Assembly (NCBI GenBank): GCA_949878435.1
Contig: CATLAK010000001.1
Span: 248,001-312,000 of the forward strand
Length of the DNA: 64,000 nt
Source: an uncultured Lachnospiraceae bacterium
Lineage (GTDB): Bacteria; Bacillota; Clostridia; Lachnospirales; Lachnospiraceae
Direction of reading: 5' to 3'
The position numbers and the translations under genes were made by a program. The notes below the pieces were generated by a model that saw nothing but the letters and a program-made list of their open reading frames with translations, was not told the DNA's origin and ran no database searches. Each line of letters opens with the position of its first letter. Positions within the stretch are counted from its first letter, which is position 1. Positions 1 through 64,000 of the stretch are shown here, piece by piece.

Positions 1-84
1 AAACCCCTTTTCCTCCGGCAGATACTTTATAAGAACCTCGCTTGCCCGTCTTGTCTTTCTTTCCAGCGTTTCCTTAAAATTCAT
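1..84 (-). CDS. ispA: polyprenyl (farnesyl) diphosphate synthase, 5' end only
   Basis: Only the first 28 codons lie in the window; the rest runs off the left edge. The visible N-terminus has a YLPEEKG segment near residue 20, typical of the start of bacterial short-chain isoprenyl diphosphate synthases, which condense IPP with DMAPP/GPP to make farnesyl diphosphate in the cytoplasm. The ATG at 82-84 lies inside the 3' end of xseB, an 11-base overlap that implies translational coupling. The order xseA-xseB-ispA is common in Firmicutes and supports the call. No catalytic DDxxD motif is visible because the gene is cut. Confidence 0.72.
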   Translation of the reverse strand, partial: MNFKETLERKTRRASEVLIKYLPEEKGF

Positions 85-292
85 AAGTTTCTCCATCTTC
101 ATTCAGTGCCATCACTCTTTTTTCTACCTGATCGATTGCCTGATTACATTTGTTTAACAATTCCATGCCCTTTTTGTAAATCTGAAAGGATTCTTCCAGG
201 GAAATGTCTTCCTGCTCCAATGCCGAAACAGTTTCTTCAAGCATTTCAAATGCTTCCTCCAGTTTTAATTCCTTCTCTTCCTGCTCCTGCAT
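74..292 (-). CDS. xseB: exodeoxyribonuclease VII small subunit
   Basis: A 72-residue acidic, helical protein of the usual XseB size (about 70-80 residues). The core contains the family pattern LEEAFEMLEETVSALE followed by SLEESFQIYKKGMELLNKC, the two helices that bind XseA. Exonuclease VII degrades single-stranded DNA from both ends in the cytoplasm. The gene starts two bases after the end of xseA and overlaps ispA, so the three form a tight translation unit. Confidence 0.95.
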   Translation of the reverse strand: MQEQEEKELKLEEAFEMLEETVSALEQEDISLEESFQIYKKGMELLNKCNQAIDQVEKRVMALNEDGETYEF

Positions 293-294
293 CT

Positions 295-1521
295 TTATTC
301 TCCCTCCAACCTGTTCCTATTCTCCATCAAATGCTTTTCCTTCACTTCTGCATCGATTCTGCCATTCTTAACATAAATCTGTATTTGGTCGCCAGCTGCT
401 ATCTTGTGTATATCCGTCACCGTTCTCCCATTTTCGTCCGCCACATAGGAATACCCCTGGTTCAGCTTATCCAAAGGTGAAAGTCCCTTTAGCTTTTCTA
501 TATAGATTGCCATCCTGTGCCTGTCCTTCAAAATCCGGTTCTTCATAGCCGAAGACAGTCTTTCTTCTAAATTTATGGCATACGTTCTTTTTTCCCTGAT
601 CCTGCCCATGGGACTGTTCATTTTCAATCTTGTCTCCAGGGTCTGCTGCTTCATGCGCGCAAGTTTCATGCGTCCCTGCATCTGCCTGTTAAGCGCTAAA
701 CGGATTCCCTCCATCTGTCCCAGTAAAAGGTTCACGTCATATACCGCCAGTTCTGCTGCCGCAGATGGGGTCGGTGCACGCATATCTGCTACATAATCTA
801 TGATCGTCGTATCCGTCTCATGTCCTACCGCCGAAATAACCGGTATATTACAGTCGAACACAGCCTGGGCTACAATTTCCTCATTGAACGCCCACAAATC
901 TTCAATGGAACCTCCTCCGCGTCCTACGATGATTACATCCACCTGTCTTTTTTCAAGTGCCCGGATTCCCCTGACGATACTCTGCGGCGCTGCTTCCCCC
1001 TGTACGATGGCTGGATAGAGAATGATCTGCACATAGGGATTACGTCTGGATGTAATATTGATGATGTCCCTGACCGCTGCTCCCGTAGGTGCCGTTACCA
1101 CGCCAAGAGTCTTTATGAACCTTGGAATAGGCTTTTTGTACTCAGATGCAAACATCCCCCGCTCAAGCAGATCCTGCTTTAACCGCTCAAATCGCTCATA
1201 GAGTTCTCCTGCCCCATCCTGTATGATTTCCTTGGCATACATCTGATATTTGCCATCCCGCTCATACACATCGATGGTTCCCTTTACCACCACCTGCATT
1301 CCTTCCATCATCCGAAATGCAAGACCGGAACGGTTCCCCGCAAACATAACGCAGGAAATCGTTCCTTTTTGATCCTTTAACGTAAAATAAATATGTCCGG
1401 AAGAATGATATTTGCAGTTGCTGATCTCCCCTTTCACAGACAGATCATTCAGCAAAAAATCCTGTGCGAACATATTTCTGATATATGAATTTACTTGTCC
1501 AACTGTATAAACATTCCGCAT
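295..1521 (-). CDS. xseA: exodeoxyribonuclease VII large subunit
   Basis: This 408-residue protein has the XseA layout: an N-terminal OB fold (about residues 1-100), a catalytic domain with the conserved GRGGGSIEDLW motif at 200-210 and a following HETDTT segment, then a long coiled-coil region and a short C-terminal domain. It forms exonuclease VII with several XseB subunits and cleaves single-stranded DNA. It lies directly downstream of nusB (11-base gap) and upstream of xseB, the normal Firmicutes order. Length and motifs are all intact. Confidence 0.97.
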   Translation of the reverse strand: MRNVYTVGQVNSYIRNMFAQDFLLNDLSVKGEISNCKYHSSGHIYFTLKDQKGTISCVMFAGNRSGLAFRMMEGMQVVVKGTIDVYERDGKYQMYAKEIIQDGAGELYERFERLKQDLLERGMFASEYKKPIPRFIKTLGVVTAPTGAAVRDIINITSRRNPYVQIILYPAIVQGEAAPQSIVRGIRALEKRQVDVIIVGRGGGSIEDLWAFNEEIVAQAVFDCNIPVISAVGHETDTTIIDYVADMRAPTPSAAAELAVYDVNLLLGQMEGIRLALNRQMQGRMKLARMKQQTLETRLKMNSPMGRIREKRTYAINLEERLSSAMKNRILKDRHRMAIYIEKLKGLSPLDKLNQGYSYVADENGRTVTDIHKIAAGDQIQIYVKNGRIDAEVKEKHLMENRNRLEGE

Positions 1522-1532
1522 CTTCTGCTTAC

Positions 1533-1931
1533 CTAAGCGAACTTTGCCAGCACACCGTTGACAAAGGACGGTGAAGAGTCCTGACCGAATTTTTTAGCCA
1601 GTTCCACTGCTTCATTGATAGCAACACCTGTGGGAATATCCTGATCATATATGATCTCATAGACCGCCAGCCTTAAAATAGTTAGATCCACCTTCCCCAT
1701 GCGCTCTGTATTCCAGCCCTGCACCTTATCATTCAATGCCTGATCGATGGAGTCGATCTTTTCTATAATCTTGTTGAATTTCTCACTGATCTGGGCATTG
1801 TTTTTCTCCGCTGCAGCATTTTCCGCATCCTCAAAAAAGAATGCCTCCTGCTGCGCCATTTCCTCTTTGGGATTAAATTCCACACGAAACAGCAGCTTGA
1901 AAATCTGCTCTCTCATTTCTCTTCTGCTCAT
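1533..1931 (-). CDS. nusB: transcription antitermination factor NusB
   Basis: A 132-residue all-helical protein starting [19 protein letters not shown], the standard NusB N-terminus, and ending with the conserved [19 protein letters not shown] and [10 protein letters not shown] segments. NusB joins NusE (S10) on boxA RNA to support rRNA transcription antitermination. Upstream is the Asp23 gene, 17 bases away, and downstream is xseA; asp23-nusB-xseA is a conserved Clostridia arrangement. Confidence 0.97.
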
Positions 1932-1948
1932 ACGAATCCACCTTATGC

Positions 1949-2335
1949 CTATTTCTCCCGCAGCATATTGACACCTGCAATGCGGATATCTACATCTGAA
2001 ACCTCAAGACCGGTCATGCTCTCTATGGTTGATTTCACCCTGTCCTGGACTCTCTGGGAAACTGCAGGAATGTTATATCCATATTCAATGATTAGTGCCA
2101 GCTCCGCCCTTACACGCTTGCCGAGCACCTCCACCTTCACACCTTTTGCAAGATTTTTAACGCCCATTTTGCTCATAAGTTCGTTGGTGATATTACCCGC
2201 CATAGCAGCAACGCCATCTACTTCCGTTGCAGCAAGACCTGCAATCATTGCCACTACATCATCGGCAATCTTTACTGTACCCAGGTCCTCGTCTTCCTGT
2301 AACACATAGGTGTTCTGTTCAAAAGTTTTCTCCAT
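1949..2335 (-). CDS. Asp23/Gls24 family envelope stress response protein
   Basis: This 128-residue protein carries the Asp23/Gls24 domain over most of its length, including [19 protein letters not shown] near the N-terminus and the [30 protein letters not shown] block, ending in a short basic tail. The family is linked to envelope stress in Gram-positives (Asp23 of Staphylococcus is membrane-associated); the molecular function is poorly known. It heads the asp23-nusB-xseAB-ispA cluster, behind an extended -10 promoter candidate. Confidence 0.93.
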
Positions 2336-2380
2336 AATAACGTTCCTTTCTCTCCATTTATTGCAAGCCTGTTAATGTTT

Positions 2381-2389
2381 ATCATATCA
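2381..2389 (-). promoter_or_regulatory. extended -10 promoter candidate for the asp23-nusB-xse operon
   Basis: On the minus strand TGATATGAT provides a TGn extension and a TATGAT -10 box about 45 bases upstream of the Asp23 start codon. No convincing -35 box is present 17 bases further up (best hexamer matches 3 of 6), so the call rests on the extended -10 and position alone. Confidence 0.4.
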
Positions 2390-2438
2390 AAAATTCCGCT
2401 TTTTGCATAGCCCCGTCAAAAATAAAATCTTCATTTCC

Positions 2439-3692
2439 CTATAGCCAGAAGCTAAGACTTAATTGCTCCTTATTTTCTGCATAAGACACGGTTCCCTCCT
2501 GGGTGCTTAAATAGCTGAATATTCCCTGCTCTTCAATAAGATGCCCGATCATTTCTTTATAAGCCGCATCGTCCGCGCATTTGAGCGTCACATAAGTGCT
2601 TCCCTGTTCATACGCCGATGAAAATACATTTTGTAATTTTTCCTCATCGACCCCGGTAAAATATCGTCCTTCCCTGACATAATAATTATCTTCCATGGAA
2701 TCGCAAACCGGCACATCTACAATGGAATCAATGACGTGCGTCTTTTCCAGCTGCTCCGTCGTGACACACAGATAATCATAATTAATAGGCGGAATGCTTT
2801 CAGCCATCTGCTCACTGCTTCCCTCCACGATCTGGTAAGATGCATCTCCCCATGTAGTATCTACATAATAATAATTTCCATCCAGCCTGACCAAATTCCA
2901 TGCATGTCCTTCCCCTTCTGATACCCTTCCCATGATCAGCGCAGCTTCAATTCCGGCTTTATTAAGCAGATACTGGGTCGCCTTGGCATATCCCTGGCAC
3001 ACACTTTTGCGCGTGATGAACACGGAACAGATATTCTGATTATCCGGCGCTTCGGCATCATATTCTGTCTGATTGATGATGTACTCATAAATGTACTTCA
3101 CCTTTCCATATTGATCCAGATCTTCTGGCATACCGGCAAAACATTCCTGCACATACTGCGCAACCTGTTCTTCCTTGCGCACCGCCTCTTCTTCTGATAC
3201 ATTATAGGTTCCCGAAAAGGTAATCTTTTTCACCACATCCCCTAATGTGTATCTGGTAAAAGTATAACCATCCACATAAAAAATTTCAGGATGATCATTC
3301 AGAACACATTGAAAAACCTTTTCGATTCTGTCCGTCTCTGTACAGGATAAGGCTACATCGTCTCCAAAGTCCTGCAGAATCTTCAGGATTTCCGCATAAA
3401 CGACCTGCTCTTCCTCGCTCAGCTTTTCATAGTGGAAAAGTCCCGTCTGCTGCTTTCTGATAAAAGCAGCTTCTTCCAGCGAAATACCGGAAATACTTTC
3501 CACTTCATTGACATCTGTTTCCTGTGTTTCCCCTCCGGCTGTAACGGCTGTCCCGTTATTGACCGCTTCCTCACCCTGAATGTCTGCTTCTTCCCTGCTG
3601 CTATCCGGCTTGTCCTGACTTGCCGGGCAAGTACATCCTGTAAATGCCAGAAAACAGATAAGTACTGATAATATGCATCTTTTCATCTTCAT
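2439..3692 (-). CDS. transglutaminase-like domain lipoprotein
   Basis: A 417-residue secreted lipoprotein. Residues 1-20 form a signal peptide ending in a lipobox (FTGC, Cys20), followed by a Ser/Glu/Thr-rich linker. The C-terminal half holds a transglutaminase-like fold with the Cys-His-Asp triad visible: Cys232 in KSVCQGYA, His263 in GHAWNLV and Asp278 in YYVDTTWGD. Such extracellular domains may act as peptidases or crosslinkers; the substrate is unknown. The start codon follows the stop of prfC directly (TAA-ATG), so it is probably co-transcribed with prfC. No Shine-Dalgarno is obvious, which makes ATG at codon 3 an alternative start. Confidence 0.85.
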
Positions 3693-5285
3693 TTAATCAC
3701 GTCCAAACTCTGATAATATTAATCCTTCGTTTCGATCCAGTGTCATTCCTACACTCCAGGCATTGATAAACAAGAGAAGGGGATTTCCCTTAAGATCTCT
3801 TATCTTTTTCATGTCGGATGTGCCTACCAGCTTATTTAAATCAATGTCTTTATTTTCAATCCACCGGATGTGCTCATAGGGCAGGTTCTCCAGTTTGATT
3901 TCCACATTATACTCATTTTCCAGACGATACTTTAATACATCGAATTGGAGCACACCTACCACCCCTACAATGATTTCCTCCATACCGGTATTAAATTCCT
4001 GAAAAATCTGAATCGCGCCTTCCTGAGCAATCTGGGTGATTCCTTTTACAAACTGCTTCCGCTTCATCGTATCCACCTGTCTCACCCTTGCAAAATGCTC
4101 CGGTGCAAAGGTGGGGATTCCCTCGTACTGAAACTGCTCCTTGGGCATGCACAATGTATCTCCGATAGAAAAGATGCCCGGATCAAATACGCCAATGATA
4201 TCCCCTGCATAGGCTTCCTCCAGGATCTTTCTTTCGCTTGCCATAATCTGCTGAGGCTGGGAAAGACGCATGACCTTTCCGCCCTGTACATGCTTTACCT
4301 CCATGCTCGCTTCATATTTGCCGGAACAGATCCTCATAAATGCAATTCTGTCCCTGTGCGCCTTATTCATATTTGCCTGAATCTTAAACACAAACGCAGA
4401 AAATGCCTGCTCTGTAGGCGAAACAAGACCGATATCTGCTCTTCTTGGAAGCGGTGTTGTGGTCATCTTCAAAAAATGCTGCAAGAAAAATTCAACGCCG
4501 AAATTCGTGAGCGCCGATCCAAAGAACACAGGAGTAAGTTCCCCGGCACGCACAAGATTCAAATCAAATTCTGCACTTGCACCGTCTAAGAGCGCTATCT
4601 CATCTTCAAGAAGACCTGCCGCGTCCTCTCCGATTGCTGTGCGCAGCGCCTTTTCGTCCTTTGCCATAATTTCTCTTGTCTCTCCTTCTTTGGTTCCCTT
4701 CTCCGTATCGGAATAAGTGATCACACACTGCCTGTCCCTGTCATAAACTCCTTTAAAGTTCTTCCCTGAACCAATCGGCCAGTTTACAGGACAGGTGGCA
4801 ATTCCTAATTCCTTTTCAATTTCATCGAGGAGTTCAAAGGTGTCGTTTGCATCCCTGTCCATCTTATTGATGAACGTAAAAATAGGAATCTTCCGCATGA
4901 CACAGACTTTAAATAACTTACGCGTCTGTGCCTCCACGCCTTTCGATGCATCGATTACCATCACAGCTGAATCCGCCGCCATAAGTGTACGGTAAGTATC
5001 TTCCGAGAAATCCTGGTGTCCCGGCGTGTCAAGGATATTAATGCAAAATCCGCCATACTCGAACTGCAGTACGGAAGAAGTGACCGAAATACCCCTCTCC
5101 TTCTCGATCTCCATCCAGTCAGAAACTGCATGTCTTGCCGTAGCTTTTCCTTTCACGCTTCCTGCCAGATTGATTGCTCCTCCATATAAAAGAAATTTTT
5201 CTGTAAGCGTCGTCTTCCCCGCATCCGGGTGGGAAATAATGGCAAATGTCCTTCTTCTGTTTATTTCCTGTTCATATTGATTCAC
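3693..5285 (-). CDS. prfC: peptide chain release factor 3
   Basis: A translational GTPase that recycles RF1/RF2 after peptide release. The G1 loop SHPDAGKTT is at about residues 18-26, with DTPGHQDFSEDT (G3) and NKMDRDA (G4) following; the RF3-specific C-terminal domains are complete, giving 530 residues. I place the start at GTG (5283-5285) because GGAGGA lies 7 bases upstream. The frame opens five codons earlier at a TTG, but that codon overlaps the ribosome binding site itself. A 140-base gap separates it from spoIIIAH. Confidence 0.96.
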   Translation of the reverse strand: MNQYEQEINRRRTFAIISHPDAGKTTLTEKFLLYGGAINLAGSVKGKATARHAVSDWMEIEKERGISVTSSVLQFEYGGFCINILDTPGHQDFSEDTYRTLMAADSAVMVIDASKGVEAQTRKLFKVCVMRKIPIFTFINKMDRDANDTFELLDEIEKELGIATCPVNWPIGSGKNFKGVYDRDRQCVITYSDTEKGTKEGETREIMAKDEKALRTAIGEDAAGLLEDEIALLDGASAEFDLNLVRAGELTPVFFGSALTNFGVEFFLQHFLKMTTTPLPRRADIGLVSPTEQAFSAFVFKIQANMNKAHRDRIAFMRICSGKYEASMEVKHVQGGKVMRLSQPQQIMASERKILEEAYAGDIIGVFDPGIFSIGDTLCMPKEQFQYEGIPTFAPEHFARVRQVDTMKRKQFVKGITQIAQEGAIQIFQEFNTGMEEIIVGVVGVLQFDVLKYRLENEYNVEIKLENLPYEHIRWIENKDIDLNKLVGTSDMKKIRDLKGNPLLLFINAWSVGMTLDRNEGLILSEFGRD

Positions 5286-5341
5286 GTATTCTTCCTCCAA
5301 CTGATTCTATTGTATCTTAAAGAACTGATCTTAAGGCAAAT

Positions 5342-5384
5342 GGGAACAGTAATCTGCAGTGTCGTGAGCAGGTCGCCTGTTCCC
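5342..5384 (-). terminator. hairpin after spoIIIAH, possible weak terminator
   Basis: GGGAACAG and CTGTTCCC form an 8-bp stem around a 27-base loop that contains a further CTGC/GCAG pair. On the minus strand it is followed only by ATTTG, not a good U-run, so it may be a weak terminator of the spoIIIA transcript or an RNA processing structure rather than a strong intrinsic terminator. Confidence 0.35.
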
Positions 5385-5439
5385 CCCATTCTCCTGTAAT
5401 AGAATACCACACTTTTTTAAATATAGCATCTATTTATTC

Positions 5440-6192
5440 TTAGTTGTCCATTAATGTACTGATAATGATGGAATCCGCCGACACACCGGTTTTACGGATG
5501 ACGATATCCTCTATCTGTGCGCGCTGCGCTTCTGTAAGTTCTGCCGCATTTACTACAACGTCAACCGTGCTGTCCGTAATACTTACGACCACATCATCGA
5601 ACCCCTTGCTTTCTAACAGAATCTCCGCTGCCGTTTCCTTTTCTGCCACATCGGTTATGGCAATCATATTGTCAACCGCTTCCTGCTTCTGCTCCTCGCT
5701 GATATTTACATTGTTGATGATTTCCAGAAGGGTTTCTTTATTTTTTGCTCTGGTTTGTTCTTTTAATAGTCTTGCCCCGGAAAGCGTATTTAAACTTGCA
5801 GAAGAGGTAAATACCGCTTCTCCCGGAGTTTCTCCCTCCGCCAGCTGATTTTCTGTGCTCTGTGCCACATCTATCGGGGTATTTTCTGCCAGCACTTCAT
5901 CCATAGTTTCATCAAGATAATTTTCCTGCTGAAGAACCACATCCGAATCCAGGCTTTCAATCTCACCGTATCCTGCCTGTTCCATGTCCTCGTCAGATAT
6001 TTCAAACAAAGATGCCACATCCGCACCTGTTTCCGCAGCAGGCTGTTCGTCTGCAACGACAGTGTCAGACCCTGCTGTCATAATTTCCTCCTCCGTAATT
6101 TTGCTGCCGGCAAAATTCAGGTATCCTGCAACTGCAATCATGATTGCCAGCGCCGTGATCATAATCTGATTCTTCTTCACCATATTCTTCAA
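5440..6192 (-). CDS. spoIIIAH: stage III sporulation protein AH
   Basis: A 250-residue mother-cell membrane protein of the SpoIIIA-SpoIIQ feeding-tube complex. One membrane segment lies at about residues 10-28, a variable acidic linker follows, and the C-terminal YscJ/FliF-like domain (about 140-250) carries the segment that binds SpoIIQ in the intermembrane space. I keep the TTG start at 6190-6192 because AAGGAG lies 8 bases upstream; the next ATG (6181-6183) is 17 bases from it. It is the last gene of the spoIIIA operon. Confidence 0.95.
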   Translation of the reverse strand: MKNMVKKNQIMITALAIMIAVAGYLNFAGSKITEEEIMTAGSDTVVADEQPAAETGADVASLFEISDEDMEQAGYGEIESLDSDVVLQQENYLDETMDEVLAENTPIDVAQSTENQLAEGETPGEAVFTSSASLNTLSGARLLKEQTRAKNKETLLEIINNVNISEEQKQEAVDNMIAITDVAEKETAAEILLESKGFDDVVVSITDSTVDVVVNAAELTEAQRAQIEDIVIRKTGVSADSIIISTLMDN

Positions 6193-6207
6193 ATCCGTTT
6201 CTCCTTC

Positions 6208-6864
6208 TTACTGTGATATCATTTTAACTACTTTAATTTTATGTGCGTCAATTCCAAATAATGCCTGAATTGCTTCTGTTATATTTTGTACCGTTTCAGC
6301 GTTCCCGCCTCCCTGGGCAGATATCACCACCCCTTCCACCCTGGGGGATAAAATCTTCTTTATGTAGGGGGCGCCATTCCCCTGCCCCGCGTCCTGATAA
6401 ATGGTCTGTTCGCTGTCACTTATATTGGTCGTATTACGGCTGCCTCCGGCAGAATCCACCTCTGTGGACCCTTCCCTGACCGTGCTCGCATCCTTCTCCA
6501 CGACAGCCTCGCCTGAACTTTCCAAAGTGACCATGACCCTGACTTTCCCAACCCCATCCATGGTGCAGAGCAATTCCTCTAAAGACCTTTCCAGACGATA
6601 AGCATAAGAAAGCAGTACATCTTCCTCCTTATATACTTCCTGCTTCGCACCGGCATTTTGAATGAGATCGGCTTGTTGATTCAGTATAACACTTTCATTG
6701 TCCCATTGACCGGACTTTGTATCTGATTTTTCATCTTTATGGTCCACCGGCCAGACAATCACCATAAGCAAAATCCCAATAAGGAGCATAATTAAAAATT
6801 GGTCCTTGGCAAATTTGATTTTAAATTTTTTTTCACTGTTTTTTTCCTGCATACAACAAACCAT
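6208..6864 (-). CDS. spoIIIAG: stage III sporulation protein AG
   Basis: A 218-residue single-pass membrane protein: a basic N-terminus, a transmembrane helix (FLIMLLIGILLMVIVWP, about 23-39), and an extracytoplasmic part with a ring-building motif. The stretch LEELLCTMDGVGKVRVMVTLES is the conserved core of SpoIIIAG, which forms the large ring in the channel between mother cell and forespore. AGAGGA sits only 2 bases before the first ATG and 13 before the second (6850-6852), so the exact start is uncertain. Confidence 0.94.
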   Translation of the reverse strand: MVCCMQEKNSEKKFKIKFAKDQFLIMLLIGILLMVIVWPVDHKDEKSDTKSGQWDNESVILNQQADLIQNAGAKQEVYKEEDVLLSYAYRLERSLEELLCTMDGVGKVRVMVTLESSGEAVVEKDASTVREGSTEVDSAGGSRNTTNISDSEQTIYQDAGQGNGAPYIKKILSPRVEGVVISAQGGGNAETVQNITEAIQALFGIDAHKIKVVKMISQ

Positions 6865-6906
6865 ATCCTCTCACACGCTGCCTTGCCGCCGTTTTTATGC
6901 TTCTGT

Positions 6907-7464
6907 CTATGGCGCTAAAATGACACGGATCCTGTCGGCATCTACACCAATATAGTCACTGTACATGCTTTTAAGATCTTCTTCTTTCAAATCAGTTTCC
7001 TCCTTCTTGCCGATGCACACCGGCTCAATCCGGATTTCATCATCTGAAGAAACACTTTTTCCCGATACCGTTATGATAATTTCTTCATTACCGCTGTATT
7101 CTGCTTTCGCATAAACCTCGTCTGAAAACCGGACATCTACCACCTCATAATCGCCTTCGCAATGCACAAGTCTGCTTTTCAGTTCCTGTTCAATGCTTTC
7201 ATAAATTCCCGCCTCATTTTCTCCCACATTCAGATTTTCACTTTCTGCCTCTATTTCGTTTTCCAGCATCTGCACTCTGCTGCGAATTTCCCGCTGTCTT
7301 TCCTCATCAAGCACGACGGAGAACACCGGCTCCGTCATGCGCAGAATCATAATAATCCCTACCAGAATTCTGACATATTTGGCATAAGCTTTCCCCGGAA
7401 CGAAAAACAAAACTGCCTGTGCTATAATGATGAAAATACATATTTCCTTTATTGCACCAACCAT
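6907..7464 (-). CDS. spoIIIAF: stage III sporulation protein AF
   Basis: A 186-residue protein with two N-terminal membrane helices (IKEICIFIIIAQAVLFFVP and YAKYVRILVGIIMILRM) and a soluble C-terminal domain ending GVDADRIRVIL, typical of SpoIIIAF. I place the start at ATG 7462-7464, preceded by AGGAGG; the open frame extends 14 codons further up into spoIIIAE but without support. It sits between spoIIIAE and spoIIIAG as in other spore formers and is expected to act in the mother-cell membrane. Confidence 0.94.
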   Translation of the reverse strand: MVGAIKEICIFIIIAQAVLFFVPGKAYAKYVRILVGIIMILRMTEPVFSVVLDEERQREIRSRVQMLENEIEAESENLNVGENEAGIYESIEQELKSRLVHCEGDYEVVDVRFSDEVYAKAEYSGNEEIIITVSGKSVSSDDEIRIEPVCIGKKEETDLKEEDLKSMYSDYIGVDADRIRVILAP

Positions 7465-7474
7465 CTTCCGCCTC

Positions 7475-8638
7475 CTATAATGAAACCGTGTAGGACACCA
7501 CCGCAATCACAATGATAAATAAAATAACGGAAGTGAACACACACCTTAAAAGCAGAAGGCATCCGCCTCCCACCCTGTCAGCACACAAAGATACCCTCTT
7601 GTCGCTGACGATTCCCGTGATAGCCGCTCCAAGTTTCACCGCCCCCGTCACAATCAATATTTTCAAAATCGGCATAAGGCATGCGCCCAGCAGCAAGATC
7701 AGAAGCAGCACGCCCATACTGTTCTTGATAAGGACCGCCGACCCCAAAACCAGTTCTGTCACCCCTTCCGTCACTCCCCCTATTCCGGGAATAGCCGCAA
7801 TTGCTTTTCGCATGGCAGAAATCTTAAGACCGGAAGCCACCGGCACAATCACCGCCTGTACCAGGCTGAGCCCTGTGACTGCACCCATGGCAATTTTAAG
7901 CGAAAAGGAAATTCCCTTTTCGATGAATTCCAGCAAAAGCGCCAGCTTTTCTTCTGTCCACAATCCGTTTAAAAGCGCCAGCATGACATAACTGTAGATA
8001 AACGGAATCAGCACGCCGTTTAAAAAGCTTTCCACCAGATAGGCAACCATCAGCATCAGCTGATAATAATAAACCCCAGATGCCGTTCCCTGTGCGGTCC
8101 CGACCACGATACTGTAAGTCGGAATAAACAACTTGACAAACAGTACAATGCTTTCCATCGTGTCGGCAGCAATTTCAGATACAAAGAGAAAGACCTTCGT
8201 CAGAATAACCATCAGAAAAAGATAAAGAAAGTAAAACCCCGCCTGCGCCATCTGCTGCCCTGCAAATAAATCTGAAAATTCCGAAAAAAGCGCCGACACT
8301 ACCCCAAGCACCAGGATATAAAGAAAAACCTGTCTCAATCCGGTCAGCTCTCCCTTAAGGCTATCCTTGATCTGACCGATCAGCATTTTAAACGCCTCAA
8401 GCACCTGACCATTCATGATCATGGTCAGCAGCTGCTTCGCATCAACCTGTATTCCCGGGAAAAGGCTGTCCATCCCTTCATTAATAGCATCTAAATCACC
8501 AGAGGAAAGCCAGTCGTCTATGTAATCAAATTCTGATGCCACGTCTGTATTCTCACTTGCCTTTACCTGCATAGGAAAAAGAAGGAAGCCAAATAACACT
8601 CCTGCCAAAAGCAGCATCCCGATTTTGATCCTCTTCAT
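7475..8638 (-). CDS. spoIIIAE: stage III sporulation protein AE
   Basis: A 387-residue multi-pass membrane protein with an N-terminal signal-like segment (residues 1-28) and about eight hydrophobic helices; the conserved VKLFIPTYSIVVGTAQGT and AAIPGIGGVTEGVTELVLG stretches identify the family. It is thought to be the polytopic core of the SpoIIIA channel in the mother-cell membrane. GAGGAGG stands just upstream of the ATG. The stop codon lies 10 bases before the spoIIIAF start. Confidence 0.95.
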   Translation of the reverse strand: MKRIKIGMLLLAGVLFGFLLFPMQVKASENTDVASEFDYIDDWLSSGDLDAINEGMDSLFPGIQVDAKQLLTMIMNGQVLEAFKMLIGQIKDSLKGELTGLRQVFLYILVLGVVSALFSEFSDLFAGQQMAQAGFYFLYLFLMVILTKVFLFVSEIAADTMESIVLFVKLFIPTYSIVVGTAQGTASGVYYYQLMLMVAYLVESFLNGVLIPFIYSYVMLALLNGLWTEEKLALLLEFIEKGISFSLKIAMGAVTGLSLVQAVIVPVASGLKISAMRKAIAAIPGIGGVTEGVTELVLGSAVLIKNSMGVLLLILLLGACLMPILKILIVTGAVKLGAAITGIVSDKRVSLCADRVGGGCLLLLRCVFTSVILFIIVIAVVSYTVSL

Positions 8639-8647
8639 TGTTCCTCC

Positions 8648-9034
8648 TCACCCTGCTATGGCATTAATATTTTCAATGACCGCTGTAAGCACCGGAATCC
8701 CCATAAGCAGTACGGATAACTTTCCAAAAATTTCTATCTGTCCCGCAACGGCGCCATAGCCTGCATCTTTACAAATAGATGCGCAGAATTCACATACATA
8801 TGTTATTCCTACCGCCTTAAATAAAAAGCCAATATAATCTCCGCTTCCGCTTAAATAATTCTGAAGTACCTTTACCCTTCCCAAAAGCGCAGCAAGACCG
8901 CTTAAGGAAAACGTAAAGATCACCAGACAAATTGCCGCTCCGATATAGATTCCATATTCCGGCCGGTTGGTTCTAAACTGCAGGGCAAGCATCACCCCCG
9001 CCACGCCCAATACCCCGATTTTGACGATTTCCAT
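8648..9034 (-). CDS. spoIIIAD: stage III sporulation protein AD
   Basis: A 128-residue protein with about four hydrophobic segments, matching SpoIIIAD in length and topology; the stretch FLFKAVGITYVCEFCASICKD is the recognisable conserved region. It is related in sequence to SpoIIIAC, its upstream neighbour, and both belong to the membrane part of the SpoIIIA complex. The gap to spoIIIAE is 9 bases. Confidence 0.93.
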   Translation of the reverse strand: MEIVKIGVLGVAGVMLALQFRTNRPEYGIYIGAAICLVIFTFSLSGLAALLGRVKVLQNYLSGSGDYIGFLFKAVGITYVCEFCASICKDAGYGAVAGQIEIFGKLSVLLMGIPVLTAVIENINAIAG

Positions 9035-9053
9035 GACAATCCCATTCCTTCCG

Positions 9054-9248
9054 CTATAAGCTGAACAACTCCTGTATCATAATGAACAAGTCATAAATAT
9101 ACGGCAGAATCCAGGTGAGCACTAAGATCAAACCTGCCAGTGAAATCAAAAAAGCATGCTCTTCCCTTCCGCTGTGCTTTAAGATCTGGCTTAAAATGGT
9201 TATCAGAATGCCAACTGCCGCTATCTTAAAAATCAGACTTACCTCCAT
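9054..9248 (-). CDS. spoIIIAC: stage III sporulation protein AC
   Basis: A 64-residue protein made of two transmembrane helices (IFKIAAVGILITILSQILK and AFLISLAGLILVLTWILP) joined by the conserved polar loop HSGREEHA. Size and order in the operon are exactly those of SpoIIIAC. It is a small membrane subunit of the sporulation channel complex. Confidence 0.94.
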   Translation of the reverse strand: MEVSLIFKIAAVGILITILSQILKHSGREEHAFLISLAGLILVLTWILPYIYDLFIMIQELFSL

Positions 9249-9268
9249 ATTCCCTCCATGTAATTTCC

Positions 9269-9784
9269 TTACAGAAGCAGAATGGATATCAATACTCCAG
9301 CTGCCACTCCAAGACTCATAATCATTTTATTTTTGCTCTTATGCTCCTTTTCGATTTCCTCAATATGCAGGCTGATTTCCCTTAGCGGTTCGTCTAATGC
9401 CCCCGCCTGTGCATTTTCTTCCATGAACCCTAAACTACAGGGGAAATCCATAATCAGCTTTTTCTCTTCCTTTGTCAGCGGAAGACCTTCTAAGACCATT
9501 TTCATACAGCTTTGCCATGCTGCCGGAAAGGCTTCCCCCTTTTCACATACCCTTTCATCTATCTCTGCAAACGCTGCCCCAAAGGGTTCCCCTTCTCTTT
9601 CCGCCAGCCTGCGCAGGGTCTCCGGTATGGTTGCCTTCTGGTAAGAAATATAATATTTCATGGTCTCATAAATGCCTCTCATTTTTTTAAGCAGCACAAG
9701 GCGCCTTGCCCCGTCTGCACAGATATTCCACGCAAAACCGGCACATCCGGCGACTGCCAGTATGCACCCTGCTAGGCGGAGCAT
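9269..9784 (-). CDS. spoIIIAB: stage III sporulation protein AB
   Basis: A 171-residue protein with an N-terminal hydrophobic helix, a soluble helical domain and a C-terminal membrane helix (MIMSLGVAAGVLISILLL). The domain resembles type II/IV secretion F-type platform proteins, which fits its pairing with the SpoIIIAA ATPase. The start overlaps the end of spoIIIAA by 13 bases, implying coupled translation. Confidence 0.93.
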   Translation of the reverse strand: MLRLAGCILAVAGCAGFAWNICADGARRLVLLKKMRGIYETMKYYISYQKATIPETLRRLAEREGEPFGAAFAEIDERVCEKGEAFPAAWQSCMKMVLEGLPLTKEEKKLIMDFPCSLGFMEENAQAGALDEPLREISLHIEEIEKEHKSKNKMIMSLGVAAGVLISILLL

Positions 9785-10737
9785 TTTCCTTCACCCCACA
9801 TACCGGCTATCCTCTTTTGATCCTCATCGTACATCTCTCTGATCTGGCAAATACCCTTTTGCTTCTGCAAAAAAAGGTATCTCTGAAAAAGAATGCCTGC
9901 ATGCCTCATGTGACTTTGTACATCTTCCATAGAATCCCCGTGCATGGTCGCCACCACACTGCTCCCGCTTTGCAGAATCTGATATAGCGCCCTCAAATCT
10001 TCCTCGCCGCCCACTTCATCCACTGCCACCACGGCAGGCGCCATAGAGCGCATCAGGAGCATCATTCCCTGCACCTTAGGACTGCCATCCAGCACATCTG
10101 TGCGAAATCCTACATGATTTTGGGGAATCCCCATAAAGCTCCCTGCAATTTCCGACCGCTCGTCCACGACTCCCACCTGCCTGCCTGTTCCATAAATATT
10201 TCCCTCTGACACCTGCCTGATAATGTCTCTAAGCAGGGTTGTCTTTCCACATCCCGGCGGAGATACAAGGAGCGTATTTAAAAAGCGGTTTTCCTTATAA
10301 AGAAACGGCATGACTGCATCTGCCGCTCCTATCACCTCATGAGAGATTCTGATGTTCATAAAGCGGATGTGCGTCATATTCCGGATCATGCCATTTTCAT
10401 TCAGGACTACCTGTCCTGCCATCCCAATGCGGTGTCCTCCCGATACCGTCAAAAACCCCTGCCTTATTTCATTTTCAAAGGCATACATAGAATAACGGCA
10501 TATATTCTTAAGAATTTCCTCCATATCCCGCTCTGTCATGTACCACGCATCCTGCCAATCTCTGCCTAAATTCCCTTTTCCGGATAAGAATCGTTCCTCC
10601 CCAGCTGTAATGAGCCTGACCGGCTGACCTACGCCAAGGCGGATCTCCTGTAGTTTGTCCACCTGTAAAAGTGCCTGCTCCCACCGCGATTTCATATATT
10701 CGGGAAAGATCCGTATGATTTCTTCTCTCTTCGTCAT
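9772..10737 (-). CDS. spoIIIAA: stage III sporulation protein AA (secretion-type ATPase)
   Basis: A 321-residue cytoplasmic ATPase, first gene of the spoIIIA operon. The Walker A motif VSPPGCGKTTLL is near residue 158-169 and a Walker B-like VVAVDEVGG follows; the family resembles type II/IV secretion ATPases and is thought to power the SpoIIIA channel. The start chosen is ATG 10735-10737 with AGAGGTG 6 bases upstream; a GTG inside that ribosome binding site opens the frame three codons earlier but is unlikely to be used. A sigma-E-like promoter lies just upstream. Confidence 0.95.
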   Translation of the reverse strand: MTKREEIIRIFPEYMKSRWEQALLQVDKLQEIRLGVGQPVRLITAGEERFLSGKGNLGRDWQDAWYMTERDMEEILKNICRYSMYAFENEIRQGFLTVSGGHRIGMAGQVVLNENGMIRNMTHIRFMNIRISHEVIGAADAVMPFLYKENRFLNTLLVSPPGCGKTTLLRDIIRQVSEGNIYGTGRQVGVVDERSEIAGSFMGIPQNHVGFRTDVLDGSPKVQGMMLLMRSMAPAVVAVDEVGGEEDLRALYQILQSGSSVVATMHGDSMEDVQSHMRHAGILFQRYLFLQKQKGICQIREMYDEDQKRIAGMWGEGKCSA

Positions 10738-10756
10738 TGCATTCACCTCTTATCCC

Positions 10757-10784
10757 AATATATGATGATTTGTCCAACTTATGC
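10757..10784 (-). promoter_or_regulatory. sigma-E-like promoter of the spoIIIA operon
   Basis: On the minus strand GCATAAG (5 of 7 to the sigma-E -35 KMATATT) is separated by 13 bases from CATATATT (6 of 8 to the -10 CATACAMT). The element ends about 20 bases before the spoIIIAA start codon. The known sigma-E control of spoIIIA in Bacillus supports the call; the consensus match is moderate. Confidence 0.55.
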
Positions 10785-10785
10785 C

Positions 10786-10822
10786 AAAAACCGGAATCTC
10801 CTATTACAGAAATTCCGGTTTT
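10786..10822 (-). terminator. intrinsic terminator after pnp
   Basis: On the minus strand ACCGGAAT pairs with ATTCCGGT around a 14-base loop and is followed by TTTTT. It ends the pnp transcript about 65 bases after the stop codon and separates it from the sporulation operon. Confidence 0.8.
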
Positions 10823-10883
10823 CATCTTCCTCCGGTCAAGCACCGGGGCTGTTATTTATTTGATTTTTGCCGATGGATACGCA

Positions 10884-12974
10884 TTAAATCTGTGCAACAT
10901 CCTTCATAGAGAAACTCATTCTTCCCATCTTGTCTTTTCCAAGGCATACCACAGTTACCTTATCGCCAAGGGTCAGCACGTCTTCCACGCGGTTGATTCT
11001 CTCTTTGGCAATCTTGGAAATGTGGACCATTCCCTCCTTGCCGGGTGCAAACTCGACAAATGCCCCAAATTCCTTAATACTCACTACGATTCCCTTGAAA
11101 ATCTGTCCCTCCTGGTAGTCGGTGACGATGGTCTTAATATACTCTACCGCCTTGTCCATCATGGCAGCATCTGTACCGCACACAGATACGTTTCCGTCAT
11201 CTGTAATGTCAATCTTCACGCCAGTGCGGGCAATAATCTCATTGATGGTCTTGCCTCTTTGTCCCACCACATCGCCGATCTTTTCAGGATCGATGGAAAT
11301 GGAGATAATCTTAGGCGCATAAGGTCCAACTTCCGGTCTGGGTGCATCGATTGCCTTTTTCATACAAGTATCCATGATGAATAACCTTGCCTCACGGCAT
11401 CTTGCAATAGCGCCCTCCACGATTGGTCTTGTAAGACCATGGATCTTGATATCCATCTGAATCGCAGTGATGCCCTCTGTGGTACCTGTCACCTTAAAGT
11501 CCATATCGCCGAAGAAATCTTCCAGCCCCTGGATGTCCGTAAGGAGTACGAAATCATCATCCGTCTCTCCTGTCACCAGACCGCAGGAGATACCTGCCAC
11601 CATTTTCTTAATCGGTACGCCTGCCGCCATCAAAGACATGCAGGAGGCACAGGTAGATGCCATGGATGTAGAGCCGTTGGATTCAAAGGTTTCCGAAACG
11701 GTACGGATTGCATAAGGAAACTCTTCCTCGGAAGGAAGCACCGGAATAAGGGCTCTTTCCGCAAGTGCGCCGTGACCGATTTCTCTTCTTCCCGGTCCTC
11801 TTGAAGGCTTTGTCTCACCTACCGAATAAGAAGGGAAGTTATAATGATGCATATATCGCTTGCTCACTTCATTTTCATCCAGACCGTCGATTCTCTGCTG
11901 CTCAGATAACGGCGCCAGCGTGCAGACATTACAGATCTGCGTCTGCCCACGGGTGAACATAGCAGAGCCGTGCACTCTGGGGATAATATCCACCTCTGCT
12001 GCAAGGGGACGAATCTGTGTGATCTCACGTCCATCGGGACGTTTGTGGTCCTTTAAAATCATTTTGCGGACCGTCTTCTTCTCATACTGATAAATCGCTT
12101 CTCCGAGAACAGCCAGCCATTCCTCATTTTCTGCAAATGCCTCTTCCAGCTTCTCTGTTATGTTCTTGATATTTTCCTCGCGGACCTGCTTTTCATCTGT
12201 AAAGACTGCCTCTTCCATTTCGGCAGGAGGTACGATTTCTTTGATGGCTGCAAAAAGTTCCTCGGGAACCGCACAGCTTGTATACGCATGCTTCGGTTTG
12301 CCCACCTCCGCAACGATCTGATTGATGAATGCAATAATCGTCTGGTTGATCTCGTGTGCCTTGTAGATTGCCTCGATCATCTGGTCTTCAGGAATTTCAT
12401 TGGCGCCCGCTTCAATCATGATGACCTTTTCGGAAGTAGATGCCACCGTCAGATTCAGATCTCCATTCTTCCACTGTTCCTGGGAAGGATTGATTACCAG
12501 TTCTCTGTCCACCATGCCCACCTGCGTCATTGCGCAGGGACCATCAAAGGGGATATCTGAGATACAGGTTGCAATCGCTGCTCCTAACATCGCCACCAGT
12601 TCCGGGCGGCATTCGGGATCGACGCTCATGACCATATTGTTTAAAGTCACATCATTTCTGTAGTCCTTAGGAAATAACGGGCGCATGGGTCTGTCGATGA
12701 CACGGCTCGTTAAAATGGCATTTTCAGATGCCTTTCCCTCTCTTTTATTGAATCCCCCTGGGATTTTGCCTACTGCGTATAATTTTTCCTCGTATTCTAC
12801 GCTTAAAGGGAAAAAGTCGATTCCCTCCCTTGGCTTGTCTGATGCAGTCGCCGTGGACAATACGGTGGTGTCGCCGTAGTGCATGAACGCGCATCCGTTT
12901 GCCTGCTTGCCCACTCTGTTGATATCAACCTTGAGCGTACGGCCTGCAAGTTCCATTGAAAACGTCTTGTACAT
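10884..12974 (-). CDS. pnp: polyribonucleotide nucleotidyltransferase (PNPase)
   Basis: A 696-residue phosphorolytic 3'-5' exoribonuclease with the full family layout: two RNase PH domains separated by a helical domain, then KH (about 555-615, VVGQRGKTINEIIARTG) and S1 (about 625-695, IVVSIKEFGAFVEFAPGKEG). The trimeric enzyme degrades mRNA in the cytoplasm, often with RNase helper proteins. AGGAGAG precedes the ATG. It follows rpsO after a 100-base gap containing a hairpin, the same gene pair seen from E. coli to Firmicutes. Confidence 0.98.
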   Translation of the reverse strand: MYKTFSMELAGRTLKVDINRVGKQANGCAFMHYGDTTVLSTATASDKPREGIDFFPLSVEYEEKLYAVGKIPGGFNKREGKASENAILTSRVIDRPMRPLFPKDYRNDVTLNNMVMSVDPECRPELVAMLGAAIATCISDIPFDGPCAMTQVGMVDRELVINPSQEQWKNGDLNLTVASTSEKVIMIEAGANEIPEDQMIEAIYKAHEINQTIIAFINQIVAEVGKPKHAYTSCAVPEELFAAIKEIVPPAEMEEAVFTDEKQVREENIKNITEKLEEAFAENEEWLAVLGEAIYQYEKKTVRKMILKDHKRPDGREITQIRPLAAEVDIIPRVHGSAMFTRGQTQICNVCTLAPLSEQQRIDGLDENEVSKRYMHHYNFPSYSVGETKPSRGPGRREIGHGALAERALIPVLPSEEEFPYAIRTVSETFESNGSTSMASTCASCMSLMAAGVPIKKMVAGISCGLVTGETDDDFVLLTDIQGLEDFFGDMDFKVTGTTEGITAIQMDIKIHGLTRPIVEGAIARCREARLFIMDTCMKKAIDAPRPEVGPYAPKIISISIDPEKIGDVVGQRGKTINEIIARTGVKIDITDDGNVSVCGTDAAMMDKAVEYIKTIVTDYQEGQIFKGIVVSIKEFGAFVEFAPGKEGMVHISKIAKERINRVEDVLTLGDKVTVVCLGKDKMGRMSFSMKDVAQI

Positions 12975-13025
12975 ATTCTCTCTCCTTTTCTTAACTTACC
13001 AGTCATTTTAAATGACTCATTGAAT

Positions 13026-13063
13026 TAAAAAGGCGGAGTAAACCTACCGGTATGCTCCGCCTT
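13026..13063 (-). terminator. hairpin between rpsO and pnp (terminator or processing site)
   Basis: AAGGCGGAG and CTCCGCCTT form a perfect 9-bp stem with a 16-base loop, followed on the minus strand by TTTTT. It lies between the rpsO stop and the pnp start. It can act as a partial terminator; in E. coli the equivalent gap holds an RNase III hairpin that controls pnp, so a processing role is possible. Confidence 0.7.
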
Positions 13064-13076
13064 AAAACTGCCATCT

Positions 13077-13343
13077 TTACTTTCTAAGTCCCAGTTTCTC
13101 AATCAAAGCACGATATCTTTCAATATCTTTATCTTTCAGATAATTAAGAAGACCACGTCTCTGACCTACCATCTTGAACATACCTCTTCTGGAATGATTA
13201 TCCTTGGGATGCTCTTTCAAATGCTCTGTAAGCTCCTGGATCCTTGCTGACAAAACTGCAATCTGTACTTCCGGTGAACCTGTGTCACCTTCGCATCTTG
13301 CATATTCCTTCATAATCGCTGTTTTCTTTTCTTTAGAAATCAT
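13077..13343 (-). CDS. rpsO: 30S ribosomal protein S15
   Basis: An 88-residue protein of exact S15 length with the conserved [26 protein letters not shown] and [14 protein letters not shown] blocks that contact 16S rRNA. It has a strong AAGGAGG ribosome binding site and its own promoter about 110 bases upstream. The leader between promoter and start is unusually structured (see separate entry). Confidence 0.98.
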
Positions 13344-13428
13344 TGTGTTTCCTCCTTCTTTTTCAAACGCCTGATGCTAAGAACCGGTCGGAGTGTCCAT
13401 AGTTCTGAGCAGCGGCTCAATCTCACAC
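13344..13428 (-). promoter_or_regulatory. structured rpsO leader, possible S15 autoregulatory element
   Basis: The roughly 85-nt leader can form a GAGC-CGCT-GCTC hairpin followed by an AGAAC/GTTCT pairing that encloses a short arm before the ribosome binding site. S15 represses its own mRNA through leader structures in several phyla, including Geobacillus. I cannot match this leader to a defined consensus by eye, so the role is inferred from position and structure. Confidence 0.4.
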
Positions 13429-13434
13429 TTAGGT

Positions 13435-13463
13435 ATCATAGCACAGCTTATGCCGCTTGTAAA
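13435..13463 (-). promoter_or_regulatory. sigma-A promoter of rpsO-pnp
   Basis: TTTACA (-35) and TATGAT (-10) separated by exactly 17 bases on the minus strand. The promoter begins about 10 bases after the stop codon of the upstream NlpC/P60 gene and predicts transcription start near 13428. Confidence 0.8.
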
Positions 13464-13472
13464 GAACAATTT

Positions 13473-14534
13473 TTAATCCTGCAATATGCGGACCATCCTG
13501 TACGGCGTCCTGTAGTTATAAGAAGAAATCTTAATTCCTGTCTTAGGGCTGCTGGCGTGAATGACCTGTCCTCCGCCGATGTACAGCGCCACATGATTGA
13601 CGGTGCCGCCCTTTGCATAAAATACTAAGTCGCCCGGCTGAAGTTCCGATGCATTGATGCGTGTTCCCATATTTGCCTGTGCCCTAGATGAGTGGGGCAG
13701 GGAAACGCCGTATTTTGCAAATACGCTAAGGATGAAACCGGAACAGTCCGCACCGTTCGTAAGGCTCGTTCCTCCCCACACGTAAGGATTTCCAAGGAAC
13801 TGCTTTGCATACTGACAGATATCTACACGGACATCGGACACGCCCTGACCATATAAAAGCTCGGTCATGGTAATCGCTGTCTCTAAATCTGACTTCACTT
13901 CCACGTAGTCGCTGGATACATAAACCTCTTCATCATCCAGATAAACCCTGATCCATCCGTCATCCTGAATCTCTACGATGTCCAGCGCTTCTCCTGATGC
14001 CACCTGGGTTACAATCTCCGCATCCGTACTGGGATATTCCCTGATATTTAATCCGTCAGCAGTCGCCACTGCAAGCGCAGATGCCAGTTCCTCGCCCTTC
14101 TTTTTGGCATCAAATCCTGTGAGCAGATACTCTTCCTTTACATATCCCTCCACTTTGCCGGAGGTGATATGTGCCCAGCCGTTTTCGCTGCTTACGATTT
14201 CACAGGCAGCGTTTTTGGGCAGCTTTCCAACCAGCTTGCCTGACTCGTCCGGCTCCTGTCTGATATTTAAATTATTTTCTTCCACATTGCAGATGCCAAG
14301 ATGGGTATATCCCCAGAGAGCACCCTCCGCTCTTCTGGCAATTTCAAGATATTCTACTTTTGTAAGAGATGAAAGGAACAGATCTCCTGCTCCAGCTGTC
14401 AATAATTCTTCTGTATCGTCGATTGTCGTTACTGTGTTCTCACGATTTAATTCCGCCGCAAATGTATCCATAGGTTTTCCCAACGTCATTAAGGATGTGA
14501 GAATACAGATCCCGCATATCATCTGTCTTTTCAT
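13473..14534 (-). CDS. secreted NlpC/P60 endopeptidase with two SH3 domains
   Basis: A 353-residue secreted cell-wall hydrolase. Residues 1-27 form a signal peptide. Two bacterial SH3 domains follow (about 79-138 and 153-213, each with an LNIR..P motif), then an NlpC/P60 catalytic domain (235-353) with Cys264 in ADCSGF, His314 in VNHVALYIG and His326 in IHAS. It should cut D-glutamyl-diamino acid bonds in peptidoglycan stems. GGGAGG lies 8 bases before the ATG. The gene has its own consensus promoter and a WalR-like box, which fits control by the cell-wall two-component system. Confidence 0.94.
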   Translation of the reverse strand: MKRQMICGICILTSLMTLGKPMDTFAAELNRENTVTTIDDTEELLTAGAGDLFLSSLTKVEYLEIARRAEGALWGYTHLGICNVEENNLNIRQEPDESGKLVGKLPKNAACEIVSSENGWAHITSGKVEGYVKEEYLLTGFDAKKKGEELASALAVATADGLNIREYPSTDAEIVTQVASGEALDIVEIQDDGWIRVYLDDEEVYVSSDYVEVKSDLETAITMTELLYGQGVSDVRVDICQYAKQFLGNPYVWGGTSLTNGADCSGFILSVFAKYGVSLPHSSRAQANMGTRINASELQPGDLVFYAKGGTVNHVALYIGGGQVIHASSPKTGIKISSYNYRTPYRMVRILQD

Positions 14535-14554
14535 AAATCGATCCTCCCAAAGTT

Positions 14555-14571
14555 GTTACAAAATTGTTACA
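14555..14571 (-). promoter_or_regulatory. WalR (YycF)-type binding site
   Basis: On the minus strand TGTAAC-N5-TGTAAC matches the published WalR consensus TGTWAH-N5-TGTWAH at every defined position. The copies are 11 bp apart, one helical turn. The site lies about 8-25 bases after the predicted transcription start, a position that usually means repression. The target is a cell-wall hydrolase, the classic WalR regulon class. Confidence 0.6.
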
Positions 14572-14585
14572 AACCCAACATGGTC

Positions 14586-14614
14586 ATTATAACAAGCAAT
14601 CTTTAGGATGTCAA
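14586..14614 (-). promoter_or_regulatory. consensus sigma-A promoter of the NlpC/P60 gene
   Basis: TTGACA, 17 bases, TATAAT on the minus strand: a perfect match in both boxes and spacing. The -35 box overlaps the ribF stop codon, so the promoter is embedded in the end of the upstream operon. Start of transcription is predicted near 14579. Confidence 0.9.
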
Positions 14615-15531
14615 TCATGGAATTGTCTTCCCTCTGCAATGTCCCTTTCCATCTGTTTTTTCAATGCCTGCACATTTTCAAACTTTTGTTCCGGTCTTTT
14701 AAATTGTAATAATTCTGTTACAATTTGTTTCCCGTACATATCTCTGTCAAAGTCGTAAAGATAAGTCTCCACACTGATTTCTTTCACCGCATTCACCGTA
14801 GGCTTGTACCCGATATTCGTAATGCCCGGATAAACACAGTTCTCGTAAAGCACCCGGGAGTAGTATACGCCCTTAGGCGGCAGAAGCTTTTCCGTCACCG
14901 GATAAAGATTCAATGTGGGCATCCCAAGCCTTCTCCCTAACCGGTTTCCTTCCTGCACCTTTCCCTCAAAGCTATAGTATCTGCCAAGCAGCTCGCAGGC
15001 AAGAGGCATGTCTCCCTTTTCTACAGCCTCCCTTACCAGTGTAGAACTGATCTCCCTGTCCTTATAAAAAATCTTATCGATAATCTCCACCTGATAGCCA
15101 AAAGTATCTGCAAGACCGATCAGCAGTTCCTTGTTTCCCCTTCCTTTATAGCCAAAAGACAAGTCCTCCCCTGCCGCAATATAGCCTGCATGCATCTGTC
15201 CTGCAAGAATCTTCCTGACAAAGCTTTCCGGATCTGTAGCCGCAGTTTCCCTGTTCAGCGGAAACTCAATCAAAATATCGATTCCCAAACGCTCAAATAT
15301 TTTTCTTTTTTCATATCGGGTGGTCAGTTCGGCTTTCGATCCTTGTCCAAAAAAAACAGAGGCGGAGGGGTAAAATGTAAAAACCACCGCCTGCATCCCC
15401 TGCTTTTTTTGCTTTAGAATATGGGAAAGAAGCTGTATATGCCCCTTATGAATGCCGTCGAACTTTCCAATTGCAACGGCAGTCTTCTGTTCTATATGAA
15501 ATTCCGTTGTATCGCAAATAATATCCATCAT
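14611..15531 (-). CDS. ribF: bifunctional riboflavin kinase / FAD synthetase
   Basis: A 306-residue enzyme that makes FMN and then FAD. The N-terminal nucleotidyltransferase domain shows AVAIGKFDGIHKGHIQLL (residues 20-37) and an FSS-like region; the C-terminal riboflavin kinase domain shows GNRLGRRLGMPTLNL and YKPTV. Length matches the bacterial fused type. It is the last gene of the rimP operon, 15 bases downstream of truB. Confidence 0.96.
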   Translation of the reverse strand: MMDIICDTTEFHIEQKTAVAIGKFDGIHKGHIQLLSHILKQKKQGMQAVVFTFYPSASVFFGQGSKAELTTRYEKRKIFERLGIDILIEFPLNRETAATDPESFVRKILAGQMHAGYIAAGEDLSFGYKGRGNKELLIGLADTFGYQVEIIDKIFYKDREISSTLVREAVEKGDMPLACELLGRYYSFEGKVQEGNRLGRRLGMPTLNLYPVTEKLLPPKGVYYSRVLYENCVYPGITNIGYKPTVNAVKEISVETYLYDFDRDMYGKQIVTELLQFKRPEQKFENVQALKKQMERDIAEGRQFHD

Positions 15532-15546
15532 TCATTCCCCGTCTGG

Positions 15547-16449
15547 TCAACTGAAAAACATTTTCACCGGCGAAAAAAGTTCCCTTTTCTTGTCATATCG
15601 GTATACGCCGTAAAAAATGCTCTGGTGGCTGTATACCCGTATCTTTTGCCCATCTAAAATCTCTGCTGTTTCTTTCGTGAAATCGCTTCTTTTAAGCTGA
15701 TTCCCATTTTGAATCGCTTTGAAAGCACTTTCTCTTACTGTAAGCGCCGGGTAGGTTTCAAACATCTTCTCTACCGGAATCACAGCTTCTGAAAACCTTC
15801 CCTGATCAGATAAGCTCTGCAGCTTATCAAGCGTACGCGCCGTTTCCACCTCAAATTCGCCTACCTTTGAGCGGACCAGCTTCGCCATTATCCCTCCGCA
15901 TCCTAACTTTTCCCCAATGTCATTGCACAGCGTTCTGATATAAGTGCCTTTAGAGCATTTCACTCTGATGACATATTCCGGGTGCGCCTCTTCTAAGATT
16001 TCCAGTTCGTAAATCGTAATCGGTCTCGCCCCACGCTCCACCTCTCTGCCTTCCCGGGCAAGCTCATAAAGCTTCTTTCCATTCACCTTTAATGCCGAAT
16101 ACATGGGCGGAACCTGCATAGAATCCCCCTGAAAGGACAAGATGACATCTCTTACCTCTGACGGCGAAGCTGACACTTCTCTTTCTTCTAAAATCTTTCC
16201 CGAGCCATCCTGCGTATCTGTCCTTATGCCCAGATGCAGCGTGGCAATATATTCCTTCTTCTGATCCGTCAGCATGCCGCACAATTTCGTAGCGTTTCCA
16301 AGACAAACAGGAAGAACCCCTACCGCATCCGGGTCAAGGGTTCCTGTATGACCAATTTTTTTTTGCCTGCAAATGCCTCGAAGCTTTGCCACCACGTCAT
16401 GGGAGGTATAGCCAGCTTCTTTATACACGTTTATGATTCCATGATACAT
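15547..16449 (-). CDS. truB: tRNA pseudouridine-55 synthase
   Basis: A 300-residue enzyme with the TruB signature HTGTLDPDAVGVLPVCLG near residues 35-52; the Asp there is the catalytic nucleophile that forms pseudouridine 55 in tRNA. The motif KGTYIRTLCNDIG and a C-terminal PUA-like part are also present. It lies between nrnA and ribF, as in many Firmicutes. Confidence 0.97.
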   Translation of the reverse strand: MYHGIINVYKEAGYTSHDVVAKLRGICRQKKIGHTGTLDPDAVGVLPVCLGNATKLCGMLTDQKKEYIATLHLGIRTDTQDGSGKILEEREVSASPSEVRDVILSFQGDSMQVPPMYSALKVNGKKLYELAREGREVERGARPITIYELEILEEAHPEYVIRVKCSKGTYIRTLCNDIGEKLGCGGIMAKLVRSKVGEFEVETARTLDKLQSLSDQGRFSEAVIPVEKMFETYPALTVRESAFKAIQNGNQLKRSDFTKETAEILDGQKIRVYSHQSIFYGVYRYDKKRELFSPVKMFFS

Positions 16450-16464
16450 CTTATCAACATTCCT

Positions 16465-17421
16465 TTATGCTTTTAGTTGTATTGCAATTTGTGCGGACAA
16501 GTTATTGACAATATCATGGAAAGTTCCCTGCATGGTAGCTCCCGCTGCCCGCACATGACCGCCGCCCCCAAAGAAAGATGCCACCTTCGCCACATCCACC
16601 TTTCCGTTGGAGCGAAGACTCACCTTGTATTCCAGCGTATCCGTCTGATACATAAAGATGGCGCATTCCACGCCTTTGGTATTTCTAAGCTGGCTTACGA
16701 TTCCTTCCAGATCGTGCGGCTCTACCTCATAAAAGTTCATGGTCTTTTTATCCACCATGCTGACCACACATTTTCCATTCATAAATAAAATACTCTCAAG
16801 AAGCGCCCTGCCGAGAATCTGATTCTGCACATAGGTCTTCTCATAAAAGGTCTCATCGATCAGCCTGGAAAAATCAAATCCGTAGGAAATCAGTTCTGCT
16901 GCCGCCTTTAAGGTAGAAGGCGCGGTGTTAGAATACTGCAACACCCCTGTATCATGAATGATTCCTATGTATAAAGCCTTGGCAATCTCCGTATCCAGCA
17001 GAGATTTATCGGCAATCACATCATAAATCAACTCGCTGGTGGAGCTCGCCTTGGGCATAATATAGTTTACATCCCCGCAGCCTTTGTTACTGATGTGGTG
17101 ATCGATATTCACTTTTTTCTTTGCCCCATCAAAAAACTTTTCGGCTTCTCCGAGACGGTCCTTTGCCCCATCCAAGGCAAAGAAAACATCATACCTTTCC
17201 ACATCGGAGACATAATCTGTATGTATTTCCTCTATTCCTTTGATACAGGCAAAGACATCTGCCGGTTTTTCCAGCATCACTTCCACCTTTGCCCTGGGGC
17301 ATGCCTTCTTAAGATACAGGTAAAGCCCCATAACGGACCCGACGCAGTCTCCATCGGGTCTTATGTGACCGCTGATGCCAATTGTTGCGGCATCTTTTAC
17401 TACTTCAAATATATCCATCAT
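16465..17421 (-). CDS. nrnA: DHH/DHHA1 phosphoesterase (nanoRNase / pAp phosphatase)
   Basis: A protein of about 318 residues with the DHH motifs GHIRPDGDCVGS (I), FALDGAKDRLG (II), NIDHHISNKGCGDVNYI (III) and a C-terminal DHHA1 domain with GGGGHVRAAG. NrnA degrades short RNA oligomers and dephosphorylates pAp in the cytoplasm, using manganese. The frame opens with a TTG, but GGAG sits 3-6 bases before the two adjacent ATGs (17421 and 17418), so one of these is the start. Its place between rbfA and truB is standard. Confidence 0.93.
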   Translation of the reverse strand: MMDIFEVVKDAATIGISGHIRPDGDCVGSVMGLYLYLKKACPRAKVEVMLEKPADVFACIKGIEEIHTDYVSDVERYDVFFALDGAKDRLGEAEKFFDGAKKKVNIDHHISNKGCGDVNYIMPKASSTSELIYDVIADKSLLDTEIAKALYIGIIHDTGVLQYSNTAPSTLKAAAELISYGFDFSRLIDETFYEKTYVQNQILGRALLESILFMNGKCVVSMVDKKTMNFYEVEPHDLEGIVSQLRNTKGVECAIFMYQTDTLEYKVSLRSNGKVDVAKVASFFGGGGHVRAAGATMQGTFHDIVNNLSAQIAIQLKA

Positions 17422-17444
17422 GCTCTCCAATTACTAAAACTTTT

Positions 17445-17810
17445 TCACTGTTCTTCCTGACTGCGGTTCACTTCATCGATCAGTCTGGACATTTTTACAC
17501 CATAAGCTATGGACTGGTCCACGATAAAGCGGATTTCCGGCGTATTTCTTAAATTGACCCTTCTCGCCAGTTCTTTTCTGATATATCCTTCCGCACTCCT
17601 TAGCCCTTCCAGCGTATCTTTTTGAACCGTTTCGTCTCCGTATACGCTGATCCATGCCTTACAAGTTTTTAAATCCGGTGCAACTTCCACTGAAACCACA
17701 GAGGTAAGGGGACCCACCCTTGGATCCTTCAAATCGCCTCTTATGATCTCTGCTAGAACTCTCTGCACCTCCCCGTTGATCCGGGTATTTTTCATGCTGT
17801 TTTTTCTCAC
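17445..17810 (-). CDS. rbfA: ribosome-binding factor A
   Basis: A 121-residue KH-like protein that helps mature the 30S subunit. The start [17 protein letters not shown] and the [20 protein letters not shown] block identify RbfA. The GTG start at 17808-17810 overlaps the infB stop by four bases (GTGA); ATG at 17793-17795 is an alternative with AGGTGA about 10 bases upstream. It lies in the nusA-infB operon as usual. Confidence 0.95.
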
Positions 17811-20677
17811 CTGGGAACCTCCACCATAATATATGCCTCTACAATGTCAAGCTCCTGCATCTGATCGAATCCTTCAAATACGAGTCCGCATTCAAATCCT
17901 GCCTTAACTTCTTTCACGTCATCCTTGAAACGCTTCAGGGAAGCAAGGGCTCCTTCGTAGATCTGATCGCCTTCTCTTGTGATACGCACTTTACAATCTC
18001 TCTGGAACATACCGTCAAGCACATAAGAACCTGCAATGTTTCCCACCGCGGACGCTTTGAAGATCTGCCTTACTTCCGCATGACCGATCACCTTTTCCTC
18101 AAAGACAGGATCCAGCATGCCCTTCATGGCTGCTTCAATATCTTCGATTGCCTGGTAAATCACCTTGTAGAGTCTGATATCAACGCCCTCCCGCTCTGCG
18201 ATGGTCTTAGCCATGGCATCAGGGCGGACATTGAAGCCAATAATAATTGCTGCCGACGCAGAGGCAAGGGATACATCCGATTCATTAATAGCGCCTACGC
18301 CGCCATGAATACATTTCACTACTACTTCCTCATTGGAAAGCTTCATAAGGCTCTGCTTAACCGCTTCCACACTGCCCTGTACGTCCGCTTTTACGATAAT
18401 GTTCAGTTCCTTTAAATTACCTGCCTGGATCTGGCTGAAGAGATCGTCAAGGGACATCTTCGCCTTTGTTTCCTCCAGCATCTTTTCCTTATTCTGTGCA
18501 AGATAAGTCTCTGCATAAGATTTCGCCGTCTTGTCGTTTTCATGGGCAATAAATACTTCTCCGGCGCTGGGCACATCGGAAAGACCAAGGATTTCCACCG
18601 GCGTGGAAGGAAGCGCTTCTTTCACCCTTCTTCCCTTGTCGTCTATCATTGCTCTTACCTTGCCGTGGCTTGCGCCTGCAGAAATGAAATCGCCCACATG
18701 GAGGGTACCCTTCTGCACCAGCACGGTCGCCACAGGTCCCCGTCCCTTATCCAGCTCTGCCTCTATTACAAGACCTCTTGCCTGTCTGTCAGGATTTGCC
18801 TTAAGTTCCATGATTTCTGCCGTGAGCAGAATCGTCTCTAAGAGCGTTTCAATGCCTTCTCCGGATTTAGCGGATACAGGCACGAATTCTGTACTTCCGC
18901 CCCAATCAACAGGAATCAATTCATATTCTGTCATTTCCTGCTTTACTCTGTCGATGTTGGCGCCCGGCTTATCGATCTTGTTCACCGCAACTATGATTTC
19001 CGTTCCTGCCGCCTTGGCATGATTGATTGCTTCCACCGTCTGGGGCATAACGCCGTCATCTGCTGCCACTACTAAAATTGCTATATCCGTAGAATTAGCG
19101 CCGCGCATACGCATTGCCGTGAACGCCTCATGTCCGGGTGTATCAAGGAAGGTAATGGACTGACCATTAACATTTACAGTATACGCACCTATGTGCTGTG
19201 TAATACCTCCGGCTTCCTTATCCGTCACATTTGTCTTGCGGATCGCATCAAGAAGGGAAGTTTTACCATGGTCAACATGCCCCATAACGCAGATGACAGG
19301 CGGTCTTTTCTCCATCTTTTCTGCTTCCTCTTCCTCTTCCTTGAGCAGTTCTTCAATGACATCGATCTTTTCTTCCTTTTCACAGATGATCTCATACTCG
19401 ATTGCTATATTTTCAGCATCCTCAAAGGATATCTCGGAATTGACCGTTACAATCTGTCCCTGCAGGAACAGCTTTTTAATGATGACAGAAGGCTGTAGTT
19501 TCATTTTATCCGCCAATTCCTTAATGGTAAGGGATTCCGGAATAGTAATGACTTTGATCTGCTCCTCAGCCACCTCTTCAACCTTCTTTTCGGGCTTGAT
19601 GAATCTGCCCGCTTTATTTTTGTTCTTTACTGCCGTCTCATCCTCTTCGTAGATAAAATCTTTCTTTGATTTTTTATCTCTCTCCTGACCCATTCTGCGC
19701 TTTTCATCATCCCTGCGCTTTTCATCCTTAACGGGGGCTTCCGCAGCGAAACTCTTACCCGGCTTTTCGGGACGCTTAAATCGATTGTCCTGCCCTTGAG
19801 CGCCTCTCTCACTCCGGTTATTATTGCTGCCAGGTCTATTATGATTCCTTTCAGCGTTATTGCCCCTGAAATCATTCCTGCCACCCGGAGCAGCTGGACG
19901 ATTACCGCCTTCAGATCTGCGGGCGTTGTTCCTCTCATTCCTTTCTCCCTGACTGTTTCCAGTGCCTCCCGAAGTTCTCTCATTTCTCTGATACCTTTCT
20001 TCTTTCGGCGCTGCCGGACGCACATTCACATCCTTCTGAACCGGCGCCTGCTTTTCTGTGTTTTCCGTGGATGCCTTTGCCTGGACTGCCTGGGCATTTT
20101 TGGCTGCCAGTCTTTCACTCTCCATCCTTCTTGCATTTTGCTTGAAGTCGACCTGTGTGGTCTCGGGCATGGACGGCGCTGTCAGTGGACGGATGATTTT
20201 GTGGCGCGTCTCCTGCTGCCTTCCCTGATTTTGATTCTGGCGATTCCCATTGCCGGGTCTGTTTCCCTGCCCGGGACGTCTGTCACCGTTCCCCTGGCGC
20301 TGTCCTGGAATATTGCTGTTATGGGGATTGCTCACAAATATAATTTTCTTTTTCTTTTTGGGCGCTTCTCCCCCATTCTGAACAGGCTTTGCTTCTTTAT
20401 TTTCTTTGTCTGTGCTCTTTTTTTCTTCCACTGCTGCCTTTTCCGCCTTTTCTCTTAAGTCCGGTACCTTTTTTACTTCCGCCCTATCTGCCGGCGCCGG
20501 CTCTGCCTTCTTGGCAGAACCAGTTCCAAAGAATTTCCTAACCATATCCGCTACGTCATCCTCTATAGAACTCTGAGGTGCCTTTACTTCAATTCCTTTA
20601 TCCTGCAGAAAAGCGATAATTTCTTTGCTTTGCTTTTCTAATTCTTTTGCTATTTCATGCACTTTCTTTTTGGCCAT
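17807..20677 (-). CDS. infB: translation initiation factor IF-2
   Basis: A 956-residue initiation GTPase. An IF2-N domain lies at 1-50; residues 60-370 are a long low-complexity region rich in Arg, Asn, Gln, Gly and Lys; a second IF2-N domain is at about 375-430. The G domain starts with GHVDHGKT (466-473) followed by DTPGHEAF and NKIDKPGAN, then the C-terminal fMet-tRNA binding domains. The low-complexity linker is long for a Firmicute but common in Lachnospiraceae. Gene order ylxQ-infB-rbfA is conserved. Confidence 0.98.
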
Positions 20678-20699
20678 TCTATTACCTCCGTCTTAATTC

Positions 20700-21005
20700 C
20701 TATGCCTCTTCCAAACGTTTTATTATGTTTTCTGCCATTCCCTGGTCTGTAACTGCTATGGATGCCCTCATCTCCTTGCCCACTGCTCTTCCAAGCGCTT
20801 CCTTGGTTCCGTAAAAATAAATCGGCGTCTTGTAAAAGGTACACATATTGGTGAACATTTTCCTTGTATTGTCGGAAGCTTCGCTGCTTACGATCACCAC
20901 CGCTGCCTTCCCCTGCTTAACTGCCTTTTCCGTAGAAAATTCGCCGCTGACTAAATTTCTTCCTCTTGCAGCCAGACCTAAAAGAGATAATATTTTATCA
21001 TTCAT
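20700..21005 (-). CDS. ylxQ: ribosomal L7Ae/L30e-like RNA-binding protein (YlxQ)
   Basis: A protein of 101 residues from the ATG at 21003-21005 (MNDKILSLLGLAARGRNL), with the L7Ae fold and the GKAAVVIVSSEASDNTRKMF segment. It is a K-turn-type RNA-binding protein of uncertain role. The start overlaps the end of ylxR by 8 bases. The frame remains open 14 codons upstream, inside ylxR, but the homologous N-terminus begins at this internal Met. Confidence 0.9.
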   Translation of the reverse strand: MNDKILSLLGLAARGRNLVSGEFSTEKAVKQGKAAVVIVSSEASDNTRKMFTNMCTFYKTPIYFYGTKEALGRAVGKEMRASIAVTDQGMAENIIKRLEEA

Positions 21006-21267
21006 GAAAAGCATCAAACTCCTTTTCCAGATTATCATAAACTTCATTTGGAATACTCATTTTGAAAGACCGCTCCAACCCTTTATTCTTATGTGCTCTT
21101 TTCAGGCATTCCGCCGTCTTGCATAGGTAAGCGCCTCTTCCATTTCTTTTTCCGGTTACATCCAGCACGATCTCATTTTCGGGAGTCTTAAGGACACGCA
21201 TCATATCTTTCTTGTTCTTCATCTCTCCACACCCTACGCACTGCCTCATTGGGATTTTTTTTGCCAT
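20998..21267 (-). CDS. ylxR: YlxR family RNA-binding protein (DUF448)
   Basis: An 89-residue basic protein containing MRQCVGCGEMKNKKDM and GRGAYLCKTAECLKRA, the conserved YlxR motifs with paired cysteines. Members lie in the nusA-infB operon; YlxR has been linked to RNase P in Bacillus and to regulation of gene expression. It is 11 bases downstream of nusA and overlaps ylxQ. Confidence 0.94.
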   Translation of the reverse strand: MAKKIPMRQCVGCGEMKNKKDMMRVLKTPENEIVLDVTGKRNGRGAYLCKTAECLKRAHKNKGLERSFKMSIPNEVYDNLEKEFDAFHE

Positions 21268-21278
21268 AAAATCCCTCC

Positions 21279-22472
21279 TTATTCTATCCTATCAGGCGCA
21301 GCTTCCTCATAGTCCTCTCCGCTGCCGTCTTCTTCATACTCCTGCAGATCGCCCTCTTCGTATTCTCCGTCGTATTCACCGAACTCGTCATACTCATCAT
21401 ATTCATCCATATAATCTTCATAACGGAATCCCGGAGCATCCTTGGCCTGTGTCTCACTCTTGATATCGATCTTGTAGCCAGTCAATCTAGCCGCCAGCCT
21501 TGCATTCTGTCCTTCCTTGCCGATTGCAAGTGAAAGCTGATAATCGGGAACTACCACTTTCGCCGTCTTTTCATCCGGATCTGCAAACACCGCGACGATC
21601 TTTGCAGGTGAAAGCGCATTCTGAATCAGATTGCCGGGGTTTTCATCCCAATTGATGATATCGATCTTCTCTCCCCGCAGCTCTTCCACGATGGAATTGA
21701 CCCTGGCGCCATTTAAACCAACGCAGGCGCCTACCGCATCTACATTGGGGTTATTGGATCTAACCGCCATTTTGGTTCTGCTTCCCGCCTCTCTGGCAAT
21801 ACTCATGATTTCAACTGTACCGTCCTTGATTTCCGTAACTTCCGCTTCAAAGAGACGCTTTACCAGTTCCGGATGGGTACGGCTGACCAAAATCCTCGGC
21901 CCCTTGGGCGTATTTTTGACTTCCAGTATATACACCTTGATTCTTTCTGTGGGTCTGAACACTTCTCCCTTCACCTGTTCGCTGTCATTTAAAATACCGT
22001 CCGCCTTGCCAAGATTAATGCTGATATTCTTGCCCATATAGCGCTGTACGATACCGGTGACAATATCCTTTTCCTTTTCAAAATACTGATTGTAGATGAC
22101 GCTTCTTTCCTCTTCGCGAATCTTCTGCAGGATAACATTCTTGGCATTCTGGGTTGCAATACGCCCAAATTCCTTGGACTTGATCTCCACATGAATGATG
22201 TCTCCCAGCGCCGCATCGGATTTGATTTCCTGTGCATCCTCAAGAGAAATCTGCAGACACGTATCTTCCACTTCTTCCACTACTTCTTTTTCTGCATAGC
22301 ACAGGAAATCACAGGTCTCTCTGTCAATTTCCACTTTCACATTGTCAGACTTGCCAAAGTGATTCTTGCAGGCTGTGATCAGCGAATTCTCAATTGCTTC
22401 AAAAAGTGTCTCTTTGCTGATTTCCTTCTCCTTCTCTAAAATATCCAATGCTTCCATTAATTCTTTGTTCAT
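21279..22472 (-). CDS. nusA: transcription termination/antitermination factor NusA
   Basis: A 397-residue protein with the NusA N-terminal RNA polymerase-binding domain (1-125), an S1 domain (about 130-200) and two KH domains (about 200-345; PNVDAVGACVGLNG and AIGKEGQNARLAARLTG). The last 45 residues form a very acidic, Tyr-rich tail (YMDEYDEYDEFGEYDGEYEE region), not present in Bacillus NusA. NusA stimulates pausing and intrinsic termination and may act on the hairpin in the leader of its own operon. Confidence 0.97.
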   Translation of the reverse strand: MNKELMEALDILEKEKEISKETLFEAIENSLITACKNHFGKSDNVKVEIDRETCDFLCYAEKEVVEEVEDTCLQISLEDAQEIKSDAALGDIIHVEIKSKEFGRIATQNAKNVILQKIREEERSVIYNQYFEKEKDIVTGIVQRYMGKNISINLGKADGILNDSEQVKGEVFRPTERIKVYILEVKNTPKGPRILVSRTHPELVKRLFEAEVTEIKDGTVEIMSIAREAGSRTKMAVRSNNPNVDAVGACVGLNGARVNSIVEELRGEKIDIINWDENPGNLIQNALSPAKIVAVFADPDEKTAKVVVPDYQLSLAIGKEGQNARLAARLTGYKIDIKSETQAKDAPGFRYEDYMDEYDEYDEFGEYDGEYEEGDLQEYEEDGSGEDYEEAAPDRIE

Positions 22473-22506
22473 TTCCCTTATCCCTTTCTGCCCTGTTCTG
22501 GGCGCC

Positions 22507-22983
22507 CTAAAAATCCAGTGTCAGTCTTACTGCTGCAATGTCTTTTCTATTAAATGTTATTTCTTCCTTCTCCTGCCCCAAATCCATTTCCAGCGTAATC
22601 GTGCTTTCGTCAAATGCCTTCAGGATTCCCGTAAAATCCTTAGACCCGTTTACCGGCTTGTAGCATTTTACATCCACTTCGCTTAAAAGGCTTTTTTGAA
22701 AATGCTTATCTTTTTTAAGCTGGCGTCCAAGTCCCGGGGAACTCACCTCCAAAATATAGGCATCCTCGATAAAGTCCACTTGATCAAGTTCATCTGACAA
22801 TGCCCTGCTCACCGCTTCGCAGTCGTCGATGTTCACGCCGCCTTCCTTATCAATGAAACATCTAAGATACCACTCGCTCCCCTCCTTCACGTACTCAACA
22901 TCATAGATCTCTACCTGGTTGGCATCCGCAATGGGTTTTAAGAGTTCTTCCGTCCTTAATTCATAATTTTCTCTCTTTGACAT
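22507..22983 (-). CDS. rimP: ribosome maturation factor RimP
   Basis: A 158-residue protein with the RimP pattern: GSEWYLRCFIDKEGGVNIDDCEAVSR, YILEVSSPGLGR and a C-terminal SH3-like domain. It is needed for 30S assembly. I place the start at ATG 22981-22983 behind AGAGGTG; the frame is open for 17 more codons but these are in the leader, next to the hairpin. It is the first gene of the rimP-nusA-infB-ribF operon. Confidence 0.95.
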   Translation of the reverse strand: MSKRENYELRTEELLKPIADANQVEIYDVEYVKEGSEWYLRCFIDKEGGVNIDDCEAVSRALSDELDQVDFIEDAYILEVSSPGLGRQLKKDKHFQKSLLSEVDVKCYKPVNGSKDFTGILKAFDESTITLEMDLGQEKEEITFNRKDIAAVRLTLDF

Positions 22984-23008
22984 GCATTCACCTCTTGTCG
23001 TTATCCTT

Positions 23009-23037
23009 AAAAAAGAGTGGACCGCGAAGTCCACTCT
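23009..23037 (-). terminator. intrinsic terminator/attenuator in the rimP-nusA leader
   Basis: AGAGTGGAC and GTCCACTCT form a perfect 9-bp stem with a 6-base loop; on the minus strand it is followed by TTTTTT. It lies downstream of the predicted rimP promoter and about 25 bases before the rimP start, so transcripts of the operon must pass it. It may also end the CPBP gene transcript. Autoregulation of nusA by a leader terminator is known in Bacillus subtilis. Confidence 0.8.
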
Positions 23038-23066
23038 AGATTAGTAATTATGATTGATTCTATTGT

Positions 23067-23095
23067 ATTTTAGCACCCTGTTAACCGAATTGCAA
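23067..23095 (-). promoter_or_regulatory. sigma-A promoter of the rimP-nusA-infB-ribF operon
   Basis: TTGCAA and TAAAAT separated by 17 bases on the minus strand, starting 6 bases after the stop of the CPBP gene. Predicted start of transcription is near 23060, giving a leader of about 77 nt that contains the terminator-like hairpin. Confidence 0.7.
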
Positions 23096-23101
23096 TAGGG
23101 T

Positions 23102-24034
23102 TCAGATATTTTTTTGTTTTTCTTCCTTATTTAAACGATATAGAAGCACTATAGCCAGTAGAATAAATCCGGCACCGCCAATTAATCCTGTGGGCGCAGG
23201 TCCTAAGAATACATTGTATGGGTTCTGTAGGGACGTGAAATAAATACTGACAGCGGCAAAGCCGTTTAAGGTTCCATGTCCTATGACTGCAGGTATGCAG
23301 CTGCCTGTCTTGATGGTGACATAGGAAAGAATGATTCCCATCACGATACAGAACAGGCACATGGCAAAGATTCCTAAAAACGGGAAGCCCCTGTAACCCA
23401 CGCCATAGTTATGCCCCATCATCGTCAAAGGTGCATGCCACAACCCCCATATCACGCCGTTTATCAAAAGTGCGGGCACTACCTTGAATCGCTTAAGCAT
23501 TTTAGGCAAGAGGAAGCCTCTCCACCCCCACTCTTCTCCAAAACAGGGAATGAAGTTCAAAAAGGGGGAAAGAAAAATCCCCATCAAGATCTGCACGATG
23601 ATTGTAATCTTAATCTGCTCTGCACTCACAGTTACTCCGGTGCTGCTTGCCTGTGCCTCAAAGAGTGCCCTGACATATCCCATATCTGCATCGAACTGCT
23701 TAGGGAAAATGAGGAAGTACAATACAGCTCCTAAAATAATGAGCAGGACATAGCCAAACCATGCAAGACCATAATACTTTAGATTTCCCTTTAAACGCAG
23801 TGAAATCATCAGATTATCCTTAGTGAATTTTTCTTTTGTTAAAAGACGTGTGACCAAGGCACCCACTGAGGGCAGGAACATGACCGCCGCTGTCAGGAGC
23901 TGAGCGAAATACGCCTGTGCAATATCTGCGCTTCCCACCATTGGTCTTATTAAAAAGATTTCTATGCTGTAGGTCAGTCCGAAGGTGATTAAAAGATAAA
24001 TGATAATTTGTTTAGTGTTATATTTTTGTTCCAT
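23102..24034 (-). CDS. CPBP family intramembrane glutamic endopeptidase
   Basis: A membrane protein of about 310 residues with roughly eight hydrophobic segments and the CPBP/Rce1 motifs: EEWGWRG (Glu167, Glu168, Arg172), WHAPLTMMGHNYG (His200) and a later GHGTLNG. In Gram-positives such proteases are linked to bacteriocin self-immunity or peptide processing; the substrate here is unknown. I start at ATG 24032-24034, preceded by GAGAGGGG; the frame is open 7 codons further. It stands alone at the edge of a decayed region. Confidence 0.9.
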   Translation of the reverse strand: MEQKYNTKQIIIYLLITFGLTYSIEIFLIRPMVGSADIAQAYFAQLLTAAVMFLPSVGALVTRLLTKEKFTKDNLMISLRLKGNLKYYGLAWFGYVLLIILGAVLYFLIFPKQFDADMGYVRALFEAQASSTGVTVSAEQIKITIIVQILMGIFLSPFLNFIPCFGEEWGWRGFLLPKMLKRFKVVPALLINGVIWGLWHAPLTMMGHNYGVGYRGFPFLGIFAMCLFCIVMGIILSYVTIKTGSCIPAVIGHGTLNGFAAVSIYFTSLQNPYNVFLGPAPTGLIGGAGFILLAIVLLYRLNKEEKQKNI

Positions 24035-24613
24035 AAAGTGCCCCTCTCTTTCCATTTTCTATTAAATCTAAAAAATCAGAAAATTATGGTAAAAATACTA
24101 TCTAAACTATATTATAGCCTCAAAAAAAAATCAAGTCCGCCAGTTTTTATAAAAATTCAAATACCTCGACATAAACGCCCATACATAATATAATTTCTTT
24201 ACAAATTTCGTACAAAGCTGCCATTGAGGCAGGTTTTTCTCACTGCAGCATTATGCTGCACTCCCCCAAAAATGAAAGCAAAAAGAAAGGATGTGTATGA
24301 TGTTGTTTGAAAATAAAGCAAGGATTCTAAACACAGATGATACATTTCCCTAGCCGTCTGCTTTTATCTTGACCGTTTTCTTGGTGTATAGCCAGAATCT
24401 TTTGCAGCATACTATGACTAAGTATCGTACTGCTGTAACATCTCATTTAAACAACTTATACAGTAAAAGATAATTGTGGGAGGTATTTGCACTGTGTTCC
24501 TAATAAAGTTCATTACTGCAGTAAGTATCATTCTATTCTCAGGATTCATGTCCTTTATTTGGATTCTGTGCCGGATCTGCACCTTAGCTGATCGTAGGGA
24601 AAACTTTGATGGG
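24035..24613. other. non-coding, decayed interval upstream of the CPBP gene
   Basis: About 580 bases without a convincing gene. It holds a possible CPBP promoter (TTGATT-17-TATAGT, minus strand, about 24100-24132), a perfect TGCAGCA-TTA-TGCTGCA inverted repeat near 24243-24259 without a U-run, and a 20-codon plus-strand frame at 24291-24353 that I do not accept as a gene. The stretch next to the VanZ-like remnant may be its eroded 3' end. Confidence 0.5.
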
Positions 24614-24805
24614 TCATGGGATACATCGAATCCGAAAGACAATATTAGTTAGGAAGCAGTAAGTGAAATTGGATATGGACAGCCCTCTACATATAAAGAA
24701 CTTGAGCAGCTCAATGGCGGCTGAGAGGAACAGTCCAGACAAAACCACCCACCGCCAGCAGTTCGCACCGTGTGGGATGATTATAATTTCCGGTGATACT
24801 CTCAA
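24614..24805 (-). pseudogene. VanZ-like membrane protein remnant
   Basis: A 63-codon frame whose middle, LSGLFLSAAIELLKFFICRGLSI, resembles the VanZ core (small hydrophobic helix followed by IELLQ and an Arg-x-x-D/S turn). The rest of the domain is missing or out of frame on both sides. VanZ-like genes are common near polysaccharide loci in Lachnospiraceae. The call is by pattern only and is tentative. Confidence 0.4.
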
Positions 24806-24833
24806 TAATGTTTATCTCCTGCCTCTATCCATG

Positions 24834-25121
24834 TTAAACCTTTGATGATAATATTTCCCTGCCTCCATACATCTTCTCATGGTAATTCTGGTACTTCCCG
24901 CCGATGATTTCTCCCCACCAGGAGCGATTGTCCAAGTACCGTTTTATCGTCTTTTTGATGCCATCGGAGAACTTTATCTCTGGCTGCCATCCCAGCTCAT
25001 TATGAATCTTTGTCAGGTCAATCGCGTAACGCAAGTCATGGTTTTTCCAATCCGCCACATAGGTAATCAGATTTTCATTCTTCCCAAGTTCTTTTATGAT
25101 CAGTTTTTGATTGGACACCAA
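24834..25121 (-). pseudogene. dTDP-glucose 4,6-dehydratase (RmlB) C-terminal remnant
   Basis: A 95-codon frame matching the last quarter of RmlB: NLITYVADWKNHDLRYAIDL is the family's ITYVxDRxGHDxRYAID block, followed by ELGWQPEIKFSDGIKKTI and WY/WW-region residues. The Rossmann domain and catalytic TxxxYxxxK are absent, and an in-frame stop lies just upstream (TGA about 12 bases before the GTG). It is therefore a broken gene at the distal end of the polysaccharide locus. An intact rmlB must exist elsewhere if dTDP-4-keto-6-deoxyglucose is used. Confidence 0.8.
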
Positions 25122-25239
25122 AATTATACCAAATCAGAAGCTCTTTCTCTATCACTTGATAGATGAAAACAACAATGTCAAAGAACTCGTTGCTAAGTTA
25201 TTCGGTGAATAATATAGGCTAAATAATCGTACATCTTTG

Positions 25240-26679
25240 CTACTCTTTTTTCTTTTTTATTATGTTCAACGTGAGTTGAAGCATCTCGTCCTTTGTAATA
25301 AATAGTTCCATTGTATACACGCTAACCCCAACACCGACCATGAGCGCAGCTGATATAACCCCTTCTGGAAGAATCATTCCTACACCATATACAGCTATTA
25401 GCATTACAAGACCAAGAGAAAAATATCTGAATATCGGATTTAGGCACTTCTTAAGAGGCAACTGTTTTCTCACACTCCAAATCTGGCTTCCCGTAACACC
25501 CAACTCAGCAATTACTGTTGCAATGGATGCACCAATAGCATTGAATTTACGAATCAATATGATATTGAGCAGAAAATTAATACAAGCTCCAGTAATAATA
25601 GAAGCTGTGTATGCTCCCTGCTGTTTCGTGGGCAACAAATACTGTCTTCCAATTACATTGCTCATCCCTATAATAACAAGAATAGGCGATATTATAATCA
25701 AGAGTGGAACAACCTGATCGTATCCCTGTCCAAAGAATACTGGAACAAATTTTCGGGATATACCCATGATCCCAAACATCAAAGCAAAAGCAAGCATGAA
25801 CACAAAACGGAATGCAATTCTTATACTCTTGATAATATCTTCTTTTCTTCCTTCGGCAAACGCCGCTGACATAGCTGATAACATGACAGTTCCCAATGAA
25901 GTGACAATCATCAACACAATCTTGACTATTTTCTGGGCGCTTGTATAAAATCCCACTTGATCTATATCCGTTCCGAAAATGCCAATCATCGTTTTATCAA
26001 GCACAGTATAAACTTCAACTGCAACTTGAGGCAAAAATAGATTCAGAATCGGCTTAATTCGTTTCAATATGAACTTAGCCCCACCTGCCCTTGGCTTAAC
26101 AAGATATTTTTTCATGTTAAACCAGAGGCTGATATTTCCTATTAAAATTGGAATGGTCATGCATACTGTATATAACGGCACATCTTCTGGCTTTCTGACA
26201 AGCAGAAAGACAAGGACTATTCCAATTAGTTTAATAATGGTATTTCGAATAACCGTTACTTTGAAATTTTCCATTCCCATAAAGAACCAGGATATATCAA
26301 AGGCTGTTGCCAGTACTTCAAGTGACAAAATTCTATATAGGACTCCATAGATAGGATCGTTTCCAAAAATCACAAAAAATGCTATTGTACAAGCCAAAGA
26401 TGTTATAAATCGAAAGATTTCAATTTCCCAGAATGTTTCTGTTGCTTTTTCTGTATTATTCTGCACATATGCAACCTCACGCTGCCCATATAGGTTTGTG
26501 CCGACAGCTCCAATCAGCACAAAATACGTGGCTATCGATTGTGTATACGAATAGGCACCAACGCCTGTAGCGCCTAACACACGAGAAATATATGGGGTTG
26601 TTATCAATGGTGCCAGAAGTCGCACTACCTCGTACAATGTATTGTATATATAATTTTTTATAACCTTGTTACCAACCAT
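25240..26679 (-). CDS. wzx: Wzx-type polysaccharide flippase
   Basis: A membrane protein of 479 residues with about 14 hydrophobic helices, starting KVIKNYIYNTLYEVVRLLAPLIT, the typical start of the PST/MATE-like flippases (RfbX/Wzx). It should turn undecaprenyl-linked repeat units to the outside of the membrane. ATG 26677-26679 has GGTGAGGT about 5 bases upstream and is preferred over the ATG four codons earlier, which touches its own AGAAGGA. It is the last intact gene of the polysaccharide operon. Confidence 0.93.
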   Translation of the reverse strand: MVGNKVIKNYIYNTLYEVVRLLAPLITTPYISRVLGATGVGAYSYTQSIATYFVLIGAVGTNLYGQREVAYVQNNTEKATETFWEIEIFRFITSLACTIAFFVIFGNDPIYGVLYRILSLEVLATAFDISWFFMGMENFKVTVIRNTIIKLIGIVLVFLLVRKPEDVPLYTVCMTIPILIGNISLWFNMKKYLVKPRAGGAKFILKRIKPILNLFLPQVAVEVYTVLDKTMIGIFGTDIDQVGFYTSAQKIVKIVLMIVTSLGTVMLSAMSAAFAEGRKEDIIKSIRIAFRFVFMLAFALMFGIMGISRKFVPVFFGQGYDQVVPLLIIISPILVIIGMSNVIGRQYLLPTKQQGAYTASIITGACINFLLNIILIRKFNAIGASIATVIAELGVTGSQIWSVRKQLPLKKCLNPIFRYFSLGLVMLIAVYGVGMILPEGVISAALMVGVGVSVYTMELFITKDEMLQLTLNIIKKKKE

Positions 26680-26706
26680 TAACCTCACCATTCCTTCTAG
26701 ATTATA

Positions 26707-27675
26707 CTAGCATGAGATTTCGTGTAATATATTGCGAACATTTTCTACCGTATCAAAAAAAGCCCGATATTCTTCCGGTTCCCATCGTTCCCTGATTCGC
26801 TGCTGTACACCAGAAGGTCCTATCACAGACGGTACTGATAATGCAATCTCCCTTACTCCATGTTCACCAAGCAAAGTAGATGAAACCGATGCAACAGTAG
26901 GTCTCTGGTTTATAACCGCATCCGCTATATAGCAAACGCATGTAGCGATTCCATAATGTGTCTTGCCCTTGGCACTGATGATTTCCGCTCCCATCATCCT
27001 GGTCTCCCTCGCGATTTGAGTTCTTACACTTTCGTTCCATTCAATTCCCGCATTATCGCAATATTCCCTTATCGGAATGCCACCGATTGTTACCCTGCTC
27101 CACAATGGAACTTGTCCATCGCCATGCTCGCCAACTAGGTATCCATTTATCACACCTGTACTGAGCCCAACATAATCCGCAATGGAACGGATAAATCTGG
27201 ATGTATCGAGCAAACAGCCTGTACCAAACACAGTACCATTACTCAGATGCATCCATTCATCTGTCTTATACGTCAGGATATCAACAGGATTTGAGATAAT
27301 AAGGACCACTCCGCGTGTGTAATATTTCTGTATGGATTCTGCAACGGAATGCATAATTCTTATGTTATCGTTTACCAAGTCAAGTCTTGACTCCCCTTTT
27401 CGGCGGTTCCTGCCAGCCGTAATAATGATCAAGTCACAATCCGCACAGTCAGGATAGTCGCCCGCATAAAGGTCGGCCGTCCCCATTCCGGAAATTCCAT
27501 GCCGAATATCCTTGGCCTCCCCAGCACACTTTTCGTGGTCTATGTCAATCAGTACGATTTCCCTGACAATGTCACGTATAGCAAGCGCATATGCTATAGA
27601 GGAACCGACATATCCAGCCCCTATGATTGCCACTTTACGATTTCCAATTGTAAAACCTGATTGCTTTCCCCTCAC
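26707..27675 (-). CDS. lactate/malate dehydrogenase family 2-hydroxyacid dehydrogenase
   Basis: A 322-residue NAD-dependent enzyme with the LDH/MDH fold: GAGYVGSS (19-26), SNPVDILTY, and the catalytic His184 in GEHGDG. The specificity loop reads AGRNRRKGESR, so the residue that is Gln102 in lactate dehydrogenases is Arg (Arg91 here), as in malate dehydrogenases; a Gln102Arg change is known to convert Bacillus LDH to MDH activity. The real substrate is therefore not clearly pyruvate. GTG start, AGGAGG about 10 bases upstream. An enzyme of this kind inside a capsule operon suggests a dedicated 2-hydroxyacid product. Confidence 0.85.
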   Translation of the reverse strand: MRGKQSGFTIGNRKVAIIGAGYVGSSIAYALAIRDIVREIVLIDIDHEKCAGEAKDIRHGISGMGTADLYAGDYPDCADCDLIIITAGRNRRKGESRLDLVNDNIRIMHSVAESIQKYYTRGVVLIISNPVDILTYKTDEWMHLSNGTVFGTGCLLDTSRFIRSIADYVGLSTGVINGYLVGEHGDGQVPLWSRVTIGGIPIREYCDNAGIEWNESVRTQIARETRMMGAEIISAKGKTHYGIATCVCYIADAVINQRPTVASVSSTLLGEHGVREIALSVPSVIGPSGVQQRIRERWEPEEYRAFFDTVENVRNILHEISC

Positions 27676-27699
27676 TCGTCGCTATCCTCCTGCATCCTA

Positions 27700-28914
27700 T
27701 TATGCGAAAATTACAGTTCTCGTAAGAAGTGCCGGCAAATTATACCCATCCCATATAAGGTCAAAGTCCATGGTTTTTCCCACAGGAACCACTCTGTCTA
27801 TTCCTTTCACTCCAGCTTTTATAAGGGGTAAGACTGTACTTTTATCACCAATATAGGCTACTGTCTGGCATCTCTTGTCGTCACACAATTTTTTAATATC
27901 CATTATGTCTGAGCAATCATACTCAAAAAAATAGCCGCTGTCATCTTTAAGCTCCATAAGCTCTCCAGTAATCTGGGGAATATTGACACGCACAATCAAA
28001 TTGTCTGTATGTGGTTCTATCCTGCATCCCGGCTGTAACGCTGAAATCAGATAAGCACTTATCAGCTTGTTCACCCCTTGAATCGGCTGGAAAGAATACT
28101 TCTTCTCCACAAGTCCATGAAGTATAGTCCAGAAATTTTTCTTTGCTTCCTGAATCCGACTGCCTATCCAGATAATGACCCTTGGACTGGTACATGCATT
28201 CTGGTCTGTGAAATATGTATCATTGTAGAAATCATCTGCAATTTTTTCTTTTTCATAAATTTCCATATAGCTGTCAGAGTCAATCACGGCAAAGGAATAA
28301 CGATCCGCAAAGGTAATCTCCCCGGAACGCGGCAGCAGTGCGGAACGTCTCAGTTCAGCTATCGTTGCATCCCCGCCCCAGACAATCCGTGTATCCGCAA
28401 CAGAAGAGAATAAGTCATTAATATCCTTATCTCTCCTATAACGCACCAGAAGCACATAAGGCTTCATATCAATAAACTCTTGCAAAACTTTGTTGAAAGC
28501 TCTCGCAAGGATACCAACCTGTGGAAAATCTTTTGATGGAACCCTTACGACATTGGCATTTCCTGTTATGAGTCCAGCAGCCAATGAATAAGCGAAGTTC
28601 ACCGGAACATTCGAAGGGGCAATATGGAAGGCTACTCCTTTGCCCAGGCGGACGACAGAATCAGTCTTCTCAAATCTTTCCTTGAGCTTAAGCATAGATG
28701 AATTTCTGATCCAAAAAGCAAATGTTATGACATCTGAATATGCTTTTGCCTCACGGTCAGACATCAGTTCTCTGGAGACACCGTTCAGGAAACTGACAAC
28801 CCTGTCCTCAAATGGAACCCTTGCCGGAACATATGGCAGTTCAGCAGCAACGTCTGCATTTCCAGTCAAAAAAACTACCTTTCCCAGTATTTCCTTATTT
28901 AAATTTTTCTGCAT
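27700..28914 (-). CDS. LuxC-like acyl reductase (aldehyde-forming)
   Basis: A protein of 404-414 residues matching the LuxC family (aldehyde dehydrogenase fold): GKGVAFHIAPSNVPVNFAYS and the active-site segment DQNACTSPR with the candidate nucleophile Cys (Cys251 counted from the longer start). LuxC reduces LuxE-bound or CoA-bound acyl groups to aldehydes with NADPH. It lies immediately after a LuxE homologue and overlaps it by 20 bases (50 if the start at 28944 is used); the start is not settled. No luciferase gene is present. Confidence 0.85.
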   Translation of the reverse strand: MQKNLNKEILGKVVFLTGNADVAAELPYVPARVPFEDRVVSFLNGVSRELMSDREAKAYSDVITFAFWIRNSSMLKLKERFEKTDSVVRLGKGVAFHIAPSNVPVNFAYSLAAGLITGNANVVRVPSKDFPQVGILARAFNKVLQEFIDMKPYVLLVRYRRDKDINDLFSSVADTRIVWGGDATIAELRRSALLPRSGEITFADRYSFAVIDSDSYMEIYEKEKIADDFYNDTYFTDQNACTSPRVIIWIGSRIQEAKKNFWTILHGLVEKKYSFQPIQGVNKLISAYLISALQPGCRIEPHTDNLIVRVNIPQITGELMELKDDSGYFFEYDCSDIMDIKKLCDDKRCQTVAYIGDKSTVLPLIKAGVKGIDRVVPVGKTMDFDLIWDGYNLPALLTRTVIFA

Positions 28915-29986
28915 ATGTATCGCTGCACCCCCGTATCTCCGCATTCTTTAATCTGCCATTGATCTTGAAATACTTTCCTTTCCGACCACATGGGCAGTCA
29001 TCCTCACCCAGTATCACGCCTTCATCCTCTGTCAGCAGGCTGTGTCCAGGATAAGATTCAGGGATTGTGGAAACGACTTGGACAATGCCAGTTTCTCCTA
29101 TTTTGCATTCTGCAAAATCAATCGGTCTCCTTACAATCACGTCAGAAAAATTACTTGCATGAAGATGTCCACACTCACACTCCATATATATACAACCTGT
29201 CTGCTCTGCCATTCCGTAATAGTCATGGATTGATCGCAGACCGCAGGCTTCTTCAAGTCTCTTATGGAATTCCTCGCAGCTTACAGCTTTTGAAACAAGC
29301 TTTTTCCACCCACCGCCATGTATCAGAATGCCATTCGAAAGATTGAAAACAGTCCCCTGTTCCTTCAGTCTCAGCAATTCCTCATAGAAGTGCTGCCATA
29401 TCATGAATGTAAAGCCAAATAGCAAAATTCTCTGATCTTTATATTTATCAAGAAACTCTCCTAATCCTTCCACATCCAGCTTCATATTGTCATCCAGCGC
29501 ATACATCTTCTCAGCTCCAAAAATCGAGAAGCCAAGAATGCCAGCTCCTCTTGCAGAGAACATTACCCTGTTTTTCACTACACTGGGACAATCAATAATA
29601 ATCATCGGCATACGGCTGGAGCCGGTAAAATCATTTACGATTTTCACCATAGTCTTCTGCTGGTTTGATGATGTGGTGCAGTCTAGATATATGCGGCTGA
29701 CAGCCTGCCCGGTAGTCCCAGAGGAAGTCATGGTCTTTACCACTTCTTCTTTCGGCACGGAGCGAAGTTCCATCTCCTTAAACATACGGACCGGAAGAAA
29801 TGGAAGTTCCGTATAACTGCCTACTTCTGTAACGTCAAACCCTATGCTCTCCAGTATCCGGGCGTACTCCGGACAATTTTCCCGGTGCATGACCGTCAGT
29901 TCCTTAAGTCTCTTTGTTAATAGCTTTTCCTTTTCTTCTCTTGGCAAAGAATATGGCGGAAGGCGCAAAATTTCCTCGAATGTCAT
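28895..29986 (-). CDS. LuxE-like acyl-protein synthetase
   Basis: A 363-residue acyl-adenylate-forming enzyme of the LuxE family. TSSGTTG (87-93) is the phosphate-binding loop, YYGMAEQTG an adenylate-binding block, and Cys354 in the C-terminal RGCSD motif corresponds to the cysteine that carries the acyl group in LuxE. It activates a carboxylic acid with ATP and passes it to LuxC. AGGAGG precedes the ATG; it begins two bases after the thioesterase gene. Confidence 0.87.
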   Translation of the reverse strand: MTFEEILRLPPYSLPREEKEKLLTKRLKELTVMHRENCPEYARILESIGFDVTEVGSYTELPFLPVRMFKEMELRSVPKEEVVKTMTSSGTTGQAVSRIYLDCTTSSNQQKTMVKIVNDFTGSSRMPMIIIDCPSVVKNRVMFSARGAGILGFSIFGAEKMYALDDNMKLDVEGLGEFLDKYKDQRILLFGFTFMIWQHFYEELLRLKEQGTVFNLSNGILIHGGGWKKLVSKAVSCEEFHKRLEEACGLRSIHDYYGMAEQTGCIYMECECGHLHASNFSDVIVRRPIDFAECKIGETGIVQVVSTIPESYPGHSLLTEDEGVILGEDDCPCGRKGKYFKINGRLKNAEIRGCSDTYAEKFK

Positions 29987-29987
29987 G

Positions 29988-30701
29988 TCATCCTCCTTTT
30001 CCTAAAATTCTCTCCTTGATAATCCTCGCCATTTCCTGATAATACTGGCTTATGAAAAAATGGTTCCCTTCAAATCGGAAGAATTCACATTTGCCAGTAA
30101 AAAACTTCCTCCATAGTTCCATTTCAGTTCTCGGGGTATCTGTTTCAGAATAAAAAATCGTTGCGGGAATTCCTGTCTTAAAGTCCAGATCCTCAAACCT
30201 GTATTTGGCAAGCAATGAATAATCCGCGCGGTAGATGGGAAGGTACATCCTCCAAAAACTTTTATTGTGAGTGAGTTTATCGGGGATTCCTCCAAATTTT
30301 ACTGTCTGCTCACGTATCCACTCATCCAGGCTTTCATCAGAAAACCCTTCTAATTCCGGTTTGGAATGTGGCTCATGGGCGGCAAGAAACACACAGCATG
30401 GGGGAGCTATTTCCTGGCATGCAAGCACCTTCCTCATCACCTCCGCCAGTACAATCGTTCCCATGCTATACCCAAACAGCGCATATTCCCCACCATTATG
30501 TCTACTTTTTATGAACCTATAGGCGTCATCTGCTAATTTCTCAAAGCTGCTATAAAAAGGTTCCTTATGCCTTGTACCATGACCTGCATATTCCAGCTTG
30601 TGAATTTCAATCCCTTTCAGTTCTTTGTCCAGCATATCAAAGAATGAAGCATTACCACCAGCATATGTAAAGCAAAATAAACTAATTTTAGCCATCATCA
30701 C
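29988..30701 (-). CDS. type II thioesterase (GrsT/TesA-like)
   Basis: A 237-residue alpha/beta hydrolase with the nucleophile elbow GYSMG (Ser79) and a C-terminal GNHFF histidine, plus the FTYAGGNASFF N-terminus seen in type II thioesterases of NRPS/PKS systems. It probably releases acyl groups from the small carrier protein encoded in the same operon. With LuxE and LuxC downstream, it occupies the role of LuxD in lux operons. The start overlaps the preceding glycosyltransferase stop (ATGA). Confidence 0.85.
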   Translation of the reverse strand: MMMAKISLFCFTYAGGNASFFDMLDKELKGIEIHKLEYAGHGTRHKEPFYSSFEKLADDAYRFIKSRHNGGEYALFGYSMGTIVLAEVMRKVLACQEIAPPCCVFLAAHEPHSKPELEGFSDESLDEWIREQTVKFGGIPDKLTHNKSFWRMYLPIYRADYSLLAKYRFEDLDFKTGIPATIFYSETDTPRTEMELWRKFFTGKCEFFRFEGNHFFISQYYQEMARIIKERILGKGG

Positions 30702-31906
30702 AAACTATTTGCTACTTCTAAATACCTTTTCAAAAAAATCTTATCGCTAAACATACTTTCCTGTATTCTTTGATTGACTTTTTTCAAAAAGGTAAAATCA
30801 GTATTCACTAATTCGACAAGAGCCGAAACATCCGTAAAATCAACTACAAACAAGCCATTATCTTCTATAATAACTTCCTTGTTCCCACCTACCGGAGTCA
30901 ATATTGGAATCGCACCGTAATGCATTGCTTCCAAAGTTGAAAGATCAAATATCGAATATTTATGAAACAAGATATAAAAATCAGTCACTGATAATATTTG
31001 CAATATTTTCTCATGTGCCAAATAATCATTAATCCATATAGTCTCATTGACTATATTCGCACGCTTAATCTCATTATCCACTTCCTCTTGCATCCCCCCC
31101 TTTCCTACTAACACCCATTTAAATTGAATTCCTTTCTTTTTTAGAGCACCCAAATACTGGGGTATTCTTTCTACCGCTTTCGCAGCATTCAAAGTGGCAA
31201 TTGTAGAAAAAACCATTCCTTCAAAAGCTTTTAAATCAGAAATCCAATCCGTATAATCCTCATTCACAAACTCGCCGCAAGACACACCATTATATAAAAT
31301 CTTATATGTACATCTATCGATATATTTACGCAATTCAGGCGTAGAATCAAAGAAACTCTCTTTTGCTCCATATGAAGGAAAACCCAGAAAATTCAATCTG
31401 GAAGTAATAGTGTCAAAGCATTTTTCATAATATTTTCTTACACAACTATTTTCATATCCATGAGTGGCTTTCCACTCATTATAAAAACTTCCTTGTGAAT
31501 GTATAACAAGCAAAACCCTTTTTAACCCAAAAGAGGATACAAACGCTCTTGCAAACTGCAAATCGTGAAAAATAAACCTATCATCGCAATTAAATGAAAA
31601 TTGTTCATTTAATTGCTTTACATACTGTTCCAGATTTGAATAACTTTTCTCGTATTTTCTCACTTTTATAAATCCAGGGATAATTCTTGCTATATTTTTT
31701 TTTGCTCTATTGCCATCTCTATTTTGCATTTTAGCAAGTGGTCCTGTTTCATCTGCTCCATGAACAATACGATCACCAAACACAAAATAAACATCATCCA
31801 TCAATCTGTATTTTTTATTTGCTTCATATAATCGATAGACAACTCCCTGACCTCCGCCAGTCTCACCATAACATGGCTGGTACGCTAATATAAAAATCCT
31901 TCCCAT
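30698..31906 (-). CDS. glycosyltransferase family 4
   Basis: A 402-residue protein with a weak N-terminal and a clearer C-terminal GT-B domain: WVLVGKGG and IFDLSTLEAMHYGAIPILTPVGG match the GT4 nucleotide-sugar site (usually E-x7-E; here Asp replaces the first Glu). It should add one sugar of the repeat unit at the cytoplasmic face. AAGGAG lies upstream of the ATG. The gene is AT-rich compared with the window average. Confidence 0.83.
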   Translation of the reverse strand: MGRIFILAYQPCYGETGGGQGVVYRLYEANKKYRLMDDVYFVFGDRIVHGADETGPLAKMQNRDGNRAKKNIARIIPGFIKVRKYEKSYSNLEQYVKQLNEQFSFNCDDRFIFHDLQFARAFVSSFGLKRVLLVIHSQGSFYNEWKATHGYENSCVRKYYEKCFDTITSRLNFLGFPSYGAKESFFDSTPELRKYIDRCTYKILYNGVSCGEFVNEDYTDWISDLKAFEGMVFSTIATLNAAKAVERIPQYLGALKKKGIQFKWVLVGKGGMQEEVDNEIKRANIVNETIWINDYLAHEKILQILSVTDFYILFHKYSIFDLSTLEAMHYGAIPILTPVGGNKEVIIEDNGLFVVDFTDVSALVELVNTDFTFLKKVNQRIQESMFSDKIFLKRYLEVANSL

Positions 31907-31939
31907 TTTTCTGCTCCTTTCAACTGGAAACGCAAGATT

Positions 31940-33214
31940 TTACCGAACTTGATCAGATAATATTCGTGGTGCATAATAAATCAGTGCAAAAAATATAAGC
32001 GAAAATGAATCTCTAAAAATATAATCGTCAGTTATCATGCAAATCAAAATCGCCAAGAATCCAGCATTAAGTATATATCCCGCATCACAATTAATATAAT
32101 TCTTTTTCCCTTTGTATACCCCAAAAAGATATACACAAAAAAGTATGAGACCAATAAGTCCCCCTTCATAAAGTATCCATAAATAGGAGCTATGAGGATT
32201 CCCCATCGATAATGCAGCCCATACACCTACATCTGCCTCATTAAGATAGCCATGTCCAAAAATCGGATTACTAAGCCACGCATTTATTGAATTAACCCAA
32301 ATAGAGACCCTCCTTGAAAAAATCACATTTCTCCCCAACATAATAGTCATAAGTTCTAATATACTGTCAAATAGCACCAAGTCAGCATTTCTATAAAATA
32401 TTATGTATAAAAATAACACGCCGATAGCAATATGCCTTATCTTTACTTTGATATGAAATTTATAGAGAAGATATAAGCATGCACATACTGCAATTATAAC
32501 GTAATTTGTGGCTGACTTAGCGATAAATACTTCCAGTAAACATACAATCACTAATAATTTGCTGCGTAAATTTAATTTATCTTTCCTTAACACAGCAAAA
32601 GAGTATAAAAAAGCAATACACAATGCGGGTAAAACGTATTTAATAATGGTTGTCTGATGTCCCAGAAGCCAATGTACCCTGGTAGTGCCTGTCCTTACAA
32701 AACTTTCACTGTTTTTTACAACCTCATCCCCATATAATCCGGTTACAGAATGATACATACCATTTGGATAAATAATCATAAAAAACAAATTAACATAATT
32801 TAAAACCTCGAGAACAATCATCATTATTTTCAATGTCCGATTTTTTCCATATCGCTCAAACAAATAACAAATCATCAGAATAAATGATATCCGACGTATA
32901 GTTCTAATTAAACATAAACCCAGATTGTCATAATTATTCACAAAAGTAACAAGAAGAAAATATCCGAAAAAAAGAATCGTTAAAAAAATAAGAGAATTAA
33001 ATCCTTTAGTTTTTATAAAATAAATAGTCGGAATCACATCACTCAGACATATAACAGCAAAACAAAATGTGCTCCAATGCGGTATATCTATTAACCTAGT
33101 CACAAACGTGGTAACATGCATGATAAACATTATCACATAAAAAAAATCTATGTAATGGAACACAAAACTTAGCTTGTTCTTTTTGATTTGAGCCTTCATC
33201 TCTTTATACTCCAT
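31940..33214 (-). CDS. wzy: Wzy-type O-antigen/capsule polymerase
   Basis: A protein of about 424 residues with ten or more membrane helices and a large external loop, ending in the Wzy_C pattern NPHSSYLWILYEGGLIGLILF. It should polymerise lipid-linked repeat units outside the membrane. ATG 33212-33214 lies inside the end of the upstream glycosyltransferase; ATG 33197-33199, behind GGAG, would avoid the overlap. Very AT-rich, as usual for wzy genes. Confidence 0.85.
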   Translation of the reverse strand: MEYKEMKAQIKKNKLSFVFHYIDFFYVIMFIMHVTTFVTRLIDIPHWSTFCFAVICLSDVIPTIYFIKTKGFNSLIFLTILFFGYFLLVTFVNNYDNLGLCLIRTIRRISFILMICYLFERYGKNRTLKIMMIVLEVLNYVNLFFMIIYPNGMYHSVTGLYGDEVVKNSESFVRTGTTRVHWLLGHQTTIIKYVLPALCIAFLYSFAVLRKDKLNLRSKLLVIVCLLEVFIAKSATNYVIIAVCACLYLLYKFHIKVKIRHIAIGVLFLYIIFYRNADLVLFDSILELMTIMLGRNVIFSRRVSIWVNSINAWLSNPIFGHGYLNEADVGVWAALSMGNPHSSYLWILYEGGLIGLILFCVYLFGVYKGKKNYINCDAGYILNAGFLAILICMITDDYIFRDSFSLIFFALIYYAPRILSDQVR

Positions 33215-34391
33215 AATCAATTTTATAATTGCTTTTTACAACACTTTCATAAAAGCGTTCTAGCCTTTTTGCCTCATATCCAATGTCATATCCAGCCAAG
33301 ACCAACTCCTCCGATTTGTCGCTCCTATCATACCCTTTAATATTTAATATACACTCTGCCCATTTTTCTGGTCCTTTCTCTAAAGAAAGCGCAGTAAACT
33401 GCCCCGTAATGTTCATTTCTGGATCCAAGCTATCGGATATCACACCCCTTAGACCAGTGCATTGAGCCTCAACAGTCACAATACTGAACCCTTCATGTAA
33501 AGAAGGAAACACGAAACAATCCATTGCCTGTAAATAATCTGCCACATTGTTTATCGCACCAGTAAATATAACTTCATTTTCTATTCCTAGGTGCCTGACT
33601 TTATCAGCAATCGACTTTCTATTTTCTCCATCGCCAATCAATAAAAGTTTCGCATCCTTTTCATATTTCAATAATGTATTGAAAACATCAATGAGAAATT
33701 CCTGATTTTTGGCTTTTCCTTCGTATCGCCCCACATGACCAATTACAAAGTCGTTCTCGAACCCCAATTTTTCCCGAATTTTTTTTCTCATATTGATATC
33801 ATACTTGAATTTTTCAGTGTCAATCGCATTATATAATATGAAATTTCCATCAAGATCCATTTTTTGTTTGCCAAAAACACTGTTCGCTGCATAGACTCCA
33901 CATCCGATACAATTTGTGGCGTATTTCTCCGCATTAATCTTTATTATTTTCTTATAGATAGGTCTCACGAATGCAGTGCATCTTTGAGCCAATACGCTGT
34001 AATCGTTATGTGAGTGCAATACTCTAACTGGAACATTAAACTTTTTTGCCATATAAAGTGGAAGTATTTTTTCCGGAAAATTATTATGAACAATATCAAA
34101 GTTGTGCTTTTTAAATAAATCATGATATTCTAGAATATTCTTTAGTGTTATTCTGATAACATGCACAGGAGACAAATGATGAATCTGAAAACCCATTTCC
34201 TCAAAATATTTTTCCCTCTCTGTATATTCATCCATATGTGTAACAATATGAAGGTCGAACTTACTTTTGTCCATTCTTGTAAAAAAATTTTCAAATACTT
34301 TTTCTACTCCGCCGTTATGAAATCCCCAAATAAAAACACAAATACTAATTTTATCCCCTAGCTTTTTTGAACTACTTCTGTACATAGTCAT
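33204..34391 (-). CDS. glycosyltransferase family 4 (CapM/EpsF-like)
   Basis: A 395-residue retaining GT-B enzyme. GGVEKVFENFF at the N-terminus, IGHVGRYEGKAKNQEFLIDVF, LLIGDGENR and the donor site FPSLHEGFSIVTVEAQCTGL are all present. These are typical of capsule/EPS transferases such as EpsF. It overlaps neuB by 20 bases and wzy by a few bases, so the genes are translated as a unit. Donor and acceptor sugars cannot be predicted. Confidence 0.9.
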   Translation of the reverse strand: MTMYRSSSKKLGDKISICVFIWGFHNGGVEKVFENFFTRMDKSKFDLHIVTHMDEYTEREKYFEEMGFQIHHLSPVHVIRITLKNILEYHDLFKKHNFDIVHNNFPEKILPLYMAKKFNVPVRVLHSHNDYSVLAQRCTAFVRPIYKKIIKINAEKYATNCIGCGVYAANSVFGKQKMDLDGNFILYNAIDTEKFKYDINMRKKIREKLGFENDFVIGHVGRYEGKAKNQEFLIDVFNTLLKYEKDAKLLLIGDGENRKSIADKVRHLGIENEVIFTGAINNVADYLQAMDCFVFPSLHEGFSIVTVEAQCTGLRGVISDSLDPEMNITGQFTALSLEKGPEKWAECILNIKGYDRSDKSEELVLAGYDIGYEAKRLERFYESVVKSNYKIDYGV

Positions 34392-35403
34392 TTTCCCTCA
34401 CCATATAATCAGCGCTCACATCATTCGCCAACTTTTTTCCTAAAATTCTCTCTACCTCATTAGGCGCGATTCCATTCCCCGGTCTCTTCGCAATCAGATC
34501 ATCACGTTCTATTACAGCACCTTTGGGAAGAGATCTTCTATATACCAAACTCCGGCGCATTTTTAGACGCTGTTCCATCTCTGCTTTTGAAACAATGCGG
34601 TTATAATTACCCATTGCCATCCATACATTTTTGCAATTCGCTACAAGCGTTTTCATTTCATCAGGCTCTATAGCCATCTGGTTATCCATCCCGATTTTTG
34701 TCTTATCAAGAGTAAGGTGCTTCTCAATCACACAAGCTCCAAGCGCTATAGCTGCCGCTGAAAGTTCAGTTCCCAATGAGTGATCTGAAAAGCCAACCAC
34801 GTACTCCGGGAACTCATCCTGAAGCATACGAATGTTGTTTAAATTTATAGTATCTGGTTGTGCCGGATATATGGAAATGCAGTGCAGGAGACAGAGCTTC
34901 CTGTTTCCTGCTTTCTCAATTATAAATATTGCCTTTCTAACTTCCTCAATATCACTCATACCTGTCGATAGGATAATGGGCATCTGCTTTGATGCTATAT
35001 ATTCTAAAAAAGGATAATTATTTATCTCCATAGATGAAATCTTGATATATGGAACATTGTGTTCAGCAAGGAAATCGACTTCACTTTTCGAATAAGGTGT
35101 GGACGAAAAATCAATTCCCATATCCCAACAGTATTCCATTATTTCAAGAAGCTTATCTTCACCCAGAGAAAACTTTCTAACAAAACGTTTTGCAATCGGG
35201 TTCTCATCATAATAAGACTTTGAATATAAAGACTCTGTAGACCATGACTGGAATTTTACGCAGTTGCAACCAGCATTTATTGCACTGTCAATCATTTGTT
35301 TTGCTGTTTCTATACTTCCATTGTGGCTAGAGTTCACTTCCGCAATTATATATGGTTCCCCTCCTTTAGCCAATCTTCTTCCATTTGTCAAAATAATATC
35401 CAT
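34372..35403 (-). CDS. neuB: NeuB family PEP-condensing sugar acid synthase
   Basis: A 343-residue enzyme with the NeuB TIM barrel (IIAEVNSSHNGS, NCVKFQSW, YIKISSMEINNYPFL, STGMSDIEEV, GFSDHSLG, ACVIEKHLTLD) and a C-terminal SAF (antifreeze-like) domain from about 285. The family condenses PEP with an aldehyde-form sugar to a nonulosonic acid. ATG 35401-35403 has AGAGGTG upstream. Neither a CMP-sugar synthetase (NeuA) nor an epimerase (NeuC) is encoded in the locus, so the substrate may be unusual. Confidence 0.9.
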   Translation of the reverse strand: MDIILTNGRRLAKGGEPYIIAEVNSSHNGSIETAKQMIDSAINAGCNCVKFQSWSTESLYSKSYYDENPIAKRFVRKFSLGEDKLLEIMEYCWDMGIDFSSTPYSKSEVDFLAEHNVPYIKISSMEINNYPFLEYIASKQMPIILSTGMSDIEEVRKAIFIIEKAGNRKLCLLHCISIYPAQPDTINLNNIRMLQDEFPEYVVGFSDHSLGTELSAAAIALGACVIEKHLTLDKTKIGMDNQMAIEPDEMKTLVANCKNVWMAMGNYNRIVSKAEMEQRLKMRRSLVYRRSLPKGAVIERDDLIAKRPGNGIAPNEVERILGKKLANDVSADYMVRENDYVQK

Positions 35404-35446
35404 AACCCACACCTCTATCAATTCCTACATATTCTCATAATATCCT

Positions 35447-36199
35447 TCAACACCATAACCTGCCGCCATCTACAATAAGTACCTGTCCTGTCATAAAAGA
35501 GGATTGGTCGGAAGCCAGAAATTCAATTGCATTAGCGATCTCCTCTGGCTGAGCCATCCTTTTCAGACTACTCCGGTTTAGGACAACCGCAATTTCATCT
35601 TCGGATATTGTTTTATTCATATCTGTGTCCGTTAACCCTGGCGCAATAGCATTCACGCGAATATTATAGCAGGCCAGTTCCCTCGATATTGCCTTAGTAG
35701 CATAAATCAATGCCGCTTTACTTGAACCATAAGCCAGTTTTCCCTCCGTAATCTCTATCCCACTAACAGAAGTAACATTTACAATGACCCCATTTCTTTT
35801 ACGCATCATTGAACGCGAAATCATCTGCATTATCTGTATCTGATTAAAAAAATTCACCTCAAATATCTCTTTTATCTTAGTCATTGATGTCATCGCAAAA
35901 GATCCATTAAAAACTGTTCCCGCCACATTGACAAGTACATCAATTTTTTTCTTTTCGGAAATAATTCCTTTTATAGCCTCTTTAGTCAATCCTTCATCAG
36001 ACAAATCAAAATAAACTGGCTCAATCCAAACGCCATATTTTTCTGCCATTTTCGCCAGTTCTTCCTCAAATTCTGCATCAAATGCTCTTGCGCATGCCCA
36101 AACATTATATCCAGCTTGGGCAAGTTTCAGCACAGTCGCATGTCCAATCCCCTTCTTTGCACCCGTAACAATTACATTTTTTTCATCTGTTGCATTCAT
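35447..36199 (-). CDS. short-chain dehydrogenase/reductase (FabG-like)
   Basis: A 250-residue classical SDR: TGAKKGIGHA (12-21) for NAD(P)H, NVAG (91-94), catalytic Ser144/Ser146, Tyr157 and Lys161 (AYGSSK), and a C-terminal DGGRLWC. It reduces a keto or oxidises a hydroxy group; next to an acyl ligase and ACP it may act on a carrier-bound acyl chain. It lies 9 bases downstream of the ligase. Confidence 0.9.
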   Translation of the reverse strand: MNATDEKNVIVTGAKKGIGHATVLKLAQAGYNVWACARAFDAEFEEELAKMAEKYGVWIEPVYFDLSDEGLTKEAIKGIISEKKKIDVLVNVAGTVFNGSFAMTSMTKIKEIFEVNFFNQIQIMQMISRSMMRKRNGVIVNVTSVSGIEITEGKLAYGSSKAALIYATKAISRELACYNIRVNAIAPGLTDTDMNKTISEDEIAVVLNRSSLKRMAQPEEIANAIEFLASDQSSFMTGQVLIVDGGRLWC

Positions 36200-36208
36200 A
36201 TTGATGTC

Positions 36209-37609
36209 TCAAACCTCTATCAGCTTCTGAAGCTCAGAATATAAAACTTTTCCAGATTCATTATGTGGAATCTCACTAACGTAAAAAACTGTAAATGCAG
36301 TCCTGTTTATTCCTGTCTTTGCGGAAATGAAATCCACCATTTCCGAATTTTTATTTGATGTAGTAAAGATAGCCATGTGGTCATCCCTGCCTACACATGC
36401 GGTATCATATCCTGCTTTACTGAACAAATCTTCAACTTCTACCAAATTCACTCTATTTCCAAAGAGCTTAAGAAAGCGTTTTTTTCTTCCCACGACATAA
36501 TAAAATCCATCTTGATCCATTTTAGCCATGTCGCCAGTCTCAAGTCTTCCATTACGTTCATCAGCCCTTGATAAATCTTCCCTTATCTCCGCATATCCCA
36601 GTGTCACATTATCACCATAGTATATCAGTTCTCCAACAACCTCTGGTTCTGTAATTGTGCCGCCATCGACATCAACAAGTTCAAATCGTCCTCCTGGTAT
36701 TGCTACCCCTATGCTTCCTGCTTTTGAGACTGAATAATCACCGGGGACATAACTCATGCGGGCAGTCGCTTCCGTAGCGCCGTACATAACGATGAAATCC
36801 TTCCCTTTTTGCCGCATCCCTTCAGCAAATTTCAGATGCAGTTCCTCTCCCAGCCTGCCCCCAGCTTGTGTAATGTAGCGCAGTGATGGAATATCCATTC
36901 TAAGAAAACGTAGTTTGTCCAGCATCTGGTATGTGTAGGGAACAGCTCCAAACGTTGTTGCTCCTGTTTCTTTAAAATAATTCCAAAACCCACGGTCAAA
37001 AAATGTCAATTCCGTAAGGACTAGACGAGCACCAGCCATCAAATGCGACTGTACGATAGACAAGCCATATGTATAATTTAACGGCAAGGTCGTAATAGCC
37101 CTGTCATCATCGCGAATTCCAAGATAACTTACTATGGATTCCGTGTTTTTCTGGATGTTCTTATAAGACTGACGTACGAATTTGGGGCTTCCTGTACTTC
37201 CAGATGTGGTCAGCATAAGCGCAAGCTCACTGTACAAATCAATAGCCTCAAAGCTATTCCTCACCAATTTATACGCACCAATCTGACTTTCTTCCACATC
37301 TGGGCAAAACTCCTTAGGACACAATACATATTGCGGTCTGTAAATTTTTAAAAGATTATTGTATAACTCGCTATCAATGGACTCGCTCAGCATGACTGGC
37401 ACAATGCGCTTGCGAAGCATCCCGACATATCCTGCCACCGCCTCAACACAGTTCCTACAGATACAGAAAACAAGCGAACGAGTATCAATGTTTGATACGA
37501 ATTCATCTGCCATAATCCCAAGTTCTGCATAAGTAACTTCTCTCTGCCCCTCTTGCAGCGCAATTCTATCACTAAATTGAGAAAAGCTATCCCAAAAGAA
37601 TTTCTCCAT
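36209..37609 (-). CDS. AMP-dependent acyl ligase
   Basis: A 466-residue adenylate-forming enzyme. TTSGSTGSPK (134-143) is the P-loop, MYGATEAT an A5 motif, LETGDMA an A7 motif, GRKKRFLKLFGNRVN an A8 hinge, and the C-terminal Lys in ESGKVLY the A10 lysine. It should activate a small carboxylic acid and load it on the adjacent carrier protein, in the manner of DltA. It follows the ACP gene after 12 bases. Confidence 0.88.
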   Translation of the reverse strand: MEKFFWDSFSQFSDRIALQEGQREVTYAELGIMADEFVSNIDTRSLVFCICRNCVEAVAGYVGMLRKRIVPVMLSESIDSELYNNLLKIYRPQYVLCPKEFCPDVEESQIGAYKLVRNSFEAIDLYSELALMLTTSGSTGSPKFVRQSYKNIQKNTESIVSYLGIRDDDRAITTLPLNYTYGLSIVQSHLMAGARLVLTELTFFDRGFWNYFKETGATTFGAVPYTYQMLDKLRFLRMDIPSLRYITQAGGRLGEELHLKFAEGMRQKGKDFIVMYGATEATARMSYVPGDYSVSKAGSIGVAIPGGRFELVDVDGGTITEPEVVGELIYYGDNVTLGYAEIREDLSRADERNGRLETGDMAKMDQDGFYYVVGRKKRFLKLFGNRVNLVEVEDLFSKAGYDTACVGRDDHMAIFTTSNKNSEMVDFISAKTGINRTAFTVFYVSEIPHNESGKVLYSELQKLIEV

Positions 37610-37621
37610 AACCGTCTCTCC

Positions 37622-37858
37622 TTAGAACTCCACATCATATTTTGCCAGAATCTCTTTCCCCTTCTCATACGAAGAGAAATCAATAATATCGTCCGTATCC
37701 ATCATGATATCAAAGGCATCCTCAATAGCAGCCACCAATGACATATGACCTACCGAATCCCATTGTTCAATTCCCATATAGTTCAAGGATGCAAAATCAG
37801 GATTTGTCAGTTCAAAAGCCTCACAAAATGCCTTATTGTATTTTTCCAAATTACTCAT
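37622..37858 (-). CDS. acyl carrier protein
   Basis: A 78-residue acidic carrier protein with the phosphopantetheine site DSVGHM (Ser35), a variant of the usual DSL motif. Size and the IEDAFDIMMDTDDIIDF helix III region fit a dedicated ACP/PCP. It overlaps the upstream acyltransferase by 8 bases and is followed by the AMP-ligase, a natural loading partner. Confidence 0.9.
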   Translation of the reverse strand: MSNLEKYNKAFCEAFELTNPDFASLNYMGIEQWDSVGHMSLVAAIEDAFDIMMDTDDIIDFSSYEKGKEILAKYDVEF

Positions 37859-38528
37859 GATAAAATCTCCTTTCGTTAATCCTACAATATTTAACTTTGT
37901 TGGCAGGAATTCCCGCCAGCTTTGATCCAGCTTTTACGCTGGTATATACCATGCTTCCCGGAAAGATCACAGACTCATCACCTACTTCTACGTGTTCCAT
38001 CAGGAAAGCGTGTGCACCAATAAAAACTCTACTCCCTATTTTTGCATTGGTTATATTTGACAGGGCATCTATGGTCGTATAATCGCCTACTATTGAAGCG
38101 CCAGACATAACATTTATCATCGTGATAAAATTGCCAAACGCTGCCCCATCCTTAAAGCTGTAGTTTGAAATGACACAGCCTTCCCCTATGGTTTTCTTAT
38201 AAGGCATCAATGTCCACGGTGTAATCACAGTAAGAAACTCTGCCCCTCTTCCTTTCAGCTTAACGGCAGCTTCTTCTTTTGCCTTGGGTTCTTTGATCCC
38301 CATTATGCATCCTATACCCTTTCGTGGAATCCAGTCATCAATGCCTCCCAAAACCGGCACATCAATATTATACCTTCCAAAAATTCCTGCATTATTGCAG
38401 ATAAAGCCCCTCACCTCGAAACGTTCATCTTGCATATTTAATCTTTGGTTGTAAACATTTATCTCATTTACAATAGAATATACTTCCAGCCCGAATATGT
38501 CCTCACATACTATTGCCACATTTTTCAT
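37851..38528 (-). CDS. NeuD/PglD-like sugar acyltransferase (first of tandem pair, distal)
   Basis: A 225-residue protein with an N-terminal Rossmann-like lid (1-85, VAIVCEDIFGLEVY) and a left-handed beta-helix of hexapeptide repeats (about 100-205: GEGCVISNYS, GNFITMINVMSGASIVGDYTTIDA, GSRVFIGAHAFL). Such enzymes N- or O-acetylate sugars. It is a diverged copy of its upstream neighbour. Its closeness to ACP suggests that it may use an acyl-carrier donor rather than acetyl-CoA. Confidence 0.85.
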   Translation of the reverse strand: MKNVAIVCEDIFGLEVYSIVNEINVYNQRLNMQDERFEVRGFICNNAGIFGRYNIDVPVLGGIDDWIPRKGIGCIMGIKEPKAKEEAAVKLKGRGAEFLTVITPWTLMPYKKTIGEGCVISNYSFKDGAAFGNFITMINVMSGASIVGDYTTIDALSNITNAKIGSRVFIGAHAFLMEHVEVGDESVIFPGSMVYTSVKAGSKLAGIPANKVKYCRINERRFYHE

Positions 38529-38540
38529 AATAATTCACTC

Positions 38541-39185
38541 TCATTGTCTAACCTTAACCGCTGGATATCCAAATACTTTTGTGTCGCAGGGAACATCTTC
38601 CGTAACAATGCTTCCCGCAGCTACTGTGACGTTATCGCCTACAGATACACCATCCATTACAACACAATGGCTTCCAACATAAACACCTTTTCCAATTGCG
38701 GCATTCTCCACCACGGCAAATCCTGTCAAAGTACTATAGTCACCCACTATAGCACCTGGCATCAGCATAGAGCCATGGATATTTACGAAATCTCCAATTT
38801 TAACACCACTTGCTATATGATATGCCTTAATCAGGCAGCCTTCACCTACCTCTATGTTCTCTGGCATAATGGCATAAGGAGCGATGATAGTCTCAAATCT
38901 ACACCCCCGCTCCTTAAGCCTGCCAACAACCTTCTCTTTTGAACTTGGTGTTCCAAGCCCCAGGGCGTATACTTCATCACCTACAGGTTTCCAATCCTTC
39001 ACATTCCCCAGCATAGGAGAATCAATTTCAAATCCATCTAATGCGTCTGAATAATCATTGATAAAGCCTAAGATATTATAAGGTTCTTCCATACCATCCT
39101 TTTTAGCCGCTTCATTGATCTTTCGTATTGTATAGTATGTTTCTTTCCCATAACTCCCAGCGCATACGATTATGATATCTTTCAT
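38541..39185 (-). CDS. NeuD/PglD-like sugar acyltransferase (second of tandem pair, proximal)
   Basis: A 214-residue member of the NeuD/PglD type: Rossmann-like N-terminus (IIIVCAGSYGKETYYTI) and hexapeptide repeats (GEGCLIKAYHIASGVKIGDF, IGKGVYVGSHCVVMDG, GDNVTVAAGSIVTEDVP). Likely acylates the amino or hydroxyl group of a nucleotide sugar such as dTDP-Fuc3N. It is adjacent to the phosphoglycosyl transferase gene. Confidence 0.87.
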   Translation of the reverse strand: MKDIIIVCAGSYGKETYYTIRKINEAAKKDGMEEPYNILGFINDYSDALDGFEIDSPMLGNVKDWKPVGDEVYALGLGTPSSKEKVVGRLKERGCRFETIIAPYAIMPENIEVGEGCLIKAYHIASGVKIGDFVNIHGSMLMPGAIVGDYSTLTGFAVVENAAIGKGVYVGSHCVVMDGVSVGDNVTVAAGSIVTEDVPCDTKVFGYPAVKVRQ

Positions 39186-39194
39186 GGTTCCAAG

Positions 39195-40025
39195 TCACTC
39201 CCCAATATCCAAGCCATAAAAAAAGTCTTTATAAAGTTCCTTTGCAGCATTCATACTCAATGCGTGTCCTTGTTCATCGTATCCCACAAAATATGAGACA
39301 GCATTTCCTCCTGCTCTATTTCCACGACCATTCATGTCGAATACCATTTTAACCAACAAGGCACACATTTTTAAATCTGTCAGGAAACTGATATTTTCAA
39401 CATACCAGATATCGTTTTCAAATTGTATATGATATTGACACAAGTTCTTGTCCGCAAATTTCAAGACTCTTGGGCATTCCAGTCCAGGACGAACTGCTTC
39501 TCGCATCTGATGCCTAACGTTCATCCTATCATGAAAGAACATCGGCAATGGCCGGGGACCAATAAGAGACATATCGCCTTTCAAGACACTGACAAAATTC
39601 AGCAATTCGTCAAGAGAATATTTTCTCATGATCTTCCCAAACTTTGTTACACGCTGAGAGGCAGGCAGCAATTCTCCATCCCCATCCTTTTTTTCGTTCA
39701 TATTCCGAAATTTATACAAGATAAAACTTCTTCCATCCATCCCACATCTCGACTGTTTGTATAAGATAGGCCTTCCAACATCAAAATATGTACATATCGC
39801 AAAGACGAAATTAAAAGGAACCAATATAATACAGACAACTAAGGCAACCCAAAAATCAATTGTCCTTTTCCCGTATTTTGTATAGAAGGAGACTCGGGGA
39901 TGTACTTCTCCTGCAATCTCATTAGATTTCACGAGATTTTTCTTTCTCAACATTTCAGCCATCGCTTCTTCTTTGCTGGATATAATCGAACTGTTACCTA
40001 TATATTTACCATTTGCTGTATCCAT
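39195..40025 (-). CDS. initiating phosphoglycosyl transferase (PglC/WcaJ-like)
   Basis: A protein of 276 residues with a reentrant membrane segment (DFWVALVVCIILVPFNFVF), the YKFRNM motif, the catalytic Asp-Glu pair in SLDELLNFVSVLKGDMSLIGPRP and a short C-terminal tail. It transfers a sugar-1-phosphate to undecaprenyl phosphate to begin each repeat unit. The N-terminal 60 residues are soluble. I prefer ATG 40023-40025 with AGAGG nine bases upstream; the ATG at 40034 touches the ribosome binding site. Confidence 0.9.
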   Translation of the reverse strand: MDTANGKYIGNSSIISSKEEAMAEMLRKKNLVKSNEIAGEVHPRVSFYTKYGKRTIDFWVALVVCIILVPFNFVFAICTYFDVGRPILYKQSRCGMDGRSFILYKFRNMNEKKDGDGELLPASQRVTKFGKIMRKYSLDELLNFVSVLKGDMSLIGPRPLPMFFHDRMNVRHQMREAVRPGLECPRVLKFADKNLCQYHIQFENDIWYVENISFLTDLKMCALLVKMVFDMNGRGNRAGGNAVSYFVGYDEQGHALSMNAAKELYKDFFYGLDIGE

Positions 40026-40044
40026 TTTCGTCATCCTCTATAAA

Positions 40045-41028
40045 TCATGCAAGTTCCTTCACAAATGTATATTTCAAGCTCCTTTTACAACCTACGCTCT
40101 CCTTAAAGTTACATAACCCGTAATTTGGCTCACTGATTTCAGTCGCTATTGCCTTGTCAAGAATCTTATATCCCAAACCTCCGTAATACTGTATTGTGTG
40201 CCATGTCAGCAGATTCATACCATTACAATTCATATAATCCGGGTGTATACCCGTGTATATACCCAGCACAATCCTATCATTGATGCGGTATAAATATTCT
40301 GCAACAATGCCTACTCCATCTTTCTTAACAATGAAAGCATCATGTTCCACCAGCTTCAGTGTATTGGACAATTGCTCATAGCTTAATTTTACAGGGAATC
40401 CTTTGAATTCATGCCCGATTTTAATCACACGGTATGCCTCACGGAAGTCTTCTTCTGTTTCACATTTCAAAATTTGCAGTCCGGAACGTCTGGCTCTCTT
40501 CAGTCCTTTACGTCCTTTCGCTGTAATCATTTTACTATACTGCTCTTCATCCACGTTCAGCTTGTCCAGATCAAGAGCATAACTAATGTCAAGGTTCGCT
40601 ACTGTATATTCATTTCTGTATAATGCACTCACCCAGCCAGAAAGAAGGTGCTCATCATAAAACAGAGGTGGAAATATATATTGTATGCTTCGAATGCTTT
40701 CTGCAATAAGATATTCCTCCATCACCGCCAATGCGGCGTCAATAGTCTCCTGCTTTGATTCATCAATAATTGCCACAGGATAAGAGTAGGGTGCCGAAAA
40801 CGGACATCTTGCCTCATCGCCAAGCATTCCAATAATAACGCCGAACCTGGCAGATTCTGCTCGCATCAAGATTAGATAGTAAATATCGTCAACCTTAGCC
40901 TTGTTCAGTTCTGTAAATCTTGGTTCATTAAAGAACAAACCTTTATTCGGCACCAATGCTTCATATTCCTCTGCGGAAACCCGACGTACATGCCACAATT
41001 CTTTTTCCACCATTTTCTCCTTATTCAT
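40045..41028 (-). CDS. FemAB/GNAT-like acyltransferase
   Basis: A 327-residue protein with FemAB-type features: PFSAPYSYPV-like active region, TAKGRKGLKRARRSG (a basic helix), and a GNAT-like C-terminal half with GIYTGIHPDYMNCNGMNLLTWHTIQY. It may transfer an acyl or aminoacyl group to a sugar precursor. The function cannot be given from sequence alone; its place between the aminotransferase and the phosphoglycosyl transferase suggests that it modifies the amino sugar. Confidence 0.75.
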   Translation of the reverse strand: MNKEKMVEKELWHVRRVSAEEYEALVPNKGLFFNEPRFTELNKAKVDDIYYLILMRAESARFGVIIGMLGDEARCPFSAPYSYPVAIIDESKQETIDAALAVMEEYLIAESIRSIQYIFPPLFYDEHLLSGWVSALYRNEYTVANLDISYALDLDKLNVDEEQYSKMITAKGRKGLKRARRSGLQILKCETEEDFREAYRVIKIGHEFKGFPVKLSYEQLSNTLKLVEHDAFIVKKDGVGIVAEYLYRINDRIVLGIYTGIHPDYMNCNGMNLLTWHTIQYYGGLGYKILDKAIATEISEPNYGLCNFKESVGCKRSLKYTFVKELA

Positions 41029-41061
41029 TCCTGCTCCTCAAAAGGCATCTCAACAAGCATC

Positions 41062-42153
41062 TCAATACCTATTTATCACATCAACCACATACTGCACCTC
41101 ATCATCCGTAAGTCCGGCGTAAATCGGCAGGCTGATCTCATGCCTGGCGTATTTTTCCGCATGCGGGAAATCCCCCCAAGCATAGCCCCAATCCCGATAG
41201 CATTCCGCCACGTAAGGAGGAATCGGATAATGCACCTGCGTCTTGATGCCATTCTCCGACAAGTACTCCCCAAAACCGTCTCTATCCTCAACCAATACCG
41301 GAAACAAATGATAAACATGGTAAGCATTCTGATATATTGGCGGTATTACAATCTTAGGATTCTTTATCCCCGCCATATAAATCTGAGCCTGGCGCCTGCG
41401 GCCTCTATTCCCTTCGTCCAGATGCTTAAGACCTACCTTTAATATCGCAGCCTGAATCTCATCCATACGGCTGTTTATACCGTTGATCTCGTTATAATAT
41501 TTCACTTTACTGCCATAGTTTCTAAGCATCCGGAGCCTCTCGGCAAGTTCATCATTATTCGTGATGATTGCTCCTGCATCTCCCAACGCTCCCAACGGTT
41601 TTGTAGGATAAAAGCTAAAACAGCTCATATCTCCAAAGGCGCCTGCCAGCTTGCCGTTAAAGGAAGCCCCATGGCACTGTGCGCAGTCTTCTATCAAAGT
41701 CAAATTGTGCTTTTTGGCAATCTCCCCGATTTTATCCATACGGCTGCATTGACCAAACAAATGGACAGGGAGAATCGCTTTCGTTTTATCCGTAATCTTG
41801 GCTTCGATTGCATCTGCATCTATCTCCATAAAATCATCCATATCGACAAAAACAGGCGTACCCTGGTTTTCTGTCACGCCGATCACACTGGCAATGTAAG
41901 TTCCGGCTGGCACTATTACCTCGTCTCCCGGCTGGATCCCTATTGCCCGGAATGCCAGAATCAGTGCATCTGTACCTGAGTTCAAAGCCACGCAATGCTT
42001 CACTCCCATATATGCCGCAAACTTCTGCTCGAAGTCCTCCATCTCCCTGCCTAAAATATACCACCCTGAATTTAACGCACGTAGTGCTGCTTCTTCATAT
42101 TCTTCTTTATATAAATCAAAGGTTCTTTTCAGAATCACAGATTGAACCACCAT
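41062..42153 (-). CDS. DegT/DnrJ/EryC1 sugar aminotransferase (FdtB-like)
   Basis: A 363-residue PLP enzyme. Lys185 in [15 protein letters not shown] is the PLP lysine; ALNSGTDAL (57-65) and DCAQCHGA are the phosphate and pyridine contacts. Following a 3,4-ketoisomerase gene, it most likely aminates dTDP-3-keto-6-deoxygalactose at C3 (FdtB/QdtB type) to give dTDP-Fuc3N or Qui3N. Sixteen bases separate the genes. Confidence 0.9.
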
Positions 42154-42169
42154 TTTTTCCTGCTCCTTA

Positions 42170-42616
42170 TCACCTGTTGTTCCCTAAATTAACATCTTTC
42201 TTACTTGCGGCATTCTTTCGATGCAGCAAATATTCGTCGTAATCACGAATATATTCATCCGGATCATAATATTCGGAAGCCGCTACGCATAGCACGGAAT
42301 CATCATGTTTCCAGATCATCTCCCTCCACAGTCCCGGATTGAGCACAAGCCCTTTTGACGGATCGTCCAGTGTAATGGTCTGCGTTTCTTCACCGTCATT
42401 CAGGATAATATCAATTGCCCCATATGGGCAAAATAAAAGCTGCCAGTTTTTCTTATGTGCATGAAATCCCCTGTGTTGATTTTCTTCTGTTTTATAAATA
42501 CAATACATACGCTTAATTGCAAAAGGAATATCCTTTTCACTTTCTACAAACGACAAGCCTCCTAGTTTGGGATTTTCATTCATAACCGTGTTTAGATGCA
42601 TAATCTGGTATTTCAT
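42170..42616 (-). CDS. dTDP-4-keto-6-deoxyglucose 3,4-ketoisomerase (FdtA/QdtA-like)
   Basis: A 148-residue cupin of the WxcM/FdtA family. The catalytic His52 and His54 lie in RGFHAHKK, followed by the beta-strands [10 protein letters not shown] and [12 protein letters not shown]. The enzyme moves the keto group from C4 to C3 of dTDP-4-keto-6-deoxyglucose. The immediately following aminotransferase supports a dTDP-3-amino-3,6-dideoxyhexose product. It is the first gene of the biosynthetic part of the operon. Confidence 0.88.
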
Positions 42617-42849
42617 CTTTTTCTATCCCTCTGTTCACTCAAACAACTTTTCCTCATGCTATGCTTCACAATAATCACAGTTTTCTTATTCCATTTCCTT
42701 TTTAAAGCACACTGCCGCAAATGCGGCAGTGCGTAATCCCCACACTCGGAATGATGGTACTGCTTATAATTAATCATGCATGACTAATCATTTTTGATAT
42801 TTCTTTGGTTTGTCTGTAATACTTCTGCCCTGACTGACAGGGTTTTATA
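42617..42849. other. intergenic gap between surface and biosynthetic modules
   Basis: No coding sequence. Three structures are visible: a CCCTG-CAGGG hairpin just after the stop of the small secreted protein gene; a near-perfect dyad TTAATCATGCATGACTAA at 42770-42787, which may be an operator; and the strong hairpin described separately. No consensus promoter for the downstream sugar genes is seen. Confidence 0.5.
42710..42731 (-). terminator. strong hairpin inside the polysaccharide operon
   Basis: CACTGCCGCA and TGCGGCAGTG are perfect complements with only two bases between them (in practice a 6-base loop). On the minus strand the U-run is poor (TGCTTTAAAAAG). It may work as a partial terminator, an attenuator or a stabilising 3' end for the upstream messages. 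Confidence 0.5.
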
Positions 42850-43431
42850 TTACTGTGCTGCGGGCATTTCAATGAATGCCAGCGTTCCATGAGAAGTCAT
42901 GTTGACTACTACATGGTCTTCCCTGATCTCGGCTACGGTAAGTTCAACCCACTGACCGTTTACCAGCTGGTAAACCTTGATGAGCTGTCCTGCCTTTACT
43001 CCCTTTGCATAGAAGTTGACCTGGGCTGTGCCAAACTTTCCAACTACCTGTGAGGTAGTCCCTACTACATTCAGCACCTTGCCGCCAAGTGCTGCTGCCT
43101 GGCTCTTTGCAGATGCCACAACTGCTGCTGACGGTTTTGTGAGGAAAAATACTACATTGCTGGGTGCACCGTTAATGATGACGTGTCCGCCCTGTCCGAG
43201 CGGGGTTGCCTCGGTAAGTCCAGGAACGTCTACCACTGCATTATTGGTGTATTCACCCACTGTTTTGCCTACTGCTGCTGCGGACTCTTCGAGGGTTACA
43301 GCTGCAGACTGCTGCTCGCTGCTTCCAGAAGAAGATTTCGCAACGACTGCAGCAGAAGGACTTGGTGCTGCACACACGGGCAGTGCGCAGAGCATTGCGC
43401 CTGCCAATGCTAATGCGATTAATTTTTTCAT
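42850..43431 (-). CDS. small secreted protein of unknown function
   Basis: A 193-residue protein with a clear signal peptide (about 1-21, ending CAA), an Ala/Ser-rich segment, and a predicted beta-rich domain from about 85 (VVFFLTKPSAAVVASAKS, QVVGKFGTAQVNFY, GQLIKVYQLVNGQWVELTVAEIREDHVVVNM). I do not recognise the family. AGGAG precedes the ATG. Its place after a sortase-like gene in the operon suggests a cell-surface role. Confidence 0.7.
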   Translation of the reverse strand: MKKLIALALAGAMLCALPVCAAPSPSAAVVAKSSSGSSEQQSAAVTLEESAAAVGKTVGEYTNNAVVDVPGLTEATPLGQGGHVIINGAPSNVVFFLTKPSAAVVASAKSQAAALGGKVLNVVGTTSQVVGKFGTAQVNFYAKGVKAGQLIKVYQLVNGQWVELTVAEIREDHVVVNMTSHGTLAFIEMPAAQ

Positions 43432-43529
43432 TGGACGTTTCTCCTTTCTCCCCGGTTTCCCGGGTATCCTGAGTGTGGTTTATATTTACATCCCGGGCGA
43501 TGCCCATGGATGGAAATATCACAAATTAT

Positions 43530-44363
43530 CTATTCCCATTCAACGACACGGTCGATCTTGCCCGTTGCATCCCCTGTCAGCACACCGATGACTACAAACT
43601 GTTTATCCGGGTCTGTGCCCTGCCGGGTGGTCAAAGTAAGCAGGAAGTGATAAGGCGTGATTTCCTCCCATCCTTCCCTTATGTTCTTCCCCATTTCCCT
43701 GGTTTTGTACATATCTTCAAGGAACTGTCCGCACCCTGATGCAAAAGTAAAATCATAGTCCCTGATCAAGCTGGTGTTTTCCCTCTCGTAAGCAGCGATT
43801 ACCGTGTAGCTTAACAGATTACCGTCAAGATAAAGAAAAATATCTTCATGTGTCTCAAAGAACACCGGATCTGCGAACCGATACAAATCGGAAAACAGTC
43901 CATCCTTCCCATCCTCTGTCGTCTTTCCGTGGACAACAGTATTGAAGTCACACATGTCTTTCAGATTGGCGAGCTCTGTATAGAGGGCGCCCGCAGAATC
44001 CTCTTTCCCATATGCATTGTGATTCTCATAATAATCATCCGCTTCCGTGCTCTGGAGCACAGGCGCATCAATATCTGTATCCGGTATGTAGAGCCATGCA
44101 AAGATATCCGGATTCTCCGCCTGCAGCGCCCCAAAATCCACTTTTGTGTCCTTTGCTGTTTCTCCAGCAATTCCAGTCGTCTTCTCTGTGTCTCTCACTG
44201 CCTCCTGCTGGTCAGCTTCCCTTCCCCCACCGTCTGTCCCTTTTGCACATCCGGCAAGAGATGCAGCCAGGAAAAGCACTGCTGTAACAAGAAAAAACAC
44301 TCTGCCTGGCAGAATTGCCATTTTCTGTATTCTGCTTTTTTTATTCCTCTTCCACCTTTTCAT
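43530..44363 (-). CDS. sortase class B-like lipoprotein lacking catalytic residues
   Basis: A 277-residue lipoprotein (basic N-terminus, hydrophobic helix 22-37, lipobox LAGC, Cys39). Residues 80-277 follow class B sortases: NPDIFAWLYIPDTDIDAPVLQ, YYENHNAYGKEDSAGALY, DGLFSDLYRFAD. The three catalytic positions are changed: the YGH His is Lys147 (VHGK), the TLSTC Cys is Arg247 (TLTTR) and the Arg is Gln255. It is therefore probably not a transpeptidase but a binding or scaffolding protein. It overlaps the LCP gene by 23 bases; GGAG is 7 bases before the ATG. Confidence 0.82.
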   Translation of the reverse strand: MKRWKRNKKSRIQKMAILPGRVFFLVTAVLFLAASLAGCAKGTDGGGREADQQEAVRDTEKTTGIAGETAKDTKVDFGALQAENPDIFAWLYIPDTDIDAPVLQSTEADDYYENHNAYGKEDSAGALYTELANLKDMCDFNTVVHGKTTEDGKDGLFSDLYRFADPVFFETHEDIFLYLDGNLLSYTVIAAYERENTSLIRDYDFTFASGCGQFLEDMYKTREMGKNIREGWEEITPYHFLLTLTTRQGTDPDKQFVVIGVLTGDATGKIDRVVEWE

Positions 44364-45474
44364 AAAAAATCTCCAAAATCATTTCATACAGGGCATCCTC
44401 GTCTACATAAAATTCTTCAAACATATCCCCCATGACATTTTCGCCCTCGAGCATATAGAAACTATTTTCAACAAATTTATAATCCACCACAATAGGGGCT
44501 AAATATGCCACCTCATCTACAGTGATGTCTGTTACCATCTGCGTGGAAATTGCCTGATATAAATCCATCACCACGGTAATATCCTTTTTTGCCGCCTGCT
44601 TTGCTGCCTCCATGAAGGCGCCAAGATACTGTTTCTGCCTTGCCAGGCGCGCGTCTGCCGAACCAAAGGTATCGGTATCGCGGGCTTTCACATACCAGAA
44701 GGCGCTTTTCCCGTAAAGGTGCACCTGTGCATCTTTTACCAGCGATGAATCGACTCTTGTCAAGTCCTCCAGCACCTTCACATCCACCCCGCCTACTGCG
44801 TCATTGATCGTCGCGATTGCGCTCATATTAATGGCGGCATAACCGTGCAGAGGAAGATTGTAGAACAGCTTTTTTACCGCCTTCACCTGATAAGCACAGC
44901 TTTCCTCCATGCCATTGCCGAAACCATGCTGTACGGCGATCTGCGCTTTTTTTGTGGTCACATATGCGCCTTCTTCGTTATAGATCTCAATGTCTGCCAT
45001 GGCATTTCGGTTGATTCCGATTACCTTGATGGTACGGTCATGGGGATTCATGACGACTAAAAACAATGCGTCTGCCTGCCCTCCGTTGGTCCCCTCATCC
45101 ACCTCTTTTACATCACTATTTTTATCTATCCCCATAATCAGGAAGGTGATAATATCCTCATTGTAGGCGTAAATGGTATCTTCATACTTTACCCAGCCCT
45201 CCTGCCACCGCTGCTTCTCTTCCTCCGTCAAAGACGCCTGACTTGAAACAAGCATAGGCGCCGCCTCTGCCTTTGCCTGAAGGCTCGATTTCCCTATGGC
45301 TCTGAGTATCTGGAACGAAACTGCTGCGATTCCTGCCAGAATCACAAGTTCTCCTAAAAGCTGGACAATTTTCTTTCTTCGCTTTTCCTTTTTTCTTCTT
45401 TTCATCTTTTCGGGACTAAGCAGCAGGTCTTTTTCCTGATTCGCCTGCCTGTCCCTCTTCTTCTTATTTTTCAT
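44341..45474 (-). CDS. LytR-CpsA-Psr (LCP) family ligase
   Basis: A 377-residue protein with a very basic N-terminus, one membrane helix (about 38-60) and an extracellular LCP domain (about 105-310): FLIMGIDKNSD, DALFLVVMNPHDRTIKVIGINRN, YAAINMSAIATINDAVGGVDV and the Arg-rich RDTDTFGSADARLARQKQYLGA. LCP enzymes attach undecaprenyl-linked polymers to peptidoglycan. This one likely anchors the polysaccharide made by the operon. Confidence 0.92.
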   Translation of the reverse strand: MKNKKKRDRQANQEKDLLLSPEKMKRRKKEKRRKKIVQLLGELVILAGIAAVSFQILRAIGKSSLQAKAEAAPMLVSSQASLTEEEKQRWQEGWVKYEDTIYAYNEDIITFLIMGIDKNSDVKEVDEGTNGGQADALFLVVMNPHDRTIKVIGINRNAMADIEIYNEEGAYVTTKKAQIAVQHGFGNGMEESCAYQVKAVKKLFYNLPLHGYAAINMSAIATINDAVGGVDVKVLEDLTRVDSSLVKDAQVHLYGKSAFWYVKARDTDTFGSADARLARQKQYLGAFMEAAKQAAKKDITVVMDLYQAISTQMVTDITVDEVAYLAPIVVDYKFVENSFYMLEGENVMGDMFEEFYVDEDALYEMILEIFYEKVEEE

Positions 45475-45570
45475 CCATACCTCATACCCATCGCAGGCAT
45501 TGCTGCGATAGAAATCTTAAAACTTTTCTATACCAGCTTCTTTCTTCCAAAAACCACTGCCCGGAAAAAA

Positions 45571-46443
45571 TTACTCGACGATAATGGTAAGGGGCTCTGA
45601 CTGGGATTTATTTCCCTCCGAGTCTTCTGTATAGACGCTCACCTGGTATGTACCTGCTTTATTCCTGTCATATCTGCTGACATTCAGATTTTGAAAAAGC
45701 GTATTATAATCGTCCTTGTCATCAGAAAGCGTACCAATTATATCCACCCATGCAGGTCCCTGCCCCGCGGGTACCCTGACTTCCGAAACTTTCAATGTAA
45801 GAACCGGCGCTTCTTGACTTTGATCCTGACTTTGATTTTGATCCTGCTCTGTCTCCGGAGCTGGCGGCGGCGTTGTTGGGATTGGACGTACAGTCGGGCG
45901 AGGCGCTTGCGACGGTGACGGCATACCCGAAGACGGGAACGGTTCAGCCGGCGATGCCGATAGTCCCTTAGGCGGTTCCGATGGCAGCGGCGTACCTGGC
46001 AGTGTTGATGCCTCCTCCATCTGGCAGTCCGATTCCGCTGTACCTGCACTGTTGCTGCCCTTACTAAATTCTGCGTTGATACCTGCCTCCATGAAGTTCT
46101 CTGCTTCTTGATCATATACTGCTTGAAACTGCTTGGATGTTTTTGCCACATTGCCGGATAGATCGCTTACCGCGTAAAAGACTATGGCGGCAGAATCCTT
46201 TTGATTCTCGGTAATTTTTTCAATCACGATGCGGTCTGTCACATCCCCGTCTGTCCGGTCATAGGCTGTAATGCCTGCAAGGAGCTCCTGCGTATCCATG
46301 CCTTGACGATAGCGTATGTCAGATGCCTGAAAGGAAAATTCAGGTGCAGTTCTGTCCGCTCTCAGATACATAACCGCGCAAATGATTATCAATATTGCAT
46401 TAACTACTGCAAGCGCTATGCCTATTATTTTGCCCTGTTTCAT
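45571..46443 (-). CDS. membrane-anchored Ig-like protein with Pro/Ser-rich linker
   Basis: A protein of about 290 residues. An N-terminal membrane helix (KIIGIALAVVNAILIIICAVMYL) is followed by a bacterial Ig-like domain (30-110: AYDRTDGDVTDRI, VFYAVSDLSGN), a Pro/Ser/Gln-rich linker (about 140-215) and a second Ig-like domain ending in YQVSVYTEDSEGNKS. It is probably exposed outside the cell. I prefer ATG 46441-46443, which has GGGGG 6 bases upstream. Function unknown; part of the surface module of the operon. Confidence 0.72.
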   Translation of the reverse strand: MKQGKIIGIALAVVNAILIIICAVMYLRADRTAPEFSFQASDIRYRQGMDTQELLAGITAYDRTDGDVTDRIVIEKITENQKDSAAIVFYAVSDLSGNVAKTSKQFQAVYDQEAENFMEAGINAEFSKGSNSAGTAESDCQMEEASTLPGTPLPSEPPKGLSASPAEPFPSSGMPSPSQAPRPTVRPIPTTPPPAPETEQDQNQSQDQSQEAPVLTLKVSEVRVPAGQGPAWVDIIGTLSDDKDDYNTLFQNLNVSRYDRNKAGTYQVSVYTEDSEGNKSQSEPLTIIVE

Positions 46444-46479
46444 TCCCATCCCCCTTACCTGTCTTTTGCTTCTACATCA

Positions 46480-47307
46480 CTAAATATCTTCTATGTACTC
46501 AATATCGCCTTCTGAGACTTCCTCCTGCTCTTCCTGCTTCCCGCCAAGTCCATCCTTAAAGTCCCTGATTTTCTCCACAAACGCCTGACTTTCAAGATTT
46601 TCTTCTCCGTATCTGCCGTAATATTTTCCATAATATTTACCGTAATACTTTCCATAATGACCGTAATATCCCTTCCCGGTCATATCCACCTTATTGAGGA
46701 CGACTCCCAAAATCCGGCTGTCCGCCATGTCAAGCTGATCCTTCACTTTTTGAACAAACTTGTAACTGATGGCATTATTCTCAACCACAAGTATGGTGCC
46801 GTCACAGCTCTTTGCCGCTACCGCCGCGTCAATGACACTCCCTAACGGTGGTGTATCAATAATCACGTAATCGTAATCTGCTTTCAGGTTTCTTACCATA
46901 TCTGTAAATCGTTCACTCCCCAAAAGTTCGCTTGGATTGGGCGGCACTGGACCGGAAAAAACCACATACATGTTGGAAATATTTGTCTCACATGTCACAT
47001 CCATGTAGTCTGCCTTGCCTGCTAAACATTGTGTCAGCCCCAGTTTTACGCCTCCTGTTTTGTAACGTCCCACCAGAACCGATTTGCGCATATCTGCATC
47101 GATAAGTATGGATTTATACCCTGCCTCCGAAAATGCCTTTGTCATCTCCATGGCAACACTGGATTTTCCTTCATTCGGCGTACAGCTGGTAATTGCAATC
47201 GCCTTGATATCCTCACCGCAAAATTCAATGTTCGTACGCAATGTTTTGAATGCTTCTTTTGTGCGGTAATCTTCTTTTTTTCCAAATTGAAGCTTTACGT
47301 TCTGCAT
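46480..47307 (-). CDS. cpsD: CpsD/EpsB-type BY-kinase (tyrosine-protein kinase)
   Basis: A 275-residue cytoplasmic BY-kinase with Walker A (SCTPNEGKSS, GKS 47-49), Walker A' (LIDADMRKS, 68-76) and Walker B (VIIDTPP, 148-154). It pairs with CpsC to phosphorylate itself and control chain length. The Tyr-rich autophosphorylation cluster lies at 214-233 as an unusual GKYY repeat, followed by an acidic tail with further Tyr. The start is ATG 47305-47307 with GGAGG upstream; the frame is open 13 codons more. Confidence 0.95.
   Translation of the reverse strand: MQNVKLQFGKKEDYRTKEAFKTLRTNIEFCGEDIKAIAITSCTPNEGKSSVAMEMTKAFSEAGYKSILIDADMRKSVLVGRYKTGGVKLGLTQCLAGKADYMDVTCETNISNMYVVFSGPVPPNPSELLGSERFTDMVRNLKADYDYVIIDTPPLGSVIDAAVAAKSCDGTILVVENNAISYKFVQKVKDQLDMADSRILGVVLNKVDMTGKGYYGHYGKYYGKYYGKYYGRYGEENLESQAFVEKIRDFKDGLGGKQEEQEEVSEGDIEYIEDI
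46614..46673 (-). repeat. 12-bp tandem repeat coding GKYY units in cpsD
   Basis: Near-identical 12-bp units, each coding Gly-Lys-Tyr-Tyr, are repeated three times with degenerate units (GHYG, GRYG) on either side. The repeat lies in the tyrosine cluster of the BY-kinase, so slippage would change the number of phosphorylatable tyrosines in steps of two without shifting the frame. Confidence 0.8.
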
Positions 47308-47349
47308 TTTTCCTCCGTTTTGAAGCGTTGGTGATAAGGTACTCAAAAA

Positions 47350-48078
47350 TCACTTTCGCTTTTTCTTTTTTTTCTTCTTCCTGTTATTTTCTTCCGTCAC
47401 CACTGGAATCAGCGCCAAAGTACTGAGCCCTAAATATTTTTCCACATCCTCAGAGGACTTGACGGTATCGTCCAGCAGATACTGGATTAAAGTAGCTGCA
47501 CACAAGGCAAGGACTCCTATGAGACCTCCTGCAAGCGTCCACAGCATCACATTCGGGCTTGCCTTTTCTGTAGGCATGTTGGCACTCTCTACCACATTCA
47601 CTGCTTCAATATCCATCACATTCTGGATGTGATTACTTGCCGCCTCCCGAATACTGTTTGCTATATGCATCGCCTGCGCCGGATCTGTATCCTCCACCGT
47701 AATGGAAACGATACGTGTATCCGCCGGTGTATCCACACTGACCATATCTAGCATGTCCCTATAATCCATATCAAGGGAAAGAAGCTGAATCACTTCTTCC
47801 AGTACATAGCGGCTGTTGATCAGCTCCGCATAGTCCTTTGTCAGCTGCGTTCCCATTTGCACATCACTGTATGTAACTGTCTGACTTTCCGTTTTATTAA
47901 GAATATAAATTTTAGTGGTAGACTTGTAAGTGGGCGTAAGGACAAACTTGCTGATAGCAAATGCCGTAAGTGACAGAAGCAGTCCTGCGCCGATAATGAT
48001 CCATGCCCTGCTGATGAGTATATTGAATACCTCCAGAAGATCTATTTCAATTTCATCATTTCTTGTCTGGTTTTCCAT
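47350..48078 (-). CDS. cpsC: Wzz/CpsC polysaccharide co-polymerase
   Basis: A 242-residue membrane protein with two helices (about 25-45 and 182-205) flanking an extracellular Wzz domain, including the TYKSTTKIYILNK and VDTPADTRIVSITVEDTDP segments, and a Pro-containing stretch ASPNVMLWTLAGG before the second helix. It ends in a Lys/Arg-rich tail. It activates the CpsD kinase and sets polymer length. Four bases separate its stop from the first frame codon of the kinase. Confidence 0.93.
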   Translation of the reverse strand: MENQTRNDEIEIDLLEVFNILISRAWIIIGAGLLLSLTAFAISKFVLTPTYKSTTKIYILNKTESQTVTYSDVQMGTQLTKDYAELINSRYVLEEVIQLLSLDMDYRDMLDMVSVDTPADTRIVSITVEDTDPAQAMHIANSIREAASNHIQNVMDIEAVNVVESANMPTEKASPNVMLWTLAGGLIGVLALCAATLIQYLLDDTVKSSEDVEKYLGLSTLALIPVVTEENNRKKKKKKKRK

Positions 48079-48089
48079 CCCTTTTCTCC

Positions 48090-48815
48090 CTATATGTATT
48101 CATTCTTAATGACATGAACAGGATTCTCATATACAAGCCTTCTGGCAAACGCTTCACCGTACTTTCTGCTGATATAGCGCATGCATTCAGCCAGATCCGG
48201 TTTCCTTCGGTCCGGGTCATGGGCATCCGTTGCCACAAAATGAACCATCCCTTCCTTGAGCAGGCGCTTTGCAAACCCCTTTGTGCCAAGTCCATATTGC
48301 CCCATAATACTTCCGGCATTCACCTGTACATAACATCCCATTTCAATCAGTTCTTCTACTCTTTCCTCTTTTGCGCAAACATTCCTGTACCGCTCAATAT
48401 GGGCAATGATGGGACGATATCCGCCTGAAAGCACTTTATAAAGCCCTCTTCTTATATGCTCGAAGTCATCCATAGGATTAAACTCTACCAAAACATAAGA
48501 AGAACCTGCCATGGTGCATGCCCTGCCTTCCTCAAGCAATTCCAAAATATCACTGCGATAATAAATCTCATTCCCTGCATACAGCCGGATCTGCATCTTA
48601 CTTCCGGATATTTCTTTTTCCAGTTTTTGGATTACGCTTTGAATGGTTTCGGGACTGGCATTATGATGCATTGGCTTGTTATGAGGCGTCATAATGATCT
48701 GGCATATTCCGCTTTGCTCAGCAATATGCAGCATTTTCATACTCATCTCAAAATCTTCTGCTCCATCGTCTAATTGGGGCAAAATGTGGGAATGAATATC
48801 TATGTAAGAATCCAT
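48090..48815 (-). CDS. cpsB: CpsB/CapC-type PHP protein-tyrosine phosphatase
   Basis: A 241-residue metal-dependent phosphatase of the PHP fold: IDIHSHILPQLDDGAED (metal site), IIMTPHNKPMHHN, NEIYYR, PIIAHIERY and VATDAHDPDRR. It dephosphorylates CpsD and so regulates polymer synthesis. ATG 48813-48815 lies behind AGGTGAGG. It is the first gene of the polysaccharide operon and the one directly facing the invertible segment. Confidence 0.94.
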   Translation of the reverse strand: MDSYIDIHSHILPQLDDGAEDFEMSMKMLHIAEQSGICQIIMTPHNKPMHHNASPETIQSVIQKLEKEISGSKMQIRLYAGNEIYYRSDILELLEEGRACTMAGSSYVLVEFNPMDDFEHIRRGLYKVLSGGYRPIIAHIERYRNVCAKEERVEELIEMGCYVQVNAGSIMGQYGLGTKGFAKRLLKEGMVHFVATDAHDPDRRKPDLAECMRYISRKYGEAFARRLVYENPVHVIKNEYI

Positions 48816-48865
48816 CAGCCTCACCTGCGCTTCCTTGATTTTCCATCTCTGGCTTTTGTTTTTTG

Positions 48866-48894
48866 ATTTCGTAAATTTTCCAGATTTACGAAAT
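48866..48894. repeat. left recombination site (L) of the invertible segment
   Basis: A perfect inverted repeat ATTTCGTAAAT-N7-ATTTACGAAAT with a 7-bp spacer TTTCCAG, the layout of tyrosine-recombinase crossover sites. Its 17-base part at 48877-48893 is the exact reverse complement of the cores at 50368-50384 and 50419-50435. It lies 50 bases upstream of the cpsB start codon. Confidence 0.9.
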
Positions 48895-48929
48895 TAATTT
48901 GTAAACAGCCAAAATACAAATAAAAATAG

Positions 48930-48959
48930 AAAAAGCAGGACACTATTTTATGTCCTGCT
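48930..48959 (-). terminator. terminator of the recombinase gene
   Basis: AGCAGGACA and TGTCCTGCT form a perfect 9-bp stem with an 8-base loop; the minus strand continues TTTTCTATTTTTA. It lies 30 bases after the recombinase stop and before site L, so it shields cpsB from recombinase transcription. Confidence 0.85.
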
Positions 48960-48991
48960 GACGGTAATATTGACGGGCATTAAGATTCTAT

Positions 48992-50137
48992 TTATATAAC
49001 CGAGGAATAGCCCTGGTAAAAAGATATATCGAATTTTTCCATAAGCTGCCTTTTACGCTGCATATTAGAGTGAACATATAAGTTAAGGGTAACTTGTATA
49101 TTGCTATGCCCTAAAATCTCACTTAAACTTTTCACATCAAATCCCGTTTCTATGCAGCGGGTAGCAAAAGCATGGCGCAGCATATGAAAATTAAAGTTTT
49201 CAATACCGCACTTATGCAGAATCTGGGCAAACCGATATTGTAAAGTTCTCGGCTCCGTCCACGGCTTCTTCTTTCCTTTGATGATATATTGCCCATCCTC
49301 CTTCTTATGTTCCTTTAAATGGCAAAGAAGTATGGGCGGAATGGGAATGATTCTAAAAGAGTTAGATGTCTTGGGCGTCTGAATCAAAATCTGAGTGTTG
49401 CCCGCATCCGAAGCCTCTGATTTTACTCTTTGCAGATTCTTGCGAACATAGATAATCTCTTCATTTAGATTGATGTCCTCCCACTTAAGTGCACACACTT
49501 CTCCGATTCTGATGCCGGTATAAAATGCCGCCAATATGCCAAGGCAGGTGTCATTTGCAGCGTTTTCCAACAGGTACCTTTCTAAAACAGCCATATCCTG
49601 CTTTCTTGGAAGGATGATCTGCGTCTGCCGCACAGGCATGATCAAGTTTTCGGGAATGTCCATCTCATAATGATACTTTTTCTTTACATATTTCATTGCC
49701 CGCAGCATGACGGCACATATATTTCTCAAGTAAGAATCCGAAAGTATATTTTCCCCCTGCGTTCTGCCGATTTCCGATAAAAAATACTCTATCGTCTGCT
49801 CATCCACACAATCCACCCTGACATTTCCCAATAAAGGAATAATGTATTTATATGCCATCTGGCTGTAAGTGGCATAAGTGGTCTGCTTCCATCTAACACT
49901 GCGTTCCTTAAGCCAGATATTCATTGCCTCATCCAATGTGCCTTTCGTTTTTCCCACTATCCCGCTGTTTCTTCTTTGCTGTTCCATTTTATTTTTTACC
50001 TCGGTGTAGGTTTTCCCGTAAACAGAAATATACTTGCGGGAACTTCCTCCCATAGAACAGCAGGTTTCTTCCTTTTTGATGCGTCCCTCCCAACGCCCAT
50101 CCTTTCTTTTATAGATATTGACTCCTCGCTTTGGCAT
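48992..50137 (-). CDS. tyrosine site-specific recombinase
   Basis: A 381-residue phage-integrase-type recombinase with an N-terminal arm-type domain (about 1-60, RKDGRWEGRI), a core-binding SAM-like domain (about 65-165) and a catalytic domain with Arg210 (TGIRIGE), His318 and Arg321 (HMLRHAF), His344 (LGHSN) and the nucleophile Tyr354 (LNLYVHS). All five key residues are intact. No excisionase, relaxase or phage gene is nearby; the gene lies between inverted recombination sites, so its likely substrate is the local switch. AAAGGAG precedes the ATG. Confidence 0.93.
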   Translation of the reverse strand: MPKRGVNIYKRKDGRWEGRIKKEETCCSMGGSSRKYISVYGKTYTEVKNKMEQQRRNSGIVGKTKGTLDEAMNIWLKERSVRWKQTTYATYSQMAYKYIIPLLGNVRVDCVDEQTIEYFLSEIGRTQGENILSDSYLRNICAVMLRAMKYVKKKYHYEMDIPENLIMPVRQTQIILPRKQDMAVLERYLLENAANDTCLGILAAFYTGIRIGEVCALKWEDINLNEEIIYVRKNLQRVKSEASDAGNTQILIQTPKTSNSFRIIPIPPILLCHLKEHKKEDGQYIIKGKKKPWTEPRTLQYRFAQILHKCGIENFNFHMLRHAFATRCIETGFDVKSLSEILGHSNIQVTLNLYVHSNMQRKRQLMEKFDISFYQGYSSVI

Positions 50138-50221
50138 TTGTAACTCCTTTCTCTGTGACCAATAAATTGACGGTTAAAAAATTAAAAAGAACCAAATCTT
50201 ACAATTAAATATACCAATTTT

Positions 50222-50235
50222 GACATTTTAATGTC
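50222..50235. promoter_or_regulatory. 14-bp palindrome upstream of the recombinase gene
   Basis: GACATT-TT-AATGTC is a perfect palindrome about 85 bases before the recombinase start. A weak minus-strand promoter candidate (AGGACA, 18 bases, TATATT) overlaps it, so it could be an operator that limits recombinase expression. Seen by eye only. Confidence 0.35.
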
Positions 50236-50284
50236 CTTATTTCACAAAAAATCCATTTTGATTTGTATAATTTCAAATACACAC

Positions 50285-50313
50285 TTGACTCTTTTCCAAA
50301 GTTGTAATATAGT
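50285..50313 (+). promoter_or_regulatory. invertible sigma-A promoter
   Basis: TTGACT, 17 bases, TATAGT on the plus strand, within the invertible segment and pointing toward R1. Transcription would begin near 50320 and soon meet a GTGATTTG-N7-CAAATCAC hairpin (50321-50343), then R1 and R2, and end at the hairpin terminator 50448-50492. No gene is available in this orientation, whereas after inversion the first gene is cpsB. Confidence 0.8.
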
Positions 50314-50320
50314 TCATATA

Positions 50321-50343
50321 GTGATTTGGGCTACACAAATCAC
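50321..50343 (+). other. stem-loop at the 5' end of the invertible promoter's RNA
   Basis: GTGATTTG (50321-50328) and CAAATCAC (50336-50343) are perfectly complementary with a 7-base loop. The structure starts at the predicted first bases of the transcript. It could protect the 5' end or act in regulation of the polysaccharide mRNA; no U-run follows directly, although TTTTTTTG appears 10 bases later. Confidence 0.5.
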
Positions 50344-50366
50344 GTATTTATTACTTTTTTTGTTTC

Positions 50367-50395
50367 TTTTCGTAAATCTGGAAATTCTATGAAAC
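50367..50395. repeat. right recombination site R1
   Basis: TTTTCGTAAAT, spacer CTGGAAA and imperfect arm TTCTATGAAAC (7 of 11 to the left-site arm). Spacer and left arm match the reverse complement of site L exactly over 17 bases, so L and R1 are inverted partners. Confidence 0.88.
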
Positions 50396-50417
50396 GAATT
50401 CCCTGCTTTTGTACTGT

Positions 50418-50446
50418 TTTTCGTAAATCTGGAAATTCTATGAAAA
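50418..50446. repeat. right recombination site R2 (direct copy of R1)
   Basis: A second copy of R1, identical over 28 bases and offset by 51 bp in the same orientation. It could act as an alternative crossover site, or recombination between R1 and R2 could delete the 51 bp between them. A further TTTTCGTAAAT half-site with a different spacer follows at 50489-50499. Confidence 0.88.
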
Positions 50447-50447
50447 T

Positions 50448-50492
50448 AAAAGCCTTCAAAACAGTAACATGATTACTGCTTTGAAGGCTTTT
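50448..50492. terminator. bidirectional terminator at the right edge of the switch
   Basis: A long near-perfect hairpin: AAAAGCCTTCAAA pairs with TTTGAAGGCTTTT (13 bp), and an inner CAGTAA/TTACTG (6 bp) closes on a CATGA loop. U-runs exist in both directions (TTTT). It ends plus-strand transcripts from the invertible promoter and minus-strand transcripts of the small acidic protein gene. Confidence 0.88.
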
Positions 50493-50532
50493 CGTAAATA
50501 ATTTCCTTCATGATTCAATTAGCCCTTCAGCG

Positions 50533-50799
50533 CTATCCCTCGACAATCAGATATCTTCCGTCTCCAATGTCAAAAACTTCATCGGCTTCAAGAATTTCTT
50601 CGCCTCTGGCACCATCCACATCGATGCCTTCCTCCTCAAAAAAATCCCAAACCTCCTCAACAGAGTTCACTACCACCGCAAGGCATTCTTCTAAAAATGA
50701 CTCTGCTTCCTCCAGATTGGAAGCCACATCTTCCTCCGGGAACAACTGTCCCTGATTGTCTAAAAAGCACTGCAATACCGCATCATCAAATTCATGCAT
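50533..50799 (-). CDS. small acidic conserved protein of unknown function
   Basis: An 88-residue, very acidic protein (EEDVASNLEEAESFLEECLAVVVNSVEEVWDFFEEEG) ending in DIGDGRYLIVEG. I do not recognise a named domain, but the composition and the clear promoter and ribosome binding site (AAAGGAG) support a real gene. It is flanked by its own promoter and the hairpin terminator, so it is a single-gene unit beside the switch. Confidence 0.75.
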   Translation of the reverse strand: MHEFDDAVLQCFLDNQGQLFPEEDVASNLEEAESFLEECLAVVVNSVEEVWDFFEEEGIDVDGARGEEILEADEVFDIGDGRYLIVEG

Positions 50800-50837
50800 A
50801 CCCCATTCTCCTTTGACAAAATCTAATTAGTACTATC

Positions 50838-50867
50838 ATTATGCTGTATCTGATTGCATTAAGTCAA
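50838..50867 (-). promoter_or_regulatory. sigma-A promoter of the small acidic protein gene
   Basis: TTGACT and CATAAT separated by 18 bases on the minus strand, with predicted start of transcription near 50831, about 30 bases before the start codon. Confidence 0.65.
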
Positions 50868-50870
50868 TAC

Positions 50871-51668
50871 CTATGAAAAAATTTTTGCATTTATTATATG
50901 ATAGACACCTTTTTCTCTCCACCCGGGGCAGATCTTCCCTGCTGCTTCCTTCACTGCCGGCGTCGCCGTATCTACGGCATAGCTTTCTCCCGCCGCCAGC
51001 ATCATGCCAATGTCATTGTCATTATCTCCAAATGCCATCGTCTCCTCTTTCCTGATTCCGAGATATTCTTCCAGAAATTGAAGTCCATTCCCCTTATCCA
51101 CCGACCGATCCATGAAGTCTACCCATTCCTCACCAGCCATACACGCCTTGACCTGATTTTCCCATGACGGTATAAAAATACTTTCTCCCAAGTGGCGGAC
51201 ACTCTCTTTTCGATACACAGCAATCTTAATGATTTCTTCCTGCTCCTTAAGTACGTCTCTAACCCATCTGAAGGAATTGTGATAGCCATTGGTAATCAAA
51301 TCAATAAATTCTTCATTCCGGCTTTCAATCAGACCTCCGCCCGGCGTAGATATATATGCCTCGCACTCCCCATAATAAGGGCGCAGCATCTTCATGATCC
51401 CTTCTACGTGCTCCCGCTTCATGGGCGTTACCGAAATATTTTTGTGTCTGTAGCGGATATGCGCGCCATTTTCAGCAATATATGCAATGTCATCCGCCAC
51501 ATCCCGAAAAACATTCTTAATACTTGCATACTGTCTTCCGCTGGCTGCACAGAATAAAATGCCCATATCCTTTAGTTTCTTAATCGTTTCCACCATTTCC
51601 GGATACAGATCCGGCGTAGAATCCTGAATCAGGGTTCCGTCTATATCCGATACAATCAGTCTGATCAT
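50871..51668 (-). CDS. Cof-type HAD hydrolase
   Basis: A 265-residue HAD-superfamily IIB phosphatase: VSDIDGTLI (motif I, DxD), AASGRQY (motif II), Lys in DKGNGLQFL region and GDNDNDIGMM (motif IV), with a cap domain between. Such enzymes dephosphorylate sugar phosphates or nucleotides; the substrate is not clear. The start overlaps the maf stop by 4 bases (ATGA), so it ends the pheA-ppx-ppk-maf operon. Confidence 0.92.
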   Translation of the reverse strand: MIRLIVSDIDGTLIQDSTPDLYPEMVETIKKLKDMGILFCAASGRQYASIKNVFRDVADDIAYIAENGAHIRYRHKNISVTPMKREHVEGIMKMLRPYYGECEAYISTPGGGLIESRNEEFIDLITNGYHNSFRWVRDVLKEQEEIIKIAVYRKESVRHLGESIFIPSWENQVKACMAGEEWVDFMDRSVDKGNGLQFLEEYLGIRKEETMAFGDNDNDIGMMLAAGESYAVDTATPAVKEAAGKICPGWREKGVYHIINAKIFS

Positions 51669-52267
51669 GACTTATTATCCTTATCACTTATTTTTTTAAT
51701 CTCCTGACAAAGCCTGCCGACGGGAAGTCCCACCACATTATAAAAATCGCCTCGGATTTCCTTTATGAAGGCGGCACACTTTCCCTGTATGGCATATGCG
51801 CCGGCTTTATCCATGGGCTCTCCTGTCTCCACATAACGGCAGATCTCCTCTTCGCTCATGGGATACATGCGCACATCCGTCTTTTCGTAAAATGTGCATC
51901 TTGACGGCGGCTGTCCATTCTTCTGCCATACCATGGTTACTCCTGTATATACCTGATGGGTCTTTCCCTGCAAAAGCGAGAGCATTTCCCGCGCCTGTTT
52001 TTCATCCGCAGGTTTTCCCATCATCCGTTCCTCAAGTGCAACCACTGTATCTGCGCCTGTAACAATTGCAGAATCTCTTAGCTCTAAGGGCAGCTTTTCA
52101 AAAATATCCATCGCCTTCATGCAGGATAATTCCATTACCACCTCACAGGGAATATGGCTTTTCGTCTTTTCTTCTATATCGCTTGGAATGACTTCAAATG
52201 TCATGCCGATTTGTTCAAGCAGCTCCCGCCGCCTGGGTGAGGCGGAAGCAAGTATGATTCTATTCAT
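51665..52267 (-). CDS. maf: Maf family nucleotide pyrophosphatase
   Basis: A 200-residue protein with ASASPRRRELLEQIG (5-19), the catalytic IVTGADTVVALE and KPADEKQAREML blocks of Maf/YhdE. It hydrolyses dTTP/UTP-type or modified nucleotides to the monophosphate in the cytoplasm. The gene overlaps ppk by 8 bases. Confidence 0.95.
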   Translation of the reverse strand: MNRIILASASPRRRELLEQIGMTFEVIPSDIEEKTKSHIPCEVVMELSCMKAMDIFEKLPLELRDSAIVTGADTVVALEERMMGKPADEKQAREMLSLLQGKTHQVYTGVTMVWQKNGQPPSRCTFYEKTDVRMYPMSEEEICRYVETGEPMDKAGAYAIQGKCAAFIKEIRGDFYNVVGLPVGRLCQEIKKISDKDNKS

Positions 52268-54392
52268 GGTGGGTCTCCGGGATGAATACTCTGTTATTCA
52301 CCTGCTGCTTTTGCATCCTTACTGCTTCCACTGCCATATGGCAAAATTCCAGCTGTGAATTGAACGATCCCTTTCCTCTCTTATCTACTTTTTCGTAAGT
52401 ACCGTCCTTCGTCAGGATATGCGCCTTTACCGTATCCCGAAGCTGCATGTTCAAGATGGTCATCAGCTTCTTCTGTAGCTGGGGCTGGTCTACCGGAAAC
52501 ATGATTTCCACACGCCGCTCTAAGTTCCTTGGCATCCAGTCGGCACTTGCGCAATAGTATTCCGGCTTGCCTGCATTTTCAAAGTAAAAGATACGGCTGT
52601 GCTCTAAGAAATTTCCCACGATAGAACGGACGCTGATCTTATCTCCGATTCCCGGAAGTCCCGTTTTCAGGCAGCAGATTCCCCTCACAATCAGCTCGAT
52701 CTTCACCCCTGCCGCTGCCGCCTCATAAAGGGCTTCTATCACGTCCTTGTCACACAGACTGTTTATCTTGGCAATCATGTGTCCCCCTTTTCCTGCAAGG
52801 GCATTTTCTTTTTCCCTGCCAATTAGGAATAAGAATCTGTCCTTCAGCCAAAGCGGCGCCAGGGATAACTTATTCCATCCAAGCGGCTCTGAATAGCCGG
52901 AGAGCATATTGAATACCGCCGTTGCATCCTCGCCGATAGACGGCGAACAGGTAAAGAGCCCGATATCCGTATAAAGTTTGGCAGTTGCATCATTATAGTT
53001 TCCTGTTCCAAGATGTACATACCGCCTGATTCCATCCTCTTCCCTTCTCACCACCAGCGTGATCTTGCTGTGGGTCTTTAAACCCACCAATCCATAAATC
53101 ACGTGGCATCCTGCTTTTTCCAGCATCTTTGCCCACACAATGTTGTTTTCTTCATCAAACCGTGCCTTTAATTCTACCAGAACCGAAACCTGTTTTCCGT
53201 TTTCCGCCGCCTGGGCAAGCGCTGCGATAATAGGAGAATTGCCGCTGACCCGATAGAGCGTCTGCTTGATGGCAAGCACATCCTTATCTCTGGCTGCCTG
53301 ACGAATAAATTCAACCACAGGATCAAAGGTCTCATAGGGATGGAATAACATCCTGTCCTTTTGTCTTATGACATCAAAAATATCATATTCCGCCGGAAAA
53401 TCTGCCACCGGCTGGGGTCCTGCATATGCCTTTTCCTTCAAATGATCGAAACCGGGCAGTCCGTACATTTTCATCAAAAACGTCAGATCCAGCGGTCCGT
53501 CGATTCTGTAGATATCCTCATTCGCCACATGCAGTTCCTTTTCTATGATCGCAAGGAGCCGCTCATCTATGCCGTCCTCCACTTCCAGACGGATTGCCTG
53601 CCCCCACTGTCTCTTTTTCAGCTGCCTTTCGATTTCCTTGAGCAAATCTTCCGCCTCATCCTCCTCAATAGAAAGATCTGCATTTCTCATGATGCGGAAG
53701 GGGCAGGAACAGACGATATCATAGTTGAGAAACAGCTTGTGTATATTCCTCTCTATAATCTCCTCAAGCAGGATCACCGTTGTCTCCCGGTCGATAGCAG
53801 CAGGAATCTGCACGATTCTTGAAAGCACGCCCGGCACCTGCACCGTGGCAAATTCCAAGCTGCCGTCTCCTTCCTTCTTCTTTACAAGGGCGCCTATATT
53901 GAGCGTCTTATTCCGAATAAGAGGAAACGGGCGGGAAGAATCCACCGCCATGGGCGTCAATACTGGATACACATTTTCTTCATAATAATGATCCACAAAC
54001 GCCGCCTCTTCGATTGTCAAATCTTCATGGCGTCCTATGACCTTTAAACCATTCACTGACAGCTGGGGAATAATCGCCCTGTTATACGTGGCATACTGCT
54101 GCTCTACCAGTTCATGAGTCACCCGGTTGAGCGCCTCAAGCTGCTCCGTGGGCGTCATTCCGGCAATATCCGGCTTGGTATAGTCGGCATTAACCATATC
54201 TTTTAAGGATGCCACCCTGACCATAAAAAACTCATCTAAGTTGGAGGCTGTAATACTTAAAAATTTCAGCCGCTCGAACAGCGGATTATTCTTATCCCTT
54301 GCCTCGCTCAACACTCTTTTATCAAACAAGATCCAGCTCAGCTCCCTGTTGCTGTAAAACTCTGGGTCATCATATCTGGATTTACTCATCAT
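52260..54392 (-). CDS. ppk: polyphosphate kinase 1
   Basis: A 710-residue enzyme with all four PPK1 domains: N-terminal FYSNRELSWILFD, head domain, and the two phospholipase D-like C-terminal domains. The catalytic His sits in LKTHSKITLVVRRE and the second site in GTGNYNDATAKLYTDIGLF. It makes inorganic polyphosphate from ATP. Pairing with ppx just upstream gives synthesis and breakdown of the polymer in one operon. Confidence 0.97.
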   Translation of the reverse strand: MMSKSRYDDPEFYSNRELSWILFDKRVLSEARDKNNPLFERLKFLSITASNLDEFFMVRVASLKDMVNADYTKPDIAGMTPTEQLEALNRVTHELVEQQYATYNRAIIPQLSVNGLKVIGRHEDLTIEEAAFVDHYYEENVYPVLTPMAVDSSRPFPLIRNKTLNIGALVKKKEGDGSLEFATVQVPGVLSRIVQIPAAIDRETTVILLEEIIERNIHKLFLNYDIVCSCPFRIMRNADLSIEEDEAEDLLKEIERQLKKRQWGQAIRLEVEDGIDERLLAIIEKELHVANEDIYRIDGPLDLTFLMKMYGLPGFDHLKEKAYAGPQPVADFPAEYDIFDVIRQKDRMLFHPYETFDPVVEFIRQAARDKDVLAIKQTLYRVSGNSPIIAALAQAAENGKQVSVLVELKARFDEENNIVWAKMLEKAGCHVIYGLVGLKTHSKITLVVRREEDGIRRYVHLGTGNYNDATAKLYTDIGLFTCSPSIGEDATAVFNMLSGYSEPLGWNKLSLAPLWLKDRFLFLIGREKENALAGKGGHMIAKINSLCDKDVIEALYEAAAAGVKIELIVRGICCLKTGLPGIGDKISVRSIVGNFLEHSRIFYFENAGKPEYYCASADWMPRNLERRVEIMFPVDQPQLQKKLMTILNMQLRDTVKAHILTKDGTYEKVDKRGKGSFNSQLEFCHMAVEAVRMQKQQVNNRVFIPETHHE

Positions 54393-54425
54393 ACGAACCC
54401 TCCTCGTTTTGTTTGTGCCTATCCC

Positions 54426-55967
54426 TTACACACGTTTTCTTTTGATTACCGGTCTTATGTTGTACACTTCCCGGAAGAAATCCGCCCTGGCGCCGAAAAG
54501 TCCTTTCTCCAGCGTGATATCTTCGGTTGTATCCACTGTAATTGCCAGCTCGTCTTCCTTCAGAGAAATCTTTATATTGCCGAATTTCTGCTTATGGCTC
54601 CTGTCGAGCCCGTTAGCAAGACGTAAAATTGCCGTCAGCTTGGCAATTTTTAAGTATGCATCATTATCAAGAGAGCTTAAGCTTCCCCTGATCTCATAAT
54701 AGTCAAATTCCAAATGATTATATTTCACCACATTGGCAACGATCTCCCTCTCTAAGTGGGACAGACCAATAATCTCCGTCGCCATGATGATGCTGTAGGA
54801 GCATTCTCCTAAATTGACCAGACTGATATATTTCCCGCAATCATGAAGGATGGTGGAAATCTGCAGAAGGAGCCGCTCCCTTTTACCCAGTCCGTGTATC
54901 TTCCTAGTACTGTCAAAAATCGTAAGGGCAATCCCTTCCAGCGTCTCGCTCCGCTTCTTGCTCCCCCTGTATCGTTTGCTGATATTCTGGGCACAGGCAA
55001 TGATGTCTTTTTCAAAATCATGTGCCGATGCTATAATCTTATTCTTTTCCGCATATTCATATGCAATACCGTCACACAAAGTCACACCCGGCGCCCAAAT
55101 CTGCTCCGCTCCCATACTGTTCATAATGTTCCTAAGAAGCACCATGGAAATCAGCAAAAGCGGCATATTCTCTTCCGGCATATCAAAGGATCTCGCCAGC
55201 TCTGAAAGACTCTTGCTCCGGCAGTCCTGGGTAAACTGATCCAGCGTCTTTTTATCTGCAAATCCCCTTATATCGCTGCCGTTTTCCCTGCGCTTTACAA
55301 TAGCGGAAATATAGTCATCCACTACGATAATATTCTTGATCTCCCGATCCTTCAGATAAAGCTTTTTGTAAACGCTGATCTGGGATTCCACCAGTTCTCC
55401 AATCAGCATCTCATAATGGCTGATGCTGGCATCCAAATGATGCAGACGTTCCTGCAGTCTTAAGACCCCCAGCTTCATATTCTGGGTGGATACCAGGGTA
55501 TCATTGTCAAACAGGGAAATCTGAATGCTTCCTCCTCCGATATCCAGAATCGCTGTTCCGTTTTCGATGATCTTCTGGAATCCCTCCCCCTGAAAGGCAA
55601 TGGATTTGTAATCCAGAAAGCGCTGTTCCGAATTGCTCAGCACATCGATCCGTATGCCGGTGCGCTGTTCAATCTGATCTAACAGGATTGCCCTGTTTTT
55701 GGATTCCCTTATGGCACTGGTTCCATAGGCTTTGTAGTCCGCTGCCTGATACGCCTTCATAATCTCAGAATATTCCTTAAGCACACGGCAAAGTTCTTCC
55801 ACCCTGTCATGGGAAAGTTTGCCCGTGCCGTAGGTTTCCGTTCCCATATCGATGCTGTGCCTGATATGGTCGATCTCCCGCATCCCCCTTGTCTTCGACA
55901 CCTCGAAGATTTTCATTGATAGTTCATAAGAACCCACATCGATTGCCGCAAATATTTTTACTGACAT
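54426..55967 (-). CDS. ppx: exopolyphosphatase / Ppx-GppA phosphatase with HD domain
   Basis: A 513-residue protein: sugar kinase-like Ppx/GppA domain (1-300; AAIDVGSYELSMKIFEV, YGTSAIRES, TAILDIGGGSIQIS) and a C-terminal HD domain (LHDCGKYI). It removes terminal phosphate from polyphosphate, or acts on (p)ppGpp. The start is ATG 55965-55967 behind GAGGGG; the frame continues 27 codons upstream into the neighbouring ATPase gene. It overlaps that gene by 10 bases. Confidence 0.93.
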   Translation of the reverse strand: MSVKIFAAIDVGSYELSMKIFEVSKTRGMREIDHIRHSIDMGTETYGTGKLSHDRVEELCRVLKEYSEIMKAYQAADYKAYGTSAIRESKNRAILLDQIEQRTGIRIDVLSNSEQRFLDYKSIAFQGEGFQKIIENGTAILDIGGGSIQISLFDNDTLVSTQNMKLGVLRLQERLHHLDASISHYEMLIGELVESQISVYKKLYLKDREIKNIIVVDDYISAIVKRRENGSDIRGFADKKTLDQFTQDCRSKSLSELARSFDMPEENMPLLLISMVLLRNIMNSMGAEQIWAPGVTLCDGIAYEYAEKNKIIASAHDFEKDIIACAQNISKRYRGSKKRSETLEGIALTIFDSTRKIHGLGKRERLLLQISTILHDCGKYISLVNLGECSYSIIMATEIIGLSHLEREIVANVVKYNHLEFDYYEIRGSLSSLDNDAYLKIAKLTAILRLANGLDRSHKQKFGNIKISLKEDELAITVDTTEDITLEKGLFGARADFFREVYNIRPVIKRKRV

Positions 55968-57268
55968 ACATTTCCCCTCTTTCCAAGTAAATAATCGATA
56001 AACTGCTGCGCACACCTTCCCGAAAGTCCGCCGTGGGCAAGTTCCCACTTATTTGCCTCAAGCAAAAGTTCCTCCTCCGGCATGGTCACCTGATAGCGCT
56101 CTGCCAATACCTTTACGATATTCTGAAACTCTTTTTTATCCGGCGCCGCAAAAAAGATGGTAACGCCAAAGCGGGAAACCAGAGACAGTTTCTCCTGGAC
56201 GGTATCCCCCGCATGCAGATCGTCTCTTCTGTCTTCTTTATCCGAAAACTTTTCGCGAACCAGGTGGCGTCTGTTGGAGGTTGCATAAATCAGCACATTT
56301 TTAGGCTTCTTTTCCAGCCCGCCTTCTATTACCGCCTTTAAATATTTATATTCAATTTCAAAATCCTCAAAACTTAAATCATCCATGTAAATAATGAATT
56401 TGTAATTCCTGTTCTTAATCTGGGTGATCACCTCATTCAGGTCCTGAAATTGATGCTTGTACACTTCTATGATACGGAGTCCCTTTTCATAATACGCATT
56501 GGCAATCCCTTTGATGCTGGAGGACTTGCCTGTGCCCGCATCACCAAAAAGGAGACAATTGTTTGCCTTTCTTCCCTCCACAAAGGCTTCCGTATTTTCT
56601 ATCAGCTTCTGCTTTGGAATCTCATATCCCACCAAATCGTCCAGATATACATGGGCAATGTTCTGAATCGGAACGATGTGCACGCCGTCCCCCTCATGTG
56701 CCACCCGGAACGCCTTGTGCAGACCAAATTTCCCTACGCCATAGTCCTTATAAAACTCGGTAAGCGTGTCCTTCATCTCATCCGGCGTATGATTCTTCGT
56801 AAACTTAACCGCCAGGGAACAGATTCTTTCCCTGATTCGGCTGTTATATACCTTGCTCTCACTGTCGCTGCACACGTAATCCGTAATCAGGTCAATCCCT
56901 TCCACGCCAAGGACTCCTGCCATTTCCGTAAAATCATAATCAAAAAACTCTTTAAAGATAACGATATCATGAAGCACTGCCCGGTTGATGGTTCCTTCCA
57001 CGTTCCCCCTAATCTCACATGCCCTGCTATAGCTGTTCTCATTATTCACCAAGAGATTCGACAGATAGCAGTGCCACAGATCGCCATAGAATCCATGATT
57101 TCCCGCCATCTCAAGAAGCCGGTGGATACACTCATACAAAAGCCCCGCCATATCTTCCCTGTTGTAGTAGGTATCCTTAAAGTGCTCCATAAGCCAGACC
57201 ATGTCATAGAGAATCCTGCCCTCATCTTTTTGAAAATCTTTATATACGATTAATTCCTGTTCCCTCAT
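55958..57268 (-). CDS. DUF815 family AAA-type ATPase
   Basis: A 436-residue protein with a helical N-terminal half and an AAA-like ATPase domain: Walker A FGDAGTGKSS (241-250), Walker B KFIIYMDDLSF, a sensor-type YATSNRRHL and an Arg-finger-like segment. DUF815 proteins are found widely in Firmicutes without a settled role. Its place between pheA and ppx and the tight overlap with ppx suggest joint expression only. GGAG precedes the ATG. Confidence 0.88.
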   Translation of the reverse strand: MREQELIVYKDFQKDEGRILYDMVWLMEHFKDTYYNREDMAGLLYECIHRLLEMAGNHGFYGDLWHCYLSNLLVNNENSYSRACEIRGNVEGTINRAVLHDIVIFKEFFDYDFTEMAGVLGVEGIDLITDYVCSDSESKVYNSRIRERICSLAVKFTKNHTPDEMKDTLTEFYKDYGVGKFGLHKAFRVAHEGDGVHIVPIQNIAHVYLDDLVGYEIPKQKLIENTEAFVEGRKANNCLLFGDAGTGKSSSIKGIANAYYEKGLRIIEVYKHQFQDLNEVITQIKNRNYKFIIYMDDLSFEDFEIEYKYLKAVIEGGLEKKPKNVLIYATSNRRHLVREKFSDKEDRRDDLHAGDTVQEKLSLVSRFGVTIFFAAPDKKEFQNIVKVLAERYQVTMPEEELLLEANKWELAHGGLSGRCAQQFIDYLLGKRGNVCQ

Positions 57269-57297
57269 CGCTTCTCCATCCCAACCTCTTCCGTTTA

Positions 57298-58428
57298 TCA
57301 GTAATTTCCCAAAATCTTCATGTTTCTTGCCTCTTCCCTAAGTCCCCGCAGCGCATTCTTCACAGAGCTGTCAGCCAGATTTCCGTCAAAATCAATGAAA
57401 AAACGGTATTCCCAGTTTCTCCCCTCGATGGGTCTGCTCTCAATCCTGTTCATATTCAGGTTGTTATAAATGAAATGCGAAAGCATGTGATACAAAGAAC
57501 CGCTCTCGTGGGGCACCTCAAAGCAGATGCTCACCTTCCCTGCCTTTTCAAGGAAAATCTTTTGATTGGTCACAATGATAAAACGGGTGGAATTGGTGCT
57601 GGACTGATTTACGCCCCGGACCAGCACATCAAGCCCATAAAGCTGTGCCGCATAAGCGCTTGCAATTGCCGCCTGTTTTCTGTCCCCATCCTGTGCCACC
57701 TTGCGGGCGGCAAAGGCATTGTTCTGCATGCTGATCTGCTGCCAGCTGTAGTCTTTTAAGAACCGCGCCGACTGCATCAGCGACTGGGGATGGGAATAAA
57801 CCGTTTTAATATCTTCTATGCTCGTTCCGGGCGCCGCCATGAGGCAGTGCTCAATCTTTATGATCTGTTCTCCCACAATATAATTCTCAAACTCCACTAA
57901 AAGATCATAGATTTCACTGACGATTCCCGCCGTGGAATTTTCTATGGGCAGCACGGCAAAATCAGCGCTTCCCTCATCGATGGCAATCATCGCATCCCTG
58001 AAGGTATCTACATGGAAGCTGTTCACCTCATCCCCAAAGTACTGCATCATCGCCGCCTGGGAATAAGCCCCCTCTGCTCCCTGAAATACCACTCTTGCCT
58101 TCCCCACATCCAGATGATCCACCCCGATAAACGGCAGCCTTCCCGTACTTCCGTGTTCCGTCAAAAGACGGTACTGCAGTTTACGGCTGATCGACATGAT
58201 CTGCTCGAACAATTCTTCGATTCCGTGACTGTTAAATTCATTGTGGGTGAGGGATTTTACCTTGCGGAGTTTTTCCTCTTCCCTCGCCTTATCAAACACT
58301 TTTTTGCCGTTTTCTATTTTATATTCCGCTACCTGACCGCATATGTCCATGCGCCTTTCATACAACGCCACGATTTGAGCGTCAATCTCGTCAAGCTGCC
58401 CTCGCAGGTCTGTTAAATCCATTTTCAT
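57298..58428 (-). CDS. pheA: bifunctional chorismate mutase / prephenate dehydratase
   Basis: A 376-residue enzyme of phenylalanine synthesis. An AroQ-type chorismate mutase lies at 1-90 (LRGQLDEIDAQIVALYERRM), the prephenate dehydratase at about 110-285 (VVFQGAEGAYSQAA, NSTAGIVSEIYDLL, NSTRFIIV), and an ACT domain at the end (ESRPIEGRNWEYRFFIDFDG) for feedback control by Phe. Domain order and length are standard. It is the promoter-proximal gene of the operon. Confidence 0.96.
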   Translation of the reverse strand: MKMDLTDLRGQLDEIDAQIVALYERRMDICGQVAEYKIENGKKVFDKAREEEKLRKVKSLTHNEFNSHGIEELFEQIMSISRKLQYRLLTEHGSTGRLPFIGVDHLDVGKARVVFQGAEGAYSQAAMMQYFGDEVNSFHVDTFRDAMIAIDEGSADFAVLPIENSTAGIVSEIYDLLVEFENYIVGEQIIKIEHCLMAAPGTSIEDIKTVYSHPQSLMQSARFLKDYSWQQISMQNNAFAARKVAQDGDRKQAAIASAYAAQLYGLDVLVRGVNQSSTNSTRFIIVTNQKIFLEKAGKVSICFEVPHESGSLYHMLSHFIYNNLNMNRIESRPIEGRNWEYRFFIDFDGNLADSSVKNALRGLREEARNMKILGNY

Positions 58429-58468
58429 CTGTATGCCCTTCCACCCTTAGATCTATTATATTGCTACT

Positions 58469-58497
58469 ATTTTATTATAAATAAAAACCGGATTCAA
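58469..58497 (-). promoter_or_regulatory. sigma-A promoter of the pheA operon
   Basis: TTGAAT and TAAAAT with a 17-base spacer on the minus strand, about 40 bases upstream of the pheA start codon. It faces away from the divergent promoter at 58537-58565. Confidence 0.75.
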
Positions 58498-58536
58498 GAC
58501 CTGGGGAATATTTTGTAAGCAGTCCTAAAATTTCTG

Positions 58537-58565
58537 TTGCGGAAAGATTAGTGGCTTATTATAAT
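58537..58565 (+). promoter_or_regulatory. sigma-A promoter of the beta-propeller-like protein
   Basis: TTGCGG and TATAAT with a 17-base spacer on the plus strand. Start of transcription is predicted near 58572, about 35 bases before the ATG. Confidence 0.78.
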
Positions 58566-58605
58566 AAAATAGGTTTATATTTTTGGATGGAAAGGAATTG
58601 CTCTT

Positions 58606-59643
58606 ATGAAAAAGAATTGGAAAGTGTTGCTTTTTGCAGCTATCATTTTATTAGTGTTAGTAGGTTTCACCGTTCTTTCTTCCCTTTCTGAGAAGATACC
58701 TTCTAATGATATTTCTGTTACGGGAAATACCGCTGGGAATTTGAATAACGGCGGTCTTTTTGCGGAAAGCAATGGAAAGGTCTTTTTTGCCAATGCCTAT
58801 GACAATGGGTGCCTTTATTCTATGAATGCAGATGAGACGGATTTACAGAAGCTGAACGAAGCGCAGACCAGTGCAATCAATACGGGAGGCGATTATATTT
58901 ATTATTATATGGACAGTCAGCAGGGAGGGGGCACTGGTATGGGGTATGTGGTGCGTACTTACGGCGTCTACCGCGCCAGAACAGACGGCTCCCGCGCAGA
59001 ATGCCTTGACCGCAACGCCGCCGTCACCATGCAGCTTGCCGGCGACTATATTTATTATCAGCGTTATAATAACACCGATTTCACCCAGCTGTACAAAGTT
59101 AGAACGGATAAATCCGAAAATACCCTTGTATCCAAGGATATCATCTCTCCTGCCGCATGTGACAACGGTATCATCTATTTTAGCGGTACCGGCAAAGATC
59201 ATTACCTCTATGCCCTTGACACCAGGACAGACGTTATCTCTACCGTTTTTGAAGGGAATCTATGTTTTCCGGCTTATCATGCAGGCTATATTTATTACAT
59301 GGACATTTCTTCCGACTATTGCCTGTGCCGTTATTCCCTTTCCGATCACACGGTAGAAATATTGACAGATGACCGCGTTGATACCTTTAACGTAGGCGAC
59401 CACTATATCTATTATCAGAAAAATTCCACCACCGAGCCTGCGCTAAAGCGCATGGAATTAGACGGAAGCAGCCCCGAAATCGTTGCAGAAGGCAATTATG
59501 AGCAGATTCACTTAACCTCCAACTATGCATACTTCAACGCATTCGGACAAAATGTTCCGGTTTATCATACGCCTGTAAACGGTGCGATTAATGTCACACC
59601 ATTTTCGGCTGCCCTCGAAGCCAGCGATGTATCCACCCCGTAA
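58606..59643 (+). CDS. membrane-anchored DUF5050/beta-propeller-like protein
   Basis: A 345-residue protein with one N-terminal membrane helix (VLLFAAIILLVLVGFTVLSSL, about 6-27) and repeated short motifs of the YIYYxx type (DYIYYYMD, DYIYYQRYN, GIIYFSG, GYIYYMDI, HYIYYQKN), each followed by a polar LYxxxxDG-like strand, as in DUF5050 extracellular propellers. AAAGGA lies before the ATG. It is the only plus-strand protein gene and stands between two minus-strand operons. Function unknown. Confidence 0.85.
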   Translation: MKKNWKVLLFAAIILLVLVGFTVLSSLSEKIPSNDISVTGNTAGNLNNGGLFAESNGKVFFANAYDNGCLYSMNADETDLQKLNEAQTSAINTGGDYIYYYMDSQQGGGTGMGYVVRTYGVYRARTDGSRAECLDRNAAVTMQLAGDYIYYQRYNNTDFTQLYKVRTDKSENTLVSKDIISPAACDNGIIYFSGTGKDHYLYALDTRTDVISTVFEGNLCFPAYHAGYIYYMDISSDYCLCRYSLSDHTVEILTDDRVDTFNVGDHYIYYQKNSTTEPALKRMELDGSSPEIVAEGNYEQIHLTSNYAYFNAFGQNVPVYHTPVNGAINVTPFSAALEASDVSTP

Positions 59644-59668
59644 ATATAAAAGTTAAACCGAAAAATAT

Positions 59669-59697
59669 TTGACATATTTTATAAAATTTCGTATAAT
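59669..59697 (+). promoter_or_regulatory. perfect sigma-A promoter of a candidate small RNA
   Basis: TTGACA, 17 bases, TATAAT on the plus strand, 25 bases after the stop of the propeller-like gene. No start codon with a plausible frame follows before the terminator. Confidence 0.88.
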
Positions 59698-59703
59698 AAT
59701 ACT

Positions 59704-59858
59704 AATGACGGAGTAATCCGTCATCGAAAATATTGTTCGCACACCGTTTGCGGCAAAGAAATGTACGGCTCGAAAATATTGCTCGCTTACCGGAAGCGTC
59801 TAATAAATGTCCGGCATGAAAATTCTAGCCTTATCGCTTAATTGATAAGGCTATTTTT
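59704..59858 (+). ncRNA. candidate small RNA, about 155 nt
   Basis: The interval runs from the predicted start of a consensus promoter to the end of an intrinsic terminator and has no open reading frame of note. It begins with an 8-bp hairpin capped by a GTAA (GNRA) loop (59705-59724), holds two copies of CGAAAATATTG(T/C)TCGC 46 bases apart (59725-59740, 59771-59786), a CCGTTTGCGG hairpin, and a CCGG-bounded loop near 59790-59814, and ends with the terminator. I do not recognise it as 6S, tmRNA or SRP RNA. Confidence 0.65.
59826..59858 (+). terminator. intrinsic terminator of the candidate small RNA
   Basis: TAGCCTTATC and GATAAGGCTA form a perfect 10-bp stem with an 8-base loop, followed by TTTTT on the plus strand. 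There is no U-run in the other direction. Confidence 0.9.
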
Positions 59859-59871
59859 ACGGAGAAAGAAA

Positions 59872-60069
59872 TTACATCTGCTTTCTCACAATCAGATACT
59901 CATCTGCCGGCTGGAAATAAGGACAATCTTTATAGGAATCCGCCAAAAATTTAGCCATCTCATCTTCGTCCAAATCCATCTCACAAGTATAGCACTCGTA
60001 ATCTTCATCATAAACAAAATTATTGCATTGCTCACAGCTGCCTACAAGGCGTTTTGCTTTCTTGCTCAC
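59872..60069 (-). CDS. small cysteine-rich protein (DUF6472-like)
   Basis: A 65-residue protein with two CxxC-like pairs (CEQCNNF, CYTCEMD) and a further Cys in DCPYFQP, suggesting a small zinc or metal-binding fold. It resembles short DUF6472 proteins of Lachnospiraceae. It overlaps the end of folBK by 4 bases, so it is the last gene of the folate operon. Function unknown. Confidence 0.82.
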   Translation of the reverse strand: MSKKAKRLVGSCEQCNNFVYDEDYECYTCEMDLDEDEMAKFLADSYKDCPYFQPADEYLIVRKQM

Positions 60070-60917
60070 TGCACTTCCTCCTGCGCTTCATCTATTTTTC
60101 CATTGCAATTCAACTCCAGATACATCTGTCTTACATTCTTCCCTGTAACCGGATTGTGCTGCCACGGACAGAGTTCATTGAGCGGTTCTAATACAAACTT
60201 CCGGTTCTGCATATCCGGATGAGGCACGGTAAGTGCCGGATCGTTTGAGCAAAAATCCTGATAAAACAAAATATCCAGATCCAGCGTCCTAGGACCCCAG
60301 TGGATCTTCCGTTCCCTTCCCGCTTCTGCTTCCAGTTTATGCAGGAAATCTAAAAGCGCATAGGGTGTCAGCAATGTCTTTAGCTCAATGGCTGCATTTA
60401 GGAAATCGTCCTGCTCCACGCCGCCATAGGGAGGCGTTACAAGTATCTTTGAACACTTCACCTCACGAATCATAGGATTTTCCTTAAGACCGTCTATCCC
60501 CTTTTGGATATAGCCCTGCTTATCCCCTAAATTGGAACCGATTCCCAGATAAGCAAGCTTCCATCCTCTCTCTATCTTCACGGACACGCTGGAAAAAGGC
60601 AGGTTGATGGGCGCATGTGGCTTTTTGATTTCAAGCGCCAGACGTTCGATCAAAGGAAATTTTAGCAGCAATTCCTCTGCCAGATGCTCTGCTGCCGCTT
60701 CTATCAGAAGGAAGGTGTGCTCCCTTAAATAATCATCGATAAAATGGCAGACCTCCCCGTAGTTGGTAGACAGCGCCAGATCATCCGCCATGCCTGCTTT
60801 CTTTAATTCTGTATATAAGACGGCATTGATCACAAAAATCTGCCCCTTTTGCGTCTCCTGGGGAAAAACACCGTGGTGTGCATAAACCTCCAGATTTTCT
60901 ATCCTGATTTGATCCAT
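60066..60917 (-). CDS. folBK: bifunctional dihydroneopterin aldolase / HPPK
   Basis: A 283-residue fusion. The first 115 residues are dihydroneopterin aldolase (VYAHHGVFPQETQKGQIF, TNYGEV, LIEAAAEHLAE); the rest is 6-hydroxymethyl-dihydropterin pyrophosphokinase (AYLGIGSNLGDKQGYI from about 121, WGPRTLDLDIL, VPHPDMQNRKFVLEPL). The two steps are consecutive in folate synthesis. A fused FolB-FolK is common in Clostridia. Confidence 0.96.
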   Translation of the reverse strand: MDQIRIENLEVYAHHGVFPQETQKGQIFVINAVLYTELKKAGMADDLALSTNYGEVCHFIDDYLREHTFLLIEAAAEHLAEELLLKFPLIERLALEIKKPHAPINLPFSSVSVKIERGWKLAYLGIGSNLGDKQGYIQKGIDGLKENPMIREVKCSKILVTPPYGGVEQDDFLNAAIELKTLLTPYALLDFLHKLEAEAGRERKIHWGPRTLDLDILFYQDFCSNDPALTVPHPDMQNRKFVLEPLNELCPWQHNPVTGKNVRQMYLELNCNGKIDEAQEEVQ

Positions 60918-60929
60918 AAGTCCCTCCTG

Positions 60930-61766
60930 TCAGCAAAATCTTCCTCTCGGCAATGCGCCGCCTGATAGAAGAATCGCCTCTGTCATTTTCACCGCGCGTA
61001 CGTGTTCCTTGATGTCATGCACCCGCACAAAAGAGCATCCCTTCATCACGCCAAAGACGGTGGTGACCAGCGTCCCTTCCATCCGCTGGTCTGCCGGAAG
61101 ATCAAGGGTGAGCCCAACCACAGATTTACGGCTGGCGCCAAGCAATACAGGGTACTCCAGTTCCAACAGCCTCTCAAGAGAATAAAGCATTTCAAGATTC
61201 TGTTCATAGGTCTTTCCAAAACCGATTCCCGGGTCTAAGACAATCTGTTCATCTCCTATTCCGCTGCTTTTGGCAATTCGGATCGTCTCGCGCAAATCTG
61301 TAATCACATCCTCTATCAATCGATGGTAATCTGCTTCCTTCCGATTATGCATCAACACACAGGGAACGCCTGCCTTTGCAATGGTCTCTGCCATGTCCGG
61401 ATCGTATTTCAGCCCCCAGACATCATTGATCATATCTGCCCCTGCTTTAAGCCCTTCACAGGCAACCTCTGCCTTGTAGGTATCCAGCGAAACAGGCACA
61501 TCAAACCGCTGCTTTACCGCTTCGATTATGGGCACGACTCGCTCTGTCTCCTCCTGTGCCGGCACGAACGTATGCCCCGGTCTGGTAGACTCCCCGCCTA
61601 TATCCAGCAGATCCATCCCCTCCCCAAGCATCTCCTCCACATGAAACAGGGCATCGTCGAGACGGCTGTATTTCCCGCCGTCGGAAAAGGAATCCGGCGT
61701 CACATTTAGGATTCCCATAATATAAGTGTGATTTTTTAAGTCAAATTCACGTCCGCCAATGTTCAC
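60930..61766 (-). CDS. folP: dihydropteroate synthase
   Basis: A 278-residue TIM-barrel enzyme that joins the pterin to p-aminobenzoate. GILNVTPDSFSDGGKY, DIGGESTRPGH, SLDTYKAEVA, INDVWG and DPGIGFGKT are all present. It lies 12 bases upstream of folBK and downstream of the HD-domain gene, completing the pathway in one operon. Confidence 0.97.
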   Translation of the reverse strand: MNIGGREFDLKNHTYIMGILNVTPDSFSDGGKYSRLDDALFHVEEMLGEGMDLLDIGGESTRPGHTFVPAQEETERVVPIIEAVKQRFDVPVSLDTYKAEVACEGLKAGADMINDVWGLKYDPDMAETIAKAGVPCVLMHNRKEADYHRLIEDVITDLRETIRIAKSSGIGDEQIVLDPGIGFGKTYEQNLEMLYSLERLLELEYPVLLGASRKSVVGLTLDLPADQRMEGTLVTTVFGVMKGCSFVRVHDIKEHVRAVKMTEAILLSGGALPRGRFC

Positions 61767-61807
61767 TTTACTTACTCCTTTCTTTCCGCCGTAAGCTTCC
61801 TGTCTAT

Positions 61808-62290
61808 TTAAATCAATAGTTTTAAATTCTTTTTTTCTTTTTTCCAGTCACAGTGCTTTTCCATTTCACAGGCATAGCAGGGGCGGCTATATTTGTCTGC
61901 CCTGTACAAAAGTCCCGATAAAGACTTTTCTTCTTTCACCGCGGCATTTCTGTGATTGATGATCGCCGTGAGAATCCTGCTGCTCTCCTCGTCGCCAAAA
62001 CCGCTTTCTTTAAGAATCGCCGGCGATAAATCAGCGCTTGCCTTCTCATGGGGCGTGCCGTCCTCATACTGACGCCATCTCCCAATATCGTGCAAAAGCG
62101 CTGCCGCATAAATGATTTCCTGCTCCTGTCCGTAGTCTTCCTTCTCATTCAATATGCTGGCAATACGCGCCACATCCAAAAAATGCCCCATATTATGATG
62201 GCAGAAGCGCCGTGAAGCCTCTGCCAGATCATTCTTTTTCAGATATTCTTGATACAAACTGCTTGTTAAAATCCTGTTTACACGCTCCAT
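61808..62290 (-). CDS. HD domain phosphohydrolase
   Basis: A 160-residue HD protein: NMGHFLDVARI, LLHDIGRW (the HD pair) and a later HEKASADL. HD proteins next to folE are often found in Clostridia and may supply a missing dephosphorylation step; this is inference from neighbourhood. The C-terminal CYACEMEKHCDWKK holds three cysteines that could bind metal. Confidence 0.88.
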   Translation of the reverse strand: MERVNRILTSSLYQEYLKKNDLAEASRRFCHHNMGHFLDVARIASILNEKEDYGQEQEIIYAAALLHDIGRWRQYEDGTPHEKASADLSPAILKESGFGDEESSRILTAIINHRNAAVKEEKSLSGLLYRADKYSRPCYACEMEKHCDWKKEKKNLKLLI

Positions 62291-62302
62291 CTGTTTTCCG
62301 CC

Positions 62303-62857
62303 TTATCGCACCAAATCAAGAAACGTCTTTTTCAGTCTCTCATCTTTTTCAAAGATTCCTTTACAAACCATGGTCACAGTCTGGCTTCCCGGCTTTTTGA
62401 CGCCCCGCATGGTCATGCACATATGTTCTGCCTCTATCAGCACGATCACGCCCTTGGGTCTTAGATTCTCCATGATCGCATCCGCAATCTGTGCCGTCAT
62501 CTTTTCCTGGATCTGCAGTCTTTTTGCATAAGTCTCCACGGTGCGGGCAAGCTTACTGATTCCCACCACCTTACCGTCGGGCACATAGGCAATGTGCGCC
62601 TTCCCATAAAAAGGCATCAAATGATGCTCGCAGGTAGAATAGAAAAGAATGTCCTTTTCTATGACCATCTCATTATTTTCTGCGGTAAAGGTTTTAGACA
62701 AATGCTCCTTGGGGGAATCCTCCATGCCGCTTAGAATCTCCTCGTACATCCTTGCCACCCTTGCCGGCGTGTCTTTCAGTCCTTCTCTGTGTAAATCCTC
62801 TCCGATGCCTTCTAAAAGGAGCCTTATTGCCTCCTCAACTTTCTCTTTGTTTACCAT
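62303..62857 (-). CDS. folE: GTP cyclohydrolase I
   Basis: A 184-residue enzyme that opens GTP to dihydroneopterin triphosphate. [21 protein letters not shown] holds the zinc Cys and His, and the [18 protein letters not shown] and [11 protein letters not shown] blocks the substrate site and second zinc Cys. ATG 62855-62857 is preceded by GGGAGAG; the frame is open 13 codons more. The start lies inside folC by 23 bases. Confidence 0.97.
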
Positions 62858-64000
62858 GCGAATCTCTCCCGATATCATTTCTGCCTTTTTGGGCATTTAT
62901 TTTTTCCACCATTTGAATCAGCCCGCCTAAGTAAGATAAAGAACCAAAAGCAATGATGACCGTATCCTTATCTGCCAGCAGATACGCCATCTCCACCGCC
63001 TCCTCCACACTGTCCGCCGCCGTCACATGCTCGTGATATTCCTTCGCTTTACACGCCAGATCATACGCGGAAAGCCCCCGCTCTCCCTTAGTCGGCACCG
63101 TCAGAATCTGGGATGCCAGGAAGGCGGTTTCCTTTAAAATCTCGTCCTGTTCTTTATCTCTCAACATTCCTATTATATAGATAATCTTCCTGTTTGTAAA
63201 ATACAAACGAATGGTTTCGGCAAGATGCTTCGCGCCGTCCCGGTTATGCGCACCGTCAGCAATAAAGTAGGGTCTTTTCGCCAGAACCTGGAACCGCCCC
63301 TGCCAGGAGGTGCGTTCAAATCCTTTATAGACCGCCTGATCGGGTATCTGGAATCCCTTTTCCTTCAGCACCCTTATGGTCTGTGCCGCAAGAAGCGCAT
63401 TTTCAATCTGGTAGGCGCCTACAAGGGAAATGGTGAGGTTTTTGTACTCTTTATAGGAAAAGGTCTGTTTAGTCAGGTTTCTCTTTATGCCTGTCGCCTG
63501 GTCAGGGTCTACTGTGATAAAGGGAATCCCTAAGAGAGCGGCTTTTTTCTGTAAAACCGCAATTACTTCCATATCTTTCTTAAGCGCTACTGCCGTTGCA
63601 CCGGGTTTCATGATTCCCGCCTTATGCTCCGCAATCTCCTGCAGCGTTCTTCCCAAAACGCCCATATGGTCCATACTGATCGATGTAAATACCGCTGCCA
63701 GCGTATTCGTAACAATATTGGTAGCGTCTAAAAGCCCTCCAAGTCCCGTCTCAAGAACCACGATCTGACACTTCTGCTCCTTAAAATATTGAAACGCCAT
63801 CGCCGTCTCGATTTCAAAAGCTGTAGGGTGAGGCTTTCCCTCTTCTTCCAGCTCCCGGCAAATCTCTTTCAGTCTTGTCATCTGAACGCAGAGTTCTTTT
63901 TTGCTGATTGGACGGTTATTGACCTGAATCCGCTCCCTGTATTCAAACAGCGTAGGCGAAATGTATCTGCCCGTGCGGTATCCCGCTTCCTTCAGCACTT
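62835..64000 (-). CDS. folC: folylpolyglutamate / dihydrofolate synthase, N-terminus cut
   Basis: The C-terminal 388 codons of FolC; about 50 N-terminal residues with the Walker-type GTNGKGS lie beyond the right edge. The visible part starts [24 protein letters not shown] and has [45 protein letters not shown], and the C-terminal Mur-ligase-like [15 protein letters not shown]. The enzyme adds glutamates to folate. First gene of the visible folate operon. Confidence 0.94.

Follow-up and report, generated by a model that had tools for sequence, protein, structure and literature searches.

In the flagellar phase switch of Salmonella, Hin-fljBA, the invertible segment carries an outward promoter for the neighbouring operon; in Clostridioides difficile the recV gene lies outside the switches that its product controls; the capsule loci of Bacteroides have NusG-like first genes; and integrases of the Tn916 type use direct-repeat arm sites. 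Hin is named as an example of a recombinase encoded inside its own invertible segment (PMC5903667, in part), and belongs to the serine recombinases, with an enhancer bound by Fis (PMC3798978, in part). Invertible promoters are described that switch polysaccharide operons in Bacteroides fragilis, where at least thirteen regions across the genome depend on a single serine recombinase, Mpi, and RecV is described as acting on several separate switches (PMC5903667, in part). From the same source comes an 844-bp invertible segment of Providencia stuartii, which encloses a recombinase ORF near a fimbriae locus and has 14-bp inverted repeats, the part of the description at hand giving no recombinase class and no repeats beyond those 14-bp ones.

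The window analysed here, that is, the whole stretch of 64,000 nucleotides from an uncultured Lachnospiraceae bacterium, contains at the head of a polysaccharide operon a 1.5-kb segment between a site L and a site R1 (or R2), which segment is very probably a self-inverting promoter cassette. As in Hin-fljBA, the recombinase gene lies within the segment; the enzyme is, however, a tyrosine recombinase (Phage_integrase), with paired repeats of 12-bp period beside its gene, and hence neither a relative of Hin nor a DNA invertase of the Hin/Gin type. In contrast to the Mpi system of B. fragilis, each cassette has a private recombinase and site sequence inside the flipped segment, and instead of one global recombinase with many genomic sites we found the exact 17-bp core at three local sites only. 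The RecV switches of C. difficile (flagellar, cwpV) likewise combine a tyrosine recombinase, a clostridial host and surface functions, and the P. stuartii segment similarly has its recombinase ORF inside and a surface locus alongside, but belongs to gammaproteobacterial fimbriae. The cassette works like Hin, enzyme and promoter being carried on one flipping segment, and is akin to the Bacteroides promoters in its proposed capsule target, each cassette having an enzyme of its own. Its parts and layout, read directly from the window, are the following.

25240 to 48824, minus strand: polysaccharide operon (CpsB, Wzz, CpsD-like ATPase, LytR-CpsA-Psr, NeuB, flippase and others)
48090 to 48824, minus strand: cpsB, of the CpsB_CapC family, first gene of the operon, ORF from GTG 48824
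48867 to 48893, minus strand: site L, with inner arm TTTCGTAAAT, spacer CTGGAAA and outer arm ATTTACGAAA, 5'-3' towards cpsB
48934 to 48959, minus strand: terminator-like hairpin of intrinsic type, after the recombinase gene and before L
48960 to 48976, minus strand: two direct repeats of arm type, CCGTCAATATTACCGTC, with a period of 12 bp, following the stop codon of the recombinase gene
48992 to 50137, minus strand: tyrosine recombinase gene, 381 aa, intact
50157 to 50173, minus strand: two direct repeats of arm type, CCGTCAATTTATTGGTC, with a period of 12 bp, upstream of the RBS of the recombinase gene
50285 to 50313, plus strand: outward promoter TTGACT-17-TATAGT, facing away from cpsB as assembled and into cpsB once inverted
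50368 to 50394, plus strand: site R1, TTTCGTAAAT CTGGAAA TTCTATGAAA, retained in the congeners G306 and G308
50419 to 50445, plus strand: site R2, a 27-bp exact copy of R1, in the same orientation, 51 bp further outward
50448 to 50492, no strand assigned: 20-pair hairpin immediately beyond R2, facing the outward promoter, retained in G306 and G308

The 17-base inverted core on which the original prediction had been built was confirmed by a check of the sequence: the 17-mer TTTCGTAAATCTGGAAA lies in opposite orientations at 48877-48893 and 50368-50384, and the whole 3.4-Mb assembly holds exactly three copies, all within the switch locus, the third (50419-50435) sitting in R2. For the one further copy, which lies on C16 and has a single mismatch, no inverted partner is present within 1.5 kb. 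L and R1 form an inverted pair of 27 bp with an 89% match, and the L/R inverted sites in the window exceed chance. In our reading each site has an inner arm of 10 bases, a 7-bp spacer, whose exact length the sequence does not fix, and an outer arm of 10 bases (10-7-10); the 11-7-11 layout proposed earlier agrees with ours in the identical 7-bp spacer, but its arms are here read as 10 bases and not as 11. R2, the hairpins and the arm-type repeats did not figure in that earlier description. R2 is present in G308 and lost in G306, and the other four species of the genus considered below yielded a single R site each, which loss and absence leave R2 unsupported as an essential part.

The intact tyrosine recombinase said to lie between the oppositely oriented sites is present with its Phage_integrase and Phage_int_SAM_3 domains, and the residues R210, K256, H318, R321, H344 and Y354, which we take to be the catalytic ones, are invariant in 30 of 30 aligned recombinases, the window's included (the broken L112 copy being omitted from this alignment). 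A search of viral contigs with this recombinase returned no relative. Both repeat pairs are made of GTC motifs, are situated inside the segment and adjoin the recombinase gene, and they are predicted to be binding sites of the recombinase N-terminal domain. Tn916-type integrases likewise have short direct repeats by the gene, and their core-binding domain is preceded by a small N-terminal region; the system described here, by contrast, is read as serving promoter inversion, and its N-terminal region gave no Pfam match and no meaningful PDB sequence match.

The promoter TTGACT-17-TATAGT, pointing outward to the right, stands where it had been placed and has 10 of the 12 consensus bases; considered alone in the window it is not clearly beyond chance, since 0.07 of local shuffles score as well, but its relatives conserve it. 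At the other end of the segment, the hairpin at 48934-48959 should shield cpsB as long as the segment is oriented as assembled, presumably by terminating transcription, and by eye the five other species likewise have a hairpin between the recombinase and L, the sequence of its stem differing. The hairpin at 50448-50492 is called terminator-like by the scan on the minus strand only, its T-tail being poor in the direction of the outward promoter, so that termination of plus-strand transcripts there is uncertain. Between L and cpsB lie 42 nt if the first possible start (GTG 48824) is used, and 51 nt if the likely one is, namely ATG 48815, which follows AGGTGAGG; in that interval, where an independent promoter would speak against a switch, the window scan gave no promoter-like match. 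The predicted flip would leave 132 nt from the -10 element to ATG 48815, in keeping with the leader of about 125 nt foreseen for the inverted state. A hairpin within that leader (50321-50343) was considered as an attenuator and discarded, being poorly conserved by eye.

In the mechanism that we propose, the recombinase would exchange strands within the common spacer of the oppositely oriented L and R, which exchange would flip the segment, recombinase gene included. In the assembled, OFF state the outward promoter, presumably an active one, would fire away from the capsule operon, with the hairpin at 50448-50492 ahead of it, and transcription of the recombinase gene would stop at that gene's own hairpin before L; in the flipped, ON state the promoter would read through the hybrid site and the leader into cpsB. 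We infer that inversion of this kind takes place at the window's locus. The switch would, moreover, govern the entire 25.2-48.8 kb operon, of which all the genes are on the minus strand over 23.6 kb. Within the operon, terminator scans stayed at chance level, and promoter scans of both strands together were at that level or slightly higher, with 36 matches versus 33.1 expected in one part, and in the other 48 where 36.9 (sd 6.6) were expected; intergenic gaps of 230-240 nt occur at two places.

To compare the locus within its genus, we searched 37 genomes, 9 of which proved to have recombinase homologues (E 1e-60 or better). Seven switches head capsule-type operons: those of the window, G306 (IMSAGC_005), G308, G321, G319, G301 and G318, with cpsB adjoining the switch in the first six and a LytR-CpsA-Psr gene in G318. 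In all seven the recombinase gene runs in the direction of the operon and the promoter end faces away, so that the comparison of related assemblies for the opposite order, as had been suggested, gave a single orientation for the window and its six congeners (that of G306 being read from two contigs). None of nine switches was ON when the two cassettes before LytR-CpsA-Psr genes (L144 and L145) were counted with these seven, which result fits a biased or rarely flipping switch and is no positive evidence of inversion at the window's locus.

The sites themselves were compared in six species of the genus, the window's included and G306 having the window's spacer in that count. The spacer is the same in L and R at 7 of 7 bases in every one of the six, and reads CTGGAAA, CTAGAAA, CATGAAA, CTTAAAA, CTGAAAA or TATATAA according to the species, with only 2-6 of 7 positions identical between species. 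The inner arm is likewise the same in L and R (10/10 in 6/6 species, G308 being scored on R2 because its R1 is off by one base), and L and R have different outer arms in each of the six, with 6-8 of 10 bases in common, as expected if only the inside would turn. Identity of the L and R spacers in the face of change between species is what recombination requires, and neither decay nor chance repeats would maintain it.

An outward promoter of the form TTGAYW-17-TAWAGT was recognised by eye inside R in all six species; the best automatic match agrees in five of them, and in L109 it picks another, equally scored. Two cpsB loci that lack a recombinase, L105 in G310 and L107, the second cps locus of G308, have instead a fixed promoter pointing into cpsB, which shares 37 of 43 bases with the outward promoter of the window and lies 140-141 nt from -10 to ATG, compared with the 132 nt predicted in the window. 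Such operons can accordingly be driven without a switch. The homology of the outward promoter to that of cpsB, together with the hairpin between the recombinase and L, makes OFF the best reading of the assembled orientation.

The single orientation of the seven switches would also suit a formerly working switch that is now locked OFF, its capsule operon being silent or driven from elsewhere. Two members of the genus lend this some substance, the recombinase frame of G301 being interrupted and the segment of G306 carrying an insertion that has inverted ends, with 9 bp duplicated where the window has 50268-50276, so that some copies of the switch may be locked. For the window we consider this improbable: its recombinase is intact and retains the presumed catalytic residues, and decay would not maintain identical L and R spacers that change between species. 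Nor does a one-sided assembly count against a working switch, since 1011 of 1837 gut invertons have a minor orientation of at most 1% in the part of PMC11892184 consulted.

Inverted alleles were found in more distant relatives; the recombinases of two of these, G270 and G114, are only about 38-40% identical to that of the window. In the Tad pair G270/G341 the TadZ-side flank matches at 92% and the segment is inverted at 75%, the other flank having no match; at the TadZ-side site the outer end is retained and the inner flank swapped, and the site core differs between the two species and is the same at both ends within each. In the genus of G114, three pairs heading polysaccharide-type operons match on both flanks with the cassette alone turned, at identities of 89% (G354/G114), 92% (G354/G362) and 82% (G359/G356). 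An exchange of the outer site flanks is recognisable at both ends in G354/G114 (16/17 and 16/17) and in G354/G362 (13/15 and 15/15), and at one end in G359/G356. A shared neighbour also stands on opposite sides in L127/L170, in L179 versus L181 and L182, in L132/L183, and in the paralogous pair L141/L148 within G114.

The genus of G114 further permitted a count of states. Its 34 listed recombinase places yielded 30 fetched loci (G358 C240, G358 C178, G362 C199 and G367 C60 being omitted), 26 of which have sites that match at no fewer than 20 of 21 bases. After setting apart four siteless loci (L199, L205, L218, L223) and five whose neighbour was not recognised (L201, L204, L206, L227, L228), we assigned 17 polysaccharide-type cassettes to OFF (16 NusG-led and one sugar-transferase-led) and 4 to ON (three NusG-led and one sugar-transferase-led), which 21 are not independent, because many are paralogues. 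Behind one of the NusG-like genes Pfam recognised a sugar transferase and a glycosyltransferase, and behind another, glycosyltransferases and a DegT aminotransferase. Set beside the Bacteroides capsule loci, the operons of this genus often start with NusG-like genes and are mostly OFF, a predominance that the genus of the window shares. No genome of the genus had two operons ON; a mutual exclusion of ON states is only a suggestion, since 4 ON among 21 would often yield such a pattern by chance.

These comparisons bear on a further alternative, according to which the segment would be a small integrated element or a phage or ICE remnant, its repeats being attL and attR and the element excising. 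The integrase-type domains of the recombinase agree with such an origin, as do the arm-like repeats beside the gene, which resemble those of integrating elements. We nevertheless rejected it as highly unlikely: the identical spacers are inverted and not direct, the promoter is the sole cargo, and the related segments of sister species are inverted with both flanks retained instead of being absent. Furthermore, neither L105 nor L107 offers a plain empty site, the recombinase-less G310 allele containing the promoter turned round, in the opposite direction. The least probable reading of all, in which the assembled state would be ON, cps being transcribed from the recombinase promoter by read-through, and the outward promoter would serve something else, can invoke the collinearity of recombinase and cpsB and the one orientation seen in the genus, but is disfavoured by the terminator-like hairpin between recombinase and L in six species and by the homology of the outward promoter to the fixed cpsB promoter, which outward promoter has no evident target in the window, given that the genes beyond R face the cassette and that a hairpin stands there.

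The self-inverting promoter cassette, predicted at the outset as a switch that heads the cps operon and is shown OFF, is therefore the reading that we retain, as four comparative lines in relatives support it: spacers that co-vary in six species; a homologous cpsB promoter at two recombinase-less loci; hairpins between recombinase and L in six species, and beyond R in the closest relatives; and related cassettes that are naturally inverted between sister species.

To ascertain how far such cassettes extend, we sampled 299 genomes of the family, finding homologues in 64 (E 1e-40 or better), and 391 genomes of the class, with homologues in 38 (E 1e-50 or better). From more places listed by these searches, 58 homologues were examined as loci (L020-L048 and L170-L198), some of them cut by contig ends. 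Inverted sites at 21 or more of 23 bases flank 33 of the 58, another 7 have them at 20, and 18 are without; among mismatched site pairs, none of 400 draws came to 21 of 23, and two of 400 came to 20. Six other integrases of the window's genome, which served as a control after the exclusion of L003 and L009 (two of eight, from which no full reading frame was recovered), gave a best inverted-site match of at most 17. Four loci taken without prior knowledge of their sites (L148-L151) all had inverted sites.

In addition, we described 31 cassettes in detail: the window's, five of the genus and 25 further loci, 21 of which had been chosen for their sites in a first scan, the other four being L148-L151. 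An outward promoter at the R end reaches a shuffle value of 0.05 or less in 20 of the 31, with seven exact TTGACA-17-TATAAT, and does not reach it in 11, among which are the window and L145 (0.85); no cassette has an outward promoter at 0.05 or less at the L end. The GTC repeats of 12-bp period were found on the gene strand upstream of the recombinase in 24 and downstream in 22 of these 31 loci, mostly selected for having inverted sites, and on the opposite strand in 1 and 0, respectively, with a shuffle expectation of 0.28 upstream and 0.20 downstream. They tend to accompany a conserved N-terminal motif of the recombinase, occurring in 26 of 27 copies with the motif and in 0 of 4 without; a single genome supplied all four motif-less copies, and the broken L112 copy was assigned by hand to the group with the motif. 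By hand count the repeats were present at 25 of the 33 strong-site loci, at 6 of the 18 siteless ones and at none of the 6 own-genome controls, the 7 borderline loci (20 of 23) falling outside this split; some homologues carry the N-terminal motif and have neither repeats nor inverted sites.

The neighbours of the cassettes include LytR-CpsA-Psr, epimerase, glycerophosphotransferase, IspD-like, NusG-like and TadZ genes; they are not always surface genes, since a helicase, regulators and a methyltransferase occur too. Of the 56 neighbours listed, 30 were scanned with Pfam: 20 from the 27 at the L end and 10 from the 29 at the R end.

Gut invertons were reportedly surveyed by Jiang and others in 2019. 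In the open-licence PMC literature we found no description of a recombinase-promoter cassette family among the matches listed, nor is there one in the parts of PMC11892184, PMC10939037 and PMC5903667 at hand. Those parts do report invertons in Clostridia-like genomes, among them a group 145 with tyrosine recombinase genes nearby (PMC11892184), and clostridial inversions near signalling genes (PMC5903667), so that the published Clostridia invertons may overlap with the family described here.

We put forward tentatively, as a possibility that falls somewhat short of an even chance, that the cassettes form a Clostridia-wide class, in which private recombinase-promoter units flip before one operon, often a surface one (capsule, teichoic-type or Tad pilus), and in which the flanking arm-type repeats bind the N-terminal domain of the recombinase and bias the switch to OFF. 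If this were true, genera with several NusG-led operons would possess a multi-capsule, mostly-OFF system of an origin independent from that of Bacteroides. Phase-variable capsules are thought to shape the encounters of gut bacteria with phages, immunity and mucus, and the work on capsule inversion among the matches listed concerns largely Bacteroides, and also Akkermansia. The present finding points to a separate, widespread solution in the Clostridia, in which the operon carries its own flipping enzyme and promoter; the states of the switch should therefore be readable from ordinary metagenomes, whereby the questions of why OFF dominates, and of whether a cell expresses one capsule at once, become directly testable.

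The end sequence CAGCTTTGAAAGG occurs in inverted orientation on both contig ends in IMSAGC_005 (G306), a genome of the window's genus, and is accompanied by a 9-bp duplication, the insertion point being placed as follows.

50268-50276 of the window: homologous position of the insertion in loci L118/L119 of G306, marked by the inverted ends and the 9-bp duplication.

These features mark an IS-like insertion that separates the recombinase from the outward promoter. In G301, another genome of the genus, a frame change breaks the recombinase reading frame (L112 2866-3977), so that this copy may be either locked or mis-assembled.

At the right-hand end of the window's switch, the recombination sites R1 and R2 (50368-50445) are direct copies spaced 51 bp apart, and recombination between the two would entail the loss of those 51 bp. 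R2 has been lost in G306, and G308 retains both sites. The latter genome also carries, some 20 kb away from its switch, a second cps locus (L107 4366-5258), in which the promoter is fixed and an adjoining recombinase is absent.

Within the window's polysaccharide operon, 26707-30701 encodes a lactate/malate dehydrogenase-like protein, a thioesterase, and two further proteins:

26707-30701, gene within: LuxC, acyl-CoA reductase
26707-30701, gene within: LuxE, acyl-protein synthetase

This gene set is an unusual acyl-modifying module. At the operon's end, a 95-aa ORF (24834-25121), whose match to the GDP-mannose dehydratase family is confined to that family's C-terminal part and falls slightly under the cut-off, is possibly a truncated remnant.

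In another genus, cassette-linked operons of the polysaccharide type (L225, L226, and relatives among L200-L224) are headed by NusG-like genes, sometimes two in tandem, which are reminiscent of capsule antiterminators.
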